From assembly GCF_001426435.1 (NCBI RefSeq), contig NZ_LMER01000014.1, positions 349,257 to 413,256 on the forward strand: a stretch of DNA of 64,000 nucleotides, in the 5' to 3' direction. Origin of the DNA: Angustibacter sp. Root456 (GTDB lineage: Bacteria; Actinomycetota; Actinomycetes; Actinomycetales; Angustibacteraceae). The notes beneath the pieces were generated by a model. That model saw nothing but the letters and a program-made list of their open reading frames with translations. It was not told the DNA's origin and searched no databases. A program made the position numbers and the translations under genes. Numbering within the stretch: the stretch's first letter is position 1; each line of letters begins with the position of its first letter. Positions 1 to 64,000 of the stretch are shown here, piece by piece.

Positions 1-311
1 GCGGATCACCACCGCGTCGGCGCCCATGGCCTGCAGCGTGAGCGCGGTGTCTTTCAGGCTCTCGCCCTTCGACACGCTCGAGCCCTTGGCCGAGAAGTTG
101 ATGACGTCGGCCGACAGCCGCTTGGCGGCGACCTCGAACGACACCCGCGTGCGGGTGGAGTCCTCGAAGAACAGGTTGATCACGGTGCGGCCGCGCAGCG
201 TGGGCAGCTTCTTGATCTCGCGCTGCTGGGTGGCGGCCATCTGCTGTGCCGTGTCGAGCACCTGGACGGCTTCGGCGCGGTCGAGGTCGGCCGAGGAGAG
301 CAGGTGGCGCA

Positions 312-312
<1 letters not shown>
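1..312 (-). CDS. pyrB: Aspartate carbamoyltransferase catalytic chain, 5' part only
   Basis: Condenses carbamoyl phosphate with aspartate, the committed step of pyrimidine synthesis, in the cytoplasm. Only the first 104 codons are present; the rest lies beyond the left edge. The carbamoyl-phosphate loop [13 protein letters not shown] is visible, with S-T-R-T-R at residues 52-56, the standard position for the family. The ATG (312-310) overlaps the pyrR stop codon as ATGA, so the two genes are translationally coupled and share the pyrR leader. Identification is firm from the motif and the pyrR-pyrB order. Confidence 0.95.
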
Positions 313-965
<653 letters not shown>

Positions 966-1101
966 TCACGCGTCCGGACGGCTGATCGCGGGGGTGCTGT
1001 TCGGGTGCTCCTCCCGTGTCGCACTTGACGCGAGTCGTCACGCTCCGTGACCATGTGGAGGCAGCTGGTCCGCGGGTGACCGGCCGACCGAGGAGACGAG
1101 C

Positions 1102-1608
1102 ATGTCGACGGACTACGCCAGATCGCTGGGGGCGCGGCTGCGCGCGATCCGCACGCAGCAGGGGCTGTCCCTGCACGGCGTCGAGGAGCGGTCGGACGGG
1201 AAGTGGAAGGCCGTCGTGGTGGGCTCGTACGAGCGCGGCGACCGCGCCGTCACCGTGCAGCGGCTGGCCGAGCTCGCCGACTTCTACGGTGTGCCGGTCT
1301 CTGCGCTGCTGCCCGACGCCGGCAGCAGCTCGGTCGTCGAGGCGCCCCCGCGGTTGGTCATCGACCTGGAGCGGCTCGGCAACGTGCCGGCCGAGCGGGC
1401 CGGCCCCCTGGCTCGCTATGCCTCGACGATCCAGTCGCAGCGCGGCGACTACAACGGCAAGGTGCTCTCGATCCGCCAGGACGACCTGCGCACGCTCGCC
1501 GTCATCTACGACATGCCACCGGCCATGCTCGCCGAGGAGCTCATCAGCTGGGGCGTGCTCGACCCCGACGCGCGCCGGGCCGTCGACCCGTCGTCCGACC
1601 GCGTCTGA
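1102..1608 (+). CDS. bldD: BldD-type c-di-GMP-responsive transcriptional regulator
   Basis: BldD is the developmental master repressor of actinobacteria; in Streptomyces a c-di-GMP tetramer dimerises it through its C-terminal domain. The protein has 168 aa. An XRE-type helix-turn-helix occupies residues 1-75 (VVVGSYERGDRAVTVQRLAELADFYG). The C-terminal signature RxD-X8-RxxD is present as RGD, eight residues, RQDD, so ligand binding should be kept. GAGGAG lies 6 nt before the ATG. A possible -35 TTGACG sits at 1025-1030, but its -10 is poor. The pyrR-bldD-nusB-efp neighbourhood is typical for bldD. Confidence 0.95.
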   Translation: MSTDYARSLGARLRAIRTQQGLSLHGVEERSDGKWKAVVVGSYERGDRAVTVQRLAELADFYGVPVSALLPDAGSSSVVEAPPRLVIDLERLGNVPAERAGPLARYASTIQSQRGDYNGKVLSIRQDDLRTLAVIYDMPPAMLAEELISWGVLDPDARRAVDPSSDRV

Positions 1609-1625
1609 CCCGCCCCTCCCCCGGC

Positions 1626-1645
1626 GTGATCATGCACGCCAGCGC
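1626..1645. repeat. Copy 1 of a 20-bp intergenic repeat (GTGATCATGCACGCCAGCGC)
   Basis: These 20 bases are identical to the left arm of the hairpin at 30754-30773. Both copies lie between the 3' ends of convergent genes, here bldD and nusB. At this copy the matching right arm is degenerate. Confidence 0.75.
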
Positions 1646-1678
1646 GGCACACCGCTGACCCGGCGGAACGCCGCGCTG
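1640..1678. terminator. Hairpin between convergent bldD and nusB
   Basis: CAGCGCGGC (1640-1648) pairs with GCCGCGCTG (1670-1678) around a 21-nt loop. It lies between the bldD and nusB stop codons and probably serves both strands. There is no T-tract, as is common in high-GC actinobacteria, so the terminator role is inferred from structure and position. Confidence 0.5.
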
Positions 1679-1691
1679 TGCGTCGGTGCAG

Positions 1692-2102
1692 CTAGAGCGC
1701 GATGCTCGGCTTCAGCTCGAGCACCCGGCTCAGCAGCCCGTTGACGAACGACGGCGAGTCGTCGGTCGACAGGCTCTTGGCGAGCTCGACGGCCTCCGAC
1801 ACGGCAACCGCGTCGGGGACGTCGTCGTTGTAGAGGATCTCCCAGATCCCGAGACGCAGCAGCGCGCGGTCGACGGCCGGCATGCGCTCGATGGTCCAGC
1901 CCTGGGAGTACGTCGAGATCAGCTCGTCGAGCCGCTCGCGACGGGCGACCACGCCCTCGACCAGCTCACCGGTGTACTCGTTGACGGGCGGGTCGGACGC
2001 CGCTACCCGGTCGGCGAGGACGCGCAACGGGTCGCGCCGGCGCTGGTCGGCCTCGAAGAGGACGTCGACCGCCCGCTTGCGGGCCTTGGTGCGTGCAGCC
2101 AC
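1692..2102 (-). CDS. nusB: Transcription antitermination factor NusB
   Basis: NusB binds NusE (S10) and boxA RNA in rRNA antitermination. The 136-aa product shows the family pattern: N-terminal ARTKARKRAVDVLFEAD, the helix containing VDRALLRLGIWEILY, and the C-terminal AVELAKSLSTDDSPSFVNGLLSRV. The start is GTG (2102), six bases after the efp stop, in the conserved efp-nusB order. It is probably cotranscribed with efp and the aro genes. Confidence 0.95.
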   Translation of the reverse strand: MAARTKARKRAVDVLFEADQRRRDPLRVLADRVAASDPPVNEYTGELVEGVVARRERLDELISTYSQGWTIERMPAVDRALLRLGIWEILYNDDVPDAVAVSEAVELAKSLSTDDSPSFVNGLLSRVLELKPSIAL

Positions 2103-2108
2103 CTGGGC

Positions 2109-2669
2109 TCAGTTCACCCGGCCGAGGTAGTCACCCGTGCGGGTGTCGACCTTGACCTTGGTACCGGTCTCGAGGAACAGCGGCACGGCGATCTGCGCGC
2201 CGGTCTCGAGCGTCGCGGGCTTGGTGCCGCCGGTGGAGCGATCGCCCTGCAGGCCCGGCTCGGTGTACGTGATCTCCAGGACGACGGAGGCCGGCAGCTC
2301 GACGTACAGCGGCGTGCCGTCGTGCAGCGCCACCACGGCGTTCTGGTTCTCGAGCATGAAGTCGGCTGCGGTGCCCACGGTGTCGGCCGGCACGTGGATC
2401 TGGTCGTACGTGTCGGTGTCCATGAAGACGAAGTCGTCGCCGTCCTTGTACAGGTACTGCATGTCGCGCTTGTCGACGTTCGCAGTCTCGACCTTCGTGC
2501 CCGCGTTGAAGGTCTTGTCGACGACCTTGCCAGAGAGCACTGCCTTGAGCTTGGTGCGCACGAACGCCGGGCCCTTGCCGGGCTTGACGTGCTGGAACTC
2601 CACCACTGACCACAGCTGGCCTTCGATGTTGAGCACCATGCCGTTCTTCAGGTCGTTCGTCGTCGCCAC
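2109..2669 (-). CDS. efp: Translation elongation factor P
   Basis: EF-P rescues ribosomes stalled at polyproline stretches. The 186-aa protein has the usual three-domain length. The loop at the ribosomal P site reads [10 protein letters not shown] with Lys32 at the tip. This PGKGPA loop is the type reported to work in actinobacteria without lysine modification, and no EpmA/EpmB gene is seen nearby. The start is GTG at 2669 with a purine-rich GAGAG upstream. Several products in this window carry Pro-rich runs (PilN, SecD, the DUF349 protein) and would depend on it. Confidence 0.97.
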
Positions 2670-2771
2670 TGCCGTCGCTCTCTGTGGGGGAATGTCGAGG
2701 TCCGAGCCCCGTCGGGGCCGCCGACCATGGTACCGGCTGGGCGGCGGCTTCTTTTCAGGCTGCCGCGACGG

Positions 2772-4368
<1,597 letters not shown>

Positions 4369-4372
<4 letters not shown>

Positions 4373-5595
4373 GACCAGCTCCTCAACGTCTCGGGCACGG
4401 CGGCGAGGTACGCCGCGTGGTTACGCGCGCTCTCCGCCACGGAGTCACCGCCGAACTTCTCCAGGCAGGCCTCGGCCAGCACGAGCGCCACCATGGCCTC
4501 CGCGACGACGCCCGCGGCGGGGACGGCGCAGACGTCGGACCTCTGGTGGATCGCCTTGGCGGCCTCACCGGTCGTCGTGTCGATCGTGTCGAGCGCGCGT
4601 GGGACCGTCGAGATCGGTTTCATGGCAGCCCGCACCCGCAGCACCTCGCCCGTGGACATGCCACCCTCGGTGCCGCCGGCCCGACCGGTGCGGCGGCGCA
4701 CGACGCCGTCGGCGTCGCGCTCGATCTCGTCGTGCGCCGCCGAACCCCGGCGGGCCGCGGTGCGGAAGCCGTCGCCGACCTCGACGCCCTTGATCGCCTG
4801 GATACCCATGAGCGCACCGGCCAGGCGGGCGTCGAGCCGGCGGTCCCAGTGCACGTGGGAGCCGAGCCCCGGCGGCAGGCCGTAGGCCACGACCTCGACG
4901 ACGCCCCCCAGCGTGTCGCCGTCCTTGTGCGCGGCCTCGATCTCGCTGACCATCGCGGCAGAGCCCGTGGCGTCGAAGGCGCGCACCGGGTCGTCGTCGA
5001 GCCGGTCGACGTCGTCGGGGGTCGGCAGCGCTGCGTCGTCCGGGACGCCCGCGGTGCCGATGGCCACGGTGTGCGACACCAGGCGGATCCCGAAGGCCTG
5101 CTGCAGGAACGCCGACGCCACCGCTCCCAGAGCGACCCGCGCGGCCGTCTCGCGTGCGCTCGCCCGCTCGAGGACCGGGCGCGCCTCGTCGAAGCCGTAC
5201 TTCTGCATGCCGACGAGATCGGCGTGACCGGGCCGCGGCCGGGTGAGCGGGCGGTTGCGAGCCAGCTCCTGCGGCGCACCGACGTCGTCCGCGCCGGCCA
5301 GCGCCGCGGCGTCGACGGGGTCGGGGCTCATCACGGTCTGCCACTTCGGCCACTCGGTGTTGCCGATGCGCACCGCCACGGGTGATCCCATCGTGCGGCC
5401 GTGCCTCACGCCACCGAGCAGTTCGACGGCGTCCTGCTCAAACTTCATGCGCGCACCGCGCCCGTAACCCAGCCGTCGGCGTGCCAAGGCCTGGGCTAGA
5501 TCGTCGGTGGTGACCTCGACGTCGGCCGGCAGCCCCTCGAGGATCGCGACGAGGGCCGGCCCGTGCGACTCACCGGCGGTCAACCAACGCAGCAT
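4369..5595 (-). CDS. aroC: Chorismate synthase
   Basis: Makes chorismate from EPSP, the last shared step of aromatic biosynthesis, and needs reduced FMN. The 408-aa protein carries all three signatures: [11 protein letters not shown] near the N-terminus, [16 protein letters not shown], and RPGHADL. It is the first gene of the aroCKB group. The sequence just upstream is the hairpin that ends the pilus operon, so aroC likely has its own promoter in the short gap, though I cannot point to a convincing one. Confidence 0.97.
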
Positions 5596-5638
5596 GCCCT
5601 CAGTCTCGCAGGTGGCCGCGGGCCGAGACGCCGAAGGC

Positions 5639-5661
5639 CCGTCCCGTGAGATGCGGGACGG
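5639..5661 (-). terminator. Terminator-like hairpin after the pilMNO operon
   Basis: Perfect 8-bp stem (CCGTCCCG / CGGGACGG, 5639-5646 with 5654-5661) around a 7-nt loop. It lies 13 bases past the stop codon of the last pilus gene and before aroC, so it separates pilus from shikimate transcription. Confidence 0.65.
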
Positions 5662-5673
5662 TCTTCGTCTTGC

Positions 5674-6429
5674 TTAGTGCACCACCGTCGAGTCGTTGCC
5701 ACAGATCTCGAAGGCGGAGTCCCCGTAGAGCAGCGAGGCGCAGTACTTGTCCTCAGCACTTGAGTGCCAGAGCCTGGTCAGGCGGAAGTGGCCCGCGAAT
5801 GTGTTGCCAACCTTCACCTTGTAGACCTTGAGCTTGGTGTCGATCGAGGCGTCAGCACTCCCAACACCGAACCGGGCGTACGACAGGCCGAAACTCTCCT
5901 TGTCAGCGAGTGTCGGTGGGTCCATCTGAATCACTAGGCGTGTCGGCGAGGTGGTGATCTGCCCGTCGCCGCTTGGGACCCCTCCACTCGCCGAGCCCGA
6001 GTTGCTTGTCGAGCCCGACGTCGTCGAACCGGACGTCGTGCCGGACGGCGTGCCCGTGCCGGACGTCGAGCCCGTCATGCCGGACGCCGGGCTGCCCGCG
6101 GCGCCGGTCGTCCCTACCGAGGCGGCAGCCGGCTCGACGACGAGCGCCTTGAACGGGTCGCGGGCGTTCTTGCCGGTGAACTTCTTGATGGCGGGCGCGC
6201 TGCTGGCCGAGGGCGCGGCGCTCGGCTGCTGCCCCACCGTGTGCTTGGCGGCGGCCACCACACCGGTCTCCGCGGCGTCGGACCCACCCGACAGGAGCAC
6301 GTACGACATGGCGGCCACGACCGCGAGGCCGGCGGCGACGCCGCCAGCGACGAGCACCTTCTTGTTCGAGCCCTCGGTGGGCTCCTCGACGACCACGGCG
6401 TCCGCGGGCGTGTTCTTCCTCAGGTTCAT
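5674..6429 (-). CDS. Type IV pilus alignment-complex candidate, PilP/GspC-like
   Basis: 251 aa following pilO, the slot that pilP occupies in Gram-negative pilus operons. It has a short cytoplasmic start, one membrane helix (about 25-46), an extracytoplasmic linker, the motif ARDPF at residues 89-93, a long Gly/Ser/Thr-rich stretch, and a compact C-terminal domain of about 90 residues with two cysteines. An R-x-P-F motif after a single helix recalls PilP and GspC; I infer the role from that and from position. I chose ATG 6429 over GTG 6441 because GGGGA precedes it. It is probably cotranscribed with pilMNO. No family name is certain. Confidence 0.6.
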   Translation of the reverse strand: MNLRKNTPADAVVVEEPTEGSNKKVLVAGGVAAGLAVVAAMSYVLLSGGSDAAETGVVAAAKHTVGQQPSAAPSASSAPAIKKFTGKNARDPFKALVVEPAAASVGTTGAAGSPASGMTGSTSGTGTPSGTTSGSTTSGSTSNSGSASGGVPSGDGQITTSPTRLVIQMDPPTLADKESFGLSYARFGVGSADASIDTKLKVYKVKVGNTFAGHFRLTRLWHSSAEDKYCASLLYGDSAFEICGNDSTVVH

Positions 6430-6441
6430 GGCAGTCCCCAC

Positions 6442-7089
6442 TCAGCTCGCGGTGCCGTTGGTCGTCGCGGCGCTGGTCGCCGCCTGAGCCGCCTGAGCGG
6501 CGGCCTTGGAGTCGAGCACGAACACCTTGCCGACCAGCGTCATCTGCAGGTCGTCCTTGGCGGCACCGTCACTCGACGCCTTGCCGACCTGGATGTTGTC
6601 GACCAGGATCGCCCGGCGCATCTTGCTCTGCAGCTTCTGCAGGTAGAGCGTCAGCTCGGCGTACGACCCGGTGGTGACGATGGACGTCTGGATCTGCTGG
6701 ATCGGTGCGGTGGCCGCTGCCGCCGCCGTCGAGGAGGCACCAGCGGTGAGGGGCTGCGGCGCCGACGGAGCGACGCTGACGAGCACCACTCCGGCATCAT
6801 CCGCGTACGACGACAGGTCGCGCACGAGGGACGGCAGGGCGGGGTTCTCGGGCATCTCCTGCTTGATCTCGGCCAGCTGGGCCTGTCGAGCCGGGAGCGA
6901 GGCGAACTGCGCCTTGAGCTCCTGGGTCTTCAGCTTGATCTGGTCGTTGAACTGCTGCTGCTGCGTGACCTGGTCACGCAGGGAGGCCGCCTCGGATCGC
7001 TGCGGGGAGATGAGCAGGAACCAGGAGGCCACGAGCATCAGCACCGCCAGCAGGCCGGCCCCGAGGCTCCAGACACGGGACTTGGTCAT
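6442..7089 (-). CDS. pilO: Type IV pilus inner-membrane protein PilO-like
   Basis: 215 aa. A membrane helix (about residues 8-28) is followed by a coiled coil (LRDQVTQQQQFNDQIKLKTQELKAQF) and a ferredoxin-like C-terminal region, the layout of PilO, which pairs with PilN to link the cytoplasmic PilM ring to the pilus machine. It ends with an Ala/Thr-rich tail. It lies directly behind pilN with a 3-base gap. Sequence identity to classical PilO is low, so the name rests on architecture and gene order. Confidence 0.8.
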   Translation of the reverse strand: MTKSRVWSLGAGLLAVLMLVASWFLLISPQRSEAASLRDQVTQQQQFNDQIKLKTQELKAQFASLPARQAQLAEIKQEMPENPALPSLVRDLSSYADDAGVVLVSVAPSAPQPLTAGASSTAAAAATAPIQQIQTSIVTTGSYAELTLYLQKLQSKMRRAILVDNIQVGKASSDGAAKDDLQMTLVGKVFVLDSKAAAQAAQAATSAATTNGTAS

Positions 7090-7092
7090 GGA

Positions 7093-7854
7093 TCAGCCCT
7101 GCTTCCGGTCGTAGCGGTGCGACAGCGCGTCCGACGTGATGGTCGCGGTCGACACGAAGTTGACGATCGTCTTGGTGCCGACCTTGGCCCTCGCCGAGGT
7201 CGAGAAGTAGGCGTCGGACATCCCGGGCTGACGCGCGAGCACGTCGAGCCAGGTGGCGACGTCCGGGTGGTCGAGCGCAGATCCCTGCACCGTGAGGACG
7301 CCGATGCCCGTGGCCGGAGCGTTCGCCGCGGGGGACGACGGCGTGGCCGGCGCCGCCGGCGTGGTCGGGGCCGCCGAGGTGGTGCCACCCGTGGGTGCTG
7401 CCGGAGCGGCCGCTGTCGAGCCGGAACCGCTCAGCGCGAGGCTCACGTTCGTGAACCAGACGTTCTTCGGCAGGGTCAACGAGAAGTTGTTGAGGGTCCG
7501 GAACCACTCGACGTCGTTGGCCATGGCCGTCGAGCGCGCCGTCTCGGCGGCGTCGATCGCCGCAATGGTGCGCGGCACGTCGGCGTACTTGGCCTGCTGC
7601 GCCTGCAGGCGCACGGTGTCGGTCTTGGTCGCGGCCAGCTCGTCGGCGGCGTGGTTCTTGCTCTGCACCTGCAGGGCGTAGACCCCCGCCACCGCCAGGA
7701 CGACGACGCCGAGGCCCGCGGCCAGACCGGCCTGGGTGCGCCGCAGGCGGCGCGCCTCCTCGATCTCGGACGGCAGCAGGTTGACCCGCGCCACCCGCTG
7801 GAGAACGGGCGTGACGACCGTCTGCACGGTCTGGCTCTGCGCCACCTGGCTCAT
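7093..7854 (-). CDS. pilN: Type IV pilus assembly protein PilN
   Basis: 253 aa. The cytoplasmic N-terminus contains VNLLP, the conserved peptide that docks in the PilM groove. A membrane helix spans about residues 42-63, followed by a short coiled coil. An unusual Ala/Pro/Thr-rich linker of roughly 40 residues splits the outer domain. The ATG overlaps the pilM stop as ATGA, so PilM and PilN are coupled. Confidence 0.88.
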   Translation of the reverse strand: MSQVAQSQTVQTVVTPVLQRVARVNLLPSEIEEARRLRRTQAGLAAGLGVVVLAVAGVYALQVQSKNHAADELAATKTDTVRLQAQQAKYADVPRTIAAIDAAETARSTAMANDVEWFRTLNNFSLTLPKNVWFTNVSLALSGSGSTAAAPAAPTGGTTSAAPTTPAAPATPSSPAANAPATGIGVLTVQGSALDHPDVATWLDVLARQPGMSDAYFSTSARAKVGTKTIVNFVSTATITSDALSHRYDRKQG

Positions 7855-8909
7855 CGGTCAGCTCCCAACGCGAGACCCACCGGCACGGCGACCAGCGGCT
7901 GGACGAAGTTGATCTGCTCGTCGCTGAGGCCGGTGCGGCCCACGGCGACGCTGCTGAGCGGGTTGCCGACGGTGACGGGCAGCCGCGTCGCCGCCTCGAG
8001 CCGGTCGGCCAGGCCGTGCAGACGCGAGCCGCCACCGCTCAGCACGAGCCGCTGCAGGCGCGCGCCAGCCGGCGCGGACGAGGAGAAGTAGTCGAGCGAG
8101 CTGCGGACCTCGTCGACGAAGGCGGCCGCCGTGCTCTCGAGCGCGCGACCGGCGGAGAGCTGCTGCTCGTGGTCGATACCGCTGAGGTTGGGGTTCTGCT
8201 TCAGCGCCTCGGCCTGCGCGCGGGTCATGCCGAGGGTGTCGGCGACGGCGTCCGTGACGTCCTGCCCACCCATGAGCAGGATGCGCACGAACAGCGGCGC
8301 ACCCGCACGGTGGACGACGATGTTGCTCACCCGCGAGCCGACGTCCACGAGCGCGACGGTGTCGGCGTCAGCCGCGCCGAAGGCACCGAGGGAGCGCAGG
8401 ACGGCGAACGGCGTGAGGTCGACTGATGTGACCCGCAGGCCGGCCTTCTGGGCCGCGTTGACGTTCGACAGCACCATGTCGCGGACGGCGGCCACGAGCA
8501 GGCCCCGCAGCATGCGCGGCTGGCCCGGCTCGCTCACCTCCTCGACGGCGTGGAAGTCGAGTACTGCCTGCTCCACGGGCATGGGCAGGAAGTCCTGCAC
8601 CTGGAACGGCAGCGAGGCCCTCAGCTCACGCTCAGGCAGCGCGGGGAGGTCGACCTGGCGCACGATGACGCGCTGGTTGGCCACTCCCAGCACGACCTGC
8701 TTGTGCGAGAAGCCGGTGTGCGACCACAGCTGCTTGAGTGCTGCGGCAACGGCGTGGGCGTCGGCGACCTCACCGTCACGCACTGCGCCGTCGGGCAGCG
8801 CGACCTGCCCGAACTTCTCGAGCGTCACACCGCGCTTGCCGAACGACAGCTCAGCAGCGCGCACGCCCGACGTCCCGATGTCGAGACCGATCGCGGACCG
8901 TCCAGCCAC
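7851..8909 (-). CDS. pilM: Type IV pilus actin-like ATPase PilM
   Basis: Cytoplasmic actin-fold protein that binds the PilN tail and forms the pilus alignment complex. With a GTG start at 8909 it is 352 aa, the family norm. GGAAGGGG sits 7 nt upstream; the frame can be opened 20 codons further but would read through that ribosome site. Nucleotide-binding motifs are visible: GLDIGTSGVRAAEL (phosphate 1), VALVDVGSR (phosphate 2) and LVLSGGGSRLHGL (adenosine). It heads the pilM-pilN-pilO-PilP-like operon. Confidence 0.92.
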   Translation of the reverse strand: MAGRSAIGLDIGTSGVRAAELSFGKRGVTLEKFGQVALPDGAVRDGEVADAHAVAAALKQLWSHTGFSHKQVVLGVANQRVIVRQVDLPALPERELRASLPFQVQDFLPMPVEQAVLDFHAVEEVSEPGQPRMLRGLLVAAVRDMVLSNVNAAQKAGLRVTSVDLTPFAVLRSLGAFGAADADTVALVDVGSRVSNIVVHRAGAPLFVRILLMGGQDVTDAVADTLGMTRAQAEALKQNPNLSGIDHEQQLSAGRALESTAAAFVDEVRSSLDYFSSSAPAGARLQRLVLSGGGSRLHGLADRLEAATRLPVTVGNPLSSVAVGRTGLSDEQINFVQPLVAVPVGLALGADR

Positions 8910-8975
8910 CTCGTAACCCCTTCCATGCGGCACAGCCGCGTGGCGGCCCTCCTGGTGGGGCCGTGTCACAGGGGT

Positions 8976-9003
8976 GATCGGTGCGGTTGAGCGGCTACTT
9001 GAG
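8976..9003 (-). promoter_or_regulatory. Sigma-28-type promoter of the pilM operon
   Basis: CTCAAG (9003-8998), 16 nt, then CCGATC (8981-8976), i.e. ACCGATC after 15 nt. It matches the element shared by the other pilus promoters here, with A for the first G. The predicted leader to the pilM GTG is about 60 nt. The -35 lies at the end of the prepilin peptidase gene. Confidence 0.65.
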
Positions 9004-9005
9004 CG

Positions 9006-9788
9006 CTAGATGCCGATCATCTGCAGATAGCGGTCGACGAGCCACTGACCGAAGAACACCGCGACCAGCGCTCCGGCCAGCATGAACGGGCCGAACGGGA
9101 TGGCGCTCTTGCGACCCGCGCGCTTGGCGAGCATCAGACCGGCGCCGTAGACGCCGCCGAGCAGGAACCCGAGAAAGCCACCGACGGCGAGCACTCCCCA
9201 ACCGAGCCAGCCCAGGTAGGCGCCCAGCACGCCGGCGAGCTTGACGTCACCGAAGCCCATGCCGGCGGGGTGGATGAACACCAGAACGAAGAACGCGGCG
9301 TACAGCACCGCTCCCCCACCGGCGGCACGCAGGTACTCGTGCCAGCGGCCCTCGATCACCGCCGGCAGCAGCAGCAGGACGGCCGTGACGACGTACGACG
9401 GCAGCACGATGGCGTTGGGCAGTCGGCGCACGTCGATGTCGATGAGCGCCAGGGCCACGCTGATCGCGCACAGGTAGAGGTACGCGGGCAGCTCCCACGC
9501 GACGCCGAAGCGCCAGGCCATCAGTGCGAACAGCACGCCGGTGGCGACCTCGACTCCCGGGTAACGCGCGCTGATCGGCGCCCCGCAGTCCCGGCAGCGG
9601 CCACGCAGCAGCAGCCACGAGAGCACGGGCACGTTGTCGCGCGGGCGGATCGGGTGGCCGCACTGCGGGCAGTGACTGGCCGGGTGAGCCACCGACTCCC
9701 CGCGCGGTACCCGCCAGACGACGACGTTGAGGAACGAGCCGATCACCAGGCCGACGACGGCGCTCAGCAAGACGAGGAGGGCGATCAC
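9006..9788 (-). CDS. pilD: Type IV prepilin peptidase / N-methyltransferase
   Basis: Polytopic membrane aspartyl protease that cuts prepilins after the Gly of G-F-x-x-x-E and methylates the new N-terminus. 260 aa. The two CxxC pairs (CPQCG and CRDCG) of the bifunctional type are intact. The catalytic aspartates lie in DIDVRRLPN and GFGDVK. I use GTG 9788: the only upstream alternative (9833) lies inside a strong hairpin, and TAGGCT (9802-9797) ends 8 nt before this GTG, which suggests a leaderless transcript. All five class III leader sequences nearby are its likely substrates, apart from the atypical PilX-like protein. Confidence 0.93.
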   Translation of the reverse strand: MIALLVLLSAVVGLVIGSFLNVVVWRVPRGESVAHPASHCPQCGHPIRPRDNVPVLSWLLLRGRCRDCGAPISARYPGVEVATGVLFALMAWRFGVAWELPAYLYLCAISVALALIDIDVRRLPNAIVLPSYVVTAVLLLLPAVIEGRWHEYLRAAGGGAVLYAAFFVLVFIHPAGMGFGDVKLAGVLGAYLGWLGWGVLAVGGFLGFLLGGVYGAGLMLAKRAGRKSAIPFGPFMLAGALVAVFFGQWLVDRYLQMIGI

Positions 9789-9796
9789 GAGGCGGC

Positions 9797-9802
9797 AGCC
9801 TA
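9797..9802 (-). promoter_or_regulatory. Possible -10 element for leaderless pilD mRNA
   Basis: TAGGCT on the minus strand ends 8 nt before the pilD GTG. Actinobacterial leaderless genes commonly have TANNNT at this distance. No clear -35 is visible. Confidence 0.4.
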
Positions 9803-9811
9803 GCCGTGACG

Positions 9812-9849
9812 CGTCGGTGGGCAGGGCAGGCACGCCCTGCCCACCGACG
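9812..9849 (-). terminator. Strong hairpin terminator after the minor-pilin operon
   Basis: Perfect 16-bp stem (9812-9827 with 9834-9849) around a 6-nt loop, three bases past the stop of the large PilX-like gene. No T-tract. It separates the minor-pilin operon from pilD. Confidence 0.75.
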
Positions 9850-9852
9850 ACG

Positions 9853-11946
9853 TCACTGGCCGACGTACTTGGGCTTCAGCTCGCCGGTCGTCTGCGCCGA
9901 CCAGCTCGCGTTGGTCCACTGCGGGAAGTACGGCGGCGACTGGAACTGCAGGCGTGCGTCGTAGCCGTAGTCCTTCAGGAAGCCGCTCGACCCCTGGCGC
10001 ACGATGCCGCGGTAGCGCTGGGCGATGGAGCCACGCACCGACAGGGTCCCGATGTCGCCGCCGTAGTCGTAGGACTGCACGAGGAACGAGTGCTGCAGGG
10101 TCTGGATCGACCCGTAGATCCACCGCGTACCACTCGAGCCGGTCTGCCCGGGATAGCTCAGGTTGTTGTAGCTGTTGCCGTAGCTGTACCCCTGGGTCCA
10201 GGTGCACGTGTAGTTCTGGTTGTTGTTGCCGTTGAAGGTCGGGAACCCATCGACCGTGCTGCTGCAGTAGCTCGTCACCTGGTTGACGTTGCTCCGGCTG
10301 CGCGCCACGGGGTGGTAGACCTGCACCGAGTTCGCTGCGACGAGGCCCACGATGTCGGTGCCCGCCGGCGCGTCCCCGGCCGCCGTCGAACGCAGGAGCA
10401 GGTCGTTCGTGACGATGACGTTGTTCTCCGCGGCGACGGTGACACGGCCGTTGACGGTGCCCTCGACGTACACGTTGCCCTGGCCGCAGTCCATCTTCAC
10501 GGGGTGGGCGTCGTTAGGTGCGCTGTCGGTGACGGAGTACCCGGACGACAGCCTGCTCCACCCGCTGCTGTTGCTCCACCGGAACGTCCGCGTCGTCTTG
10601 GTCGTCGCGGAGTCCGGGTTGAAGTAGCTGATGTCGCGCACCTCGCGCGCCGTCGTGCCACTGCCCTGCGGGATGACGTCGGACGCGCTGCTGCCCGACG
10701 AGGACCCGTTGACGATCTGCCCTGGCACGCACGTGTCCGCGGTGCCGGTGTTGCGGACGTAGATCACCATGTCGGTCGGCACGGGCACCGTCTGCCCGGC
10801 GTTAGGCCTCGGGTCGCTCGCGCTCGTCGGCTTGTAGCTGGACGCGACGCCGCAGTCGGTGCCTGCAGGAGAAGCGGGGTTCACGATCGTGCGCCCGTTG
10901 CTCATGGTGTTCCACACCGTCATGGTGCCGTTGCTGTTGAAGCGGATCCGGGTGTCGCCCCAGAACACGCAGCCCGGGTAGTTGATGAACTCCGCGCTGT
11001 TGTCGGGCAGGTCGAGCTTGTCGGCGTACTTGGCGCCGGCCGAGCCGGCGAAGAAGGGGACACCGGAGCTGTAGTACGTCGTGTCGTAGGGGTAGTAGCG
11101 CCAGCACTTGCCCCTCAGGCTGCTGCTCGTCGAGGCTGTCGTGGGGCAGTTGGGGTCGGCCGTCTCGAAGCCCTGCGTGAAGGTCGCCTGGCTGCCCTCG
11201 CCGCCACTCGTGCCACCCCAGATGCCCGGCGTGTCGTTGAAGTGCACACGGCCGTCGAGCTTGTCGCCGCCGGCGAAGGCGATCTCGGTGCAGCCCGAGC
11301 GGTGGCCGGACAGGCTGTTCGTGGAGAGCGTGCCCGTGTAGCCGCTGGCCTTCTGGTACCAGTACTTGCCGTTCGCCGAACCCGTGCCCCCGCAGTCGGC
11401 CGAGGTGCCGTTCGGGTAGACCACGGTGTTCTCGGGGTCGGCGTCCTCGAAGTCGGTGTAGTACAGGAAGTCCGTGGAGCCACCGCGGGCGACGCGGACG
11501 TCGATCGTGCGGTAGGTGTTGCGCACCTTGCCGGTCGAGGTGAGGCGCACGCTGCCGGCCGTGTAGGTGGGGTCGTAGTGGAACGTGCCCTTAGTCGGGT
11601 CGGCGGCCTTGACCGCCTGCCACCCGACGGGGGTCGAGGACGTCCAGCCGCAGGTGTTGACGCCTGCGTTCGGACCCTTCATGGCGACGTTGCTGCAGTC
11701 GACCGACAGTGCGTAGCTGTCGGCCTTGTTCAGGCGGGCGACGAAGTCATCAACGCCGGCCTGAGCCGCCGAGAGCGCAGCGTTCCAGTCCTGGTCACGC
11801 CGGGCCTGCGGGGTCACCTGCAGGGCGTACGCGAGGGATACCAGCATGAGGGCGGTCATGACCGTCCCGACGCCGAGCACCGTGACCATGGCGAAGCCGC
11901 CGTCACCGCTGGTGCGGCCGCGCAGCGCCTTCCAGAGTCGTTGCAT
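9853..11946 (-). CDS. Large PilX-N-type pilus protein, candidate tip subunit or adhesin
   Basis: 697 aa and last in the minor-pilin operon. The N-terminus (RTSGDGGFAMVTVLGVGTVM) has the prepilin-like Gly plus a hydrophobic helix but lacks Glu5, as in PilX_N proteins. The rest is a large, predicted extracellular, Gly/Ser/Thr/Asn-rich region with 12 cysteines, an even number that would allow six disulfides. I chose ATG 11946 because GAAGGA lies 6 nt upstream; a GTG at 11964 overlaps the previous stop and is the alternative. Position and size suggest a tip or adhesive subunit; that role is inferred and its ligand is unknown. Confidence 0.7.
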   Translation of the reverse strand: MQRLWKALRGRTSGDGGFAMVTVLGVGTVMTALMLVSLAYALQVTPQARRDQDWNAALSAAQAGVDDFVARLNKADSYALSVDCSNVAMKGPNAGVNTCGWTSSTPVGWQAVKAADPTKGTFHYDPTYTAGSVRLTSTGKVRNTYRTIDVRVARGGSTDFLYYTDFEDADPENTVVYPNGTSADCGGTGSANGKYWYQKASGYTGTLSTNSLSGHRSGCTEIAFAGGDKLDGRVHFNDTPGIWGGTSGGEGSQATFTQGFETADPNCPTTASTSSSLRGKCWRYYPYDTTYYSSGVPFFAGSAGAKYADKLDLPDNSAEFINYPGCVFWGDTRIRFNSNGTMTVWNTMSNGRTIVNPASPAGTDCGVASSYKPTSASDPRPNAGQTVPVPTDMVIYVRNTGTADTCVPGQIVNGSSSGSSASDVIPQGSGTTAREVRDISYFNPDSATTKTTRTFRWSNSSGWSRLSSGYSVTDSAPNDAHPVKMDCGQGNVYVEGTVNGRVTVAAENNVIVTNDLLLRSTAAGDAPAGTDIVGLVAANSVQVYHPVARSRSNVNQVTSYCSSTVDGFPTFNGNNNQNYTCTWTQGYSYGNSYNNLSYPGQTGSSGTRWIYGSIQTLQHSFLVQSYDYGGDIGTLSVRGSIAQRYRGIVRQGSSGFLKDYGYDARLQFQSPPYFPQWTNASWSAQTTGELKPKYVGQ

Positions 11947-11960
11947 CAGCTGTCCTTCGC

Positions 11961-12659
11961 TCACGTGTTCGCGGGGTTGTTGTTGATACGGGCGTTCGCG
12001 TTCGGCAGGGAGACGCGGGTGATGACCGTGCTCGCCGGGACCTCGTTACCGGACTTGACCGAGAGCGCGATGTCGACCGAGTTGACGTCCGGCAGCGTCG
12101 TCGCGGTCAGCGGCGTCGACATGCCAGCAGGCTGCGTGACGCTGTAGTAGACGAACAGCGGCTTGGCCGAGCTGTACACGATCTTGCGGGCCACGATGCG
12201 CGTCTTGACGACGCAGCCGGGCGAGCCCACGATGCAGTAGGTGTACGCGCCGCTCGCGTCGATGCCGTTCGGCGGCTGCACCGACTCGGTGAGGTCGCCG
12301 CTCGAACTCAGCACGTAGCTGACCTTGCTCGGGCCGTTGACGTTGGCGGGGTTGTAGATGTTGGCGTAGAAGCTGACCCGGTTCCAGTCGGCCGACAGGA
12401 ACGCGGACAGGTCGGTGTTACCGCCGCCGATCTGCGAGGGCAGCACAGCGGTGCGGATGGTCTTCGTCATGGTCTCGACAGCCGCCTTGGCCTGCTGGGC
12501 CTGATCGAGCCGGTTCACGTTGCCGCGCACGGTCTTCTGCGACTGGATCAGCGCCCCGAAGGCCAGCGAGGTGATCACGCCGAGGATGCTCATGACGGCG
12601 AGCATCTCCGCGAGGGTGAAGCCACCTTCGGACCCCCGCAGCCCGCGCAGCCGCCTCAC
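11961..12659 (-). CDS. Minor pilin, PilW/PulJ-like
   Basis: 232 aa. Short basic leader, cut site G-F with the full motif GGFTLAEML (Glu5 present), then a membrane helix and an extracellular domain with two cysteines in a short loop (YCIVGSPGC). The GTG at 12659 overlaps the previous gene's stop as GTGA; a longer open frame upstream is the previous gene in another frame. Minor pilins of this class prime fibre assembly together with PilV and PilX types, and all three are encoded here in order. Confidence 0.82.
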   Translation of the reverse strand: MRRLRGLRGSEGGFTLAEMLAVMSILGVITSLAFGALIQSQKTVRGNVNRLDQAQQAKAAVETMTKTIRTAVLPSQIGGGNTDLSAFLSADWNRVSFYANIYNPANVNGPSKVSYVLSSSGDLTESVQPPNGIDASGAYTYCIVGSPGCVVKTRIVARKIVYSSAKPLFVYYSVTQPAGMSTPLTATTLPDVNSVDIALSVKSGNEVPASTVITRVSLPNANARINNNPANT

Positions 12660-14002
12660 GGCGTCACCGACAGCGTCGTGACCTGCTGCGGGCTCGTCGC
12701 GTTGACCGACAGCTGGGGCCAGGCTGACGAGGAGGTGAGGCCGTCTGCCCGCAGCTCCCACGTGCCCGCCGGAAGCGAGGTCTTCAGCCGACCCGAGGAG
12801 TCCGTGACCCCGAGCGTCAGCGTCGCGTCCGTGGTGCACCCCGAGGTGCTGGTGGCGTACCCGCGGATCGTCGCGTTCTGCACCGGCAGCAGCGAGCTGT
12901 TGACCACTGTGGCCTCCACGGGCGTCAGGTAGTGCGAGATGGTGCCCGTGCCACCCGGGGCCACCACCGTGGCGGGCTGGCGCGACGTGCCGGCGCTCGA
13001 GGGATCGGACATGCGGCACGCGCCCGGCCACGAGACGTAGCCCGCTGGCGCGGGCCAGAGGCTGCCGATGGTGGTGGACGGTCCGGCTCCGGGGAAGGCC
13101 TTCGTGCCGCCGACGATGTCGGTGCTGTAGATGGTGATCGGCACCGTCTGGCTCGGAAGCGCGAACCCGCCGGCTGTCGTCAGCTGCGCCTGCAGCGCCC
13201 CCGCCTGGTCGTAGGCGATCGACGTGCTCTTCATCTTGCCCTGCTCGAGCGAGAGCGACCCCGTCGCCGTGGCGTTGAAGGTGTTCGACACCCACCCGCC
13301 CACCGAGACCGTGGCGGTGAAGCTGGACGGCGCGGCTGGGAGGCCGGAGAACTGCACGACGGCGCAACCGTCGTCGGCTGTCGTCGCGGTCGCCGACATC
13401 GCGCCGTCCGAGACCGTCACCGGCACACCCGATCGTGCTTGCCCGTCTGCACCGACGATCTTGACCGCGGCGTACCCGTCGGTGCCGTTCACCTGTGCCT
13501 TGCGCGGGGTGAGGATCGTGTTGTTCTCCACCGGCTTCGTGGAGCCCATTCGAGGCCACGAGACCTTCACGTTGACCGCCAGCACGGGGTAGGTGACGGC
13601 ACTGCCGCCATCGCACGCGCTGGAGCCGACGCCCGAGGGCATCCAGGTGGCGGACCGAGTCACCGTGAAGGGCAGGCCGTCGATCGTGAGCGGGTTGCCT
13701 GCGACCTGGCTGGCGAGCGGGTGGGGATTCGTCACCACGCCGGCGTCGCCGATGAGGGCCGGACCGTCGATGTTCTTGTCGTTGAACTCCTGGCGCACGA
13801 TCTCGAGCTCGCGGGCCGCGAGGTTCGCCGCCTGGATCCGGTTGCGGTCGAGGCGGGTCGAGTTGGTCGCGCTCTGGATGCCGTACGCCACGGCCGTGGC
13901 GATGATCGAGAAGACGACCATGGCGAAGAGCATCTCGACCATGCCGAAGCCTGCGTCGAAGTCACCCCGCACGCGGTCGCGCCACCGTCGACGCAGATCC
14001 AT
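12656..14002 (-). CDS. Minor pilin, PilV/PulI-like, with Ig-like extension
   Basis: 448 aa, much longer than the usual 150-200 for PilV. An 18-residue leader ends DAG, then FGMVEML with Glu5 and a hydrophobic helix. The extension has beta-rich segments resembling carboxypeptidase-regulatory or Ig-like repeats (VTVSDGAMSATATTADDG; VTDSSGRLKTSLPAGTWELRADG). Such domains are common in surface adhesins. First gene of the minor-pilin operon, behind its own sigma-28-type promoter. I chose ATG 14002; a GTG four codons upstream is possible. Confidence 0.8.
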   Translation of the reverse strand: MDLRRRWRDRVRGDFDAGFGMVEMLFAMVVFSIIATAVAYGIQSATNSTRLDRNRIQAANLAARELEIVRQEFNDKNIDGPALIGDAGVVTNPHPLASQVAGNPLTIDGLPFTVTRSATWMPSGVGSSACDGGSAVTYPVLAVNVKVSWPRMGSTKPVENNTILTPRKAQVNGTDGYAAVKIVGADGQARSGVPVTVSDGAMSATATTADDGCAVVQFSGLPAAPSSFTATVSVGGWVSNTFNATATGSLSLEQGKMKSTSIAYDQAGALQAQLTTAGGFALPSQTVPITIYSTDIVGGTKAFPGAGPSTTIGSLWPAPAGYVSWPGACRMSDPSSAGTSRQPATVVAPGGTGTISHYLTPVEATVVNSSLLPVQNATIRGYATSTSGCTTDATLTLGVTDSSGRLKTSLPAGTWELRADGLTSSSAWPQLSVNATSPQQVTTLSVTP

Positions 14003-14056
14003 GCCACCACCCACTCAGCCGTGCCGGCGGCTTCTGCCACCGGTCGCTCCTGTCAC

Positions 14057-14084
14057 TGTCGGCGTGCGCAGCCGCGATCTTGAG
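14057..14084 (-). promoter_or_regulatory. Sigma-28-type promoter of the minor-pilin operon
   Basis: CTCAAG (14084-14079), 15 nt, GCCGACA (14063-14057). The predicted leader is about 48 nt to the PilV-like ATG. Confidence 0.7.
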
Positions 14085-14115
14085 GCACCCGTTCGGATGC
14101 AGTCGCTGAACGGCG

Positions 14116-14150
14116 AAGGGGCCGGTCCCCTGCGGGACCGGCCCCTCAGG
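14116..14150 (-). terminator. Hairpin terminator after pilA1
   Basis: GC-rich stem: AGGGGCCGGTCCC and its complement around a 4-5 nt loop, about 20 bases past the pilA1 stop. No T-tract. Confidence 0.7.
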
Positions 14151-14170
14151 CCGTGCGGTGATCAGTCAGA

Positions 14171-14635
14171 TCACGGGCAGGCGGTCGTGGTGATGCCGCC
14201 ACCCTGGCTGTTGTAGTACAGACCAGCCACAGCCTTGTCGCCCTTGGCGTTCTGGCCGGTGATGCAGTAGCCGGTCGCGTTGGCAGCCGTCGTCTCGACC
14301 GTTCCGTCGGCCTTCAGCAGCTTGAAGGTGAAGTAGTTGCCGCTGCTGACCTTGACCGAGGTCGGCGAAGTGGCGCCGATCGAGACGCTGACACCAGCCG
14401 TCGTGGTTGCGGGCTGGTAGTAGGCCTGGTTGTCGGTGTAGTAGGTCTCCATCTCGTTCGCGATGGAACGGAGGTCCGACTTCACCGAGGTGTCGACGGC
14501 CTTCTTGCGCTGGTTCAGGAACACCGGGATGGCGATCGCAGCGAGGATGCCGATGATGATCATGACGACCAGGAGCTCGATCAGCGTGAAGCCGCTGTCC
14601 TTCTCCTGCGCCGCCTTGCGAATGCGAGCGAGCAT
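14171..14635 (-). CDS. pilA: Type IV major pilin paralogue 1
   Basis: 154 aa. A 15-residue leader ends in Gly, then FTLIELLVVMIIIGILAAIAIPVF, the textbook type IVa N-terminal helix with Glu5. The C-terminal domain is Ser/Thr-rich with a cysteine pair about 27 residues apart near the end (YCITG...ACP), likely the D-region disulfide. The first 60 residues are almost identical to the neighbouring pilin, while the exposed C-terminal part differs, so the surface could be tuned separately. GAAGGGA lies about 8 nt before the ATG. It has its own promoter and terminator. Confidence 0.93.
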   Translation of the reverse strand: MLARIRKAAQEKDSGFTLIELLVVMIIIGILAAIAIPVFLNQRKKAVDTSVKSDLRSIANEMETYYTDNQAYYQPATTTAGVSVSIGATSPTSVKVSSGNYFTFKLLKADGTVETTAANATGYCITGQNAKGDKAVAGLYYNSQGGGITTTACP

Positions 14636-14701
14636 GTGATTCGTCCCTTCGAGACGATCGACGTGGAGGGACGAGCCCGAACGGGCCACCTCCGGATGAC
14701 A
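14443..14701 (-). repeat. Pilin duplication, copy 1 (5' coding part plus leader)
   Basis: Near-identical to 15052-15310 at an offset of 609 bases. The 69 bases from the ATG upward (14633-14701) are identical to the other copy, including the untranslated leader. Similarity stops abruptly just below the -10 element. Confidence 0.9.
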
Positions 14702-14709
14702 CGTAGTGC

Positions 14710-14735
14710 TTCGGCGCCTTAGCGAGCGACTTGAG
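14710..14735 (-). promoter_or_regulatory. Sigma-28-type promoter of pilA1
   Basis: CTCAAG (14735-14730), 14 nt, GCCGAA (14715-14710). The leader is about 67 nt. Confidence 0.7.
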
Positions 14736-14755
14736 CGCCCGAACGGAGGAAAACA

Positions 14756-14792
14756 CGAGATGGCCCCGGCGACTGCCGGGGCCATCTCGCAA
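14756..14792 (-). terminator. Rho-independent terminator after pilA2
   Basis: Perfect stem of at least 14 bp (GAGATGGCCCCGGC and complement) with a 4-nt loop, followed on the minus strand by GTGTTTTCC, a short T-run. It lies just upstream of the pilA1 promoter, so the two pilins are separate transcription units. Confidence 0.88.
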
Positions 14793-14803
14793 AGCGGTTC
14801 AGA

Positions 14804-15244
14804 TCAGCTGCAGGCAACGCCCTTGGCCTGCAGGCCACCCTGGTCGCTGTCGTAGTACCAGTCGCCCGTACCCTTGGTGTTCACGGCCTTGAGGCAGTAT
14901 GTCCCAGCCGCCTGGCCGCCCACGAGCGAGATCGTGTTGCCGGTCGAAACCTTCGCCGTGCTGGTGACAGGCGGCGTTCCGCCGTCGGTCAGCGTCACCG
15001 TGGTGGAGGACTGCGACAGGGCGCTGGGGTACGCCTGAGAGTCGGTGTAGAAGGTCTCCATCTCGTTGGCGACCGAGCGAAGGTCCGACTTCATCGAGGT
15101 GTCGACGGCCTTCTTGCGCTGGTTCAGGAACACCGGGATGGCGATCGCGGCGAGGATGCCGATGATGATCATGACGACCAGGAGCTCGATCAGCGTGAAG
15201 CCGCTGTCCTTCTCCTCCGCCGCCTTGCGAATGCGAGCGAGCAT
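14804..15244 (-). CDS. pilA: Type IV major pilin paralogue 2
   Basis: 146 aa. Same 15-residue leader as pilA1 with Glu for Gln at position 10, the same FTLIELL helix, then divergence after about residue 65. The C-terminal domain again has a late cysteine pair (YCLKA...ACS). The shared leader and helix with different surface domains indicate a tandem duplication. Which paralogue forms the fibre cannot be told from sequence. Confidence 0.93.
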   Translation of the reverse strand: MLARIRKAAEEKDSGFTLIELLVVMIIIGILAAIAIPVFLNQRKKAVDTSMKSDLRSVANEMETFYTDSQAYPSALSQSSTTVTLTDGGTPPVTSTAKVSTGNTISLVGGQAAGTYCLKAVNTKGTGDWYYDSDQGGLQAKGVACS

Positions 15245-15310
15245 GTGATTCGTCCCTTCGAGACGATCGACGTGGAGGGACGAGCCCGAACGGGCCACCT
15301 CCGGATGACA
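15052..15310 (-). repeat. Pilin duplication, copy 2
   Basis: Partner of 14443-14701. It includes the untranslated leader with a small GCCCG-TT-CGGGC hairpin present in both copies. Confidence 0.9.
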
Positions 15311-15318
15311 GATAGAGC

Positions 15319-15344
15319 ATCGGCCGCACGATCAAGGTCTTGAG
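15319..15344 (-). promoter_or_regulatory. Sigma-28-type promoter of pilA2
   Basis: CTCAAG (15344-15339), 14 nt, GCCGAT (15324-15319). Same spacing and leader length as the pilA1 promoter although the spacer bases differ, which argues for selection on the two boxes. Confidence 0.72.
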
Positions 15345-15363
15345 CCGCTGAATGGGGGAAAAT

Positions 15364-15394
15364 GAAACGACCCCGGCGGGTGCCGGGGTCGTCT
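15364..15394 (-). terminator. Rho-independent terminator after pilC
   Basis: Stem ACGACCCCGGC with its complement, 4-nt loop, followed on the minus strand by TTCATTTT. It ends the pilT-pilC unit. Confidence 0.88.
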
Positions 15395-15405
15395 CGTCGA
15401 GCAGC

Positions 15406-16626
15406 TCAGTTGATGAGGTTGAACACCCCGAAGATCGGCATGTAGAGCGCGACGATCATCGACCCGACGACCGCTCCGAGGAAGGCGATCATCAGGGGCT
15501 CGATGAGCGAGGTGAGGGCCTCGGTGGTCGCCTCGACCTCCTGGTCGTAGAAGTCGCTGATCTTCACCAGCATGTCGTCGAGCGCTCCGGTGTCCTCACC
15601 GACCGCCATCATCTGCACGACCATGGGTGGGAAGACGGCGTGGTCCTTGAGCGGGCCCGAGAGGGAGTCCCCCGACCGCACCGACTGCTGCACCGCGCGT
15701 ACCGCCTTGGCCACGACCTCGTTGCCGCTGGTGTCGGCCACGATGTCGAGGGCCTGCAGGATGGGCACACCCGACTTCAGCATGGTGCCGAGGTTGCGCG
15801 TGAACCGGGACAACGCGATCCGCTGCACCAGCGAGCCGAAGACCGGCATCCGCAGCTTCCACGGGTCGACGACACCGCGGACGTTGGGCTGGTGCTTGAT
15901 GCGGTTCCAGCCCACGCTGGCCAGCACGAGGGCGATCAGCAGGGGGACGCCACCGATCTTGAGCACGGACGACAAGAACACCAGCGCCCGCGTCGGTGCC
16001 GGCAGCTGGGCGCCCATGTCGTGGAACATCTTCGCGAAGATCGGCACGATGAACAGCAGCATGCCGATCACGGCGAGGATCGCCATGACGAAGACGACGA
16101 CCGGGTAGGTCATGGCGGACTTGATCTTGCCGCGCAGCTTGACCTCGGCCTCGAAGTTCTCGGCCACCTGCAGGAGCACCGCGTCGAGGAAGCCGCCGAC
16201 CTCACCGGCGCGGCACATGTTGATCATGATGGGCGGAAACACCCGGGGGTGCTTGGCCAGCGCGGACGACAGCGACTGTCCTGTCTCGACCTCGGCCCGG
16301 ACCTCGCCCAGGATGTTGCCGAGCACCTTGTTCTCGGTCTGCTCGGCCAGGATGGTCAGCGCGCGCAGGAGCGACAGACCGGAGTTGATCATGGTCGCGA
16401 ACTGGCGCGCCATGATCGCGAGGTCCTTGGTCTTCACCTTCCCGCCGAAGCCGGGGATGGTGATCTCCTTGTTCATCCCCCCGTTGGCCTGGGTGATGCT
16501 GACCGGGGCGTAACCCAGCGTCTTGAGCTTCTGCACCACCTGGCCCTGGTTCTCGGCGTCCAGGGTGCCCTTGACCAGCTTGCCGTCGCGGTCGCGAACG
16601 GCGTACTCGAACGTGATCGTCGCCAT
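15406..16626 (-). CDS. pilC: Type IV pilus inner-membrane platform protein PilC
   Basis: 406 aa, GspF/PilC family. It sits in the membrane above the PilB and PilT motors and transmits rotation to the growing fibre. Two GspF domains are visible (about 75-195 and 275-400); each has a membrane helix after a helical cytoplasmic bundle (for example TYPVVVFVMAILAVIGMLLFIVPIF and SLIEPLMIAFLGAVVGSMIVALYMPIF). The ATG follows the pilT stop by 11 bases, so pilTC form one operon. Confidence 0.96.
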   Translation of the reverse strand: MATITFEYAVRDRDGKLVKGTLDAENQGQVVQKLKTLGYAPVSITQANGGMNKEITIPGFGGKVKTKDLAIMARQFATMINSGLSLLRALTILAEQTENKVLGNILGEVRAEVETGQSLSSALAKHPRVFPPIMINMCRAGEVGGFLDAVLLQVAENFEAEVKLRGKIKSAMTYPVVVFVMAILAVIGMLLFIVPIFAKMFHDMGAQLPAPTRALVFLSSVLKIGGVPLLIALVLASVGWNRIKHQPNVRGVVDPWKLRMPVFGSLVQRIALSRFTRNLGTMLKSGVPILQALDIVADTSGNEVVAKAVRAVQQSVRSGDSLSGPLKDHAVFPPMVVQMMAVGEDTGALDDMLVKISDFYDQEVEATTEALTSLIEPLMIAFLGAVVGSMIVALYMPIFGVFNLIN

Positions 16627-16637
16627 GGTGGGTGTCC

Positions 16638-17879
16638 TCAGATCCGGCCGAGAAGGCGGTTGTAGTCCTCGACGTGGTGGCACTTCTCCAGACCGTGCTC
16701 GTACGTGATCTGGTTGGTGCGCACCAGCTCGGCGAGGTGCTGGTCCATCGTGTGCATGCCGTGCTGGGCGCCTGCCTGCATGGCGGAGTAGATCTGGTGC
16801 GTCTTTCCCTCGCGGACGAGGTTGCGGATCGCGGGGGTCGCCACCATGACCTCGGTGGCGACGACCCGGCCCTTGCCGTCGCGCGTCTTGCACAGGGTCT
16901 GGCAGACGACGCCCTGGATCGCGCCGGCGAGCTGCACGCGCACCTGCTGCTGCTGCTCGGACGGGAAGACGTCGATGACGCGGTCGATCGTCTGAGCGGC
17001 GTCCTGCGTGTGCAGGGTCGCGAAGACGAGGTGGCCGGTCTCTGCCGCGGTGAGGGCGACCGAGATCGTCTCGAGGTCACGCATCTCACCGACGAGGATG
17101 ATGTCGGGGTCCTGGCGCAGCGCGTGCTTGAGGGCGTTGGAGAAGGACTTGGTGTCCTCCCCCACCTCGCGCTGGTTGACCACGCAGTTCTTGTGGCGGT
17201 GCAGGAACTCGATCGGGTCCTCGACCGTCATGATGTGCTCGTGGCGGTTACGGTTCGCCAGGTCGATGATGCCCGCGAGCGTCGTCGACTTTCCCGAACC
17301 GGTCGGGCCCGTGACCAGCACGAGACCGCGCGGCAGCCCGGCGAAGTTGTTGACGGCCGGCGGGATGCCCAGCGCCTCGAGCGGCTTGATCTCGTACGGA
17401 ATGAGACGGAACGCCGCACCCATCGCCTCGCGCTGGCGGTAGACGTTGACGCGGAAGCGCGCACGCCCCGGCACGGCGTAGGCGAAGTCGAGCTCGAGGT
17501 CGTTCTCGAAGCGCTCCCGCTGCTTCTGCGACAGCATCGCGTAGATGGCGCGCTGCAGCACCGGCGGCGTCAGGGCCGGGTGCTCGCCGAGCGGGCGCAG
17601 CTCACCGCGCACGCGGATCATCGGCGGGGCGCCAGAGGTGATGTGCAGGTCGCTCGCGCCGGTGGCGATCATGTCGATCAACAGCTGGTTAATCTGCAGG
17701 TCGGCCTCGGTCGTCTGCTCGGTCGTCGCCCGGCGGTAGGCGCCGGCGTCCGCCTCCGGCGGCTGCACGAGCGTCGCGGCGGGCGCGGGCAGCGAGCCCG
17801 AGGTCACGGGCGCGTAGCCGTCCTGGGCACCGGCGAAGGTGAACTGCTCCGGCACGTACGGCTGTCCGGTGGTGCTCAC
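16638..17879 (-). CDS. pilT: Type IV pilus retraction ATPase PilT
   Basis: Hexameric motor that depolymerises pili and drives twitching. 413 aa, with about 50 extra N-terminal residues compared with Gram-negative PilT. Walker A GPTGSGKST, the aspartate box and Walker B (DPDIILVGEMRDLETI), the His box (FATLHTQDAAQTIDRVID) and the retraction-specific C-terminal AIRNLVREGKTHQIYSAMQ are all present. The start is GTG with GGGAGC upstream. The AIRNL motif separates it from PilB and PilU-like ATPases. Confidence 0.96.
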   Translation of the reverse strand: MSTTGQPYVPEQFTFAGAQDGYAPVTSGSLPAPAATLVQPPEADAGAYRRATTEQTTEADLQINQLLIDMIATGASDLHITSGAPPMIRVRGELRPLGEHPALTPPVLQRAIYAMLSQKQRERFENDLELDFAYAVPGRARFRVNVYRQREAMGAAFRLIPYEIKPLEALGIPPAVNNFAGLPRGLVLVTGPTGSGKSTTLAGIIDLANRNRHEHIMTVEDPIEFLHRHKNCVVNQREVGEDTKSFSNALKHALRQDPDIILVGEMRDLETISVALTAAETGHLVFATLHTQDAAQTIDRVIDVFPSEQQQQVRVQLAGAIQGVVCQTLCKTRDGKGRVVATEVMVATPAIRNLVREGKTHQIYSAMQAGAQHGMHTMDQHLAELVRTNQITYEHGLEKCHHVEDYNRLLGRI

Positions 17880-17940
17880 GGCGCTCCCTGTCGACGCGCT
17901 CGGCGCAGGATCGGCCGAGCTGGAGATCTTCTCTGGGCGC

Positions 17941-17968
17941 TATCGGCACGCCCAGCGAGGCCCTTGAG
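17941..17968 (-). promoter_or_regulatory. Sigma-28-type promoter of pilTC
   Basis: CTCAAG (17968-17963), 15 nt, GCCGATA (17947-17941): one of the best matches in the window. The leader is about 55 nt. Confidence 0.75.
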
Positions 17969-18005
17969 CGGTTCGGTCGCCGCTTCCCCCACCGCCGCCG
18001 TCGCC

Positions 18006-18075
18006 CCTGGCAAATTCCCCGGAACTTGTGCGCCTGGGCCGTCCCAGGCGTACAAGTTCCGGGGAATTTGCCAGG
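18006..18075. terminator. 33-bp near-perfect hairpin between pilB and pilT
   Basis: 18006-18038 is complementary to 18043-18075 over 33 bp, with only one G-U wobble (18030/18051) and a 4-nt loop. It begins 8 bases past the pilB stop and ends before the pilT promoter. It probably stops pilB transcription, but it is far longer than needed and has no T-tract, so it could also be a mobile or processing element. Confidence 0.7.
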
Positions 18076-18083
18076 AGGGCGCG

Positions 18084-19748
18084 TCAGACGACGACGCGCA
18101 GGACCTCTTCGATCGAGGTGACGCCCTCGTAGACCTTGATCCAGCCGTCCATGCGCAGCGTGGTCATGCCCTCCGAGCGCGCGGTCTCGCCGATCACCGC
18201 AGCCGACACCCGGTCGACGGTGTGCCGCTCGATCGTCTCGCTCACCGCCATGACCTCGTGCAGCGCCACCCGGCCCTTGTAGCCGGTCTTCGAGCAGGCC
18301 GAGCAGCCCACCGGCCGGTACAGCACCGGCAGCTGCTCCCCCGGCGACCACGGGAAGCCCACCTTCACTAGGTCGTCCGCCTCGGGGGTGTACGCCTCCT
18401 TGCAGCGCGGGCACAGCCGGCGCGTGAGGCGCTGAGCCAGCACGCAGTCCAGTGCCGAGCCCACGAGGAACGGCTCGATCCCCATCTCGGTCAGCCGCGT
18501 CACCGCGGACGGCGCGTCGTTCGTGTGCAGCGTGGCCAGCACCAGGTGGCCGGTGAGTGCCGCCTCGACGGCGATCTGCGCCGTCTCGTGGTCGCGGATC
18601 TCACCGATGAGGACGACGTCGGGGTCCGAGCGCAGGATCGAGCGCAGCGCCGCCGCGAAGGTCAGGCCGGCCTTGTTGTTGACCTGCACCTGGTTAATGC
18701 CCGGCAGCCGGTACTCGACCGGGTCCTCGACCGTGATGACGTTGACCTCGGGCTTGCTGACGATGTTCAGCGTCGCGTACAGGGTCGTCGACTTGCCCGA
18801 GCCGGTCGGGCCGGTCACGAGGATCATCCCGTAGGGCTTCTGGAAGCTCTCGGAGAAGCGCGCGTAGTTGCCCTCGGAGAAGCCGAGGTCGCCGAGCGTC
18901 AGGCGCGCCGTCGAGTTGTCGAGGATGCGCATGACGACCTTCTCGCCCCACACCGTCGGCAGCGTCGCTACGCGCAGGTCGATCTTCTTGCCGTTCGCGT
19001 TCACCGACAGGCGCCCGTCCTGCGGGATCCGCCGCTCGGCGATGTTGATGTCGGCCATGATCTTCAGCCGCGAGATCACGCCACTCTGGATCGCCTTGGG
19101 CGAGCGCATGACCTCGTGCAGCACGCCGTCGATGCGGTAGCGCACGCGCAGGTCGGTCTCGGTCGGCTCGAGGTGGATGTCGGAGGCGCGGTCCTGGATC
19201 GCCTGCGTGATCAGCAGGTTGACGTACTTGACGATCGGCGCGTCCTCGGTGATCTCCTTCACCTTGGACAGGTCCTCGTCGTCGTCGGTGACGTCGAGGG
19301 CAGAGGTGATGTCGTCCATGTCCGCGTCGGCGCGGTAGTACCGGTCGATCGCGGCGATGACGTCGGCGCGCGTCGCGACGACCGGACGCACCTCCATACC
19401 GGTCATCGAGCGGATGTCGTCGAGGGCGAAGACGTTGCCGGGGTCGGCCATCGCGACGAGCAGCTTGCCGTCGTCGGAGTAGCCGATGGGCAGGCAGTTG
19501 TGGCGGCGGACGACGGCCCCGGGCACGCGCCCGGTGGCCGAGCCGTCGACCTGGTACTCCTGCAGGTCGACGAACGGCAGCCCGATCTGCTGCGCGAGCG
19601 CGGCGACCAGCTGGGTCTCGGTGAGCACCCCCTGGTCGACCAGGACGCGCCCGAGACTGCGGCCCACTCGCTGGTGCTCGTCGAAGGCAGCGCTCAGCTG
19701 CCCCTCGTCGACCAAGCCGTCAGCGAGCAGGATCTCGGCAAGCTGCAT
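18084..19748 (-). CDS. pilB: Type IV pilus extension ATPase PilB
   Basis: Hexameric motor for pilus polymerisation. 554 aa. N-terminal GspE/MshEN domain (about 1-150), then the ATPase core with Walker A GPTGSGKST, Walker B SDPDVVLIGEIRDHET, the His box ATLHTNDAPSAVTRL, and the zinc-binding tetracysteine (LCPRC and GCSAC). MshEN domains in some PilB proteins bind c-di-GMP; a copy is present here, but ligand binding cannot be judged by eye. ATG 19748 is chosen because the promoter lies just upstream; a frame open further would overlap it. Confidence 0.96.
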   Translation of the reverse strand: MQLAEILLADGLVDEGQLSAAFDEHQRVGRSLGRVLVDQGVLTETQLVAALAQQIGLPFVDLQEYQVDGSATGRVPGAVVRRHNCLPIGYSDDGKLLVAMADPGNVFALDDIRSMTGMEVRPVVATRADVIAAIDRYYRADADMDDITSALDVTDDDEDLSKVKEITEDAPIVKYVNLLITQAIQDRASDIHLEPTETDLRVRYRIDGVLHEVMRSPKAIQSGVISRLKIMADINIAERRIPQDGRLSVNANGKKIDLRVATLPTVWGEKVVMRILDNSTARLTLGDLGFSEGNYARFSESFQKPYGMILVTGPTGSGKSTTLYATLNIVSKPEVNVITVEDPVEYRLPGINQVQVNNKAGLTFAAALRSILRSDPDVVLIGEIRDHETAQIAVEAALTGHLVLATLHTNDAPSAVTRLTEMGIEPFLVGSALDCVLAQRLTRRLCPRCKEAYTPEADDLVKVGFPWSPGEQLPVLYRPVGCSACSKTGYKGRVALHEVMAVSETIERHTVDRVSAAVIGETARSEGMTTLRMDGWIKVYEGVTSIEEVLRVVV

Positions 19749-19792
19749 GGGTAGCGCACGCTCCCTGGACCGAAGGCGGGTATCGCTCCTGC

Positions 19793-20644
19793 CTATCGGC
19801 CCGAGGCCCTGCCTTCTTGAGCCAGGGTCGCCTCGCCGGCCGTGCGCATCGCCTCGACATCCGGCTCGAGCCCCGTCATCAGGCGCACCTGCGCCACCGC
19901 CTGGTGCAGCAACATGCCGAAGCCGCCGACCGCCCGACCGCCGCGCGCCGTCCAGCGCGAGGCCGCCGGTGTGGGCCACGGGTCGTACGTGACATCGAGC
20001 AGCAACCCGGGTGTCACGGTGGCGGCATCGACGGCCGCGACCACCTCCCCGCTACCTGACACCGGCACCGTGGTGACCACGACATCCGCCTCGGCGAGCG
20101 CAGCAGGTGCGGCGTCCCACGGCTCAAGCCGCACCCGCACCCCCACGGCTGCACCGGTCACCGACACCTCGGCCGCGCGCTGCACCGACCGGACGACGAC
20201 CCGTGGGCTCGCGCAGCCCAGCTGGGCCAGGGCGGCCACCGCGGAGGCAGCCGTCGCGCCCCCACCGAGCACCACGGCCCGCTCGGCCCGAGCGACGCCG
20301 CTCTCGGTGAGTGCGCGCACGAGACCCTCGACGTCGGTGTTGTCGCCCACCAGGCCGTCGGCGGTGAACAGCACCGTGTTGACCGAGCCGGTCGCCACCG
20401 CCTGCGGGGACTGGCGGCGCAGCAGCGGCTGGACGAGCCGCTTCAGCGGCATCGTCAGTGACAACCCCGCCCACGAGCCGTCGCACGCCTCCACGAACCG
20501 GCGCAGCGCGGCCTCGTCGCCGACCTCCACCGCGTCGTAGCGCCAGTCGGTCAGCCCGAGCGAGGCGTACGCCGCGCGATGCAGCACCGGCGACAGCGAG
20601 TGCGCGATCGGGCTGCCGAGCACGGCCGCGCGCCGCACCGTCAT
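19793..20644 (-). CDS. aroE: Shikimate dehydrogenase
   Basis: NADP-dependent reduction of 3-dehydroshikimate. 283 aa. Substrate residues in SPIAHSLSP, the catalytic Lys in LTMPLKRL, Asp in GDNTDVEG and the nucleotide loop VVLGGGATAASAV are all seen. The ATG starts 7 bases after the mltG stop; an upstream open frame is mltG in another frame. The rest of the pathway (aroC, K, B) lies 14 kb downstream on the same strand, past the pilus cluster. Confidence 0.93.
   Translation of the reverse strand: MTVRRAAVLGSPIAHSLSPVLHRAAYASLGLTDWRYDAVEVGDEAALRRFVEACDGSWAGLSLTMPLKRLVQPLLRRQSPQAVATGSVNTVLFTADGLVGDNTDVEGLVRALTESGVARAERAVVLGGGATAASAVAALAQLGCASPRVVVRSVQRAAEVSVTGAAVGVRVRLEPWDAAPAALAEADVVVTTVPVSGSGEVVAAVDAATVTPGLLLDVTYDPWPTPAASRWTARGGRAVGGFGMLLHQAVAQVRLMTGLEPDVEAMRTAGEATLAQEGRASGR
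19794..19821 (-). promoter_or_regulatory. Sigma-28-type promoter of pilB
   Basis: CTCAAG (19821-19816), 15 nt, GCCGATA (19800-19794). The -10 overlaps the aroE stop codon (TAG, 19795-19793). The leader is about 40 nt. Confidence 0.75.
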
Positions 20645-20651
20645 CGCGCCG

Positions 20652-21863
20652 TCAGCACTGGCCGGGGTTGTCGCGGCACCACTTCTGGAACTGCGCGACG
20701 TTGCGCTGGTGCTCTGCGGCCGTCGTCGCGAACTTCGTCTCACCGGTCGACGGGTCGACCGTGACGAAGTACAGCCACGGGCCGGGCGTCGGCTTCAGCG
20801 CCGCCGTGATGGCCGCCTTGCCGGGGTTGTTGATCGGGCCGGGCGGCAGACCGCCGTACCGGTAGGTGTTGTATGGCGAGTCGACGTTGCGCTCGGCGTC
20901 GGTGGTCGTGAGCTTTCGCCTGCCGACCGCGTAGCTCACGGTGGAGTCCAGCTGCAGGCGCGCACCGTTGTGCAGCTGGTTGGCGAGCCGGTTGTCGATG
21001 ACTCGGGCCACCTTGGCGAAGTCCTCCGGTGACGCTCCCTCGGCCTCGACCAAGCTGGCGATGGTCAGCACCTTCATCGCCTGGGCGTCGTTCACCGCGA
21101 GGCTGTCGAGCACGTCGTGGGTGTGCGCCACCATGCGGCTCAGCTGCTGTTCCGCCGTGAGGTTGGTGCCGAACTCGTAGGTGTCGGGGAAGAGCCAACC
21201 CTCGACCTTGCCCTTCGCGGCGGCTGGCACGCCGAGCGCCTCGGGGTCCTTCAGCGCGGCGGTGTAGTCGCCGACCGGCACCCCCGTGGCCTTCGACAGC
21301 GCGGCGACGATCTCCGTCGCGCGCAGTCCTTCGCGGATCGTCACCCGGTCGGCGCTGCGCGACGACGGGTCGAGCAGCAGGGTGATCGCCGACGCCGCGC
21401 TCATCTTGCGGCGCAACGTGTACTGGCCAGGCTGGATGGATCCGGCCTTCGGGTTGTCGGCCGCGGCGGCCACGAAGGCCTTCACCGACTTCACCACGCC
21501 CGCCTGCTCCAGGGTGCGCCCGATCGAGCGACCGCTCGCGCCGTTGTCGATCGTCACGGTGACGCTGCCGGTGCCCGTGCCGGTGTAGTCGTCGGGCGCG
21601 GTTAGCTGGTTGACGATCGGTCGCAACGCGAACACCGCGCCGAGCGCGCCGCCGATCACCAGCACCGCCGCGACCAGCAGGACGACGCCACGGCGTCCGC
21701 GACGGCGCCGCCGCCTGCTGTGCTGGGCATCGTGGTGCCGTCGCTCGGCGCGGCTGCTGTACCGAGGGGCGTCGTCGTGAGCCATCAGGTGCCCCGAGTC
21801 GTCGTGGTCGGCCAGGACCGCCCCCAGGTCCACGTGCTGGTGCTGCGAGTTGCGGTCAGGCAC
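20652..21863 (-). CDS. mltG: Endolytic murein transglycosylase MltG
   Basis: Membrane-anchored enzyme that cuts nascent glycan strands and limits their length. 403 aa with GTG 21863, which overlaps the ruvX stop by 8 bases; ATG 21785 (377 aa) is a fair alternative. A basic cytoplasmic tail ([10 protein letters not shown]) precedes one helix (VVLLVAAVLVIGGALGAVFAL), then a LysM-like region and the YceG catalytic domain with the active-site Glu in TIASLVEAEG and the YNTYRYGGLPPGPINNPG signature. A Cys close to the C-terminus is odd but not diagnostic. Confidence 0.92.
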   Translation of the reverse strand: MPDRNSQHQHVDLGAVLADHDDSGHLMAHDDAPRYSSRAERRHHDAQHSRRRRRRGRRGVVLLVAAVLVIGGALGAVFALRPIVNQLTAPDDYTGTGTGSVTVTIDNGASGRSIGRTLEQAGVVKSVKAFVAAAADNPKAGSIQPGQYTLRRKMSAASAITLLLDPSSRSADRVTIREGLRATEIVAALSKATGVPVGDYTAALKDPEALGVPAAAKGKVEGWLFPDTYEFGTNLTAEQQLSRMVAHTHDVLDSLAVNDAQAMKVLTIASLVEAEGASPEDFAKVARVIDNRLANQLHNGARLQLDSTVSYAVGRRKLTTTDAERNVDSPYNTYRYGGLPPGPINNPGKAAITAALKPTPGPWLYFVTVDPSTGETKFATTAAEHQRNVAQFQKWCRDNPGQC

Positions 21864-22356
21864 CGGACGAGGGTACCGGGTCGACCTGTTCGCCTGCGGC
21901 AGCACCTGCCGTGCGCTCCGCGTCCAGCGCGGCCTGCAGCAGCACGACGGCGGCGGCCTGGTCGACCACCGCGCGCTGCTTGCGCCCGGCCACACCGGCG
22001 TCCCGCAGCGAGCGGTGCGCGGCGACCGTCGACAGCCGCTCGTCGACCAGCCGCACGGGCACGCTCGACCCGGCAGCCCGAAGTCGAGCCGCCAGCTGGC
22101 CGGCGTACTCCCGGGCGAGCCCGGCGGCGCGGCCCTCGGCCCCGCTCAGGGAGCGCGGCAGCCCGACGTACACCCCGATCGCCTCACGCTCGCCGACCTC
22201 GCGGACGATGCGGTCGAGGTCGCTGCCGGCCGACACGTCGCGTCGCAGCGTCTCGACCGGTGTGGCGAGGATGCCGTGCGGGTCGCTGGCCGCGAGACCG
22301 ACCCGCACGGCTCCGACGTCGACGCCCAGCCGGACGCCGCGGCGCTCGTCGGGCAC
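21856..22356 (-). CDS. ruvX: RuvX/YqgF-type Holliday-junction resolvase-like protein
   Basis: 166 aa, RNase H fold. Motifs GVDVGAVRVGLAASD, YVGLPRSLSGAEG, VRLVDERLSTVAA and VDQAAAVVLLQ match the family. In bacteria it acts in 16S rRNA 5' maturation and is also proposed as a resolvase. GTG 22356 follows the alaS stop by one base, and the stop overlaps mltG, in the conserved alaS-ruvX-mltG-aroE order. Confidence 0.93.
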   Translation of the reverse strand: MPDERRGVRLGVDVGAVRVGLAASDPHGILATPVETLRRDVSAGSDLDRIVREVGEREAIGVYVGLPRSLSGAEGRAAGLAREYAGQLAARLRAAGSSVPVRLVDERLSTVAAHRSLRDAGVAGRKQRAVVDQAAAVVLLQAALDAERTAGAAAGEQVDPVPSSGA

Positions 22357-22357
22357 G

Positions 22358-25072
22358 TCAGCGCCCGGTGACCCGCTCGCCGACGACGTGCTCGATGCGG
22401 GCCAGGGCCTCACGCACGCGCGAGGCGTCGCTGCCGCCGCCCTGAGCGACGTCGTCCTTGCCGCCGCCACCCCCGCCGAGCACCTGGGCCGCCTCGCGCA
22501 CCAGCTCACCGGCCTTGACGCCCCAGCGGCGCGCCTCGTCGTTGGTGGCCACGACGACGACCGGCCGTCCCTTGGCCACGGCGGTGCCCGCCACGACCGC
22601 CGGACGGTCACCGGGCAGGCGACCACGGACGTCGAGCACGAGCGTGCGCAGCCCGTCGGCGCTCACGCCCTCGCCCGCGTCGTGGCTGACGAACGACACG
22701 CCGTACACGTCCCGCGCCGACGACGCCAGGCCGGCCGCCGCCGCCAGCACCTGCTGCTGGCGGACGGTCGCGATCTCCTTCTCGGCGTCGCGCAGCCGCG
22801 CCAGGATGGAACCGACCCGGTCGGGCAGCTCCTCCGGGCGCACCTTGAGCACCTCGGTGAGCTGGCCCACGAGCGCGTGCTCGCGCGCCAGGTAGTCGTA
22901 GGCGTCGGAGCCCACGAGCGCCTCGACGCGCCGCACACCCGAGCCGATCGACGCCTCGCCCAGCAGCGAGATGACGCCCAGCTGGCCCGAGCGCTGCGCG
23001 TGCGTGCCACCGCACAGCTCGCGCGCCCAGTCGCCCACCGACACCACGCGCACCTCGTCGCCGTACTTCTCGCCGAACAGCGCCATGGCACCGGCCTCGA
23101 TGGCCTGCGCCTGCGACATCACCTCGGCGTGCACCTCCAGGTCGTCCGCGAGCAGCGCGTTCACCCGCGCCTCGACGTCACGCAGCACCGACGGCGGCAA
23201 GGCGGCCGAGGCGTTGAAGTCGAAGCGGAAGCGCCCGGGCGCGTTCTCGGACCCCGCCTGCGTGGCGGTGTCGCCCAACGCCTCCCGGATCGCCTTGTGC
23301 ACCATGTGCGTCGCCGTGTGCGCCCGGCTGATCGCCTTGCGACGCTGGACGTCGACCAGCCCCTGCACGTGGTCGCCGACCGTGAGCTCGCCGCTCACCA
23401 CGCGGGCGCGGTGCACGATGAGGTCGCCGAGCGGCTTCTGCACGTCGTCGACCTCGACCACCACGCCGTCGAGCACGATCCGCCCGGCGTCGGCGAGCTG
23501 GCCGCCGCCCTCGGCGTAGAACGGCGTGCGGTCGAGCACGATCTCGACGCTGTCACCCTCGCGGGCGTGCGAGGCCGATGAGCCGTCGACCAGAAGACCT
23601 GCGACCCGAGCCTCGCTGGCCACCTGGTCGTAGCCGGTGAACTCCACCGAGCGGCCGAGCGCGTCGGCGAGCTCGCGGTAGATCGACACGTCGGCGTGGC
23701 CGGTCTTCTTGGCCTTCGCGTCGGCCTTCGCCTTGGCCTTCTGCTCGGCCATCAGCCGGCGGAAGCCTTGCTCGTCGACCGAGACGCCCTGCTCGGCCGC
23801 CATCTCGAGCGTGAGGTCGATCGGGAAGCCGTAGGTGTCGTGCAGCTGGAACGCCTTGGAGCCCGACAGCTGCGGCGCGCCTGCCACGGGCCCACCGGTG
23901 GTCTCCTCGCGCACCGCCTCCTCGCGCGCGTCCGCGATCGCGAGGTCGAGGATCTGGGTGCCCGCGCGCAACGTCTGCCGGAACGACTCCTCCTCGGCGT
24001 AGGCGAGCTGGGAGATGCGGCCCCAGCTGCGCTGCAGCTCGGGGTAGCTCGGCGCCATGGCGTCGCGGCTCACCGGCAGCAGCTCGGGCAGGGACGGCGC
24101 GTCGACGCCCAGCAGCCGCATGGCCCGCACGGCGCGGCGCAGGATGCGACGCAGCACGTAACCGCGGCCCTCGTTGCCCGGCACGACGCCGTCCGAGATC
24201 AGCATGAGGCCCGTGCGCACGTGGTCGGCGACCACGCGCAGCCGGACGTCGTCGTCGTGCGACGCACCGTAGCGGCGGCCGCTCAGCTCGGACGCCCGGG
24301 CGATGACCGGGTAGACCTCGTCGATCTCGTACAGGTTGTCGACGCCCTGCAGGATGCTCGCGATGCGCTCGAGGCCCATGCCGGTGTCGATGTTCTTCGC
24401 CGGCAGGTCGCCCGCGATGTCGAAGTCGACCTTCGAGCGCACGTCGGCGAGCTCGTACTGCATGAAGACGAGGTTCCAGAACTCCATGAAGCGGTCCTCG
24501 TCGACCTCCGGGCCGCCGTCCGGGCCGTACTCGGGGCCGCGGTCGAGGTAGATCTCGCTGCACGGGCCGCCCGGGCCGGGAACGCCCATGTGCCAGTAGT
24601 TGTCGGCCAGGCCGCGGCGCACGATCCGCTCGTCGGGCAGGCCGGCGATGCGCTTCCACAGCTCGATCGACTCGTCGTCGTCGTGGAACACCGTGACCCA
24701 CAGCTTGGCCTCGTCGAGCCCGAAGCCGCCCTCGGCCTGCGAGCGCGTCACCAGCTCCCAGGCCAGTTCGATGGCGCCTTCCTTGAAGTAGTCGCCGAAC
24801 GAGAAGTTGCCGTTCATCTGGAAGAACGAGCCGTGCCGACTGGTCTTGCCGACCTCGTCGATGTCGAGCGTACGCACGCACTTCTGCACGCTCGTGGCGC
24901 GCTGGTACGGCGGGCGCTCCTGGCCGAGGAAGTACGGCTTGAAGGGCACCATGCCCGCGTTGACGAACAGCAGGTTGGGGTCGTCGTACAGCAGCGGCGC
25001 GCTCGGGACGACGGTGTGCCCGTTGTCCTGGAAGAAGCGCAGCCAGCGACGCCGGATCTCGGCGGTCTCCAT
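22358..25072 (-). CDS. alaS: Alanyl-tRNA synthetase
   Basis: 904 aa. Class II catalytic core at the N-terminus ([34 protein letters not shown]), editing domain with zinc ligands in HTATHMVH and [11 protein letters not shown], and a C-Ala region with a Gly-rich stretch (GGGGGGK). I use ATG 25072, which has AGGA 8 nt upstream; ATG 25081 is possible. I looked for a T-box in the 100 bp upstream and found none. Confidence 0.97.
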
Positions 25073-25178
25073 GAGGGTCATCCTGTCCTGGCTCGGGGCC
25101 GTGGCGCGAAGCGCTCGCTCCGGCTCGGGTGCGGCCCCTGGGTGTGCACGGTCGTGGAGGGCGGGGGCGCTTCGGCCC

Positions 25179-25520
25179 CTACCGAGCTCGGCCGCCGGCC
25201 GCGCGGTGCGCGGGGTTGCTCGCCCGGTCGGCGTCGCCCGACGTCGCCCAGGCGTGCTCGCCCGTGGGGTGGTCGATGAGCGCCTGCGCGCGGGCGGGGT
25301 CGATGGCGCCCTCGTCGACGCCGAGCGCGAGGCGCAGCTCGGCGTCGCGCTCGTCCATCGCCTCGCGCACGACCTGCGCCATCTCGCGCAGACCCTCACC
25401 GAGGCCGGCCAGCCCCTTGGCGACGCCCTCGGGCGTGTACGACTCCGCGGTCTTGGTGAGCTTGCGCACGACGAGCACGCCAGCGGTCGCGCCGAGAGCG
25501 ATCCAGAAGACCCTGCGCAC
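25179..25520 (-). CDS. Small membrane-anchored protein, DUF6167-like
   Basis: 113 aa. An N-terminal helix ([18 protein letters not shown]) followed by a charged amphipathic region ([27 protein letters not shown]). Found between a DUF948 protein and alaS in many actinobacteria. Function unknown. GTG start at 25520, five bases after the upstream gene, so probably cotranscribed. Confidence 0.75.
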
Positions 25521-25525
25521 GACGA

Positions 25526-25909
25526 TCAGCCCCTCCGTCGCCGACGGCGCGTGCCGGCCGACGCCTGCCGCCCGCTCATGGCCTGGCGCACCCCGTAGGT
25601 GAACGCCGCCACCTTGATCACCGGCGAGCCGAGCGTCGCGGCGAACAGCGCGGTGAGGGCGGAGGCGTTGGTGGTCATCTGCTGCACGTTGGTCGTGATG
25701 GCCGAGACCCGCTCGAGCTCGCCGTTCGTGGTGGTGACCGTGGTCGTCACCTCGCGCAGCAGAGGCAGGCTCTCGGTGGTGACGCCCTGCACCGTGCCGC
25801 GGGCGTCGTCGATGAGCCGGCCGAGCTTGAGGATCGGCACAGCGAGCAGCGCCACGAGCGCCACGAAGGCGACCGCGGCGATGAGTCCTGCGATGTCTCC
25901 AGCCGACAT
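25526..25909 (-). CDS. DUF948 membrane protein
   Basis: 127 aa. One N-terminal membrane helix (IAGLIAAVAFVALVALLAVPIL), then a heptad-like region (DDARGTVQGVTTESLPLLREVTTTVTTTNGELERV) typical of DUF948, and a basic tail of six arginines. I chose ATG 25909, where GGGAGGG lies 9 nt upstream; the longer frame reads through non-coding sequence. Function unknown. Confidence 0.82.
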   Translation of the reverse strand: MSAGDIAGLIAAVAFVALVALLAVPILKLGRLIDDARGTVQGVTTESLPLLREVTTTVTTTNGELERVSAITTNVQQMTTNASALTALFAATLGSPVIKVAAFTYGVRQAMSGRQASAGTRRRRRRG

Positions 25910-26048
25910 CCGACGCATCCCTCCCGGGGTGCCCGGCAGCGCACGGTCGGCGGATACCGGGTGGCTGGCGGGCGCAGGCAGCGTCCCGACCCTACCCCGT
26001 GCGCTGCCGGCGATCACCTCGGGAAGCGGGCGGCCGTCGTCCCGCGTG

Positions 26049-26087
26049 CGCTTGTCGAGGGGTCCGGCCGCTTGTCGAGGGGTCCAA
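26049..26087. repeat. Two tandem copies of CGCTTGTCGAGGGGTCC
   Basis: The 17-base unit occurs at 26049-26065 and 26070-26086. The second copy also forms the left arm of the hairpin at 26068-26101. Confidence 0.8.
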
Positions 26088-26101
26088 CCCTCGGCAAGCG
26101 G
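26068..26101 (-). terminator. Hairpin terminator after rarA
   Basis: 14-bp stem (CCGCTTGTCGAGGG / CCCTCGGCAAGCGG, one G-U) with a 6-nt loop, 28 bases beyond the rarA stop. No T-tract. Confidence 0.65.
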
Positions 26102-26128
26102 CGTGTCACCCACTCAACGTGATCAACG

Positions 26129-27472
26129 TCAGTGGCCGCGCAGGATGCGGCGCAGGCGGGCCAGGCGCGAGGTGACGTCACGCTCGGCGCCGCGGTCGGT
26201 AGGCGCGTAGTACTCGCGCCCGACGAGGGTGTCGGGCAGGTACTGCTGCTCGGCCACACCGTGCGGCTCGTCGTGGGAGTACACGTAGCCCTTGCCGTGG
26301 CCGAGCTTGCTCGCGCCGGGGTAGTGCGCGTCGCGCAGGTGCGAGGGCACGGTGCCGGCGCGTCCGGCGCGGACGTCGGCGATGGCCGCGTCGATCGCCA
26401 GGTACGCCGCGTTGGACTTGGGGGCCGTCGCGAGGTGCACCACCGCCTGGGCGAGCACGATCCGCGCCTCGGGCATCCCGATGAGCTGCACCGCCTGGGC
26501 GGCGGCCACCGCCGTCTGCAGAGCGGTGGGGTCGGCCAGGCCGACGTCCTCGGACGCCGCGATGATGATGCGCCGGGCGACGAAGCGCGGGTCCTCCCCC
26601 GCCTCGAGCATGCGGGCGAGGTAGTGCAGCGCCGCGTCGACGTCGGAGCCCCGCATCGACTTGATGAACGCGCTGGCCACGTCGTAGTGCTGGTCGCCCT
26701 CGCGGTCGTAGCGCAGCACGGCGGCGTCGATGGCCCGCTCGGCGTGCTCGGTGGTGAGGACGACGGCGCCCTCCTCGGGCGCGTCGGCCAGGGCCGCGCC
26801 GGCGGCGGCCTCGAGGGCCGTGAGCGCCCGGCGGGCGTCGCCGGCCGCCAGCCGCACGAGGTGCTCGAGCGCGTCGGCGTCGAGCGCGACCGCATCGTCC
26901 AGGCCGCGGGGGTCGTGGACGGCGCGCTCGATGAGCCGGGCGATCGCCGTGTCGTCCAGGGGGCGCAAGGTGGCGAGCAGCGAGCGCGACAGCAGCGGCG
27001 ACACCACGGAGAACGACGGGTTCTCGGTGGTGGCGGCGACGAGGACGACCCAGCGGTTCTCGACGCCGGGCAGCAGGGCGTCCTGCTGGGCCTTGGTGAA
27101 GCGGTGGATCTCGTCGAGGAACAGCACGGTCGTACGGCGGTGCAGGGCGAGCTCGTCACGGGCGGCGTCCATGACCGACCGCACGTCCTTGACACCGGCC
27201 GTGACGGCCGACAGCTCGACGAAGCGACCGCCGGTGCCCTGCGAGACGACGTGCGCGAGGGTGGTCTTGCCGGTGCCGGGCGGCCCCCACAAGATCACCG
27301 ACGACGGGCCCGCGGGGCCCTCGCCGCTCTCGACCAGGCGCCGCAGCGGCGAGCCGGGCGCGAGCAGGTGCTCCTGGCCGACTACCTCGTCGAGCGTGCG
27401 CGGTCGCATGCGCACGGCGAGCGGCGCCGCCGGGCGGTCGGTGCCGTCGTCCACCGAGAACAGGTCGCTCAC
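26129..27472 (-). CDS. rarA: Replication-associated recombination protein RarA (MgsA)
   Basis: AAA+ ATPase related to clamp loaders that acts at stalled forks. 447 aa. Walker [10 protein letters not shown], Walker [11 protein letters not shown], sensor and Arg-finger region ([14 protein letters not shown]), then the tetramerisation domain ([31 protein letters not shown]). The start is GTG. It lies between aspS and alaS as in most actinobacteria. Confidence 0.96.
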
Positions 27473-27509
27473 GGCGTGAACCTACCCGCGAACTCGGCGC
27501 CCGACCGAC

Positions 27510-27719
27510 TCAGCCCTCCACTCGGGGCGACTCCCCCTGCAGCTTGTCGATGAGCTCGGACGCCTGCGCCTTGGTCAGGCCCTCGGGCACCTGCTCGCCG
27601 GCCTCGCGGGCCAGGGTCGACAGGTAGCTCAGCTGCGGGCCGGTGGCCGGCTCGTCGCCCGTGGCCCACTGCTCGACGGGCTTCTCGGCCCCTGCGGCGT
27701 CCGGTGTCTGATCGCTCAT
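27510..27719 (-). CDS. DUF3072-like small protein
   Basis: 69 aa. The core ATGPQLSYLSTLAREAGEQVPEGLTKAQASELIDKLQ is the DUF3072 pattern, a short helical domain seen in many actinobacterial small proteins. ATG at 27719. The open frame continues for 2 kb upstream, but that part is antisense to the MMPL gene and is not coding. Role unknown. Confidence 0.8.
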   Translation of the reverse strand: MSDQTPDAAGAEKPVEQWATGDEPATGPQLSYLSTLAREAGEQVPEGLTKAQASELIDKLQGESPRVEG

Positions 27720-27779
27720 GCACCGAACGTACGTGGGGCTCTGCACCCGCGCACCTCGGGCGCCTGGCAGGCTCTGCTC

Positions 27780-29987
27780 GTGACCTTCCTGGAGCGCCTC
27801 GGGCGGTTCGAGGCCCGCCACGCGCGCGTCGTCGTCCTCGGGTGGGTGCTGGTCGTGCTCGCCGCCTTCGCGCTGGCGCTCGGCCTGCTCGGCGGTGGAG
27901 CGCTCTTCGACCGCCTGAGCAGCGGTGAGCCCACCGTGCCGGGTGACTCGCGCACCGGCCGCGACCTGCTCGACGCGCAGGCCAAGGTCGGCCCCACCGT
28001 CACGACGGTGATCGACGGCGTCGACCCCGCCGATGCCTCGGTGCGCGCGGCGATCGGGGATCTCGCCACGACCCTGGCCGACAGCCAGCACGTCACCGCC
28101 GTGACGTCGCCGTACGCGGTGCCCGGCGGCGTGACCGGCCCGGCCGCCAAGCGGCTGCTCGACCGGGACGGACGTGGCGTGGCGCTGCTCGTGCAGCTGG
28201 ACCCCGGACTGTCGACGTCCGTCGAGCTCGAGCGCGCGCACTGGGTGGAGGCGCGGGCCGCCGCGACGGCCCGACAGCTGCCAGGTGCCACCGCGACGAC
28301 GGGCAGCACACCTCAGCTGGTCGACGAGATCACCCACCGGGTCGAGGTCGACCTGCGCACGGGCGAGGGGGTGGCCCTGCCGATCAGCCTCGTCGTCATG
28401 GTGCTGGTCTTCGGCGGGTTCATCGCCGCGGGGGTTCCGCTGCTCGGCGCAGTCGCCTCGATCGGCGGGGGCCTGGCCGCCCTCTGGGGTTTCTCGCAGG
28501 TCATCGACCTCGACGCCACGGTGGTCAACGTCGTGACGATCCTCGGTCTGGGTCTGTGCATCGACTACGGCCTGCTCATCGTCAGCCGGTTCCGCGAGGA
28601 GCTGCGCGGTGTGATGTCGGACCACACCCCGACCCGCGAGGAGATTGAGCACGCTGTCGGCCGCACGGTGGCCGTCGCCGGACGCACCGTGCTGTTCTCC
28701 GGCCTCATCGTCGCCATCAGCCTGTCGGGGCTGATGTTCTTCCAGGCCGAGATCCTGCGCGCCATCGGCTCTGCCGGCGTCAGCGTCGTGGCGGTCGCGC
28801 TGGTGGTGGCCGTCGGTTTCGTCCCGGCCCTGATCGGGCTGGCTGGCGCCCGGCTGGTGCGTCCCGGCCTGCCGCAGCGCGTGCCCGGCCTGCGGGTGCT
28901 GCTGCGGCGGCTGGGCGACGTGGCGCCGTCCGAGGGCGTCTTCTCCCGCCTCGCCGGCGTCGTCCAGGCCCACGCGTGGCTGGTCACCGTGGCCGTCACC
29001 GCCGTGCTGGTGCTCGTCGCACTGCCGTCGCTCGGCATGCAGCTGCGGTCGTCCGGGCCCGAGCTCATGCCGGTCGGCTCCGAGCAGCGGACGTTCGTCG
29101 AGCAGCTCGACACCCACTACCCGGCCCTGGCCAACCCCGACGTGGTCGTGGTCGCGCAGGCCACGCCGCAGCAGGTGGCCGCCTGGGTGCCACAGGTCGC
29201 GGCGATCCCCGGCGTGGCGAGCGTCGACCAGCCGGTGCAGCGCGGCGACGTCACGGTGCTCGGTGTGCGGGTCGACGGCGGGGACGCCGGTGGGCAGGTG
29301 GCGCGCGGCGTCGTCCAGCACCTGCGCGATCACCGGCCGGACTTCCCGGCGTACGCGACCGGCCAGGCCGCCGGCCAGATGGACTTCACCGACGCGCTCG
29401 TGCGCCGCGCACCGTGGGCCATCGCGCTCGTGGTGATCGCGACGTTCGTGCTGCTGTTCCTCATGACCGGCTCGGTGCTGGTGCCACTCAAGGCCCTGGT
29501 GATGAACGTGGTGTCGCTCGGCGCTTCCCTCGGTGTCGTCACCCTGGTGTTCCAGGACGGCCACCTGGAGAACCTGCTGCACTTCACGTCCACCGGCGCG
29601 GTCGAGACGACGATCCCGCCCATGGTGCTGGCCTTCGGTTTCGGGCTGGCGATGGACTACGAGGTGTTCCTGCTCTCGCGGATCAAGGAGCAGCGCGACC
29701 TCGGGCACAGCAACGACGAGGCGGTGGCAGCCGGCCTGCAGCGCTCGGGCCGGATCATCACCTCCGCGGCGCTGCTCGTGGTGATCGTGTTCGCCGGGCT
29801 GCTGGTGGCGCAGGTGCTGACCGTGAAGCAGACCGGCGTCGCGCTGATGACCGCCGTGATGGTGGACGCGACGCTCGTGCGCATGCTCCTCGTGCCCGCG
29901 ACCATGACGCTGCTCGGCGAGTGGAACTGGTGGGCGCCGCATCCGCTGCGCCGCCTGCACGACCGGTTCGGCATCGGCGCCCACTGA
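27780..29987 (+). CDS. MMPL/RND-family transporter
   Basis: 735 aa, about 12 membrane helices in two repeats. Each repeat has the family signature after helix 4: GLGLCIDYGLLIVSRFREEL and FGFGLAMDYEVFLLSRIKEQ, with the acidic residues that carry proton flow. It ends with MVDATLVRMLLVPATMTLLGEWNWW, typical of MMPL. Substrate unknown; lipid or drug export is the family theme. The GTG start is preceded at 6 nt by CAGGCT, so it may be leaderless. TGATG overlap with the next gene. Confidence 0.9.
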   Translation: MTFLERLGRFEARHARVVVLGWVLVVLAAFALALGLLGGGALFDRLSSGEPTVPGDSRTGRDLLDAQAKVGPTVTTVIDGVDPADASVRAAIGDLATTLADSQHVTAVTSPYAVPGGVTGPAAKRLLDRDGRGVALLVQLDPGLSTSVELERAHWVEARAAATARQLPGATATTGSTPQLVDEITHRVEVDLRTGEGVALPISLVVMVLVFGGFIAAGVPLLGAVASIGGGLAALWGFSQVIDLDATVVNVVTILGLGLCIDYGLLIVSRFREELRGVMSDHTPTREEIEHAVGRTVAVAGRTVLFSGLIVAISLSGLMFFQAEILRAIGSAGVSVVAVALVVAVGFVPALIGLAGARLVRPGLPQRVPGLRVLLRRLGDVAPSEGVFSRLAGVVQAHAWLVTVAVTAVLVLVALPSLGMQLRSSGPELMPVGSEQRTFVEQLDTHYPALANPDVVVVAQATPQQVAAWVPQVAAIPGVASVDQPVQRGDVTVLGVRVDGGDAGGQVARGVVQHLRDHRPDFPAYATGQAAGQMDFTDALVRRAPWAIALVVIATFVLLFLMTGSVLVPLKALVMNVVSLGASLGVVTLVFQDGHLENLLHFTSTGAVETTIPPMVLAFGFGLAMDYEVFLLSRIKEQRDLGHSNDEAVAAGLQRSGRIITSAALLVVIVFAGLLVAQVLTVKQTGVALMTAVMVDATLVRMLLVPATMTLLGEWNWWAPHPLRRLHDRFGIGAH

Positions 29988-30757
29988 TGGGCTGGCGGCT
30001 GCAGGACGTCACCGAGTACGCCGACCTCCTGGCGGCCGCCGAGGGCGACGACTTCGTCCGCTGGGCGCTCGACCCGCGCCAGAGCGTGCGGGGATGGGCG
30101 TTCGAGGGCGGCGTCGCGTTCCTGCGGGCCGGGCCGCGACGCACGAGCATCACCCTCGTCTCGACCCCGGGGGTCGCCGCCGCCGCGCTCCCCGCGCTCG
30201 TCGAGCAGGCGCCGGACGCCGACTGGGCCACGCTCCCCCACGGCACGCTCGCGCTGGGGGTGGCGGACGTCGTGGACGCCTCGGTGGGCGACGACTGGGA
30301 CTGGATGCAGGCGACCCGGCCGCCCGCGCCGCACCCGCGGGCCGACGAGGTGACCGACCTGGGTCACGCGCACGGCGCCGAGGTCACGGCGCTGCTGGCG
30401 GTCGCCAACCCGCGCGCCAGCGCGGCCGCCGGGAGCCCGCACACCCTGACCTGGCACGGCGTCCTCGGCGACGACGGCGAGCTGCTGGCGTGCGGCGCGC
30501 ACACCGAGTCGGTGCCCGGCGTCCCGCACCTGGCCTCGATCGCGACCCGGCCCGACGTGCGGGGCCGGGGCTACGGCGAGGCCGTGACGTCGTCCCTCAC
30601 CCGCGCCGCGCTGCTCGGTGGGCGTCCGGTGGTCACGCTGGGGATGTACGCCGACAACGCGGTGGCCCGGCGGCTCTACGAGCGGCTGGGCTTCGGCGGC
30701 GTGCACCGGTGGTCGTCGCGCCGGCTCCGCCGTCCAGCCCCCACCCCTTCGCCGTGA
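29987..30757 (+). CDS. GNAT-family acetyltransferase
   Basis: 256 aa. The N-terminal half has no clear motif. The C-terminal half is a GNAT fold with the acetyl-CoA loop in IATRPDVRGRGYGEAVTSSL (R/Q-x-x-G-x-G/A) and ARRLYERLGFGGVHRW. Acceptor unknown. The ATG overlaps the MMPL stop, so it is coupled to the transporter. Its stop codon lies in the left arm of the terminal hairpin. Confidence 0.85.
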   Translation: MGWRLQDVTEYADLLAAAEGDDFVRWALDPRQSVRGWAFEGGVAFLRAGPRRTSITLVSTPGVAAAALPALVEQAPDADWATLPHGTLALGVADVVDASVGDDWDWMQATRPPAPHPRADEVTDLGHAHGAEVTALLAVANPRASAAAGSPHTLTWHGVLGDDGELLACGAHTESVPGVPHLASIATRPDVRGRGYGEAVTSSLTRAALLGGRPVVTLGMYADNAVARRLYERLGFGGVHRWSSRRLRRPAPTPSP

Positions 30758-30802
30758 TCATGCACGCCAGCGCAGCAGAAGTGCGCTGGCGTGCATGATC
30801 AC
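30754..30802. terminator. 21-bp perfect hairpin, copy 2 of the intergenic repeat
   Basis: 30754-30774 is perfectly complementary to 30782-30802 with a 7-nt loop. The arm contains GTGATCATGCACGCCAGCGC, also found at 1626-1645. It lies between convergent genes (acetyltransferase and aspS) and probably stops transcription from both sides. Confidence 0.8.
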
Positions 30803-30818
30803 CGACGGGGGGTTGGGC

Positions 30819-32660
30819 TCAGGAGGCAGCGGAGGCGGCGGAGGCGGCGGTGGCGGCGGAGTCGGCTGCCGCCTCGGCCGGGGGCACCTGCTGCTTGGGC
30901 ATCGCGTCGACGCCGGCCTCCTTGCGCTGCTGGGCCGTGATCGGCGCGGGAGCGCTGGTGAGCGGGTCGAAGCCGCCACCGGACTTCGGGAAGGCGATGA
31001 CGTCGCGGATCGAGTCCGTGCCCGACAGCAGGGCGCAGATGCGGTCCCACCCGAACGCGATCCCACCGTGCGGCGGCGCACCGAACGCGAAAGCGTCGAG
31101 CAGGAAGCCGAACTTCTCCTGCGCCTCCTCCGGCGCGAGCCCCATCACCTGGAAGACGCGCTCCTGCACGTCGCGGCGGTGGATACGGATGGACCCGCCG
31201 CCGATCTCGTTGCCGTTGCAGACCATGTCGTAGGCGTAGGCGAGCGCCGAGCCGGGGTCGGTGTCGAAGGTGTCGAGGAACTCGGCCTTGGGCGAGGTGA
31301 AGGCGTGGTGGACGGCGGTCCAGGCCCCCGAACCGACGGCGACGTCGCCACTGGCCACGGCGTCGGACGCCGGCTCGAACAGCGGCGCGTCGACCACCCA
31401 CAGCAACGACCAGGCCGACTCGTCGATGAGGCCGCAGCGGCGGCCGATCTCGAGCCGGGCCGCGCCGAGCAGCGCCCGCGAGCTCTTGGCCGGGCCCGCG
31501 GCGAAGAAGACGGCGTCACCCGGGGCCGCCCCCACGTGCGCCGCGAGGCCTGCACGCTCGGACTCGCTCAGGTTCTTGGCGACCGGGCCACCGAGCTCAC
31601 CCGTCTCGCCGACGAGCACGTAGGCCAAGCCCTTGGCCCCGCGCTGCTTGGCCCAGTCCTGCCACGCGTCGAGCTGCTTGCGCGGCTGGCTCGCCCCACC
31701 GGGCATGACGACCGCGCCGACGTACTCCGACTGGAACACGCGGAACGGCGTGTCCTGGAAGTACTCGGTGCACTCGACGAGCTCGTTGCCGAACCGCAGG
31801 TCGGGCTTGTCGGTGCCGAACCGGCGCATCGCGTCGGTGTACGTCAGCCGCGGGAACGGCGTCGGCAGGTCGACGTCGATGAGCCGCCACAGCGCGACGG
31901 CGATCTGCTCGCCGAGCGCGATGACGTCGTCCTGCTCGACGAAGCTCATCTCGATGTCGAGCTGGGTGAACTCGGGCTGGCGGTCGGCGCGGAAGTCCTC
32001 GTCGCGATAGCAGCGCGCGATCTGGTAGTAGCGCTCCATGCCGGCCACCATGAGCAGCTGCTTGAACAGCTGAGGGCTCTGCGGGAGCGCGTACCAACTG
32101 CCCGGCTGCAGCCGCGCGGGCACCAGGAAGTCGCGAGCTCCCTCGGGGGTCGAGCGGGTGAGCGTCGGCGTCTCGATCTCGACGAAGTCGTGCTGCTGCA
32201 GCACCTCGCGCGCGGCCTGGTTGGCGGCGCTGCGCAGCCGCAGGGCGGCCGCCGGGCCCGGACGGCGCAAGTCGAGGTAGCGGTGCTTGAGCCGCGCCTC
32301 CTCGCCGACCTCCACGCGCTCGTCGATCTGGAACGGCAGCGGTGCGCTCTCGCTCAGCACCTCGAGCTCGGTGGCCGTGACCTCGATCTCACCGGTGGGC
32401 AGGTGCGGGTTCTCGTTGCCGGCTGGGCGGCGTCCGACGACGCCGATGACCTTGATGCAGTACTCGTTGCGCAGCCCGTGCGCGTCCGAGGACTCGAGCA
32501 CCTCGTCACGCACGACCACCTGCGCGACGCCGCTCGCGTCGCGCAGATCGAGGAAGGCCACACCGCCGTGATCACGCCGGCTGGCGACCCAGCCGGTGAG
32601 CGTGACGGTCTGACCTTCGTGGTCGGCGCGCAAGGTGCCGACCGCGTGCGTGCGCAACAC
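30819..32660 (-). CDS. aspS: Aspartyl-tRNA synthetase
   Basis: 613 aa, bacterial type: OB-fold anticodon domain, class II core with motif 2 in [19 protein letters not shown], a GAD insertion domain, and motif 3 in [10 protein letters not shown]. An Ala-rich tail follows. The GTG start at 32660 has GAGGGG 8 nt upstream; the frame stays open for 144 more codons over the promoter region of the PilZ gene but without coding character. Whether it also charges tRNA-Asn cannot be judged here. Confidence 0.95.
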
Positions 32661-32759
32661 GGGAATTCCCCTCGGGATCGATGTGGGTGACCTGTCGATC
32701 CTACGGGTCCGCGCCCGGGTCCCCGACCGTGACCGCCGGCCACCAGGTGCGAGAAACCC

Positions 32760-32786
32760 CTCGAGAACCGCCCCGGCCAGCCGATA
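32760..32786 (+). promoter_or_regulatory. Sigma-28-type promoter of the PilZ gene
   Basis: CTCGAG (32760-32765), 14 nt, GCCGATA (32780-32786). The -10 is identical to those of pilB and pilT; the -35 differs at one base. The leader is about 45 nt. It is divergent from aspS. Confidence 0.65.
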
Positions 32787-32837
32787 GGCAGCGCGACGGG
32801 TGCGTCGGGGCATCGCAACGAGCAGGAGGGAGCCCGC

Positions 32838-33521
32838 ATGGAGATCACCATCGCCGCCGGGTCGACCCTCACGCTGGTCGCCGGGCCGGACCGCGTCACG
32901 CTCAAGACGCTGGCCGAGACCACGGTGCACGCGGCCGGTGCCGTCGAGGACTCCGCCGGTGCACGGGTGCCCGTCATGGGATCGAGCGAGGCGCTCGCGG
33001 TGGGTCCGGGCACGGTGGACGTCCCCACGAGCCAGGGTGTGGTCAGCCTGCGGGCTCGTGTGGTCACCGACGGTGCGGGCATGTCGCTGCACCTCGGCAC
33101 GGCCGCTCCGGTGACCCAGCGCCGTCAGGAGGTGCGGGGCGACGTCGAGCTGCCGCTGAGCGTCACCATCCCCGCCTCCGCGGACGACGCGACCCCGCGG
33201 GTCGTGTCCGGGCGCACGCGCAACATCTCAGCCGGCGGGCTGCTCGCCACCCTCGACCTCAACACCGCCGGCAGCGTCCGCCCGGGGATGGTCGTGCCGG
33301 TGCTCGTCAGCTGGCCCGAGGGTGAGCCGTTGCAGGTGCAGCTTCAGGTGATCGAGGTCGCGAACTTCACGCTGCGCGGCTCGTTCGTGGGCGTCGAGCA
33401 CCGGCAGACCGAGCGCATCGCGCGCCTGGTGTTCGCCAAGGAGCGAGAACGGCTGGCCGCGCGCCGGCGTCAGGCCGAGCAGCGGTCGGTGACCGTGCCG
33501 GGTCGCACGCGCAGCTGGTGA
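32838..33521 (+). CDS. PilZ-domain c-di-GMP receptor, YcgR-like
   Basis: 227 aa. An N-terminal beta domain (1-95) resembles the YcgR flagellar-brake N-domain. The C-terminal PilZ domain starts with [14 protein letters not shown] (the R-x-x-x-R ligand motif; here RRQEVR) and has [14 protein letters not shown], the D/N-x-S-x-x-G motif with Asn in place of Asp. AGGAGGGAG lies before the ATG. It stands alone between aspS and an aldo/keto reductase, under a pilus-type promoter. It may brake or redirect motility when c-di-GMP rises; that is inferred. Confidence 0.88.
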
Positions 33522-33531
33522 GCGACGCGCG

Positions 33532-34518
33532 TCACCAGCGGTCGTGCACGAGGTCGCGGACCTGTTCGTCGTAGAGCCGTCGCAGCTTCTCCAGCGTGTC
33601 GTCGTCGAGCGGCGCCAGCGAAGCCGAGGCGGCATTGGCCCGGGCCTGCTCGGGTGAGCGCGCCCCGGGGATCACGGTGCTGACCCCCGACTGGTCGACG
33701 ACCCAGCGCAGGGCGAGCTGAGCGGTCGTGGCGCCGTCAGGTGTGAGCGCGGCGACCTCGCGGGCCACGGCCACGCCGACGTCGAACGGCACGCCCGAGA
33801 ACGTCTCGCCGACGTCGAAGGCCTCACCCGAGCGGTTGTAGCTGCGGTGGTCGTCGGCGGCGAAGGTCGTGTGCTCGTCGTACTTGCCGGTGAGCAGGCC
33901 GCTGGCGAGTGGCACGCGGGCGATGATGGCGACCCCGGCCTCGCGGGCCGCCGGCAGCACCTGCTCGAGGGGCTTGCGGCGCAGGATGTTGAGGATGATC
34001 TGCACGCTCGCCACGTGCGGCCGGGCGATCGCGGTGAGGGCCTCGTCGACCGTCTCGACCGAGACGCCGTAGGCGCGCATGCGGCCCTCGTCGACCATGG
34101 TGTCGAGCTCGTCGAACACGCGGTCGTCGGAGAACACCGCCGTCGGGGGGCAGTGCAGCTGCACGAGGTCGAGCGTGTCGACGCCGAGGTTGCGCCGGCT
34201 GCGGTCGTTCCAGGCGCGCAGGTTCTCGCCGGTGAAGGCCTCGGGAACGTGGGGATCTGCGCGGCGTCCCATCTTGGTGGCCACGACGAGGTCGGCGTCG
34301 CCACGCTCGCGCAGCAACCGGCCGACCAGCTGCTCGCTGCGGCCGTCGCCGTACACGTCGGCGGTGTCGAAGAAGGTCACGCCGGCGTCGGCTGCGGCAT
34401 GCAGGGTGGCCAGGGCGTCGTCCTCGCTCACCGCGCCCCAGTCGGCGCCGAGCTGCCAGCAGCCGAGACCGACCACCGACACCTCGCGGCCGGTGCGTCC
34501 CAGGATCCGGTGCTCCAC
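33532..34518 (-). CDS. Aldo/keto reductase
   Basis: 328 aa TIM-barrel NADPH oxidoreductase. The catalytic tetrad is visible: Asp and Tyr in FFDTADVYGDGRSE, Lys in VVATKMG, His in VQLHCPP. The cofactor end is STVIPGARSPEQARANA. Substrate unknown. The GTG start follows the hisS stop by one base with AGGAG inside the hisS end, so it is cotranscribed with hisS. Confidence 0.9.
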   Translation of the reverse strand: MEHRILGRTGREVSVVGLGCWQLGADWGAVSEDDALATLHAAADAGVTFFDTADVYGDGRSEQLVGRLLRERGDADLVVATKMGRRADPHVPEAFTGENLRAWNDRSRRNLGVDTLDLVQLHCPPTAVFSDDRVFDELDTMVDEGRMRAYGVSVETVDEALTAIARPHVASVQIILNILRRKPLEQVLPAAREAGVAIIARVPLASGLLTGKYDEHTTFAADDHRSYNRSGEAFDVGETFSGVPFDVGVAVAREVAALTPDGATTAQLALRWVVDQSGVSTVIPGARSPEQARANAASASLAPLDDDTLEKLRRLYDEQVRDLVHDRW

Positions 34519-34519
34519 G

Positions 34520-35869
34520 TCAGCTCTCCTCTGCTCGCACGACGGTCGGCCGCAGGTCGTCCTGCGGCGGTGACCAGGTGGTGTGGTCGGCAGGCACCTG
34601 CTCGCCGGTGCGGATGTCACGCACCGCGGCGACACCGTCCGCCGCGGCCTCGGCGGGAAACCAGACGTACGGGATGCCCCGGCGCTCGGCCTGGCGGATC
34701 TGCTTGCCGTACTTCTGCGGCGCCGGCGCCAGCTCGCAGGCGATGCCGCGGGCCCGCAGCGCCGTGGCGACCTGGCGGGCAGCCGGCCGCGCGTCGTCCG
34801 ACGCGAGCGCCACCAGCACGACGCTGGGCGTCGACCGCGAGCCCGTCAGCACCCCGCGCGCCAGCAGCGGCGCGAGCGTCCTCGTGACGCCGAAGGAGAT
34901 CCCCACACCGGGGTACGTCGTGCTGCCGTCGCTCGCGAGCGCGTCGTAGCGACCTCCGGCGCTCACCGAGCCGAGGTGCTCGTAGCCCTTCATGACGGTC
35001 TCCATGACCGTGCCGGTGTAGTAGTCGAGCCCCCGCGCGATCTTCAACGCCGCGACGACCTCGACCGACCCCCGGCGTCCGCCGGCGGCGTCGAGCAGGG
35101 CCGCGAGCTCCGCCAGGCCCTCGTCGAGCTCGTCGTTGCGTACGCCGAGCGCCTGCACCTGCTCGACGACGCGGGCGTCGGCGCCCGTGATCGCCGCCAA
35201 GCGCAGGCACGCATCAGCCACGGCCACCGAGTGCCCTTCTGCCGTGATCGCCTCGCGGACGGCGTCCGGCCCGATCTTGTCGAGCTTGTCGACGGCACGC
35301 AGCACCGCGGCGACGTCGTCGACGCCGAGCCCGCGGTAGAAGCCCTGCACCAGCTTGCGGTTGTTGACCTGCATCCGCAGCGCCGGCAGGGGCAGCTGGG
35401 ACATCGCCTCGGCCATGACTTCCACGACCTCGATGTCGTGGTGGAACGCGAGCGCGCCGTCACCCACGACGTCGATGTCGGCCTGCAGGAACTCGCGGTA
35501 GCGCCCCTCCTGCGGCCGCTCGCCGCGCCAGACCTTCTGCACCTGGTAGCGGCGGAAGGGGAACTGCAGGCGCCCGGAGTTCTCGAGCACGTAGCGGGCG
35601 AAGGGCACGGTCAGGTCGAAGTGCAGGCCGAGGGAGCGGGAGTCGTCCCCCTCGTCGGGGTCGGCGTGCAGCCGGCGCAGCACGTAGACCTCCTTGTCGA
35701 TCTCACCCTTGCGCAGCAGCTGCTCCATCGGCTCGACGGCGCGCGTCTCGATGCCAGCGAAGCCGTGCAGCTCGAAGGTACGGCGCAGCGTGTCGACGAC
35801 CTGCTTCTCGACCGCGCGCTGCGCCGGCAGCCACTCGGGGTAGCCGGACAGCGGGGTGGGACGGGACAT
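34520..35869 (-). CDS. hisS: Histidyl-tRNA synthetase
   Basis: 449 aa class II enzyme. Motif 2 in QKVWRGERPQEGRYREFLQAD, the histidine A signature in IARGLDYYTGTVMET, and a C-terminal anticodon domain. CGGAGG precedes the ATG. The hisS-metallo-hydrolase pairing is usual in actinobacteria. Confidence 0.96.
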   Translation of the reverse strand: MSRPTPLSGYPEWLPAQRAVEKQVVDTLRRTFELHGFAGIETRAVEPMEQLLRKGEIDKEVYVLRRLHADPDEGDDSRSLGLHFDLTVPFARYVLENSGRLQFPFRRYQVQKVWRGERPQEGRYREFLQADIDVVGDGALAFHHDIEVVEVMAEAMSQLPLPALRMQVNNRKLVQGFYRGLGVDDVAAVLRAVDKLDKIGPDAVREAITAEGHSVAVADACLRLAAITGADARVVEQVQALGVRNDELDEGLAELAALLDAAGGRRGSVEVVAALKIARGLDYYTGTVMETVMKGYEHLGSVSAGGRYDALASDGSTTYPGVGISFGVTRTLAPLLARGVLTGSRSTPSVVLVALASDDARPAARQVATALRARGIACELAPAPQKYGKQIRQAERRGIPYVWFPAEAAADGVAAVRDIRTGEQVPADHTTWSPPQDDLRPTVVRAEES

Positions 35870-35905
35870 GGGTTCCTCCGGGAGCCGCGGCGTGGACCGC
35901 GGGTG

Positions 35906-36610
35906 TCAGGAGGCCAGGAGCTCGCGCAGGAACGGGTTGCTGGCGCGCTCGCGGCCGATGGTCGTGGCGGGGCCGTGGCCGGGCAGGACGAGCGAGTCGT
36001 CCGGCTGGGTGAGCACGCGATCGCGCAGGGAGCGCAGCATGGCCGCGTGGTCACCGCCCGGCAGGTCGGTGCGTCCGATGCTCCCTGCGAACAGCACGTC
36101 CCCGGTGAGCAGCGTGCGCGACACCTCGTCGGGCGCGCCGCTCGGAACCTGCGGCAGGGCGAACATCACCGACCCCTCGGTATGGCCGGGTGCGTGCACG
36201 ACGTCCAGCTGCAGGCCCGCGACCTCGAGGGTGGCGCCGTCGCCGACCTCCACCACGTCGTCCGGCTCGCGCCAGGTGGCCGCCGACCCGAACTGCTGCT
36301 CGAGCATCGCCAACATGCCGGTGGAGGCGAACTCGGCGAGCGGGTCGACGAGCCGTTCGCGGTCACTGGCGTGCACGTAGGCGGCGATGCCGTGGCTACC
36401 GCACACCGGCGTCACCGAGTAGGTGTGGTCCAGGTGGCCGTGCGTGAGGAGCACGGCCGCCGGGCGTAGCCGGTGCTCGCGCAGCACCTGCGCGAGGTCG
36501 TCGAGGACGGCGATGCCCGGGTCGACCACCAGGCACTCCTCACCGGCACCGGCCGCGACGACGTAGCAGTTCGTCCCGAACACGGCGCTGGGGAACCCGG
36601 CGATCAGCAC
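35906..36610 (-). CDS. MBL-fold metallo-hydrolase, glyoxalase II-like
   Basis: 234 aa. Zinc motif THGHLDH at residues 56-62, then HAPGHTEGSV, LTGDVLFAGSIGRTDLPGG and LPGHGPATTIGRERASNPFL, the pattern of hydroxyacylglutathione hydrolase-like proteins. Actinobacteria lack glutathione, so the true substrate is unknown. GTG start at 36610; 37 bp separate it from hisS. Confidence 0.9.
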   Translation of the reverse strand: MLIAGFPSAVFGTNCYVVAAGAGEECLVVDPGIAVLDDLAQVLREHRLRPAAVLLTHGHLDHTYSVTPVCGSHGIAAYVHASDRERLVDPLAEFASTGMLAMLEQQFGSAATWREPDDVVEVGDGATLEVAGLQLDVVHAPGHTEGSVMFALPQVPSGAPDEVSRTLLTGDVLFAGSIGRTDLPGGDHAAMLRSLRDRVLTQPDDSLVLPGHGPATTIGRERASNPFLRELLAS

Positions 36611-36691
36611 CGCGTCAGCCTAGCGGGCGCGGCTCGCGCACTCGTGACCGGTTCGTGACCCTGGGCTCAGCCTGGCTTCGGCGGGCATCCC

Positions 36692-36697
36692 TAGACT
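36692..36697 (+). promoter_or_regulatory. Possible -10 element upstream of the cyclophilin gene
   Basis: TAGACT fits the actinobacterial housekeeping -10 (TANNNT), but no clear -35 stands at the right distance. The leader would be about 50 nt. Confidence 0.35.
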
Positions 36698-36753
36698 GAC
36701 CGCCGCAGGGCTGCGGCCACCGAGACAGCCCATGACGAAGCAGGAGGGACCGC

Positions 36754-37548
36754 GTGCCGATCGACCGTGACCGCGAGCGGGCGAAGCGTCGCTACGCCAA
36801 GCGCCAGGCCGCGCTGCAGGCTCGCGCCGCCCGGCAGCGCCGCAACCAGCAGGTCTTCGGTGCCGTCGTCGCCGTGCTCGTCGTGGCGGCCGGTGCCTAC
36901 CTGCTCACCCGGCTCACCGGTGGTGACGGCTCGCCCGCCACCGCCACCTCGCCGTCCCCCTCAGCGTCGGCGTCGGCGTCGGCGTCGAGCACTCCGACAT
37001 CGACCCGATCTGCCCAGTCCTTCCCCTCGCCGCCGCCGTCCTCCCTGGCGGCCGGGGCGCAGTGGACCGCGAAGCTGGCCACGAGCGCGGGCGACATCAC
37101 CTTGCAGCTCGACGGCAAGAAGGCGCCGCAGACCGTCTCGTCGTTCGTGTTCCTCAGCCAGAAGAACTTCTACGACGACACCACCTGCCACCGGCTCACC
37201 ACGCAGGGCATCTACGTGCTGCAGTGCGGCGACCCCACGGGCACGGGCACCGGCGGCCCCGGCTACCAGTACGGCATCGAGAACGCGCCCTCCGACGGGC
37301 ACTACCCGGCCGGCACGGTGGCGATGGCGCGCTCGAGCGACCCGAACTCCAACGGCAGCCAGTTCTTCCTGGTGTACAAGGACACCACGCTGCCCACCGA
37401 GGGTGGCGGGTACACGATCTTCGGCAAGGTGACCCAGGGTCTCGACGTGCTGCAGCAGATCGCGGCCAAGGGCACGGCTGATGGCAGCGGTGACGGCGCC
37501 CCCAAGCAGACCGTGACGATCAACAGCATCAAGGTGGCGAAGCAGTGA
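36754..37548 (+). CDS. Cyclophilin-type peptidyl-prolyl isomerase, membrane-anchored
   Basis: 264 aa. A basic cytoplasmic tail, one helix (VFGAVVAVLVVAAGAYLL), a Ser/Ala-rich linker, then a cyclophilin domain from about residue 95 with HRL, SNGSQFFLVYKDT and YTIFGKV. It should fold exported proteins outside the membrane. AGGAGGG lies before the GTG. The stop overlaps the DUF349 gene start as GTGA. Confidence 0.93.
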   Translation: MPIDRDRERAKRRYAKRQAALQARAARQRRNQQVFGAVVAVLVVAAGAYLLTRLTGGDGSPATATSPSPSASASASASSTPTSTRSAQSFPSPPPSSLAAGAQWTAKLATSAGDITLQLDGKKAPQTVSSFVFLSQKNFYDDTTCHRLTTQGIYVLQCGDPTGTGTGGPGYQYGIENAPSDGHYPAGTVAMARSSDPNSNGSQFFLVYKDTTLPTEGGGYTIFGKVTQGLDVLQQIAAKGTADGSGDGAPKQTVTINSIKVAKQ

Positions 37549-39080
37549 GCGACGAGCAGACGACCGCCGGCAGCACCCCGGACGGCCTCGACGACAGCGA
37601 GCGCGCGGCTGCAGGCGCCCCCACGCCCGAGCCCACGCCCGAGCCCACGCCCGAGCCCACGCCCGAGCCCACGCCCGCACCGACGTCGGCCCCCACTCCG
37701 GCGACCGTGGCCGCCCGGCCCGCCGCACCCTCGCCACGGCCCGCGCCCCCCGCTGCCGCAGCGCGTCCGGCGTCCGCCGAAGCCATGCGGTTCGGCCGCG
37801 TCGCCGATGACGGCACGGTCTACGTGCGCACCGCAGACGGCGAACGCGAGGTCGGCTCCTACCCCGGCGCCTCACCTGAGGAGGCCCTGGCCTACTTCGC
37901 GCGCAAGTACGACGAGCTGGCCGCGCAGGTGGAGCTGTTCGAGCAGCGCCTCACCGCTGCCGACGTCCCCGTCGGCGAGATCGACTCGAGCCTGGCCAAG
38001 CTGCGCACGGCGATGAGCGACGTCCGGGCCGTCGGCGACCTGGACGCGCTGGCCGGGCGGGTGGAGGCGCTCGGGCCCGTGGCCGCAGCCAAGCGCAAGG
38101 AGGCTGAGGCGGCGCGCGAGCAGGCCCGCGAGCAGGCTCGCGCCCGGCGTACCGCGTTGGTCGAGGAGGCGGAGAAGATCGCCGCGGTCCCGGCCGAGCG
38201 CACGCAGTGGCGCACGGACGGTCAGCGCATGCGCGAGCTCTTCGAGACCTGGCAGGCCGAGCAGCGGGCGGCCGGCGGCAAGCGTGGCGGCACCCCCGCA
38301 CCGACGGCCGGTGAGACGCCCGCGGTGCGACTCGACCGTCGCAGCGAGGAAGAGCTCTGGAAGCGCTTCAGCCACGCCCGCACGGCGTTCGACCGCAAGC
38401 GCCGGCAGCACTTCGCCCACCTCGACGAGCAGCACGGGGAGGCCAAGGCTGCCAAGGAGAAGCTGGTCAAGGAGGCCGAGGCTCTGCAGGGCTCGACCGA
38501 CTGGGGACCCACCGCCGCGGCGTACAAGCGGCTGATGGACCGCTGGCGCACGGCCGGCCGAGCTGCCCGCAAGGACGACGACGAGCTGTGGCAGCGGTTT
38601 CGCGCCGCCCAGGACGCGTTCTTCGCGGCACGCCACGCCGTCCAGGCCGAGCAGGATGCCGAGTTCTCGGCGAACCTGCAGGTCAAGGAGCAGCTGCTCG
38701 TCGAGGCCGAGGCGCTCGTACCCGTGACCGACCTCGACGCCGCGAAGTCGGCGCTGCGCGACATCCAGGACCGCTGGGAGGCGGCAGGCAAGGTGCCGCG
38801 CGGCGACCTCGAGCGGGTCGAGCGGCGGCTGCGGGCGGTGGAGCAGGCGGTGCGGCAGGTCGAGGACGCCCGCTGGCGCAACACCAATCCCGAGGCGCGG
38901 GCTCGCGCCCAGAGTGCCGTCGACCAGCTAGAGAACGCCATCGCCGACCTCGAGGCCGACCTGAAGAAGGCGCACGACCAGGGCAAGGCCAAGCGCGTCG
39001 CCGAGGCCGAGGCGGCGATCGCGGCTCGCCGCGAGTGGCTCGAGCAGGCTCGCAAGGCGCTGCAGGACTTCGGCGGCTGA
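37545..39080 (+). CDS. DUF349-domain protein
   Basis: 511 aa. A disordered start with Pro-Thr-Pro-Glu repeats (about 26-48) and Ala/Pro-rich sequence to about 80, then a long alpha-helical region with several DUF349 units (such as WKRFSHARTAFDRKRRQHF and LWQRFRAAQDAFFAAR). DUF349 proteins are of uncertain role. Coupled by GTGA to the cyclophilin gene, an order common in actinobacteria. Confidence 0.9.
   Translation: MSDEQTTAGSTPDGLDDSERAAAGAPTPEPTPEPTPEPTPEPTPAPTSAPTPATVAARPAAPSPRPAPPAAAARPASAEAMRFGRVADDGTVYVRTADGEREVGSYPGASPEEALAYFARKYDELAAQVELFEQRLTAADVPVGEIDSSLAKLRTAMSDVRAVGDLDALAGRVEALGPVAAAKRKEAEAAREQAREQARARRTALVEEAEKIAAVPAERTQWRTDGQRMRELFETWQAEQRAAGGKRGGTPAPTAGETPAVRLDRRSEEELWKRFSHARTAFDRKRRQHFAHLDEQHGEAKAAKEKLVKEAEALQGSTDWGPTAAAYKRLMDRWRTAGRAARKDDDELWQRFRAAQDAFFAARHAVQAEQDAEFSANLQVKEQLLVEAEALVPVTDLDAAKSALRDIQDRWEAAGKVPRGDLERVERRLRAVEQAVRQVEDARWRNTNPEARARAQSAVDQLENAIADLEADLKKAHDQGKAKRVAEAEAAIAARREWLEQARKALQDFGG
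37619..37676 (+). repeat. 12-bp tandem repeat CCCACGCCCGAG, 4.8 copies
   Basis: Four identical copies (37619-37666) and a partial fifth, coding for Pro-Thr-Pro-Glu within the DUF349 protein. The identical DNA suggests recent slippage and likely length variation between strains. Confidence 0.95.
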
Positions 39081-39096
39081 GTCCGGTGCCGCCGCG

Positions 39097-39126
39097 CCGG
39101 GTCGTCAGCGCAGGCTGACGACCCGG
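39097..39126. terminator. Bidirectional hairpin between the DUF349 and GGDEF genes
   Basis: A 13-bp stem (CCGGGTCGTCAGC / GCTGACGACCCGG) with a 4-nt loop. The right arm codes for the last residues of the GGDEF protein. It lies between convergent genes. Confidence 0.75.
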
Positions 39127-40637
39127 TTGCGGCCCGCGTCCTTGGCCGCGTAGAGCCGGCGGTCAGCGGCGCCCAGCAGCAGGAGCCGCTCGACGCCGTC
39201 GTCGGGCGCCGTGGCGCAGCCGATGCTCACCGTCACCGGGAGCCCGCAGGTCGTGCCGTCCCAGTCGATGTCCTCGACCGCTCGGCGCAGGTCCTCCAGA
39301 CGCTCCTCGGCGCTCGCCCGGTCGTGATCCGGCAGCGCCACGAGGAACTCTTCGCCGCCCATCCGCGCACTGAACCCGCCCGCCGCGTGACGCGTGGCGC
39401 CGTCCAGCACCGCGGCGACCCGGCGCAGCACCTCGTCTCCGGCCTCGTGGGAGCAGGTGTCGTTGATCCGCTTGAACAGGTCGAGGTCGATGAACGCCAC
39501 CGCGAGCGAGCGGCCCTCGGCCAGCTGAGTGTCGATGAGCTCGCTCAGGTGCTCGTCGACGTACCGGCGGTTGCGCAGCTTGGTGAGCGGGTCGCGGTAC
39601 GACATCTCGCGGAACCGCTCGCTCTCGGCGCGAGCCTGCGAGGTCTGGAAGATGGCCTGCATCATCCGGGCGCGCGCCTCCTGCTCGACGACGCGTTGGG
39701 CGAGTAGTCGTTCGTGGTACTGCTTGTACTGTTCGAAGGCCCGCTGGTAGTCCCCGGTGGCCGCGGAGAGCTCAGCCCACTCGCTGAGGGCCCGGATCTC
39801 GACGGCGCCCAGATGCTGCCCCTCGCAGACGGCGGCCACCCGAGCCAGGGTCTGGCGTGCGCCGTCCAGGTCGCCGCGCTGGCGCCGCACCCTGGCCAGC
39901 GACAGCAGCGTCTCGGACGCGTCCTCGGGCGCGACGTCGTCGGTGAACTCGACCATCGCGAAGAGCCGCTCGGCCTCCTCCAGCCGGCCCGCGGCGGCGT
40001 AGATGCTGGCCGCGGTGTCGAGGGTGTGCAGCGGCAGCTCCCCGGTGACCTCGAGGGTCGCCGCGACCAGCTCGTCGGCCAGCAGCACCGCCTCGTCGAG
40101 TCGGGCGTCCTCGTACAGCGTGTACGTGCGGTTGTTCAGGGCCAGCAGGTACAGCTCGTCGTGGTCGCACGCGCGCGCGAGCTGCTCGGCCCGCAGGTAC
40201 TCCTCGAGGGCCTCGTCGATCGAGCCGCTCAGCGCCAGGGCGTCACCCAGGCAGACCAGGTGGTCGGCGAGCACCGTCGGGTGCGTTTCCGCCGGCAGGA
40301 CGTTGACGGCTGCTACCGCGTGCTCGAGGCTCGCCGTGGACTCCCCGGCCCGCCGCAGCAGGACGCCGAGCACGCGCTCGGCGCGCGCGTGCAGGTACGC
40401 CTCCCCGCGGTCGACCGCCCACTGGCGGATCTCGCGCATCTGGGTCGCGCCGTCCTCGAGCAGGCCCCGACGGGTGCTGACGGCCGCGTCGACGAGCTCG
40501 ACACGGCGCACCACCACCGCGTCGGCGTGCGCCGCGTGCTGCTCCAGCCACTGCTGGGCGGCCACGGCCACCGCGTCGTACGAGCCGACGGTCAGCTCGA
40601 GATCACGCAGCCACGGGGGCTCGGACGGGTCAGGCAC
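39105..40637 (-). CDS. Diguanylate cyclase with N-terminal TPR region
   Basis: 510 aa, no membrane helix, so cytoplasmic. Residues about 100-320 form helical TPR-like repeats (for example ALEEYLRAEQLARACDHDELYLLALNN). The C-terminal GGDEF domain (about 335-510) begins YRDPLTKLRNRRYVDEHL, has metal residues in FIDLDLFKRIND, and an intact active site MGGEEF. The inhibitory RxxD five residues before it is missing. I moved the start to GTG 40637: GAGGAG lies 6 nt upstream, and the frame above it runs through a sigma-28-type promoter. Enzymatic activity is likely but not proven. Confidence 0.9.
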   Translation of the reverse strand: MPDPSEPPWLRDLELTVGSYDAVAVAAQQWLEQHAAHADAVVVRRVELVDAAVSTRRGLLEDGATQMREIRQWAVDRGEAYLHARAERVLGVLLRRAGESTASLEHAVAAVNVLPAETHPTVLADHLVCLGDALALSGSIDEALEEYLRAEQLARACDHDELYLLALNNRTYTLYEDARLDEAVLLADELVAATLEVTGELPLHTLDTAASIYAAAGRLEEAERLFAMVEFTDDVAPEDASETLLSLARVRRQRGDLDGARQTLARVAAVCEGQHLGAVEIRALSEWAELSAATGDYQRAFEQYKQYHERLLAQRVVEQEARARMMQAIFQTSQARAESERFREMSYRDPLTKLRNRRYVDEHLSELIDTQLAEGRSLAVAFIDLDLFKRINDTCSHEAGDEVLRRVAAVLDGATRHAAGGFSARMGGEEFLVALPDHDRASAEERLEDLRRAVEDIDWDGTTCGLPVTVSIGCATAPDDGVERLLLLGAADRRLYAAKDAGRNRVVSLR

Positions 40638-40669
40638 TGCGGGCTCCTCGGCGACGGCGGACACCCGTC

Positions 40670-40697
40670 TTATCGGCAGACCATTACGCACAGTTTA
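40670..40697 (-). promoter_or_regulatory. WhiG/FliA-type promoter of the diguanylate cyclase gene
   Basis: TAAA (40697-40694), 16 nt, GCCGATAA (40677-40670), the full sigma-28/WhiG consensus. Transcription would start near 40663, giving a leader of about 26 nt that holds GAGGAG just before the GTG at 40637. Confidence 0.8.
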
Positions 40698-40732
40698 CTT
40701 TTGCTTTACTGAAAGTAATGGCGCCGCGCCGC

Positions 40733-43108
40733 TCACCCCGTGGGTGTCTGGCGACCACCGGAGAGCCGGTAGGCGTCGAACACGCCATCGACCCTCCGCA
40801 CGCTGTTGAGCACGTGGCCCAGGTGACCGGGGTCGCCCATCTCGAAGGCGAAACGGGAGATGGCCAGGCGGTCGCGGGACGTCTGCACGCTCGCCGACAG
40901 GATGTTGACGTGTGCGTCGGACAGCACGCGCGTGATGTCCGACAGCAACCGCGACCGGTCGAGCGCCTCCACCTGGATCTGCACGAGGAACACCGTGGCG
41001 GACGACGGCGCCCACTCGACCTCCACGACCCGGTCGGGCTGCGCGCGCAGCCCCGCGACGTTCGAGCAGTCCTCGCGGTGCACCGAGACGCCGCTGCCCC
41101 GCGTCACGAACCCCATGATCGGGTCGCCCGGCACGGGGGTGCAGCAGCGCGCGAGCTTGACCCACAGGTCGTCGACGCCCTTGACGACGACGCCCGGGTC
41201 ACCGCTGCGCGGGCGGCGCGAGACGCGGCTCGGCAAAGTCGCCTCGGCGAGGTCCTCGCTCGCGCCCTCCTCGCCGCCGAGGGACTGCACGAGCTTGGCG
41301 ACGACGCTCTGCGCCGACACGTGGCTCTCGCCGATCGCGGCGTACAGGCCGTCGATGTCGGGGTACCGCAGCTCGTCGGCGATGGCGATGAGCGCCTCGT
41401 GGGACATCAGGCGCTGGATCGGCAGGTGCTGCTTGCGCATCACCTTCGCGATCTCGTCCTTGCCGCGGTCGATCGCCTCTTCGCGGCGCTCCTTGCTGAA
41501 CCACTGACGGATCTTGTTGCGCGCGCGGGGGCTTCTGACGAAGCTCAACCAGTCGCGGCTCGGCCCCGCGCTCGCGGCCTTGGAGGTGAGCACCTCGACC
41601 ACGTCGCCGTTCTCCAGCGTGCTCTCGAGCGGCACGAGGCGGCCGTTGACCCGGCCACCGATGGTGCGGTGACCCACCTCGGTGTGCACCGCGTAGGCGA
41701 AGTCGACGGTCGTGGACCCGGCCGGCAACGCCACCACGTCACCCTTGGGGGTGAAGACATAGACCTCACGCGCGTTGATCTCGAAGCGCAGCGAGTCGAG
41801 GAACTCCCCCGGGTCGGCCGTCTCCCGCTGCCAGTCGAGCAGCTGACGCAGCCAGGCCATGTCGTTGGTCGCGCCGGTGTCGCCCTCCACGACCCCGGAG
41901 GCCGACGGCTGCTCCTTGTACTTCCAGTGCGCGGCGACGCCGAACTCTGCGCGCCGGTGCATCGTGAAGGTGCGGATCTGGATCTCGACCGGCTTGCCGC
42001 TCGGCCCGATGACCGTCGTGTGCAACGACTGGTACATGTTGAACTTGGGCATCGCGATGTAGTCCTTGAACCGGCCAGGCACCGGGTTCCACCGCGCGTG
42101 CAAGGCGCCGAGCGCCGCGTAGCAGTCGCGCACGGACTCCACCAGCACGCGCACGCCCACGAGGTCGTAGATGTCCTCGAAGTCGCGACCGCGCACGATC
42201 ATCTTCTGGTAGATCGAGTAGTAGTGCTTCGGTCGGCCGGTCACCGTGGCCTTGAGCTTGGCGCTGCGCAGGTCGGCGGTGACCTGCTCGCGCACCTTCG
42301 CGAGGTACTCCTCGCGGGCTGGTGCCCGTTCGCTCACGAGCCGGACGATCTCGTCGTAGACCTTGGGGTACAACGTGGCGAACGAGAGGTCCTCGAGCTC
42401 CCACTTGATGGTGTTCATGCCGAGCCGGTGGGCCAGCGGAGCGTAGATCTCGAGCGTCTCGCGGGCCTTGCGCTGAGCGGACTCGACGCTGACGTAGCGC
42501 CACGTGCGCGCGTTGTGCAGCCGGTCGGCGAGCTTGATCACGAGCACGCGGATGTCGCGCGCCATGGCCACGACCATCTTGCGCACGGTCTCGGCCTGGG
42601 CAGCCTCGCCGTAGGTGACCTTGTCGAGCTTGGTGACGCCGTCGACGAGCATCGCGATCTCGTCGCCGAAGTCGGCTCGCAGCCGGTCGAGCGTGTAGTC
42701 GGTGTCCTCGACGGTGTCGTGCAACAGCGCAGCGGCGAGGGTGGCCTCGGGCATGCCCAGGTCGGCCAGGATGGTGGCGACGGCCAGCGGGTGGGTGATG
42801 TAGGGGTCGCCGCTCTTGCGACGCTGGCCCTCGTGGGCCCGCTCGGCAGTGGCGTACGCCCGCTCGATCAGGCCGACGTCGGCCTTGGGGTGCGACGTGC
42901 GCACCGACCGCAGCAGTGGCTCGAGCACCGGGTTGCCCGGCGAGCGCTGCCCACCGAGCCGGTGCAACCGGGCCCGTACGCGGCTCGACGTGGGAATCGG
43001 GATGGTCTGCTCGACGTCACGGCCGGATCCACGGGGCTCGCGCTCCGAGGCAGCGGCGCCCGCAGCAGAGCCGTCGTCGGCCGCGACGCTGCGCACGGGA
43101 TCTGCCAC
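40733..43108 (-). CDS. rel: Bifunctional (p)ppGpp synthetase/hydrolase
   Basis: 791 aa. HD hydrolase with [10 protein letters not shown], synthetase with [23 protein letters not shown], a TGS domain ([22 protein letters not shown]), a helical and zinc-finger region ([29 protein letters not shown]), and a C-terminal ACT domain. It controls the stringent response. The start is GTG with GAGGAGGGG upstream. It lies in the conserved secF-apt-rel order. Confidence 0.97.
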
Positions 43109-43184
43109 GTGCCCCTCCTCACCGGTGCCGGACCCGGGAGACTCCCCGGGCTCACAGTCTACGGAACGCGGGAGGGGCGGCAGG

Positions 43185-43715
43185 TCATACCGTCAGCAGG
43201 CTGTGGACAGCGCGTCCGGGCAGGCGCTCGCGGCCGCGCAGGAACGACAGCTCCATGAGCATCGCGAGCTCGACGACCTCAGCGCCCGCCTTCTCGACCA
43301 GCTCGCACGAAGCCTCGGCCGTGCCGCCGGTGGCCAGCACGTCGTCCAGCACCAGCACGCGCTGGCCAGGAGTGAAGGCGTCGACCTGCACCTCCACCGA
43401 CGCGGTGCCGTACTCGAGGTCGTAGCTCACCTGATGCGTCTGGCCGGGGAGCTTGCCGGCTTTGCGCACCGGCACGAACCCGACGCCCAGCTCGATCGCC
43501 AGCGGCGCCGCCAGCATGAAGCCGCGTGCCTCGATGCCCACGACGGCGTCGACCCGCTCGCGATAGCGGTCGGCGAAGTGCCCGATCACCGCGGCGAACG
43601 CCGCACCGTCAGCGAGCAGGGGCGCGATGTCCTTGAACACCACGCCGGGCTGCGGGAAGTCCGGGACGTCGCGGACCAGCCGCCGCAGCAGCTCGGCGAC
43701 CGGCTCGTCGGTCAC
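43185..43715 (-). CDS. apt: Adenine phosphoribosyltransferase
   Basis: Salvages adenine to AMP. 176 aa. PRPP loop [14 protein letters not shown]-terminal [18 protein letters not shown] and GIEARGF are all conserved. GTG 43715 overlaps the secF stop as GTGA. The product would be translated by coupling to the Sec genes. Confidence 0.96.
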
Positions 43716-44860
43716 CGGCGCTTCCGGGTGTTCTTGCGACGCGGCTGGTTGCGGGGGCCGGTGGCCCGCACGCCCCGCGGGTCGTCGTCCGGGGCCGTGT
43801 CGGTCCGGTCGAGCACGGCGGTGGCCGCACCACCGGACGCCGCCGGCTGCGTGCCGCCGACCGGGCGCGTCTCGCGGACGGCGGGCTCCTGCCGCCGCGA
43901 CAGCACGCGCTTGCGCAGCGCCACCATCTCGGGCTCGCGCTCGCGCAGGTCGGCCAGCAGCGGCGTCGCGATGAAGACCGACGAGTACGTGCCGGTGGCG
44001 ATACCCACGAAGAGCGCCAGCGAGAGGTCCTTCAGCGTGCCGGCGCCGAGCAGGAAGGCGCCGATGAACAGGATCGAGCCGACCGGCAGCAGCGCCACCA
44101 CCGAGGTGTTGATGGAGCGCACGAGCGTCTGGTTGACGGCCAGGTTCGCGGCCTCGGAGTACGTGCGGCGGGTCTGCGTGGTCAGGTGTGCGGTGTTCTC
44201 GCGCACCTTGTCGAAGACGACCACGGTGTCGTAGAGCGAGTACCCGAGGATCGTCAGGAAGCCGATCACCGACGCCGGCGTCACCTCGAAGCCGACCAGG
44301 GCGTAGATGCCGACCGTGATGATGAGGTCGTGCAGCAGCGCCACGATGGCGGCGACGGCCACCTTCCAGTTGCGGAAGTACAGCGAGATGACCGCGGCGA
44401 CCAGGATCAGGAAGACGATGAGGCCCTGCAGCGCCTTCTGCGACACCGTCTGGCCCCACGACGGGCCGACGTACGAGGCCGTGACCTCGTCGACGGGGAC
44501 GCCGTAGGCCTCGGCCAGCTTGTCGCGCACCTCGTCGGTCTGGGCGTCCGACAGCTTGTCGGTCTGCACGCGCACCGAGTTGGCGCCGACCTGGGCGACC
44601 TTGGCGTCCGAGCTGGGGACGACCTCGCCGACCGCCCGGGCGCCGGGGATGTCGCTCGTCGTCTTGGCGTTGGAGATCCGGAACTCCGAGCCGCCGGTGA
44701 ACTCCAGGCCGAGCGTCAGCCCGCGCACGCCGAGCGCGGCGAACGAGATGATGAGCAGGACGGCGGAGATGGCGTACCAGGTCTTCTGGCGGTGCACGAC
44801 CTCCAGCGACCGCTCGCCGGTGTAGAGCTGGTTGCCGAACCGGGCGAAGTCGAACATCAC
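43712..44860 (-). CDS. secF: Protein translocase subunit SecF
   Basis: Proton-motive-force-driven partner of SecD in late protein export. 382 aa, six predicted helices; GLEFTGGSEF and the helix 4 pattern VIGFLTILGYSLYDTVVVFDKVREN are typical. The C-terminus is a long basic tail. GTG 44860 overlaps the secD stop; ATG 44857 is the other choice. Confidence 0.96.
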   Translation of the reverse strand: MMFDFARFGNQLYTGERSLEVVHRQKTWYAISAVLLIISFAALGVRGLTLGLEFTGGSEFRISNAKTTSDIPGARAVGEVVPSSDAKVAQVGANSVRVQTDKLSDAQTDEVRDKLAEAYGVPVDEVTASYVGPSWGQTVSQKALQGLIVFLILVAAVISLYFRNWKVAVAAIVALLHDLIITVGIYALVGFEVTPASVIGFLTILGYSLYDTVVVFDKVRENTAHLTTQTRRTYSEAANLAVNQTLVRSINTSVVALLPVGSILFIGAFLLGAGTLKDLSLALFVGIATGTYSSVFIATPLLADLREREPEMVALRKRVLSRRQEPAVRETRPVGGTQPAASGGAATAVLDRTDTAPDDDPRGVRATGPRNQPRRKNTRKRR

Positions 44861-46653
44861 GCGTCCTGACGGGTCGAGGCGGCGGCAGCCGCGCGGCGGG
44901 AGGCGATCGTGCCCAGGTTGGCCTTGACGCCGAGGCTGATGCCGGTGCCCAGGCGCTCGGGATCGAGCCCGCTCCAGCGGTGGCCCTGCCCGAAGAACTT
45001 CGTTCGAGCCAGCACCGACAGAAGCGGGTGCGTGAACAGCATGACCACGACGACGTCGATGATCGTGGCCAGGCCGAGGGTGTAGGCGAAGCCGCGAACC
45101 CCACCGGCGGCGAGCACGTACAGCACGACCGCGGCGAGGAAGTTGATGGCGTCGGCGGCGAGGATCGTGCGCCGGGCCCGTCGCCAGCCGGTCTCGACGG
45201 CAGCGCGCAGGCTGCGTCCCTCACGCACCTCGTCGCGCACGCGCTCGAAGTACACGATGAACGAGTCGGCGGTGACACCGATCGAGACGATCAGACCCGT
45301 GACGCCGGCGAGCGACAGCCGCAGGCCGGCGGAGTTGCCGAGCAGCACGACCATCTCGTAGGTGATCACTCCCGCCACCACCAGCGAGGCCACGGTGACG
45401 AAACCGAGCGCGCGGTACTGGAACAACGAGTACAGGATCACGAGCAACAGTCCGATGAGGCCCGCGAGCAGGCCGCGTTGCAGCTGCTCGGCGCCGAGCA
45501 GCGGGCTGATCTGCTCTTCGGTCTGCACCTGGAACGACAGCGGCAGCGCGCCGTACTTCAGCTGGTTGGCCAGGGCCATCGCCGACTGCTGGGTGAAGTT
45601 GCCGGTGATCGAAGCCGAGCCGCCGGCGATGGGCTCGTTCGCGCTCGGAGCGGAGATGACCAGGCCGTCGAGCACGATGCCGAAGCGGTTGCGCGGCTCG
45701 GGCAGGGTGTACAGGCGCTTGGTGACGTCGAGGAACTTGTTGGCGCCCTGGCTGTCGAAGTTGAGTCGCACCTCCCACGTGGTGGAGGTCCCGCCGTTCT
45801 GCGTCGGCTGCAGACCGGCGCTGGCGTCCTTGATATCGGTGCCGTCGACCTCGACCGGCCCGAGGATGTACTTCTCGGTGCGGTCGGACGAGCAGGTGAC
45901 CAGCGGCTTCTTCGGGTCGTCGGTGCTGCCCTGCAGCGCCGTGGTGTCGGTGCAGTCGAGCGCGAGGAACTTCTGCTCGAGCTCAGGGGTGATCCAGGCC
46001 GGGTCGCTCGGGTCGGTGGGCGTGGCGGACGGCGTCGCGCCGCCGGACGGCTTCGCGGACGCCGTCGGGGTCGGCGTCGTCGTGGAACCCTTCACCAGCG
46101 CCTGCGGCAGGCCGCGCTGCTGGCTGGACGGCGTGGCGTTGCCCGTGGCGGTGGGCGTCGCGCTCGCGGCCGGCTTCGTCGCCGTGCCGGAGGGGCTCGT
46201 CGCCGAGGGGCTGCCCGTCGACGTGGCCGTCGGTGCCGGCGCCGTCTGGGCCGGAGCGGCCGCGAGCACGGCGCGGAACCGCAGCTGCGAGGACTGCTTG
46301 ATGAGCTGGCGCTGGCGGTCGTCGATCTTGCCGGGCACCGCGACGACGATGTTGCGGCCGCCCTCGGTGGTGATCTCGGCCTCGCCGACGCCGCTGCCGT
46401 CGACGCGGGCACGGATGATGTCGACCGACTGCTGCAGGGTCTCGGCGGTCACCTTGCCGCCACCTTGGACGACCGGCTCGAGGATGATCTGCGTGCCGCC
46501 CTCGAGGTCGAGGCCGAGGCGCGGCGTCCACTGCGCGCCGTCCGCCCACTTGACCTGGGCGCCGATGATGCCGGCCAGGATCACCACGAGCCCGACGAGG
46601 GCGAGCATGGTGCGGCCGGGACGGCCGTGGCGCTTGCTGCTGGGTCCAGCCAC
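44857..46653 (-). CDS. secD: Protein translocase subunit SecD
   Basis: 598 aa. First helix then GLDLEGGTQIILEP, the P1 head domain, and a C-terminal RND-type membrane domain (VTGLIVSIGVTADSFIVYFERVRDEVREG). A Thr/Pro/Ala-rich insert of about 70 residues (roughly 140-215) breaks the outer domain, a variation seen in actinobacterial SecD. GTG start. 9 bp behind yajC. Confidence 0.96.
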   Translation of the reverse strand: MAGPSSKRHGRPGRTMLALVGLVVILAGIIGAQVKWADGAQWTPRLGLDLEGGTQIILEPVVQGGGKVTAETLQQSVDIIRARVDGSGVGEAEITTEGGRNIVVAVPGKIDDRQRQLIKQSSQLRFRAVLAAAPAQTAPAPTATSTGSPSATSPSGTATKPAASATPTATGNATPSSQQRGLPQALVKGSTTTPTPTASAKPSGGATPSATPTDPSDPAWITPELEQKFLALDCTDTTALQGSTDDPKKPLVTCSSDRTEKYILGPVEVDGTDIKDASAGLQPTQNGGTSTTWEVRLNFDSQGANKFLDVTKRLYTLPEPRNRFGIVLDGLVISAPSANEPIAGGSASITGNFTQQSAMALANQLKYGALPLSFQVQTEEQISPLLGAEQLQRGLLAGLIGLLLVILYSLFQYRALGFVTVASLVVAGVITYEMVVLLGNSAGLRLSLAGVTGLIVSIGVTADSFIVYFERVRDEVREGRSLRAAVETGWRRARRTILAADAINFLAAVVLYVLAAGGVRGFAYTLGLATIIDVVVVMLFTHPLLSVLARTKFFGQGHRWSGLDPERLGTGISLGVKANLGTIASRRAAAAASTRQDA

Positions 46654-46662
46654 GTCAGGCTC

Positions 46663-46983
46663 TCACTTCTCGCCGGTGGGTGCGTCAGGCTCTGCGGTCG
46701 GCCCGAGGTCGGGCGGCGGGGTCGCCCCGGGCGCGGGGACGACGCTGGCGATCGCCCGCCGATCCCAGCGCACGGTCTGCCCGGGCGCGGTCTCCAGCAC
46801 GGCGACGGTGTCGTCGATCGACACGATGCGCGCGTAGAGCCCGGAGGTCGTGAGCACGTCCTGCCCGGGCTGCAGCGTCGCCTGCAGGTCGGTGAACTGG
46901 CGCTGCCGCTTGCGCTGCGAGGTGAACAGGAACAGCAGGAGCAGCACAGGCAGGGCGAAGATCAGCAGGTCTGAGGCTTTCAC
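46663..46983 (-). CDS. yajC: Preprotein translocase accessory subunit YajC
   Basis: 106 aa. One N-terminal helix (LLIFALPVLLLLFLFTSQRKRQRQ), then the beta domain LQPGQDVLTTSGLYARIVSIDDTVAVLE characteristic of YajC. It assembles with SecDF, encoded directly behind it. The GTG start at 46983 has GGAAGGA upstream. Confidence 0.94.
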   Translation of the reverse strand: MKASDLLIFALPVLLLLFLFTSQRKRQRQFTDLQATLQPGQDVLTTSGLYARIVSIDDTVAVLETAPGQTVRWDRRAIASVVPAPGATPPPDLGPTAEPDAPTGEK

Positions 46984-47070
46984 GCGCCGTGTTCCTTCCG
47001 CCGGCGGTGGAGCCGGTCGACTTCGAGGTGTGTGGCCGGCGAGCAAGGTACACGCCGGGGCCGACGGTCG

Positions 47071-47100
47071 AGTCTAGGTGAGCGGAGGCACCGCACCCAA
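47071..47100 (-). promoter_or_regulatory. Housekeeping promoter of yajC-secDF
   Basis: TTGGGT (47100-47095), 18 nt, TAGACT (47076-47071). It gives a leader of about 80 nt to yajC. This is the clearest sigma-70-type promoter in the window. Confidence 0.6.
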
Positions 47101-47138
47101 GAAACCGTCAAACTACGCAGGTCACTATGTGGTGACGA

Positions 47139-48278
47139 TCAGCCGAAGCGCCCAGTTCCCTCGCCGTCCTGCTGCTCGTCGTCGGTGGTGTCGAGCAGGT
47201 CGAGCTGACCGCCCGCCACTACCGGCGACGGCGGCCGCAGGCCCAGGTGCCGCCAGGCCTGGGGCGTCGCCGCACGGCCTCGGGGCGTGCGCAGCAGCAG
47301 GCCCTCGCGCACGAGGAACGGCTCGACGACCGTCTCGACGGTCTCGACCTCCTCCCCCACGGCCACGGCCAGCGTCGCGACACCGACTGGCCCACCGGCG
47401 AAGCGCTGGCACAGCGCGTTGAGCACCGCCCGGTCGAGCCGGTCGAGGCCCCGCTCGTCGACGTCGTAGAGCTCGAGGGCCGACCGCGCGGCGTGCCGGT
47501 CGATCGCTCCCCCGCCGTGCACCTGCGCCCAGTCGCGCACCCGGCGCAGGAGCCGGTTGGCGATGCGAGGCGTGCCCCGCGAGCGGCCGGCGATCTCGAC
47601 CGAGCCCTCCTGGTCGAGCTGGACGCCGAGCAGCCGGGCCGAGCGGTGGATCAGCTGGTCGAGCTCGTCGGCGCTGTAGAAGTCCAGGTGCGCGGTGAAG
47701 CCGAACCGGTCGCGCAACGGCGCGGGCAGCAGGCCCGAGCGCGTGGTCGCTCCCACGAGCGTGAAGCGAGGTAGCTCGAGGGGGATCGCCGTGGCGCCCG
47801 GCCCCTTGCCGACGACGACGTCGACCCGGAAGTCCTCCATCGCGAGGTACAGCATCTCCTCGGCCGGCCGTGACATGCGGTGGATCTCGTCGAGGAACAG
47901 CACCTCGCCCTCGCTGAGGGACGACAGGATCGCCGCGAGGTCGCCGGCGTGCTGGATCGCCGGGCCGCTGGTGATCCGCACCGGTGCCGACAGCTCGGCT
48001 CCGATGATGAGCGCGAGGGTGGTCTTGCCGAGGCCGGGTGGGCCGCTCAGCAGCACGTGGTCGGGCGGGGTGCCGCGGCGCGTGGCGGCCTGCAGCACGA
48101 GGTCGAGCTGGTCGCGCACGCGCGTCTGCCCGATGAGCTCGGACAGCCGGGTCGGCCGCAGCGCGCCCTCGACCACGCGCTCGTCGGCCTCAGCGTCTGC
48201 CGTGACCACGCGAGCGGTGAGCTCGTAGGAGCCGTCGTCGGCCTCGACGCCGGGGCTCGGGGCGCTCTGCTCGCTCAC
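47139..48278 (-). CDS. ruvB: Holliday junction branch migration helicase RuvB
   Basis: 379 aa AAA+ motor. Walker [10 protein letters not shown], Walker [11 protein letters not shown], sensor [18 protein letters not shown] and a C-terminal winged helix ([18 protein letters not shown]). The GTG overlaps the ruvA stop as GTGA. Last gene of ruvCAB. Confidence 0.97.
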
Positions 48279-48880
48279 GTGCGACCCAGCCGCTGCAGGG
48301 CGGCACGCAGCACCGCCGGGACGTCCACCGGCTCGCCTGCGGCGGGTGCCACCTCGGCCACGGCGTCCTCCGCTGCCTTGGCCGCCCAACCCAGCCCCAC
48401 GAGCGCCTCGCGCACCTGACCGCGCCACGTGTCGTCGTCGGCAGCCGCCGGCTCGCTGGGCGCGTGGTCGACGGCGCCCGGCAGGCCGATCTTGCCCTTG
48501 AGCTCCAGCACCATGCGCTGGGCGCCCTTGAGACCCACGCCGGGCACCTTGCGCAGGGCGGTCAGGTCCTCGGTGGCGACGGCGCGCCGCAGGGCCTCGG
48601 GCTCGTGCACCGCGAGCATCGCCAACGCCAGCCGCGGCCCGATGCCCGACACCGTCTGCAGGGTCTCGAAGGTCGCGCGCTCGTCGTCGTCGGCGAAACC
48701 GTAGAGCGTCAGTGACTCCTCGCGCACCACCAGCGACGTCGCGAGCTCGGCGTGCTGGCCCTCGCGCAGGCCAGCGAGGGTGCGGGGGCTCGCGTGCACG
48801 AGCAGCCCGACGCCGCCAACCGTCACGACCGCGGCGTCGAGCCGCAGCCGCTGGACGACACCTGACACCGCCGCGATCAC
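48275..48880 (-). CDS. ruvA: Holliday junction DNA-binding protein RuvA
   Basis: 201 aa. OB fold ([14 protein letters not shown]), two helix-hairpin-helix motifs ([16 protein letters not shown] and [19 protein letters not shown]), and domain III that contacts RuvB. GTGA overlap with ruvC upstream. Confidence 0.96.
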
Positions 48881-49395
48881 CGGGCACCCGCCTTCGCCAG
48901 CGCTGCCTCGATCCGCGCTGCCGCTCCCCCGCGCCAGACGTGGCAGATGGCCAGGGCGAGCGCGTCGCTGGCATCCGCAGGGCGCGGTGGCGCGTCGAGC
49001 CGCAGCAGGCGGGTGACCATCGCGGCCACCTGCGCCTTGTCGGCGCGCCCGTTGCCGCTCACGGCGGCCTTGACCTCGCTGGGGGTGTGCAGCGCGACGG
49101 GCAGGCCCAGCCGGGCCGCCACGAGCATCGCGACCGCCGACGCCTGCGCCGTACCCATCACGGTGCGCACGTTGTGCTGGCTGAACACCCGCTCGACGGC
49201 CACGGCATCGGGAGCGGTGCGCTCCACCCACTGCAGCAGCGCCACCTCCACCTCGTGCAGCCGCTGGGCGACCGGTGCGTCGGGAGACGTGCGCACGACG
49301 CCCACCTCCACCAGCGACAGCGGCCGGCCGGGTGCGCCGTCGACGACGCCGACTCCGCACCGGGTCAGGCCGGGGTCGACGCCCAGGACGCGCAC
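48877..49395 (-). CDS. ruvC: Holliday junction resolvase RuvC
   Basis: 172 aa. Acidic residues in [19 protein letters not shown] and [12 protein letters not shown] match the RNase H-type active site. The GTG at 49395 has GGAGG 5 nt upstream; longer frames would cross the LexA-type box. First gene of the ruvCAB operon. Confidence 0.95.
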
Positions 49396-49424
49396 GCGTG
49401 CCTCCGCTCGAGTTGGTACCGGAT

Positions 49425-49440
49425 CCGAACAGGTGTTCGG
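49425..49440 (-). promoter_or_regulatory. LexA (SOS) box upstream of ruvCAB
   Basis: CCGAACAGGTGTTCGG, a perfect palindrome apart from its centre, of the form CGAAC-N4-GTTCG used by LexA in Gram-positive and mycobacterial genomes. It lies 30 bp before the ruvC start. Confidence 0.8.
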
Positions 49441-49507
49441 GATGCACGCTACACAGGCGGGCGGGCGGCGTCGGCGCGGCACGCCGACGGCCAGCGAGCC
49501 CAGCGGC

Positions 49508-50272
49508 TCAGGCCTCGACCAGCTCCATGACCTCGTCGCTGACGTCGAAGTTCGCGTAGACGTTCTGGACGTCGTCGCTGTCCTCGAGCGCGTCGATGAG
49601 CTTGAAGACCTTCTTCGCGCCCTCGACGTCGAGCTCGATCTGGGTGCTGGGCACGAACTGCGCCTCGGCCGAGTCGTAATCGATCCCGGCGCCCTGCAGG
49701 GCGGTGCGCACCGCCACGAGGTCGCTCGGCTCGCTCACGACCTCCCAGGTGTCGCCGTTGTCGTTGACCTCCTCGGCGCCGGCCTCGAGCACGGCCGCCA
49801 GCACGTCGTCCTCGCTGAGGCTCTTGCCGTCCTGCTCCTTGGCGACGGTCACGACGCCCTTGCGCGAGAACAGGTACGCGACGCTGCCGGGGTCGGCCAG
49901 GCTGCCGCCGCTGCGGGTCAGCGCAGTGCGCACCTCCATCGCGGCGCGGTTCTTGTTGTCGGTCAGGCACTCGACCAAGAACGCGACACCGCCGGGGCCG
50001 TAGCCCTCGTACATGATCGTCTGCCAGTCGGCGCCGCCGGCCTCGGCCCCCGAGCCGCGCTTGACCGCGCGGTCGATGTTGTCGTTGGGCACCGACGTCT
50101 TCTTGGCCTTCTGGATGGCGTCGTAGAGCGTGGGGTTGCCCGCCGGGTCGCCGCCGCCGGTGCGGGCCGCGACCTCGATGTTCTTGATCAGCTTGGCGAA
50201 CACCTTGCTGCGCTTGGCGTCCTTCGCAGCCTTCTGGTGCTTGGTCGTCGCCCACTTGGAGTGGCCGCTCAT
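49508..50272 (-). CDS. yebC: YebC/TACO1-family translation or transcription factor
   Basis: 254 aa with three domains. N-terminal [33 protein letters not shown] and [23 protein letters not shown] are diagnostic. Recent work on the family supports a role in translating difficult sequences; earlier annotation was as a transcription regulator. The ATG overlaps the pdxT stop. Acidic C-terminus. Confidence 0.95.
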
Positions 50273-50871
50273 GAACGCTCCCTCACCATCTCGACGAATG
50301 CCCGGTGCACGCGGTCGTCGCCGGTCACCTCGGGGTGGAAGGACGTCGCGAGCAGCGCGCCCTGCCTCACCGCCACGATCCTACCTGCGGCCTCACCTTG
50401 CTCGACCCGGCCGAGCACCTCGACGCCCTCACCGACCTCCTCGACCCAGGGGGCGCGGATGAACACGGCGCGCAGCGGGCCGCCGTCGATGCCGGTGAGC
50501 TCGATGTCGCCCTCGAAGGAGTGCACCTGACGGCCGAAGGCGTTGCGGCGCACCGTCATGTCGATGCCGCCGAAGGTCTGCTGATCGGGGCGGCCGTCGA
50601 CGACGCGGTCGGCGAGCAGGATCATCCCGGCGCAGGAGCCGTACGCCGGCAGGCCGTCGCGCAAGCGCGCGACCAGCGGCTCGCGCACCTCGAACGCTCG
50701 CGACAGCTTGTCGATGGTCGTCGACTCCCCGCCGGGGAAGACGATGCCGTCGAGATCGTCGAGCTCTTCGGGACGACGGACGGGTCGGGCGAGGGCGCCG
50801 AGCTCCGCCAGCAGCTGCAGGTGCTCGCGGACGTCGCCCTGCAGGGCCAGCACACCGATGATGGGACTCAC
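50269..50871 (-). CDS. pdxT: Pyridoxal 5'-phosphate synthase glutaminase subunit PdxT
   Basis: 200 aa class I glutaminase that feeds ammonia to PdxS. Nucleophile Cys in [10 protein letters not shown], oxyanion motif FPGGESTT, and His-Glu in [12 protein letters not shown] start. pdxS is 2.6 kb upstream on the same strand, separated by two genes on the other strand, so the subunits are not in one operon here. Confidence 0.95.
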
Positions 50872-50959
50872 GAGGTCCCAGCCTACTGGCGGGGCGGCAC
50901 CGCTTTGTCGCGAGGTAAAGCGGGCGCCGTCGACCCTGCGACGCTGCTATCACTGCAGG

Positions 50960-52078
50960 GTGACCACACCATCACCCCGGCTCCGCCCGGGCACGCCGGA
51001 CGACGCACCCGCGATCCTGCGCCTGCTCGACGAGGCGGTGGCCTGGCTCGTCGACCGCGGGCGCAGTGACCAGTGGGGAACGCAGCCGTGGTCCGAGCGC
51101 GACGCCGCCCGACGGCAGGTCGACCGGCTCGCCGCGAGCCCAGGGCTCGTCGTCGCCGTCGAGGACGACGCGGGCCGCGAACGCGTCCTCGGCGCGATCG
51201 TCGTCGAGGACCACCCGACGTCCTACGTCGGCCCGGCCGGCCAGCCGGAGCGCTTCGTGCACCTGCTCGTCACCTCGCGGTCGGCATCAGGGCGCGGCAT
51301 CGGCGACGCCTTGCTGGCGCACGCGCGCGAGCGCTGCCGTCGTGAGCGGGTCGAGCTCCTGCGCGTCGACTGCTTCGGGGGCGGCGAGCGCGAGCTGGTG
51401 CGGTGGTACGAGCGGCAGGGGTTCGTCGCGACGCACGCCGTCGACGTCCAGGGCTGGCCGGCCCAGGTGCTGGAGCAGCGGGTCGAGCGGTACGACGAGC
51501 TGCGCACCGAGCGGCTGCTGATGCGGCGGTGGGTCGCCGATGACCGCGCGCCGTTCGCGGCCCTCGGCGCCGACCCGGCGGTGATGGAGCACTTCCCGTC
51601 GCTGCACGACCGAGCGACCAGTGAGGCCACCATCGAGCGGTTCGAGCGACACCTGAGCGAGCACGGTTGGGGCGTCTGGGCGCTGGAGCGCACCGACACG
51701 GGCGAGTTCATCGGCTTCACGGGCCTCACTCCCGTACCTGAGGACGTGCCGGTGGCGTCCGACGTCGAGGTCGGCTGGCGCCTGGCGCGCCGGCACTGGG
51801 GGCACGGCTTCGCGTCGGAGGCCGCGACGGCGGCCCTCGGTGTCGCCTTCGACGACCTCGGGCTGCCCGACGTGGTGTCGTTCACGAGTCACGCCAACGT
51901 GCGGTCGCAAGCGGTGATGCGCAGGATCGGGCTCCGACGACGTCCGGACGCCGACTTCGACCACCCGCGCTTCCCCGACTGGCCCGGTCGTCGGCACGTC
52001 GTCTACGGCGTCACCGCCGAGCAGTGGCGCGAGGGTGCTCGCGGCGCCGAGCCCCCCGCCGGTACCGTCGGCTCGTGA
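50960..52078 (+). CDS. Tandem two-domain GNAT acetyltransferase
   Basis: 372 aa. Residues 1-170 form one GNAT domain (HLLVTSRSASGRGIGDALLAHARERC, WYERQGFVATHAV); residues 180-360 form a RimJ/RimL-type domain (LRTERLLMRRWVADDRAPF, WRLARRHWGHGFASEAATAAL, VSFTSHANVRSQAVMRRIGL). Acceptors unknown. GTG 50960 has only a weak AGG, and TATCAC lies about 7 nt upstream, so it may be leaderless. The stop overlaps the kynureninase start. Confidence 0.85.
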   Translation: MTTPSPRLRPGTPDDAPAILRLLDEAVAWLVDRGRSDQWGTQPWSERDAARRQVDRLAASPGLVVAVEDDAGRERVLGAIVVEDHPTSYVGPAGQPERFVHLLVTSRSASGRGIGDALLAHARERCRRERVELLRVDCFGGGERELVRWYERQGFVATHAVDVQGWPAQVLEQRVERYDELRTERLLMRRWVADDRAPFAALGADPAVMEHFPSLHDRATSEATIERFERHLSEHGWGVWALERTDTGEFIGFTGLTPVPEDVPVASDVEVGWRLARRHWGHGFASEAATAALGVAFDDLGLPDVVSFTSHANVRSQAVMRRIGLRRRPDADFDHPRFPDWPGRRHVVYGVTAEQWREGARGAEPPAGTVGS

Positions 52079-53331
52079 CCACCACGACGGCCTCCGCGGA
52101 GGAGCTCCAGCAGCGCGCCCAGCGCCTCGACGCCGACGATGCGATCGCCCACGCCCGCGAGCGGTTCGACCTGCCTGAGGGCGTGATCTACCTCGACGGC
52201 AACTCCCTCGGGGCCCTGCCCTCGTGCGTCCCGGACGCCGTGGCCGACGTCGTCCGGCAGCAGTGGGGTCACGACCTCATCGCGTCGTGGAACTCTCACG
52301 ACTGGTGGGGCGCGCCGCTGCGGGTCGGTGACGCCGTCGGCCGGCTGGTGGGCGCGGCCCCCGGCCAGGTGGCGGTGGGTGACTCGACGTCGGTCAACCT
52401 CTTCAAGTGCTACGTCGCGGCCGCCAGACTGCGACCCGGCCGCACCGTCGTGGTGAGCGATCCGGGCGTCTTCCCGACCGACCAGTACGTGCTGGAGGGT
52501 GCTGCCTCCCTCGCGGGGCTGCAGATCGTGCACGCGCGGCCCGACGAGCTGGGCGCGGTGCTCGAGCGGCGCGGCCACGAGGTGGCGCTCGTGTCGTTCT
52601 CGCACGTCGACTACCGCACCGGCCAGCTGTGGGACCTGCCGGGCCTCACGCGCGCCGTCCACGACGTCGGTGCGCTCGCGCTGTGGGACCTGTGCCACAG
52701 CGCCGGCGTCGTCGAGGTGGGCCTGGACGAGCACGAGGTCGACCTCGCCGTCGGCTGCGGCTACAAGTACCTGAACGGCGGCCCCGGCGCCCCGGCGTTC
52801 ATCTACGTCGCCAGCCGGCTGCAGGACGAGTTCGACCAGCCGCTCAGCGGCTGGCACGGCCACGCGCGGCCGTTCGCCATGGAGGGTTCGTTCGCTCCGG
52901 CGGGCGGTATCGCGCGCGCCAAGGTCGGCACCCCGCCGCTGCTCTCGGTGCTGGCGCTGGAGGCTGCGCTCACGGCGTACGAGGGTCTTGAGCTGGCCGC
53001 CGTCCGGCGAAAGTCGTTGTCGCTCACCGGCTTCTTCATCGAGTGCGTTCAGCAGCTGCTGCCCGACGTCGAGATCGTCAGCCCGCTGGACGACGACCGC
53101 CGCGGCTCGCAGGTGGCCCTGCGCCACCCCCAGGCCTACGCCGTCGTCCAGGCCCTGATCGCGCGTGGGGTCGTCGGCGACTTCCGCGAGCCCGACGTCG
53201 TGCGGCTCGGTTTCGCGCCGCTGTACCTCTCCCACGCCGACGTGCTGGCGTCGGCGCAGCAGCTGGCCGAGGTGCTCGAGCGGCGCGAGTTCGAGGACGC
53301 CCGCTACGCCACCCGCGCCCAGGTCACCTGA
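52075..53331 (+). CDS. kynU: Kynureninase
   Basis: PLP enzyme that splits kynurenine to anthranilate and alanine. 418 aa. YLDGNSLGALP at the N-terminus, LWDLCHSAGVVEVGL with the cofactor Asp, and the PLP lysine in GCGYKYLNGGPGAPAF. The GTG overlaps the acetyltransferase stop as GTGA. No kynA or kynB gene is nearby, so its pathway partners are elsewhere or the substrate is different. Confidence 0.92.
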   Translation: MTTTTASAEELQQRAQRLDADDAIAHARERFDLPEGVIYLDGNSLGALPSCVPDAVADVVRQQWGHDLIASWNSHDWWGAPLRVGDAVGRLVGAAPGQVAVGDSTSVNLFKCYVAAARLRPGRTVVVSDPGVFPTDQYVLEGAASLAGLQIVHARPDELGAVLERRGHEVALVSFSHVDYRTGQLWDLPGLTRAVHDVGALALWDLCHSAGVVEVGLDEHEVDLAVGCGYKYLNGGPGAPAFIYVASRLQDEFDQPLSGWHGHARPFAMEGSFAPAGGIARAKVGTPPLLSVLALEAALTAYEGLELAAVRRKSLSLTGFFIECVQQLLPDVEIVSPLDDDRRGSQVALRHPQAYAVVQALIARGVVGDFREPDVVRLGFAPLYLSHADVLASAQQLAEVLERREFEDARYATRAQVT

Positions 53332-53392
53332 CCCCGTCGAAGCGGGGAGATCCCACGAGCGGGGAGACCGCGGCAGCCTGGACCCCCGAGGA

Positions 53393-53470
53393 GCAGAACG
53401 GGCGCCGAACCCGGAGGCCGGCGTGAAGGAGCTTGCGACAGCCGGCCGGAGGGTTCGACGCCCGTTCTGC
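53393..53470. terminator. Nested hairpin between convergent kynU and pdxS
   Basis: Outer 20-bp arms (53393-53412 with 53451-53470, one G-U) enclose an inner 7-bp stem (GGCCGGC 53416-53422 with GCCGGCC 53441-53447) and an 18-nt loop. No T-tract. It lies 8 bp from the pdxS stop. Confidence 0.7.
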
Positions 53471-53478
53471 GGTGAGAC

Positions 53479-54408
53479 CTACCAGCCGCGCTCGGCGAGG
53501 CGGTGCGGCTGCGGGATCTCGTCGACGTTGATGCCCACCATGGCCTCACCGAGACCGCGCGAGACCTTCGCGATGACGTCGGGGTCGTCGTAGAAGGTCG
53601 TGGCCTTCACGATGGCCTCGGCGCGCTGTGCCGGGTTGCCGGACTTGAAGATGCCCGAGCCGACGAAGACGCCCTCGGCGCCGAGCTGCATCATCATCGC
53701 GGCGTCGGCCGGCGTGGCGATACCGCCGGCGGTGAAGAGGACGACGGGCAGCTTGCCCTTCTCGGCGACCTCCTTGACCAGCTCGTACGGCGCCTGCAGC
53801 TCCTTGGCCGCGACGAAGAGCTCGTCGTCGCGCAGCGACTGCAGCCGGCGGATCTCGCCGCCGATCTTGCGCATGTGCGTCGTGGCGTTCGAGACGTCGC
53901 CGGTGCCGGCCTCACCCTTGGAGCGGATCATCGCCGCGCCCTCGGTGATGCGGCGCAGGGCCTCGCCCAGGTTGGTGGCGCCGCACACGAAGGGCACCGT
54001 GAACTGCCACTTGTCGATGTGGTTGGCGTAGTCGGCCGGGGTGAGCACCTCGGACTCGTCGATGTAGTCGACGCCGAGCGACTGCAGCACCTGCGCCTCG
54101 ACGAAGTGGCCGATGCGGGCCTTGGCCATCACCGGGATCGAGACGGCGGCGATGATGCCGTCGATCATGTCGGGGTCGCTCATGCGCGAGACGCCGCCCT
54201 GAGCGCGGATGTCGGCCGGGACCCGCTCGAGCGCCATGACGGCCACGGCGCCGGCGTCCTCGGCGATCTTCGCCTGCTCGGCGTTGACGACGTCCATGAT
54301 GACGCCGCCCTTGAGCATCTCGGCCATGCCGCGCTTGACCCTGGCGGTGCCGAGCTCGTGGCGGGGCTCCAGCCCGGCCTGGTCGGGGGCGCTGCTGTCG
54401 GTGGACAC
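53479..54408 (-). CDS. pdxS: Pyridoxal 5'-phosphate synthase lyase subunit PdxS
   Basis: 309 aa TIM barrel that makes PLP from ribose 5-phosphate, glyceraldehyde 3-phosphate and ammonia from PdxT. Strongly conserved: [32 protein letters not shown] (first catalytic Lys), [18 protein letters not shown] and [22 protein letters not shown] 54408 with GAGG upstream. Confidence 0.97.
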
Positions 54409-54518
54409 ACGAACCTCACAGGAAGAAGCGACGGGGTGTACGCGCCCATCGTACGGCGCGCGCCGCACCCCCGAGCCCAGCAGTCTGCGAGCCGGACGAG
54501 CCCCGAGCGCCCACTGCG

Positions 54519-55142
54519 TCAGTCCACGAGAGCAGGGGGCGGGTCGTCGTCCATCTCGAAGGTCTGCGGTACCTCGGCGCGGCCGGCCAGCCGCGCCCAC
54601 CGCACGACCCGCTTGCCGCGCACCCGCGCGGCGTCGGTGACGGCGCCGTTGAGGAACCGGCGTGCCAGCCGCACCCGGTGGCACGCCGCAGCGAGCCGGT
54701 CGACCAGCGGGGCGAGGACCGGATCGGCGGACAGCTGCGCGACGACGTCCTGGTCGAGCGTCGCCCGCAGGGCCTGCGACAGGTCGCTCTCGGCGCGCTC
54801 GCGCGAGACGTGGTCCTGGCCCGGCAGGTCGCCGCCGGCCAGCCGCGGCGCGACCGCGTGCTGCGTGGCGCCGACGTGATCCGCCTGCTCCCCCACCTCG
54901 AGCGCGATGGACGCCGCGTCGGCCAGCAGCAGGCCCGACGCCGGGTCGACCGCACCGGACGTCGCCAGCTCGACCGCGGCCTCGGCCCGCCGCACCAGCT
55001 GGGCGTCCAACGCGGCGACCGCACCCTCGACGCGATGGTGCAACCGGTCGAGCCGGCTGGCGGAGAACGACAGGTACCACGCGAGCAGCGCCAGGACGAG
55101 CAAGGCGCCGAGCACGATCTGCAGCTGGTCCACGGCCGCCAC
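54519..55142 (-). CDS. Membrane-anchored protein, LemA-like
   Basis: 207 aa. One N-terminal helix ([20 protein letters not shown]), then a long helical region ([31 protein letters not shown]) resembling the LemA coiled core, with the late [21 protein letters not shown] segment in the place of LemA's second repeat. The match is by pattern only. The start is GTG at 55142, or GTG at 55133. It lies one base behind pimA, so it is part of that operon. Confidence 0.6.
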
Positions 55143-55143
55143 T

Positions 55144-56262
55144 CTACGAACGCACGCCGTCGGTGACGGTCTCGTAGACGGCCAGCACCTCCTGCGCCAC
55201 CACCGACCAGTCGTAGCGGCGCACGCCGACGGCAGCCGCCGCCCTCAGCCGGGCGCGGCGCCCCTCGTCGACCAGCAGGTCGCCCAGCGCGGCGGCCAGA
55301 GCGGACGCGTCCCGGTTCGCGAACAGCACGCCGAGCTCGCCGTGCTCGAGCACCCGAGCGAAGGCGTCGATGTCGCTGGCCACGACAGGGGCGCCGGCGC
55401 TCATCGCCTCGACCAGCACGATGCCGAAGCTCTCCTGACCCGTGTGCGGGGCGACGTACACGTCGACCGAGCGCAGCAACGAGGCCTTGTCGTGGTCGCT
55501 GACCATGCCCAGGAAGGTCACCGCCTCCTGCGCGTGGGCGGGAAGCAGCTTGCGCGCGTCCTCCTCGCTGCCCATGCCGGCCACGAGCACCTGGACGCCG
55601 GGAAGCCGCTCCAGCAGCAGCGGCACGGCCTGACACAGCACCGGCAGGCCCTTGCGCGGCTCGTCGATGCGGCCGACGAACGCGATGGTCGGGCGCTCGG
55701 CGGAGCCGGTCCACTCCGGCCGCGTGTCCGCGCGGGCGAAGACGTCCACGTCGACGCCGTTGGGGATCACCACGGCATCGCCCCCCAGGTGCGTGGTGAC
55801 GGTGCGCCGCGCGTCCTCGCTCACGGCGATGCGCGCCACGATCTTCTCCAGGCTGGGGCGCAGCAGCGGGTACCCGGACTGCATCAGGCGCGAGCGCAGG
55901 TTGGAGGTGTGGAACGTCGCCACCACGGGCCCGTCGTAGGCCCACAGCGCCAGCAGCGACACGCTGGGCACGATCGGCTCGTGCACGTGCAGGACGTCGA
56001 ACTGGCCGGCCTCGACCCACTTGCGCGTCCGGCGCGCGCTGACCGGCCCGAAGACCAGCCGCCCGACGGCGCCGTTGTACGGGACGGCCACGCTGCGTCC
56101 GGCCGAGGTGAGGTACGGCGGCACGGGTGTGTCGTCGTCCGCCGGCGCGAGCACGCCCACGTCGTGGCCCAGGGCGATGAGGTGCTCGGCCAGGTCACGG
56201 ACGTGGAACTGCACCCCGCCGGGCACGTCGAACGAGTAGGGGCAGACCAGACCGATCCTCAT
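55144..56262 (-). CDS. pimA: Phosphatidylinositol alpha-mannosyltransferase PimA
   Basis: Adds the first mannose from GDP-mannose to phosphatidylinositol on the inner leaflet. 372 aa GT-B/GT4 enzyme. CPYSFDVPGGVQFHVRDLAEHL at the N-terminus and the donor site around AFVGRIDEPRKGL and GQESFGIVLVEAMSAGAPVV. The ATG overlaps the acyltransferase stop. The order pgsA-acyltransferase-pimA is the hallmark of PIM synthesis. Confidence 0.95.
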   Translation of the reverse strand: MRIGLVCPYSFDVPGGVQFHVRDLAEHLIALGHDVGVLAPADDDTPVPPYLTSAGRSVAVPYNGAVGRLVFGPVSARRTRKWVEAGQFDVLHVHEPIVPSVSLLALWAYDGPVVATFHTSNLRSRLMQSGYPLLRPSLEKIVARIAVSEDARRTVTTHLGGDAVVIPNGVDVDVFARADTRPEWTGSAERPTIAFVGRIDEPRKGLPVLCQAVPLLLERLPGVQVLVAGMGSEEDARKLLPAHAQEAVTFLGMVSDHDKASLLRSVDVYVAPHTGQESFGIVLVEAMSAGAPVVASDIDAFARVLEHGELGVLFANRDASALAAALGDLLVDEGRRARLRAAAAVGVRRYDWSVVAQEVLAVYETVTDGVRS

Positions 56263-57233
56263 GCCGGCCTCCGCGCCGGGTCGAGGTCGGCGACGAAGAC
56301 CTTCTGCAGCATGTGCCAGTCCTCGGGGTGCGCGGCGATGACCTCGGCGAGGTGGTCGGCGCACCGTTGGGTGAGCGCGGTGACCGCGGGCCGTCCGCTG
56401 CCGACGTCCGTGGTGTCGACGGGCGGCGCCCACCGGACGACGATCCCGTGGCCGCCGCTCGAGCGACGTTCGTAGAAGATGCCGACGGCGAACAGCGCGG
56501 CGCCGGTCTGCAGCGCCAACGCCGCGGGCCCCACGGCCATCCGGGCGGGCTCACCGAACAGCTGGACCTCCACCCCGCCCTGGGTGAGGTCACGGTCGGC
56601 GAGCAGCGGAACGAACCCACCGTCTCGCAGGGTGCGCAGCAACGTGCGGAAGACGTCGGACCCACCGGTGAGCGGGATGATCGTCATGCCCAGCCGCTCA
56701 CGGAAGCGCACGAAGCGGTCGAACAGCCGCTCGGGCCGCAACCGCTCGGCGACGGTCGTCACCGGCGCGAGCGACAGCGTCGACCACGCGCCGGCGTGGT
56801 CCCAGTTGCCCAGGTGCCCGAGGAACATCACGACGCCCCGCCCGGAGGCGAGCGCCTCGCGCACCGGCTCGTCGCCCTCGACGCGCACGGTCGACCGGAT
56901 CCTCTCGTGCGACCAGTCGGGCAGCCGGAAGCTGTCGCACCAGTAGCGCAGGTACGACCGCATGCCGGCGCGTGAGAGGGTCCGTAGACCGGCCGCGTCG
57001 AGTCCGGGCCGCACCCGCGCGAGGTTGGCCTCCAGACGACGCACACCAGTGCCGCGCCGTCGCCAGGCGACATCGGCGACGACCTCGAAGAGCCGGTAGG
57101 CGAGGCCCTCGGGCAGGAGTCGCACGAGCCGCCACCCCGCGGCGTACAGGGCGTACGTCACCGCGTCGACGAGCCGGGTGCGTCGTGGCCGGGTCGCCAC
57201 GCCAGTCACCGTTCGCGTCACCGCGCGGGTCAC
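56259..57233 (-). CDS. patA: Phosphatidylinositol mannoside acyltransferase (LpxL/HtrB-like)
   Basis: 324 aa. Transfers palmitoyl to the mannose of PIM. The active-site H-x4-D is in GHLGNWDHAG; other family blocks are PLTGGSDVFRTL and DRDLTQGGVEVQLFGEPARM. GTG 57233 overlaps the pgsA stop as GTGA; the longer frame is pgsA read out of frame. Confidence 0.92.
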   Translation of the reverse strand: MTRAVTRTVTGVATRPRRTRLVDAVTYALYAAGWRLVRLLPEGLAYRLFEVVADVAWRRRGTGVRRLEANLARVRPGLDAAGLRTLSRAGMRSYLRYWCDSFRLPDWSHERIRSTVRVEGDEPVREALASGRGVVMFLGHLGNWDHAGAWSTLSLAPVTTVAERLRPERLFDRFVRFRERLGMTIIPLTGGSDVFRTLLRTLRDGGFVPLLADRDLTQGGVEVQLFGEPARMAVGPAALALQTGAALFAVGIFYERRSSGGHGIVVRWAPPVDTTDVGSGRPAVTALTQRCADHLAEVIAAHPEDWHMLQKVFVADLDPARRPA

Positions 57234-57856
57234 GGCGCGGGCGGCGGCACGGCCCGCAGCGCCTGCCGGCGCACCTCCAGCATCCGCTGCACGACCGTGA
57301 CCAGGCTCGCCACGGCGAGCAGCGCGAGCACGACGGTGAGCACGACGTCGGGCAGGCCCAGCCCGACGAACCCGGTGGTGACCAGCACGGCGACGAGCCG
57401 GTCGGCGCGCTCGGCGATCCCGACGTTCGCGGTCATGCCGAGACCCTCGGCGCGGGCCTTCGCGTACGAGACGACGGCGCCGAGCACGAGGCAGGCGAGA
57501 GCGAGGGTGCCGGTGAGGGTGTCGTCGCCGCGGCCGAGGTACCAGAGCACCAGGCCACCGAAGATGGCGGCGTCCCCCACGCGGTCGAGAGTCGAGTCGA
57601 GGTACGCGCCCCACGCGCTCGACCGGCCCGAGGCCCGGGCCATGATGCCGTCGACGGTGTCACTGAACACGAACGCGGTGATCACCAGCGTGCCGATGAG
57701 CAGGTGGCCGCTCGGGTAGAAGACGAGCGCCCCGGCGGCGACGCCCAGGGTGCCGACGAGCGTGACGACGTCCGGGCTGATGCCGGCGCGCAGCAGCAGG
57801 CCGGCTGCGGGCGTCAGCAGGCGGGTGAAGAAGGCACGGGCGAAGCGGTTCAGCAC
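57230..57856 (-). CDS. pgsA: Phosphatidylinositol phosphate synthase
   Basis: 208 aa, six helices. CDP-alcohol phosphotransferase motif D-x2-D-G-x2-A-R-x8-G-x3-D-x3-D is complete (in SDTVDGIMARASGR...GAYLDSTLD). Makes PIP from CDP-diacylglycerol and inositol phosphate, the base of the PIM pathway encoded behind it. Confidence 0.94.
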   Translation of the reverse strand: MLNRFARAFFTRLLTPAAGLLLRAGISPDVVTLVGTLGVAAGALVFYPSGHLLIGTLVITAFVFSDTVDGIMARASGRSSAWGAYLDSTLDRVGDAAIFGGLVLWYLGRGDDTLTGTLALACLVLGAVVSYAKARAEGLGMTANVGIAERADRLVAVLVTTGFVGLGLPDVVLTVVLALLAVASLVTVVQRMLEVRRQALRAVPPPAP

Positions 57857-58012
57857 CGGGCGATCCTACCGGCGGGAAGGTGCCCGGATCGCCAGCCGCA
57901 CCCACGGGACATCGGTCCTTGTGCCGATGCTCGCCACACGACAGGGTTGAGGCGCCAGCGCCCGGTCACTCGCGGTCACCCGGCCGCAACCGGCCCGGCA
58001 GGAGGGCACGTC

Positions 58013-60157
58013 ATGGCACACGAGGCCGCCTCACCGCAAAGAGTCCGCAACGTCGTGCTCGTCGGGCACGCCGGCTCAGGGAAGACCACCCTGGTGGAGT
58101 CACTCCTGCTGGCGACCGGCGCGATCACCCGCGCCGGGTCCGTGGACGACGGCACGACCGTCACCGACTTCGACGACCAGGCCAAGAAGCAGCACCGCTC
58201 GGTCGCCCTCGCGGTGGCCTCCTGCGAGTGGGACGGCACCAAGATCAACCTCGTCGACACTCCGGGGCACCCGGACTACGTCGGTGAGCTCCGCGCCGGC
58301 CTGCGGGCCGCCGACGCCGCCCTGTTCGTCGTCTCCGCGGTCGACGGCCTCGACGGTGCCACGGCCCTGCTGTGGGACGAGTGCGCCTCGGTCGGCATGC
58401 CCCGCGCCGTCGTCGTGACCAAGCTCGACCAGCCACGAGCCGACTTCGAGGAGTCCGTGGCCGTGTGCCAGCGCGTCTTCGGCGACGGCGTCGTGCCGCT
58501 CTACCTGCCGCTGCACGACGAGGGCACCGAGGACGCCGACACCGTGGCCGGGCTGATCGGGCTGCTCTCGCTGCAGCTGGCCGACTACAGCGGCGGCTCG
58601 CGCACCGTCCGCGACTCCGACCCGGAGCACCAGGAGCTCGTCGAGGGACGTCGCTCGGACCTCATCGAGGCGATCATCCAGGAGTCCGAGGACGACGCCC
58701 TGATGGACCGCTACCTCGCAGGCGAGGCGGTGGGCACCGACATCCTCATCCCCGACCTCGAGCGCGCGGTGGCCCGCGGCTCCTTCTACCCCGTGCTCCC
58801 CGTCGTGGGCGAGACCGGAGTTGGCGCGCACGAGCTGCTCGAGATCATCACGCAGGGCTTCCCCGCGCCTGACGAGCACCCGCTGCCCGGCGTCACGACC
58901 CCGGACGGTGACCCGCGCGGCCCACTCACCTGCGACCCCGACGGCCCGCTCGTGGCCGAGGTCGTCAAGACCACCACCGACCCGTACGTCGGCCGGGTCA
59001 GCCTCGTGCGCGTGTTCTCCGGCACCCTCCACCCCGACACCGCCGTGCACGTGTCGGGCCACAGCGAGCGGTTCTCGGGCACGACCCTGGAGAACCACGA
59101 GGACCACGACGTCGACGAGAAGGTCGGCGTGCTGAACAGCCCGCTCGGCGGCCAGCTGCGCCCCACCGGGCGATGCATCGCCGGCGACATCTGCGCTGTC
59201 GCCCGGCTCACCCGGGCCGAGACCGGCGACACCCTCTCGGACATCGGCGACCCCCTGCTCGTCGAGCCTTGGGTCATGCCTGAACCCCTGCTGCCCGTGG
59301 CGATCCGCGCGGCCACGCCGTCAGACGAGGAGAAGATGGCCGAGGCGCTCGGACGCCTCACCGTCGAGGACGCCACGGTGCGCATCGAGCACGACCCCAA
59401 GACCCAGCAGCTGGTGCTGTGGGCGATGGGTGAGGCGCACGTCGGCCTCGTGCTCGACCGCCTGCAGGACCGCTACGGCGTGCACGTCGAGGCGGTGCCG
59501 GTGCGGGTGTCGCTGCGCGAGACGTTCGTCGGAGCCGGGTCGGGGCGCGGCCGGCTGGTCAAGCAGAGCGGCGGCCACGGCCAGTTCGCCGTGTGCGAGG
59601 TGGACGTCGAGCCGCTGCCGCCGGGCAGCGGGATCGAGTTCGTCGACCAGGTGGTGGGCGGCGCGGTCCCGCGGCAGTACATCGCCAGCGTCGAGAAGGG
59701 CGTGCGCGCGCGGGCGGAGAAGGGCCTCATGGCGGGGTACCCGCTCACCGACGTCCGCGTGACGCTCACGGGGGGCAAGGCGCATTCCGTCGATTCCAGC
59801 GACGCCGCCTTCGCGACGGCCGCAGGCATGGCGCTCGAGGACGCCGCGAGCGCCGGCCTGCGGCTGCTCGAGCCGGTCGACGAGGTCGAGATCACGGTGG
59901 ACGACGAGTACGTCGGGGCCGTGATGACCGACCTGTCGTCGCGCCGAGGGCAGGTCACGGGCACCGAGCCGTTGGGCAACGGCCGCAGCCGGGTGCGGGC
60001 CGACGTCCCCGCCACGTCGCTGTCGCGGTACGCCGTCGAGCTGCGGTCGGTGGCTCACGGCACCGGCGTCTTCACCCGTCACTACGTGCGGCACGAGCCG
60101 GTGCCGCCCAACGTCGCCGACCGCATCCTCGCCCAGGCCGGGGGCGCTGACGGCTAG
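58013..60157 (+). CDS. Elongation factor G-like GTPase (EF-G2 type)
   Basis: 714 aa. G1 GHAGSGKTT, G3 DTPGHPDY, G4-like TKLDQ instead of NKxD, then domains II-V of EF-G. This second EF-G-like form is widespread in actinobacteria; its task is unresolved and it does not replace FusA. AGGAGGG precedes the ATG. It is inserted between pgsA and the HIT-thrS pair, which are adjacent in many relatives. Confidence 0.92.
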   Translation: MAHEAASPQRVRNVVLVGHAGSGKTTLVESLLLATGAITRAGSVDDGTTVTDFDDQAKKQHRSVALAVASCEWDGTKINLVDTPGHPDYVGELRAGLRAADAALFVVSAVDGLDGATALLWDECASVGMPRAVVVTKLDQPRADFEESVAVCQRVFGDGVVPLYLPLHDEGTEDADTVAGLIGLLSLQLADYSGGSRTVRDSDPEHQELVEGRRSDLIEAIIQESEDDALMDRYLAGEAVGTDILIPDLERAVARGSFYPVLPVVGETGVGAHELLEIITQGFPAPDEHPLPGVTTPDGDPRGPLTCDPDGPLVAEVVKTTTDPYVGRVSLVRVFSGTLHPDTAVHVSGHSERFSGTTLENHEDHDVDEKVGVLNSPLGGQLRPTGRCIAGDICAVARLTRAETGDTLSDIGDPLLVEPWVMPEPLLPVAIRAATPSDEEKMAEALGRLTVEDATVRIEHDPKTQQLVLWAMGEAHVGLVLDRLQDRYGVHVEAVPVRVSLRETFVGAGSGRGRLVKQSGGHGQFAVCEVDVEPLPPGSGIEFVDQVVGGAVPRQYIASVEKGVRARAEKGLMAGYPLTDVRVTLTGGKAHSVDSSDAAFATAAGMALEDAASAGLRLLEPVDEVEITVDDEYVGAVMTDLSSRRGQVTGTEPLGNGRSRVRADVPATSLSRYAVELRSVAHGTGVFTRHYVRHEPVPPNVADRILAQAGGADG

Positions 60158-60160
60158 CAT
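60155..60160 (+). promoter_or_regulatory. Likely -10 for a leaderless transcript
   Basis: TAGCAT ends 6 nt before the GTG at 60167 and overlaps the stop codon of the EF-G-like gene. Confidence 0.45.
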
Positions 60161-60166
60161 CACGGC

Positions 60167-60625
60167 GTGCAGACAGGGGGCACCACGCTCGGGGCGTGGG
60201 GTGTGCGGTGGCGAGCCGCGACGTTGACGGTGCTGGCGGCGTTGTTCGTCCTCGGCTCGGTGGTCGGCCAGGACGACTGGTGGCCGTTCTCGCCGTGGCG
60301 GATGTTCTCGACGTCGACCCCGGCGTCCGGCGCGGTCGTGGCCATGGCGCTGGAGGTGCAGACGGCGGACGACGTCTCGTGGCGCCCGACCGGACTGACG
60401 CCCTGGAACGTCGGTCTCAACCGGGCCGAGGTCGAGGGGCGCATCCCGCAGATCACCAGTGACCCGGGGATGCTCGGCACCCTGGCCGCCAGTCACGTCC
60501 GCCTGCACCCCAGCGACGCACCCTGGACCGCGGTGCGGCTCGTGCGCCGCGAGACGGTGATCGTCGACCGCGTGCCGACCGGCGAGGTCCGCACCCGCGA
60601 GGTCGCGTCGTGGAGCGCTCGGTGA
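60167..60625 (+). CDS. Small membrane protein associated with an HTTM protein
   Basis: 152 aa. One helix (about 17-34, ATLTVLAALFVLGSVVG) then DDWWPFSPWRMFST and a beta-rich outer part. WPFSPWRMFS-like segments occur in proteins encoded next to HTTM (vitamin-K-carboxylase-like) membrane proteins. No ribosome site is visible; see the -10 just upstream. Function unknown. GTGA overlap with the next gene. Confidence 0.7.
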   Translation: MQTGGTTLGAWGVRWRAATLTVLAALFVLGSVVGQDDWWPFSPWRMFSTSTPASGAVVAMALEVQTADDVSWRPTGLTPWNVGLNRAEVEGRIPQITSDPGMLGTLAASHVRLHPSDAPWTAVRLVRRETVIVDRVPTGEVRTREVASWSAR

Positions 60626-61509
60626 GCCGGCTGCGCGGATGGCTGTTCGAGCCCGCTCCCCTGGCCCGCGTCGCGCTGCTGCGGGTGGTGGTCTACGCGT
60701 TCGTCATCGTCGACGTGGTGTTCCTGCACACCTCGGGCTGGTACCACGGCTTCGCCGACCCGGTCTGGTACGAGCCGCTCGTGGCGGGGCGCCTGCTGCA
60801 CCTGCCGGCTGCCACGCTCGTGCTCGTCGAGGTGCTCAAGTGGGGGTCGGTGGCCGGCGCCGTCGTGGCCATCACCGGGCGCTTCCCCCGCGCCGCGGGC
60901 TGGTTCGTCGCCCTCACCTGGAGCTGGTACCAGTACGTCGCGTTCAGCTACGGCAAGGTCGACCACGACCGGGGCGACTTCGTCTTGGCTCTGCTGCTGC
61001 TGCCGACGGTGGGGCTGGCGCACCTGGACGACAAGCGACTCAGCGAGGCGGCCGGCTTCGCGCTGCGAGCGGTGCAGCTCGGCGCGATCGCGACGTACTT
61101 CTTGTCGTCGGTGGCCAAGCTGCGCTTCGGCGGCCCGGAGTGGGTCAACTCGGCCACGCTCGTGCGCGCGGTCGTGCGTCGTGGGACGCCGATCGGCGAG
61201 CTGTTCCTGCACACGCCGTGGCTGCTGCACGTCGGCCAGTGGGTGATCGTGGGCGCCGAGCTGCTGTCGTGGGTGATCTTCGTGCTGCCCGAGCGCTGGC
61301 GCCGGCTCATGGTGCTGGCGTGGTACCTGTTCCACGCCGGCGTCTACGCCACCATCACCATCGCCTTCTGGCCGCACCTGGTGATGATGCTGGCGTTCCT
61401 GCCGCTCGAGCAGTACCGCGATCGGGTGGTCGCCTGGTGGCGCCACCGACGTTCCGGCGAGGTGGGACCTTCCTCCCTACCCGCGCCCGATCCCACCGCG
61501 ACACCCTGA
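60622..61509 (+). CDS. HTTM-domain-like membrane protein
   Basis: 295 aa with about seven helices. The horizontally transferred transmembrane (HTTM) pattern includes the N-terminal LARVALLRVVVYAFVIVD, SWYQYVAFSYGKVDHDRGDFVLAL and SSVAKLRFGGPEWVNS. Related to gamma-carboxylases but lacking their outer domain; activity unknown. GTG 60622 overlaps the previous stop. Confidence 0.82.
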   Translation: MSRLRGWLFEPAPLARVALLRVVVYAFVIVDVVFLHTSGWYHGFADPVWYEPLVAGRLLHLPAATLVLVEVLKWGSVAGAVVAITGRFPRAAGWFVALTWSWYQYVAFSYGKVDHDRGDFVLALLLLPTVGLAHLDDKRLSEAAGFALRAVQLGAIATYFLSSVAKLRFGGPEWVNSATLVRAVVRRGTPIGELFLHTPWLLHVGQWVIVGAELLSWVIFVLPERWRRLMVLAWYLFHAGVYATITIAFWPHLVMMLAFLPLEQYRDRVVAWWRHRRSGEVGPSSLPAPDPTATP

Positions 61510-61513
61510 CGCG

Positions 61514-61972
61514 ATGAGTTACGAGGTCACCGAGGTCGATCTGCCGGAGCGGCCAGCTGCCGTCGTCCGCGGGCACGTCGCCCACGACGGCATCCCCGCC
61601 TTCCTCGGCGGCGCGTTCAGCGCCGTCATCGCCGCCGTCGGCCCCCGCGGTCTCGGCCCGGCGGGTCCGGCGTTCGCCAGGTACCGCGTGGCCGACGACG
61701 GCGGCTGGGACATCGAAGCGGGGTTCTCCCTGCTCGCGCCGCTGGTGGGCGGCGACGGCGAGGTCGAGGCCACCACGTTGCCGGCAGGCCTGGCCGCCCG
61801 CACGCTGCACGTCGGCGACTACGGCATGCTCGGGGAGGCCTACGCGGCGGTGACGGCGTGGCTGTCGGAGCACGACCTCGCGGCGGCGGGCGAGCCGTGG
61901 GAGTGCTACCTCGACGGCCCGGAGGTCGAGACACCACGCACCGAGGTCTTCTTCCCCTGCCGCCCCCGCTGA
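61514..61972 (+). CDS. GyrI-like small-molecule-binding protein
   Basis: 152 aa single domain of the AraC effector-binding/GyrI fold: LPERPAAVVRGHVAHDGIPAFLGGAF, ARYRVADDGGWDIEAGF, and HVGDYGMLGEAYAAVTAWL. A stand-alone ligand binder; ligand unknown. The 5-bp gap to the HTTM gene suggests cotranscription. Confidence 0.85.
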   Translation: MSYEVTEVDLPERPAAVVRGHVAHDGIPAFLGGAFSAVIAAVGPRGLGPAGPAFARYRVADDGGWDIEAGFSLLAPLVGGDGEVEATTLPAGLAARTLHVGDYGMLGEAYAAVTAWLSEHDLAAAGEPWECYLDGPEVETPRTEVFFPCRPR

Positions 61973-61994
61973 CCGCCCGCCCGAAAGCGGGGGC
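61962..61994 (+). terminator. Possible terminator after the GyrI-like gene
   Basis: 9-bp stem GCCCCCGCT / AGCGGGGGC with a 15-nt loop. The left arm overlaps the stop codon. Confidence 0.45.
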
Positions 61995-62048
61995 CACGGT
62001 GGTCGGGCCCGGATCGAGGACCGCACGGAGCCCGGCTCGCAGCTGCGC

Positions 62049-62363
62049 GTGCTCGAGGTGGTGCCTGACCGCGACGGTGCCGCGTCGATCACGGTCGAGT
62101 ACCTGGCCGGTGACCACGACGAGCTGTGGACGACGGTGGCCGGCTTCTGCGAGTCGGGCGACCTCGACTGGCTCGCCCTGCTATTCGGAGCCTGCGCCGC
62201 GGGGCGCGTCGGACGTCTGGACGGCGACCGTCGAAGCAGGCTCGAGGTCGAGGTCGCTCCCGGCGACGTCCGGGGCTCGACGAGGTACGCGGGTCTCCGG
62301 TCGCTCGGCCCACGCCCCGGCTGGCGGCGTCGAGCAGTCGTGTCGGAGTACGCCGCCTACTGA
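62049..62363 (+). CDS. Hypothetical protein or gene remnant
   Basis: 104 codons from GTG 62049 with high third-position GC and plausible protein composition (VLEVVPDRDGAASITVEYL, DELWTTVAGFCESGDLDWLALLFG). The frame stays open about 30 codons upstream without a start, so this could be the 3' part of a decayed gene. No family recognised and no clear ribosome site. Confidence 0.35.
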   Translation: MLEVVPDRDGAASITVEYLAGDHDELWTTVAGFCESGDLDWLALLFGACAAGRVGRLDGDRRSRLEVEVAPGDVRGSTRYAGLRSLGPRPGWRRRAVVSEYAAY

Positions 62364-62398
62364 TGCACGACGAATCGTCGGGCCGCAAGGTGCGGCTC

Positions 62399-62444
62399 TG
62401 GGTGCGGCGAGAGTGCTGCGATCACGACACCTCCGCCGCACCCA
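62399..62444 (-). terminator. Hairpin after the thrS-HIT operon
   Basis: Perfect 11-bp stem TGGGTGCGGCG / CGCCGCACCCA with a 24-nt loop, about 20 bases beyond the HIT gene stop. No T-tract. Confidence 0.6.
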
Positions 62445-62466
62445 TGTCCGCACGCTGGGCGGGGGG

Positions 62467-63018
62467 TCAGGCGCTGGGCCAGGCGTCGGCGAGGCGCTGG
62501 CGCGTCTCGCCGAGCAGCACGGGCAGCGGCTTGGTGCGCGCGATGATCGGCATGAAGTTGGCGTCCCCGCCCCACCGCGGCACGACGTGCTGGTGCAGGT
62601 GCGCGGCGATGCCCGCGCCGGCCACCGCACCCTGGTTCATGCCGATGTTGAAGCCGTGCGGCGCCGACGCCTTCGTGAGCGCCCGGATCGCCGACTGCGT
62701 CAGCGCCGCGACCTCGTGCGCCTCGTCGTCGGTGAGGTCGACGTACGCCGCGACGTGCCGGTACGGGCACACCATGAGGTGCCCCGGGCTGTACGGGTAC
62801 AGGTTCAGCACGGCGTACGCGAGCTCACCGCGGTGCACGACGAGCCCGCTCTCGTCGTCCAGGCGCGGCACGCGGCAGAACGGGCACTCGTGCGTGGAGT
62901 CGTCGGCCGGCTTGCTCTGGCCGTCGATGTAGACCATCCGGTGCGGGGTCCAGAGGCGTTCGAAACCGTCCGGGTCACCGACGAACTGGTCGGCCGGCTC
63001 GACGTGCTCCTCGCTCAC
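62467..63018 (-). CDS. HIT-family nucleotide hydrolase/transferase
   Basis: 183 aa. Histidine triad [10 protein letters not shown] and a zinc-type CxxC in ECPFC. In mycobacteria the gene next to thrS is annotated as an AP4A-type phosphorylase; activity here is inferred. GTG overlaps the thrS stop as GTGA. Confidence 0.92.
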
Positions 63019-64000
63019 GGGGTGACGGCCCGCGTGCGGATCGCCTCCAGGATCTCGCCGACGGCGTCGTCGAGCGGCACGCCGTTGTTCTGCGACCCGT
63101 CGCGGTAACGGAACGACACGGCGCCCTTGCTGACGTCGTCGTCGCCCGCGATCAGCATGAACGGCACCTTGGCCTTCTGCGCGTTGCGGATCTTCTTCGG
63201 GAACCGGTCGTCGGCGGTATCGACCTCGATCCGCACACCCTCAGCGCGCAGCCGGGCTGCGACGTCCTGCAGGTAGTCGACGTGGGCGTCGGCCACGGGG
63301 ATGGCGACGACCTGCACCGGCGCCAGCCACGCGGGGAACGCCCCGGCGTAGTGCTCGACGAGGATGCCGAAGAACCGCTCGATCGACCCGAACAGCGCGC
63401 GGTGGATCATCACCGGGCGCTGCCGCGAGCCGTCCGGCGCGGTGTACTCGAGCTCGAAGAGCTCCGGCTCGAAGAAGTCCAGCTGGATCGTCGACAGCTG
63501 CCAGGTGCGCCCGATGGCGTCGGTCGCCTGCACCGAGATCTTCGGCCCGTAGAACGCTGCGCCGCCCGGGTCGTCGACGAGGTGCAGCCCGGACTCGGTG
63601 GCCACCTCGCGCAGGGTCTCAGTGGCCTCGGCCCAGGTCGCGTCGTCGCCGACCGACTTCTCGGGGTCGCGGGTCGACAGCTCGAGGTAGAAGTCGTTCA
63701 ACCCATAGTCGCGCAACAGGTTCAGCACGAAGGTGAGCAGTGACGCCAGCTCGTCGCGCATCTGCTCGCGGGTGCAGTAGATGTGCGCGTCGTCCTGGGT
63801 GAAGCCGCGCGCGCGGGTGAGCCCGTGCACGACGCCGGACTTCTCGTACCGGTAGACGGTGCCGAACTCGAACAGCCGCAACGGAAGCTCGCGGTACGAC
63901 CGCCCACGCGACTGGAACACCAGGTTGTGCATGGGGCAGTTCATCGGCTTGAGGTAGTAGTCCTGCCCGGGCTTGCGCACCGAGCCGTCGGCGTTCAGCT
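63015..64000 (-). CDS. thrS: Threonyl-tRNA synthetase, C-terminal part
   Basis: The 5' part lies beyond the right edge; about 328 residues are present. Zinc-site Cys in [13 protein letters not shown], then [11 protein letters not shown], motif 3 ([32 protein letters not shown]) and the anticodon domain ([23 protein letters not shown]). Nothing odd seen. Operon with the HIT gene. Confidence 0.96.

Follow-up and report, generated by a model that had tools for sequence, protein, structure and literature searches.

A flagellar-type promoter at a diguanylate cyclase gene and a putative c-di-GMP-gated WhiG–RsiG regulon of type IV pili and c-di-GMP enzymes

The cyclase gene, its start codon and its promoter

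The window, which is the whole 64,000-nt stretch of DNA analysed here, carries a diguanylate cyclase gene downstream of relA/spoT, together with several pilus genes and a PilZ-domain gene (Table 1). The cyclase protein matches PF00990 with an E value of 3e-36 and TPR_12 in its N-terminal half, and it belongs to the GGDEF-domain family with RMGGEEF, DLDLFKRIND and VSIG all intact. Reading of the protein sequence found no RxxD inhibitory site. The longest open reading frame begins at GTG 40691, and the original prediction moved the start to the GTG at 40637-40635, preceded by a ribosome-binding site, GAGGAG, at 6 nt (40649-40644), which is present as described. The only close orthologue found, in the sister genome G001, has 51% identity and the same relA–cyclase–DUF349 gene order. 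It begins at the same GTG (VPRSDEPAWIRELE in one protein and VPDPSEPPWLRDLE in the other), and it has an in-frame stop codon 12 codons upstream with no start codon in between. Conserved protein sequence before residue 1 was sought in this alignment and was not found, and the corrected start is therefore supported. Scanning the named genome collection for orthologues of the cyclase and of RsiG gave no confirmed relative. A second internal GTG, at 40664, was absent from the original prediction.

Upstream of the gene, TAAA (40697-40694) and GCCGATAA (40677-40670) are separated by a 16-nt spacer and match in 12 of 12 bases, which places the site in the flagellar-type (FliA/SigD/WhiG) promoter class, characterized by TAAA and GCCGATAA at a spacing of about 15-16 nt. 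TAAA-N14..17-GCCGATAA has a single exact copy in the 3.84-Mb genome, at the cyclase, compared with 0 for the reversed pattern, and shuffling of the window gave 0.00 expected copies. This agrees with the perfect WhiG/FliA-type promoter that had been predicted. The promoter had also been placed within the longest reading frame; this is correct for the -10 element and most of the spacer, but the -35 element lies 3-6 nt upstream of the frame. The direct orthologue in G001 has a weak match, TCAA-N15-GCCGACTC, with 3 mismatches, and the DNA of the two orthologous upstream regions aligns poorly. Conservation of the promoter of this gene between the sister species is only suggestive. An imperfect dyad surrounds the -35 element, and its inner arms, TTACTTT and AAAGTAA, are perfect. 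It is A+T-rich within a high-G+C genome and may be an operator for an unspecified regulator; it is not conserved in G001. The relA gene, encoded on the same strand, has its stop codon about 35 nt before the cyclase -35 element, and no terminator or housekeeping sigma-70 promoter was found between the two genes.

Table 1. Positions of the genes, promoter elements and motif matches
Feature	Position	Strand	Remark
Diguanylate cyclase, TPR-like N-terminal half and GGDEF	39105..40637	(-)	Start GTG 40637, kept in G001 orthologue
Ribosome-binding site GAGGAG, 6 nt before start codon	40644..40649	(-)	Orthologue: GGGAG at 6 nt
Predicted transcription start, 7th-8th base after -10	40662..40663	(-)	Inferred from leaderless-gene spacing
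-10 element GCCGATAA	40670..40677	(-)	Motif recovered by de novo search before GGDEF genes
-35 element TAAA	40694..40697	(-)	Exact pattern match
Imperfect dyad around -35, possible operator	40681..40721	(.)	14-nt arms 79% complementary
relA/spoT, upstream neighbour	40733..43108	(-)	relA–DGC–DUF349 order kept in G001
1-mismatch site (N15), 50 nt upstream of PilZ-domain gene (32838-33521)	32761..32787	(+)
TCAA-N16-GCCGATAG, 0 mismatches, 44 nt upstream of pilB (18084-19748)	19793..19820	(-)
TCAA-N16-GCCGATAG, 0 mismatches, 60 nt upstream of pilT (16638-17879)	17940..17967	(-)	Conserved in G001
2-mismatch site (N15) upstream of pilin gene 14804-15244	15317..15343	(-)	Same in G001
1-mismatch site upstream of minor-pilin-like gene 12656-13972	14056..14083	(-)	Same in G001
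2-mismatch site upstream of pilM (7851-8909)	8975..9002	(-)
rsiG and GGDEF gene regions	L064 6558-14328; L163 11431-15727

The promoter motif at c-di-GMP, pilus and flagellar genes

The pattern TMAA-N16-GCCGATAR with at most one mismatch occurs at 27 sites in the whole genome (G000), compared with 6 for the reversed pattern. Five sites match it in full, those of fliM, pilT, pilB, the cyclase gene and a gene for a predicted secreted protein. In counts that allow up to two mismatches, N15 or N16 spacing and a position within 150 nt upstream, a site precedes 14 of 37 GGDEF genes, compared with 10 of the 297 remaining genes on those stretches (Fisher p 3e-9). Gene starts were called for this purpose by a simple program based on codon usage, and individual ones may be wrong. 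The ten non-GGDEF genes include five for pili, three for flagella and one PilZ gene. De novo motif discovery in the sequences upstream of 69 GGDEF genes from the two sister species returned cTcAAg-N14-TGCCGATa at an occupancy of about 0.65, with a log-likelihood of 290 versus about 102 for shuffles. A motif learned from G001 only ranked the GGDEF genes of G000 above other genes (AUC 0.70, p 3e-5); pilus and flagellar genes accounted for many of the highest-ranked matches outside the GGDEF group. In the smaller single-genome sets of G004, G009, G063 and G041, with 6-20 sequences each, de novo searches did not arrive at the motif, although it is apparent from the mismatch counts in G004 and G009.

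The coupling of the cyclase to the pilus regulon, also part of the original prediction, is supported by the 0-mismatch sites of pilB and pilT and by sites with 1-2 mismatches at three more pilus genes, several of which are kept in G001. Both sister species have the sites at the pilT, pilin, minor pilin and fliM genes. An MshEN domain (PF05157) is present in PilB; domains of this type are known to bind c-di-GMP, and the pilus motor may respond to the product of the cyclase. A long, nearly perfect inverted repeat (18009-18072) with a 20-nt exact arm, GGCAAATTCCCCGGAACTTG, at each end lies between pilT and pilB, immediately before the pilT promoter; one arm is found again beside another GGDEF gene (L064 4577-4596). 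The secreted protein mentioned above (666 residues; L241 3498-5533, G000:C20:683498) has its full-match site 7 nt upstream and could be a surface protein belonging to this regulon.

A site was found before 14 of 32 GGDEF genes in G001 (0.3 in shuffles), 7 of 14 in G004 (family f2) and 7 of 20 in G009 (family f7). The corresponding number was 0 of 6 in G041, which lacks WhiG, and 1 of 7 in G018, which apparently lacks FliA. Enrichment in G063 was weak (1/20 and 2/9 in two counts). This 4.6-Mb actinobacterial genome has about 100 GGDEF domain matches, and its enrichment is weaker than that of other WhiG genomes.

The distance from the -10 element to the called start was bimodal in 44 GGDEF genes of G000, G001, G009 and G018, with 10 genes at 6-7 nt and the rest mostly at 28-80 nt. 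The group at 6-7 nt is best read as a predicted class of leaderless mRNAs from flagellar-type promoters. Judged by this spacing, transcription would begin at the 7th-8th base past the -10 element, and therefore at 40662-40663 for the cyclase, with GTG 40664 just outside the transcript. The predicted leader of 25-26 nt is consistent with the 26 nt proposed originally.

Sigma factors and alternative readings of the promoter

WhiG is encoded at C18:230456-231214, near rpsB, tsf and xerC. It scores 419 bits against the WhiG equivalog NF004935 (cut-off 343) and 384 bits against the WhiG chain of 6pfj. RsiG is encoded at C20:75756-76328 (PF22802, 97 bits), and its twin E-x3-S-x2-R-x3-Q-x3-D c-di-GMP motifs are intact in G000 (EADLSYARRLLQGRMD and ESSVSESRHRVQGVMD), as are two in G001. 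The rsiG gene is physically linked to GGDEF genes, with three within 3-7 kb in G000 and at least one in G001. Among 149 genomes of the order, 35 of the 39 genomes with WhiG also have RsiG (p 4e-26, ignoring relatedness), and the ratio of the exact promoter pattern to its reversed control is 29:1 in the other genomes that have WhiG, compared with 35:22 in those that lack it; these genomes are related and differ in G+C, and the ratios are indicative rather than independent tests.

WhiG is the favoured and most likely sigma factor for the cyclase promoter. FliA and WhiG share this promoter class (PMC8325347) and nearly all WhiG genomes examined also have FliA, so that WhiG is not proven. A FliA-like paralogue is encoded at C1:22790-23713, beside fliC and fliD, and fliM has a 0-mismatch site that is conserved in G001. 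If FliA read the promoter, the cyclase would be a late motility gene without direct RsiG feedback. This is unlikely, because the enrichment of the pattern follows WhiG and RsiG, and because the flagellin promoter beside FliA reads CTCA-N16-GCCGAACT, with a different -35 element, although the G001 version is degenerate and the flagellin comparison is therefore not decisive. Four genomes with FliA and without WhiG (G019, G107, G068 and G136) give no exact matches, and the first three hold 0-1 GGDEF genes.

Two other readings concern the cyclase transcript itself. Read-through from relA is possible, and therefore the strict dependence of the enzyme on an active sigma factor, as stated in the original prediction, is not supported. 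That read-through is the main source of cyclase expression, with the consensus match accidental or of minor effect, appears improbable. The close relA stop codon on the same strand, the lack of a terminator-like structure between the genes and the weak promoter of the G001 orthologue are consistent with it, but the match is complete, unique in the genome and at a position typical of the regulon, and the same motif class lies upstream of many other GGDEF genes. There is similarly little chance that transcription begins at GTG 40664, with leaderless translation adding nine residues (VSAVAEEPA) to the protein. This codon lies 5 nt past the -10 element and 10 of 44 GGDEF genes have a predicted leaderless start 6-7 nt past it, but 5 nt is one or two short of this class. 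The orthologue has a Shine–Dalgarno-led start at the position of 40637, behind its upstream stop codon, and shows no counterpart of the nine residues.

A proposed c-di-GMP-gated circuit and its relation to known systems

Taken together, it is probable that a c-di-GMP-gated WhiG–RsiG switch drives the expression of type IV pili and of enzymes for c-di-GMP turnover, including this cyclase, in a negative feedback loop. The cyclase would be transcribed from a working sigma-28 family promoter, most likely read by WhiG, into an mRNA with the short leader described above, and translation from GTG 40637 would give a soluble TPR-GGDEF diguanylate cyclase. If RsiG acts as it does in Streptomyces and Rubrobacter (PMC8325347), its c-di-GMP-bound form would hold WhiG, and low c-di-GMP would free it. 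Free WhiG would then activate the operons for type IV pili, fliM, the gene of the PilZ protein and about 40% or more of the genes that encode GGDEF and GGDEF-EAL proteins, with the cyclase gene among them. The c-di-GMP made by the cyclase could act on local effectors, namely PilZ and the MshEN domain of PilB, and could also re-arm RsiG and end the response, resulting in a self-limiting pulse or a homeostat. The feedback loop is suggested by the presence of RsiG as a c-di-GMP-dependent anti-sigma factor. The original prediction had overlooked RsiG, as well as the presence of both WhiG and FliA and the sharing of the promoter by many genes for c-di-GMP enzymes. Because the cyclase has no RxxD site, RsiG feedback could be its main limit. 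Of the 15 GGDEF proteins with a good site in G000, 8 also carry an EAL domain; the sign of feedback of the whole regulon is therefore not fixed, and the overall effect of the network may be to dampen or shape the signal, not just to increase it.

The proposed circuit most closely resembles that of Rubrobacter radiotolerans, in which (RsiG)2-(c-di-GMP)2-WhiG is linked to the same promoter class and to type IV pilus and DGC/PDE targets (PMC8325347). In that organism, starts were mapped for 12 WhiG promoters, 3 in the pilus cluster and 5 before DGC/PDE genes, and its authors already suggested potential feedback loops (PMC8325347). Rubrobacter RsiG is a single-motif homodimer, whereas RsiG here is of the twin-motif type, and flagellar genes and FliA are present. 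The site here is also found at about 40% or more of the GGDEF genes, at a PilZ gene and at fliM, and a predicted leaderless class occurs. The twin-motif lineage, the scale and the predicted leaderless class are new compared with Rubrobacter, and the variant extends over several families of the order.

WhiG and RsiG here are similar to those of Streptomyces in the WhiG equivalog (NF004935), the rpsB-tsf-xerC neighbourhood and the twin-motif RsiG (PF22802). Streptomyces whiG presumably lies near rpsB-tsf. WhiG–RsiG controls spore differentiation in Streptomyces, whereas the sites here are at pilus, flagellar and c-di-GMP genes. Streptomyces BldD is likewise a c-di-GMP-controlled regulator that acts on cyclase genes (cited in PMC8325347), but BldD is a c-di-GMP-activated repressor, whereas control here would be exerted through a c-di-GMP-inhibited sigma factor. 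In Actinoplanes missouriensis, the genes for type IV pili and flagella are directed by flagellar sigma factors that resemble WhiG (PMC8325347). Actinoplanes lacks RsiG (PMC8325347) and therefore RsiG-type c-di-GMP gating.

A broader proposal, in which we place somewhat less than even confidence, is that the primary role of WhiG, over a wide range of Actinomycetales that have twin-motif RsiG, is to serve as the sigma factor for the c-di-GMP network itself. It would transcribe type IV pilus genes and roughly a third to a half of the genes for c-di-GMP synthesis and breakdown, the latter often into leaderless mRNAs, and c-di-GMP would switch it off; sporulation in Streptomyces would be a derived use of this homeostat. 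If this is true, a switch recognized at two distant points, Streptomyces sporulation and Rubrobacter pili, becomes a general layout in which the enzymes that determine the c-di-GMP level are produced under the sigma factor that c-di-GMP gates. Direct tests of the ancestral function of WhiG would become possible, and the two-mismatch promoter rule could be applied to other WhiG-bearing genomes. In families f8 and f9 of the order, WhiG-like sigma factors mostly score below the curated cut-off and occur with weak or no RsiG matches, and they possibly represent a diverged version of the switch.
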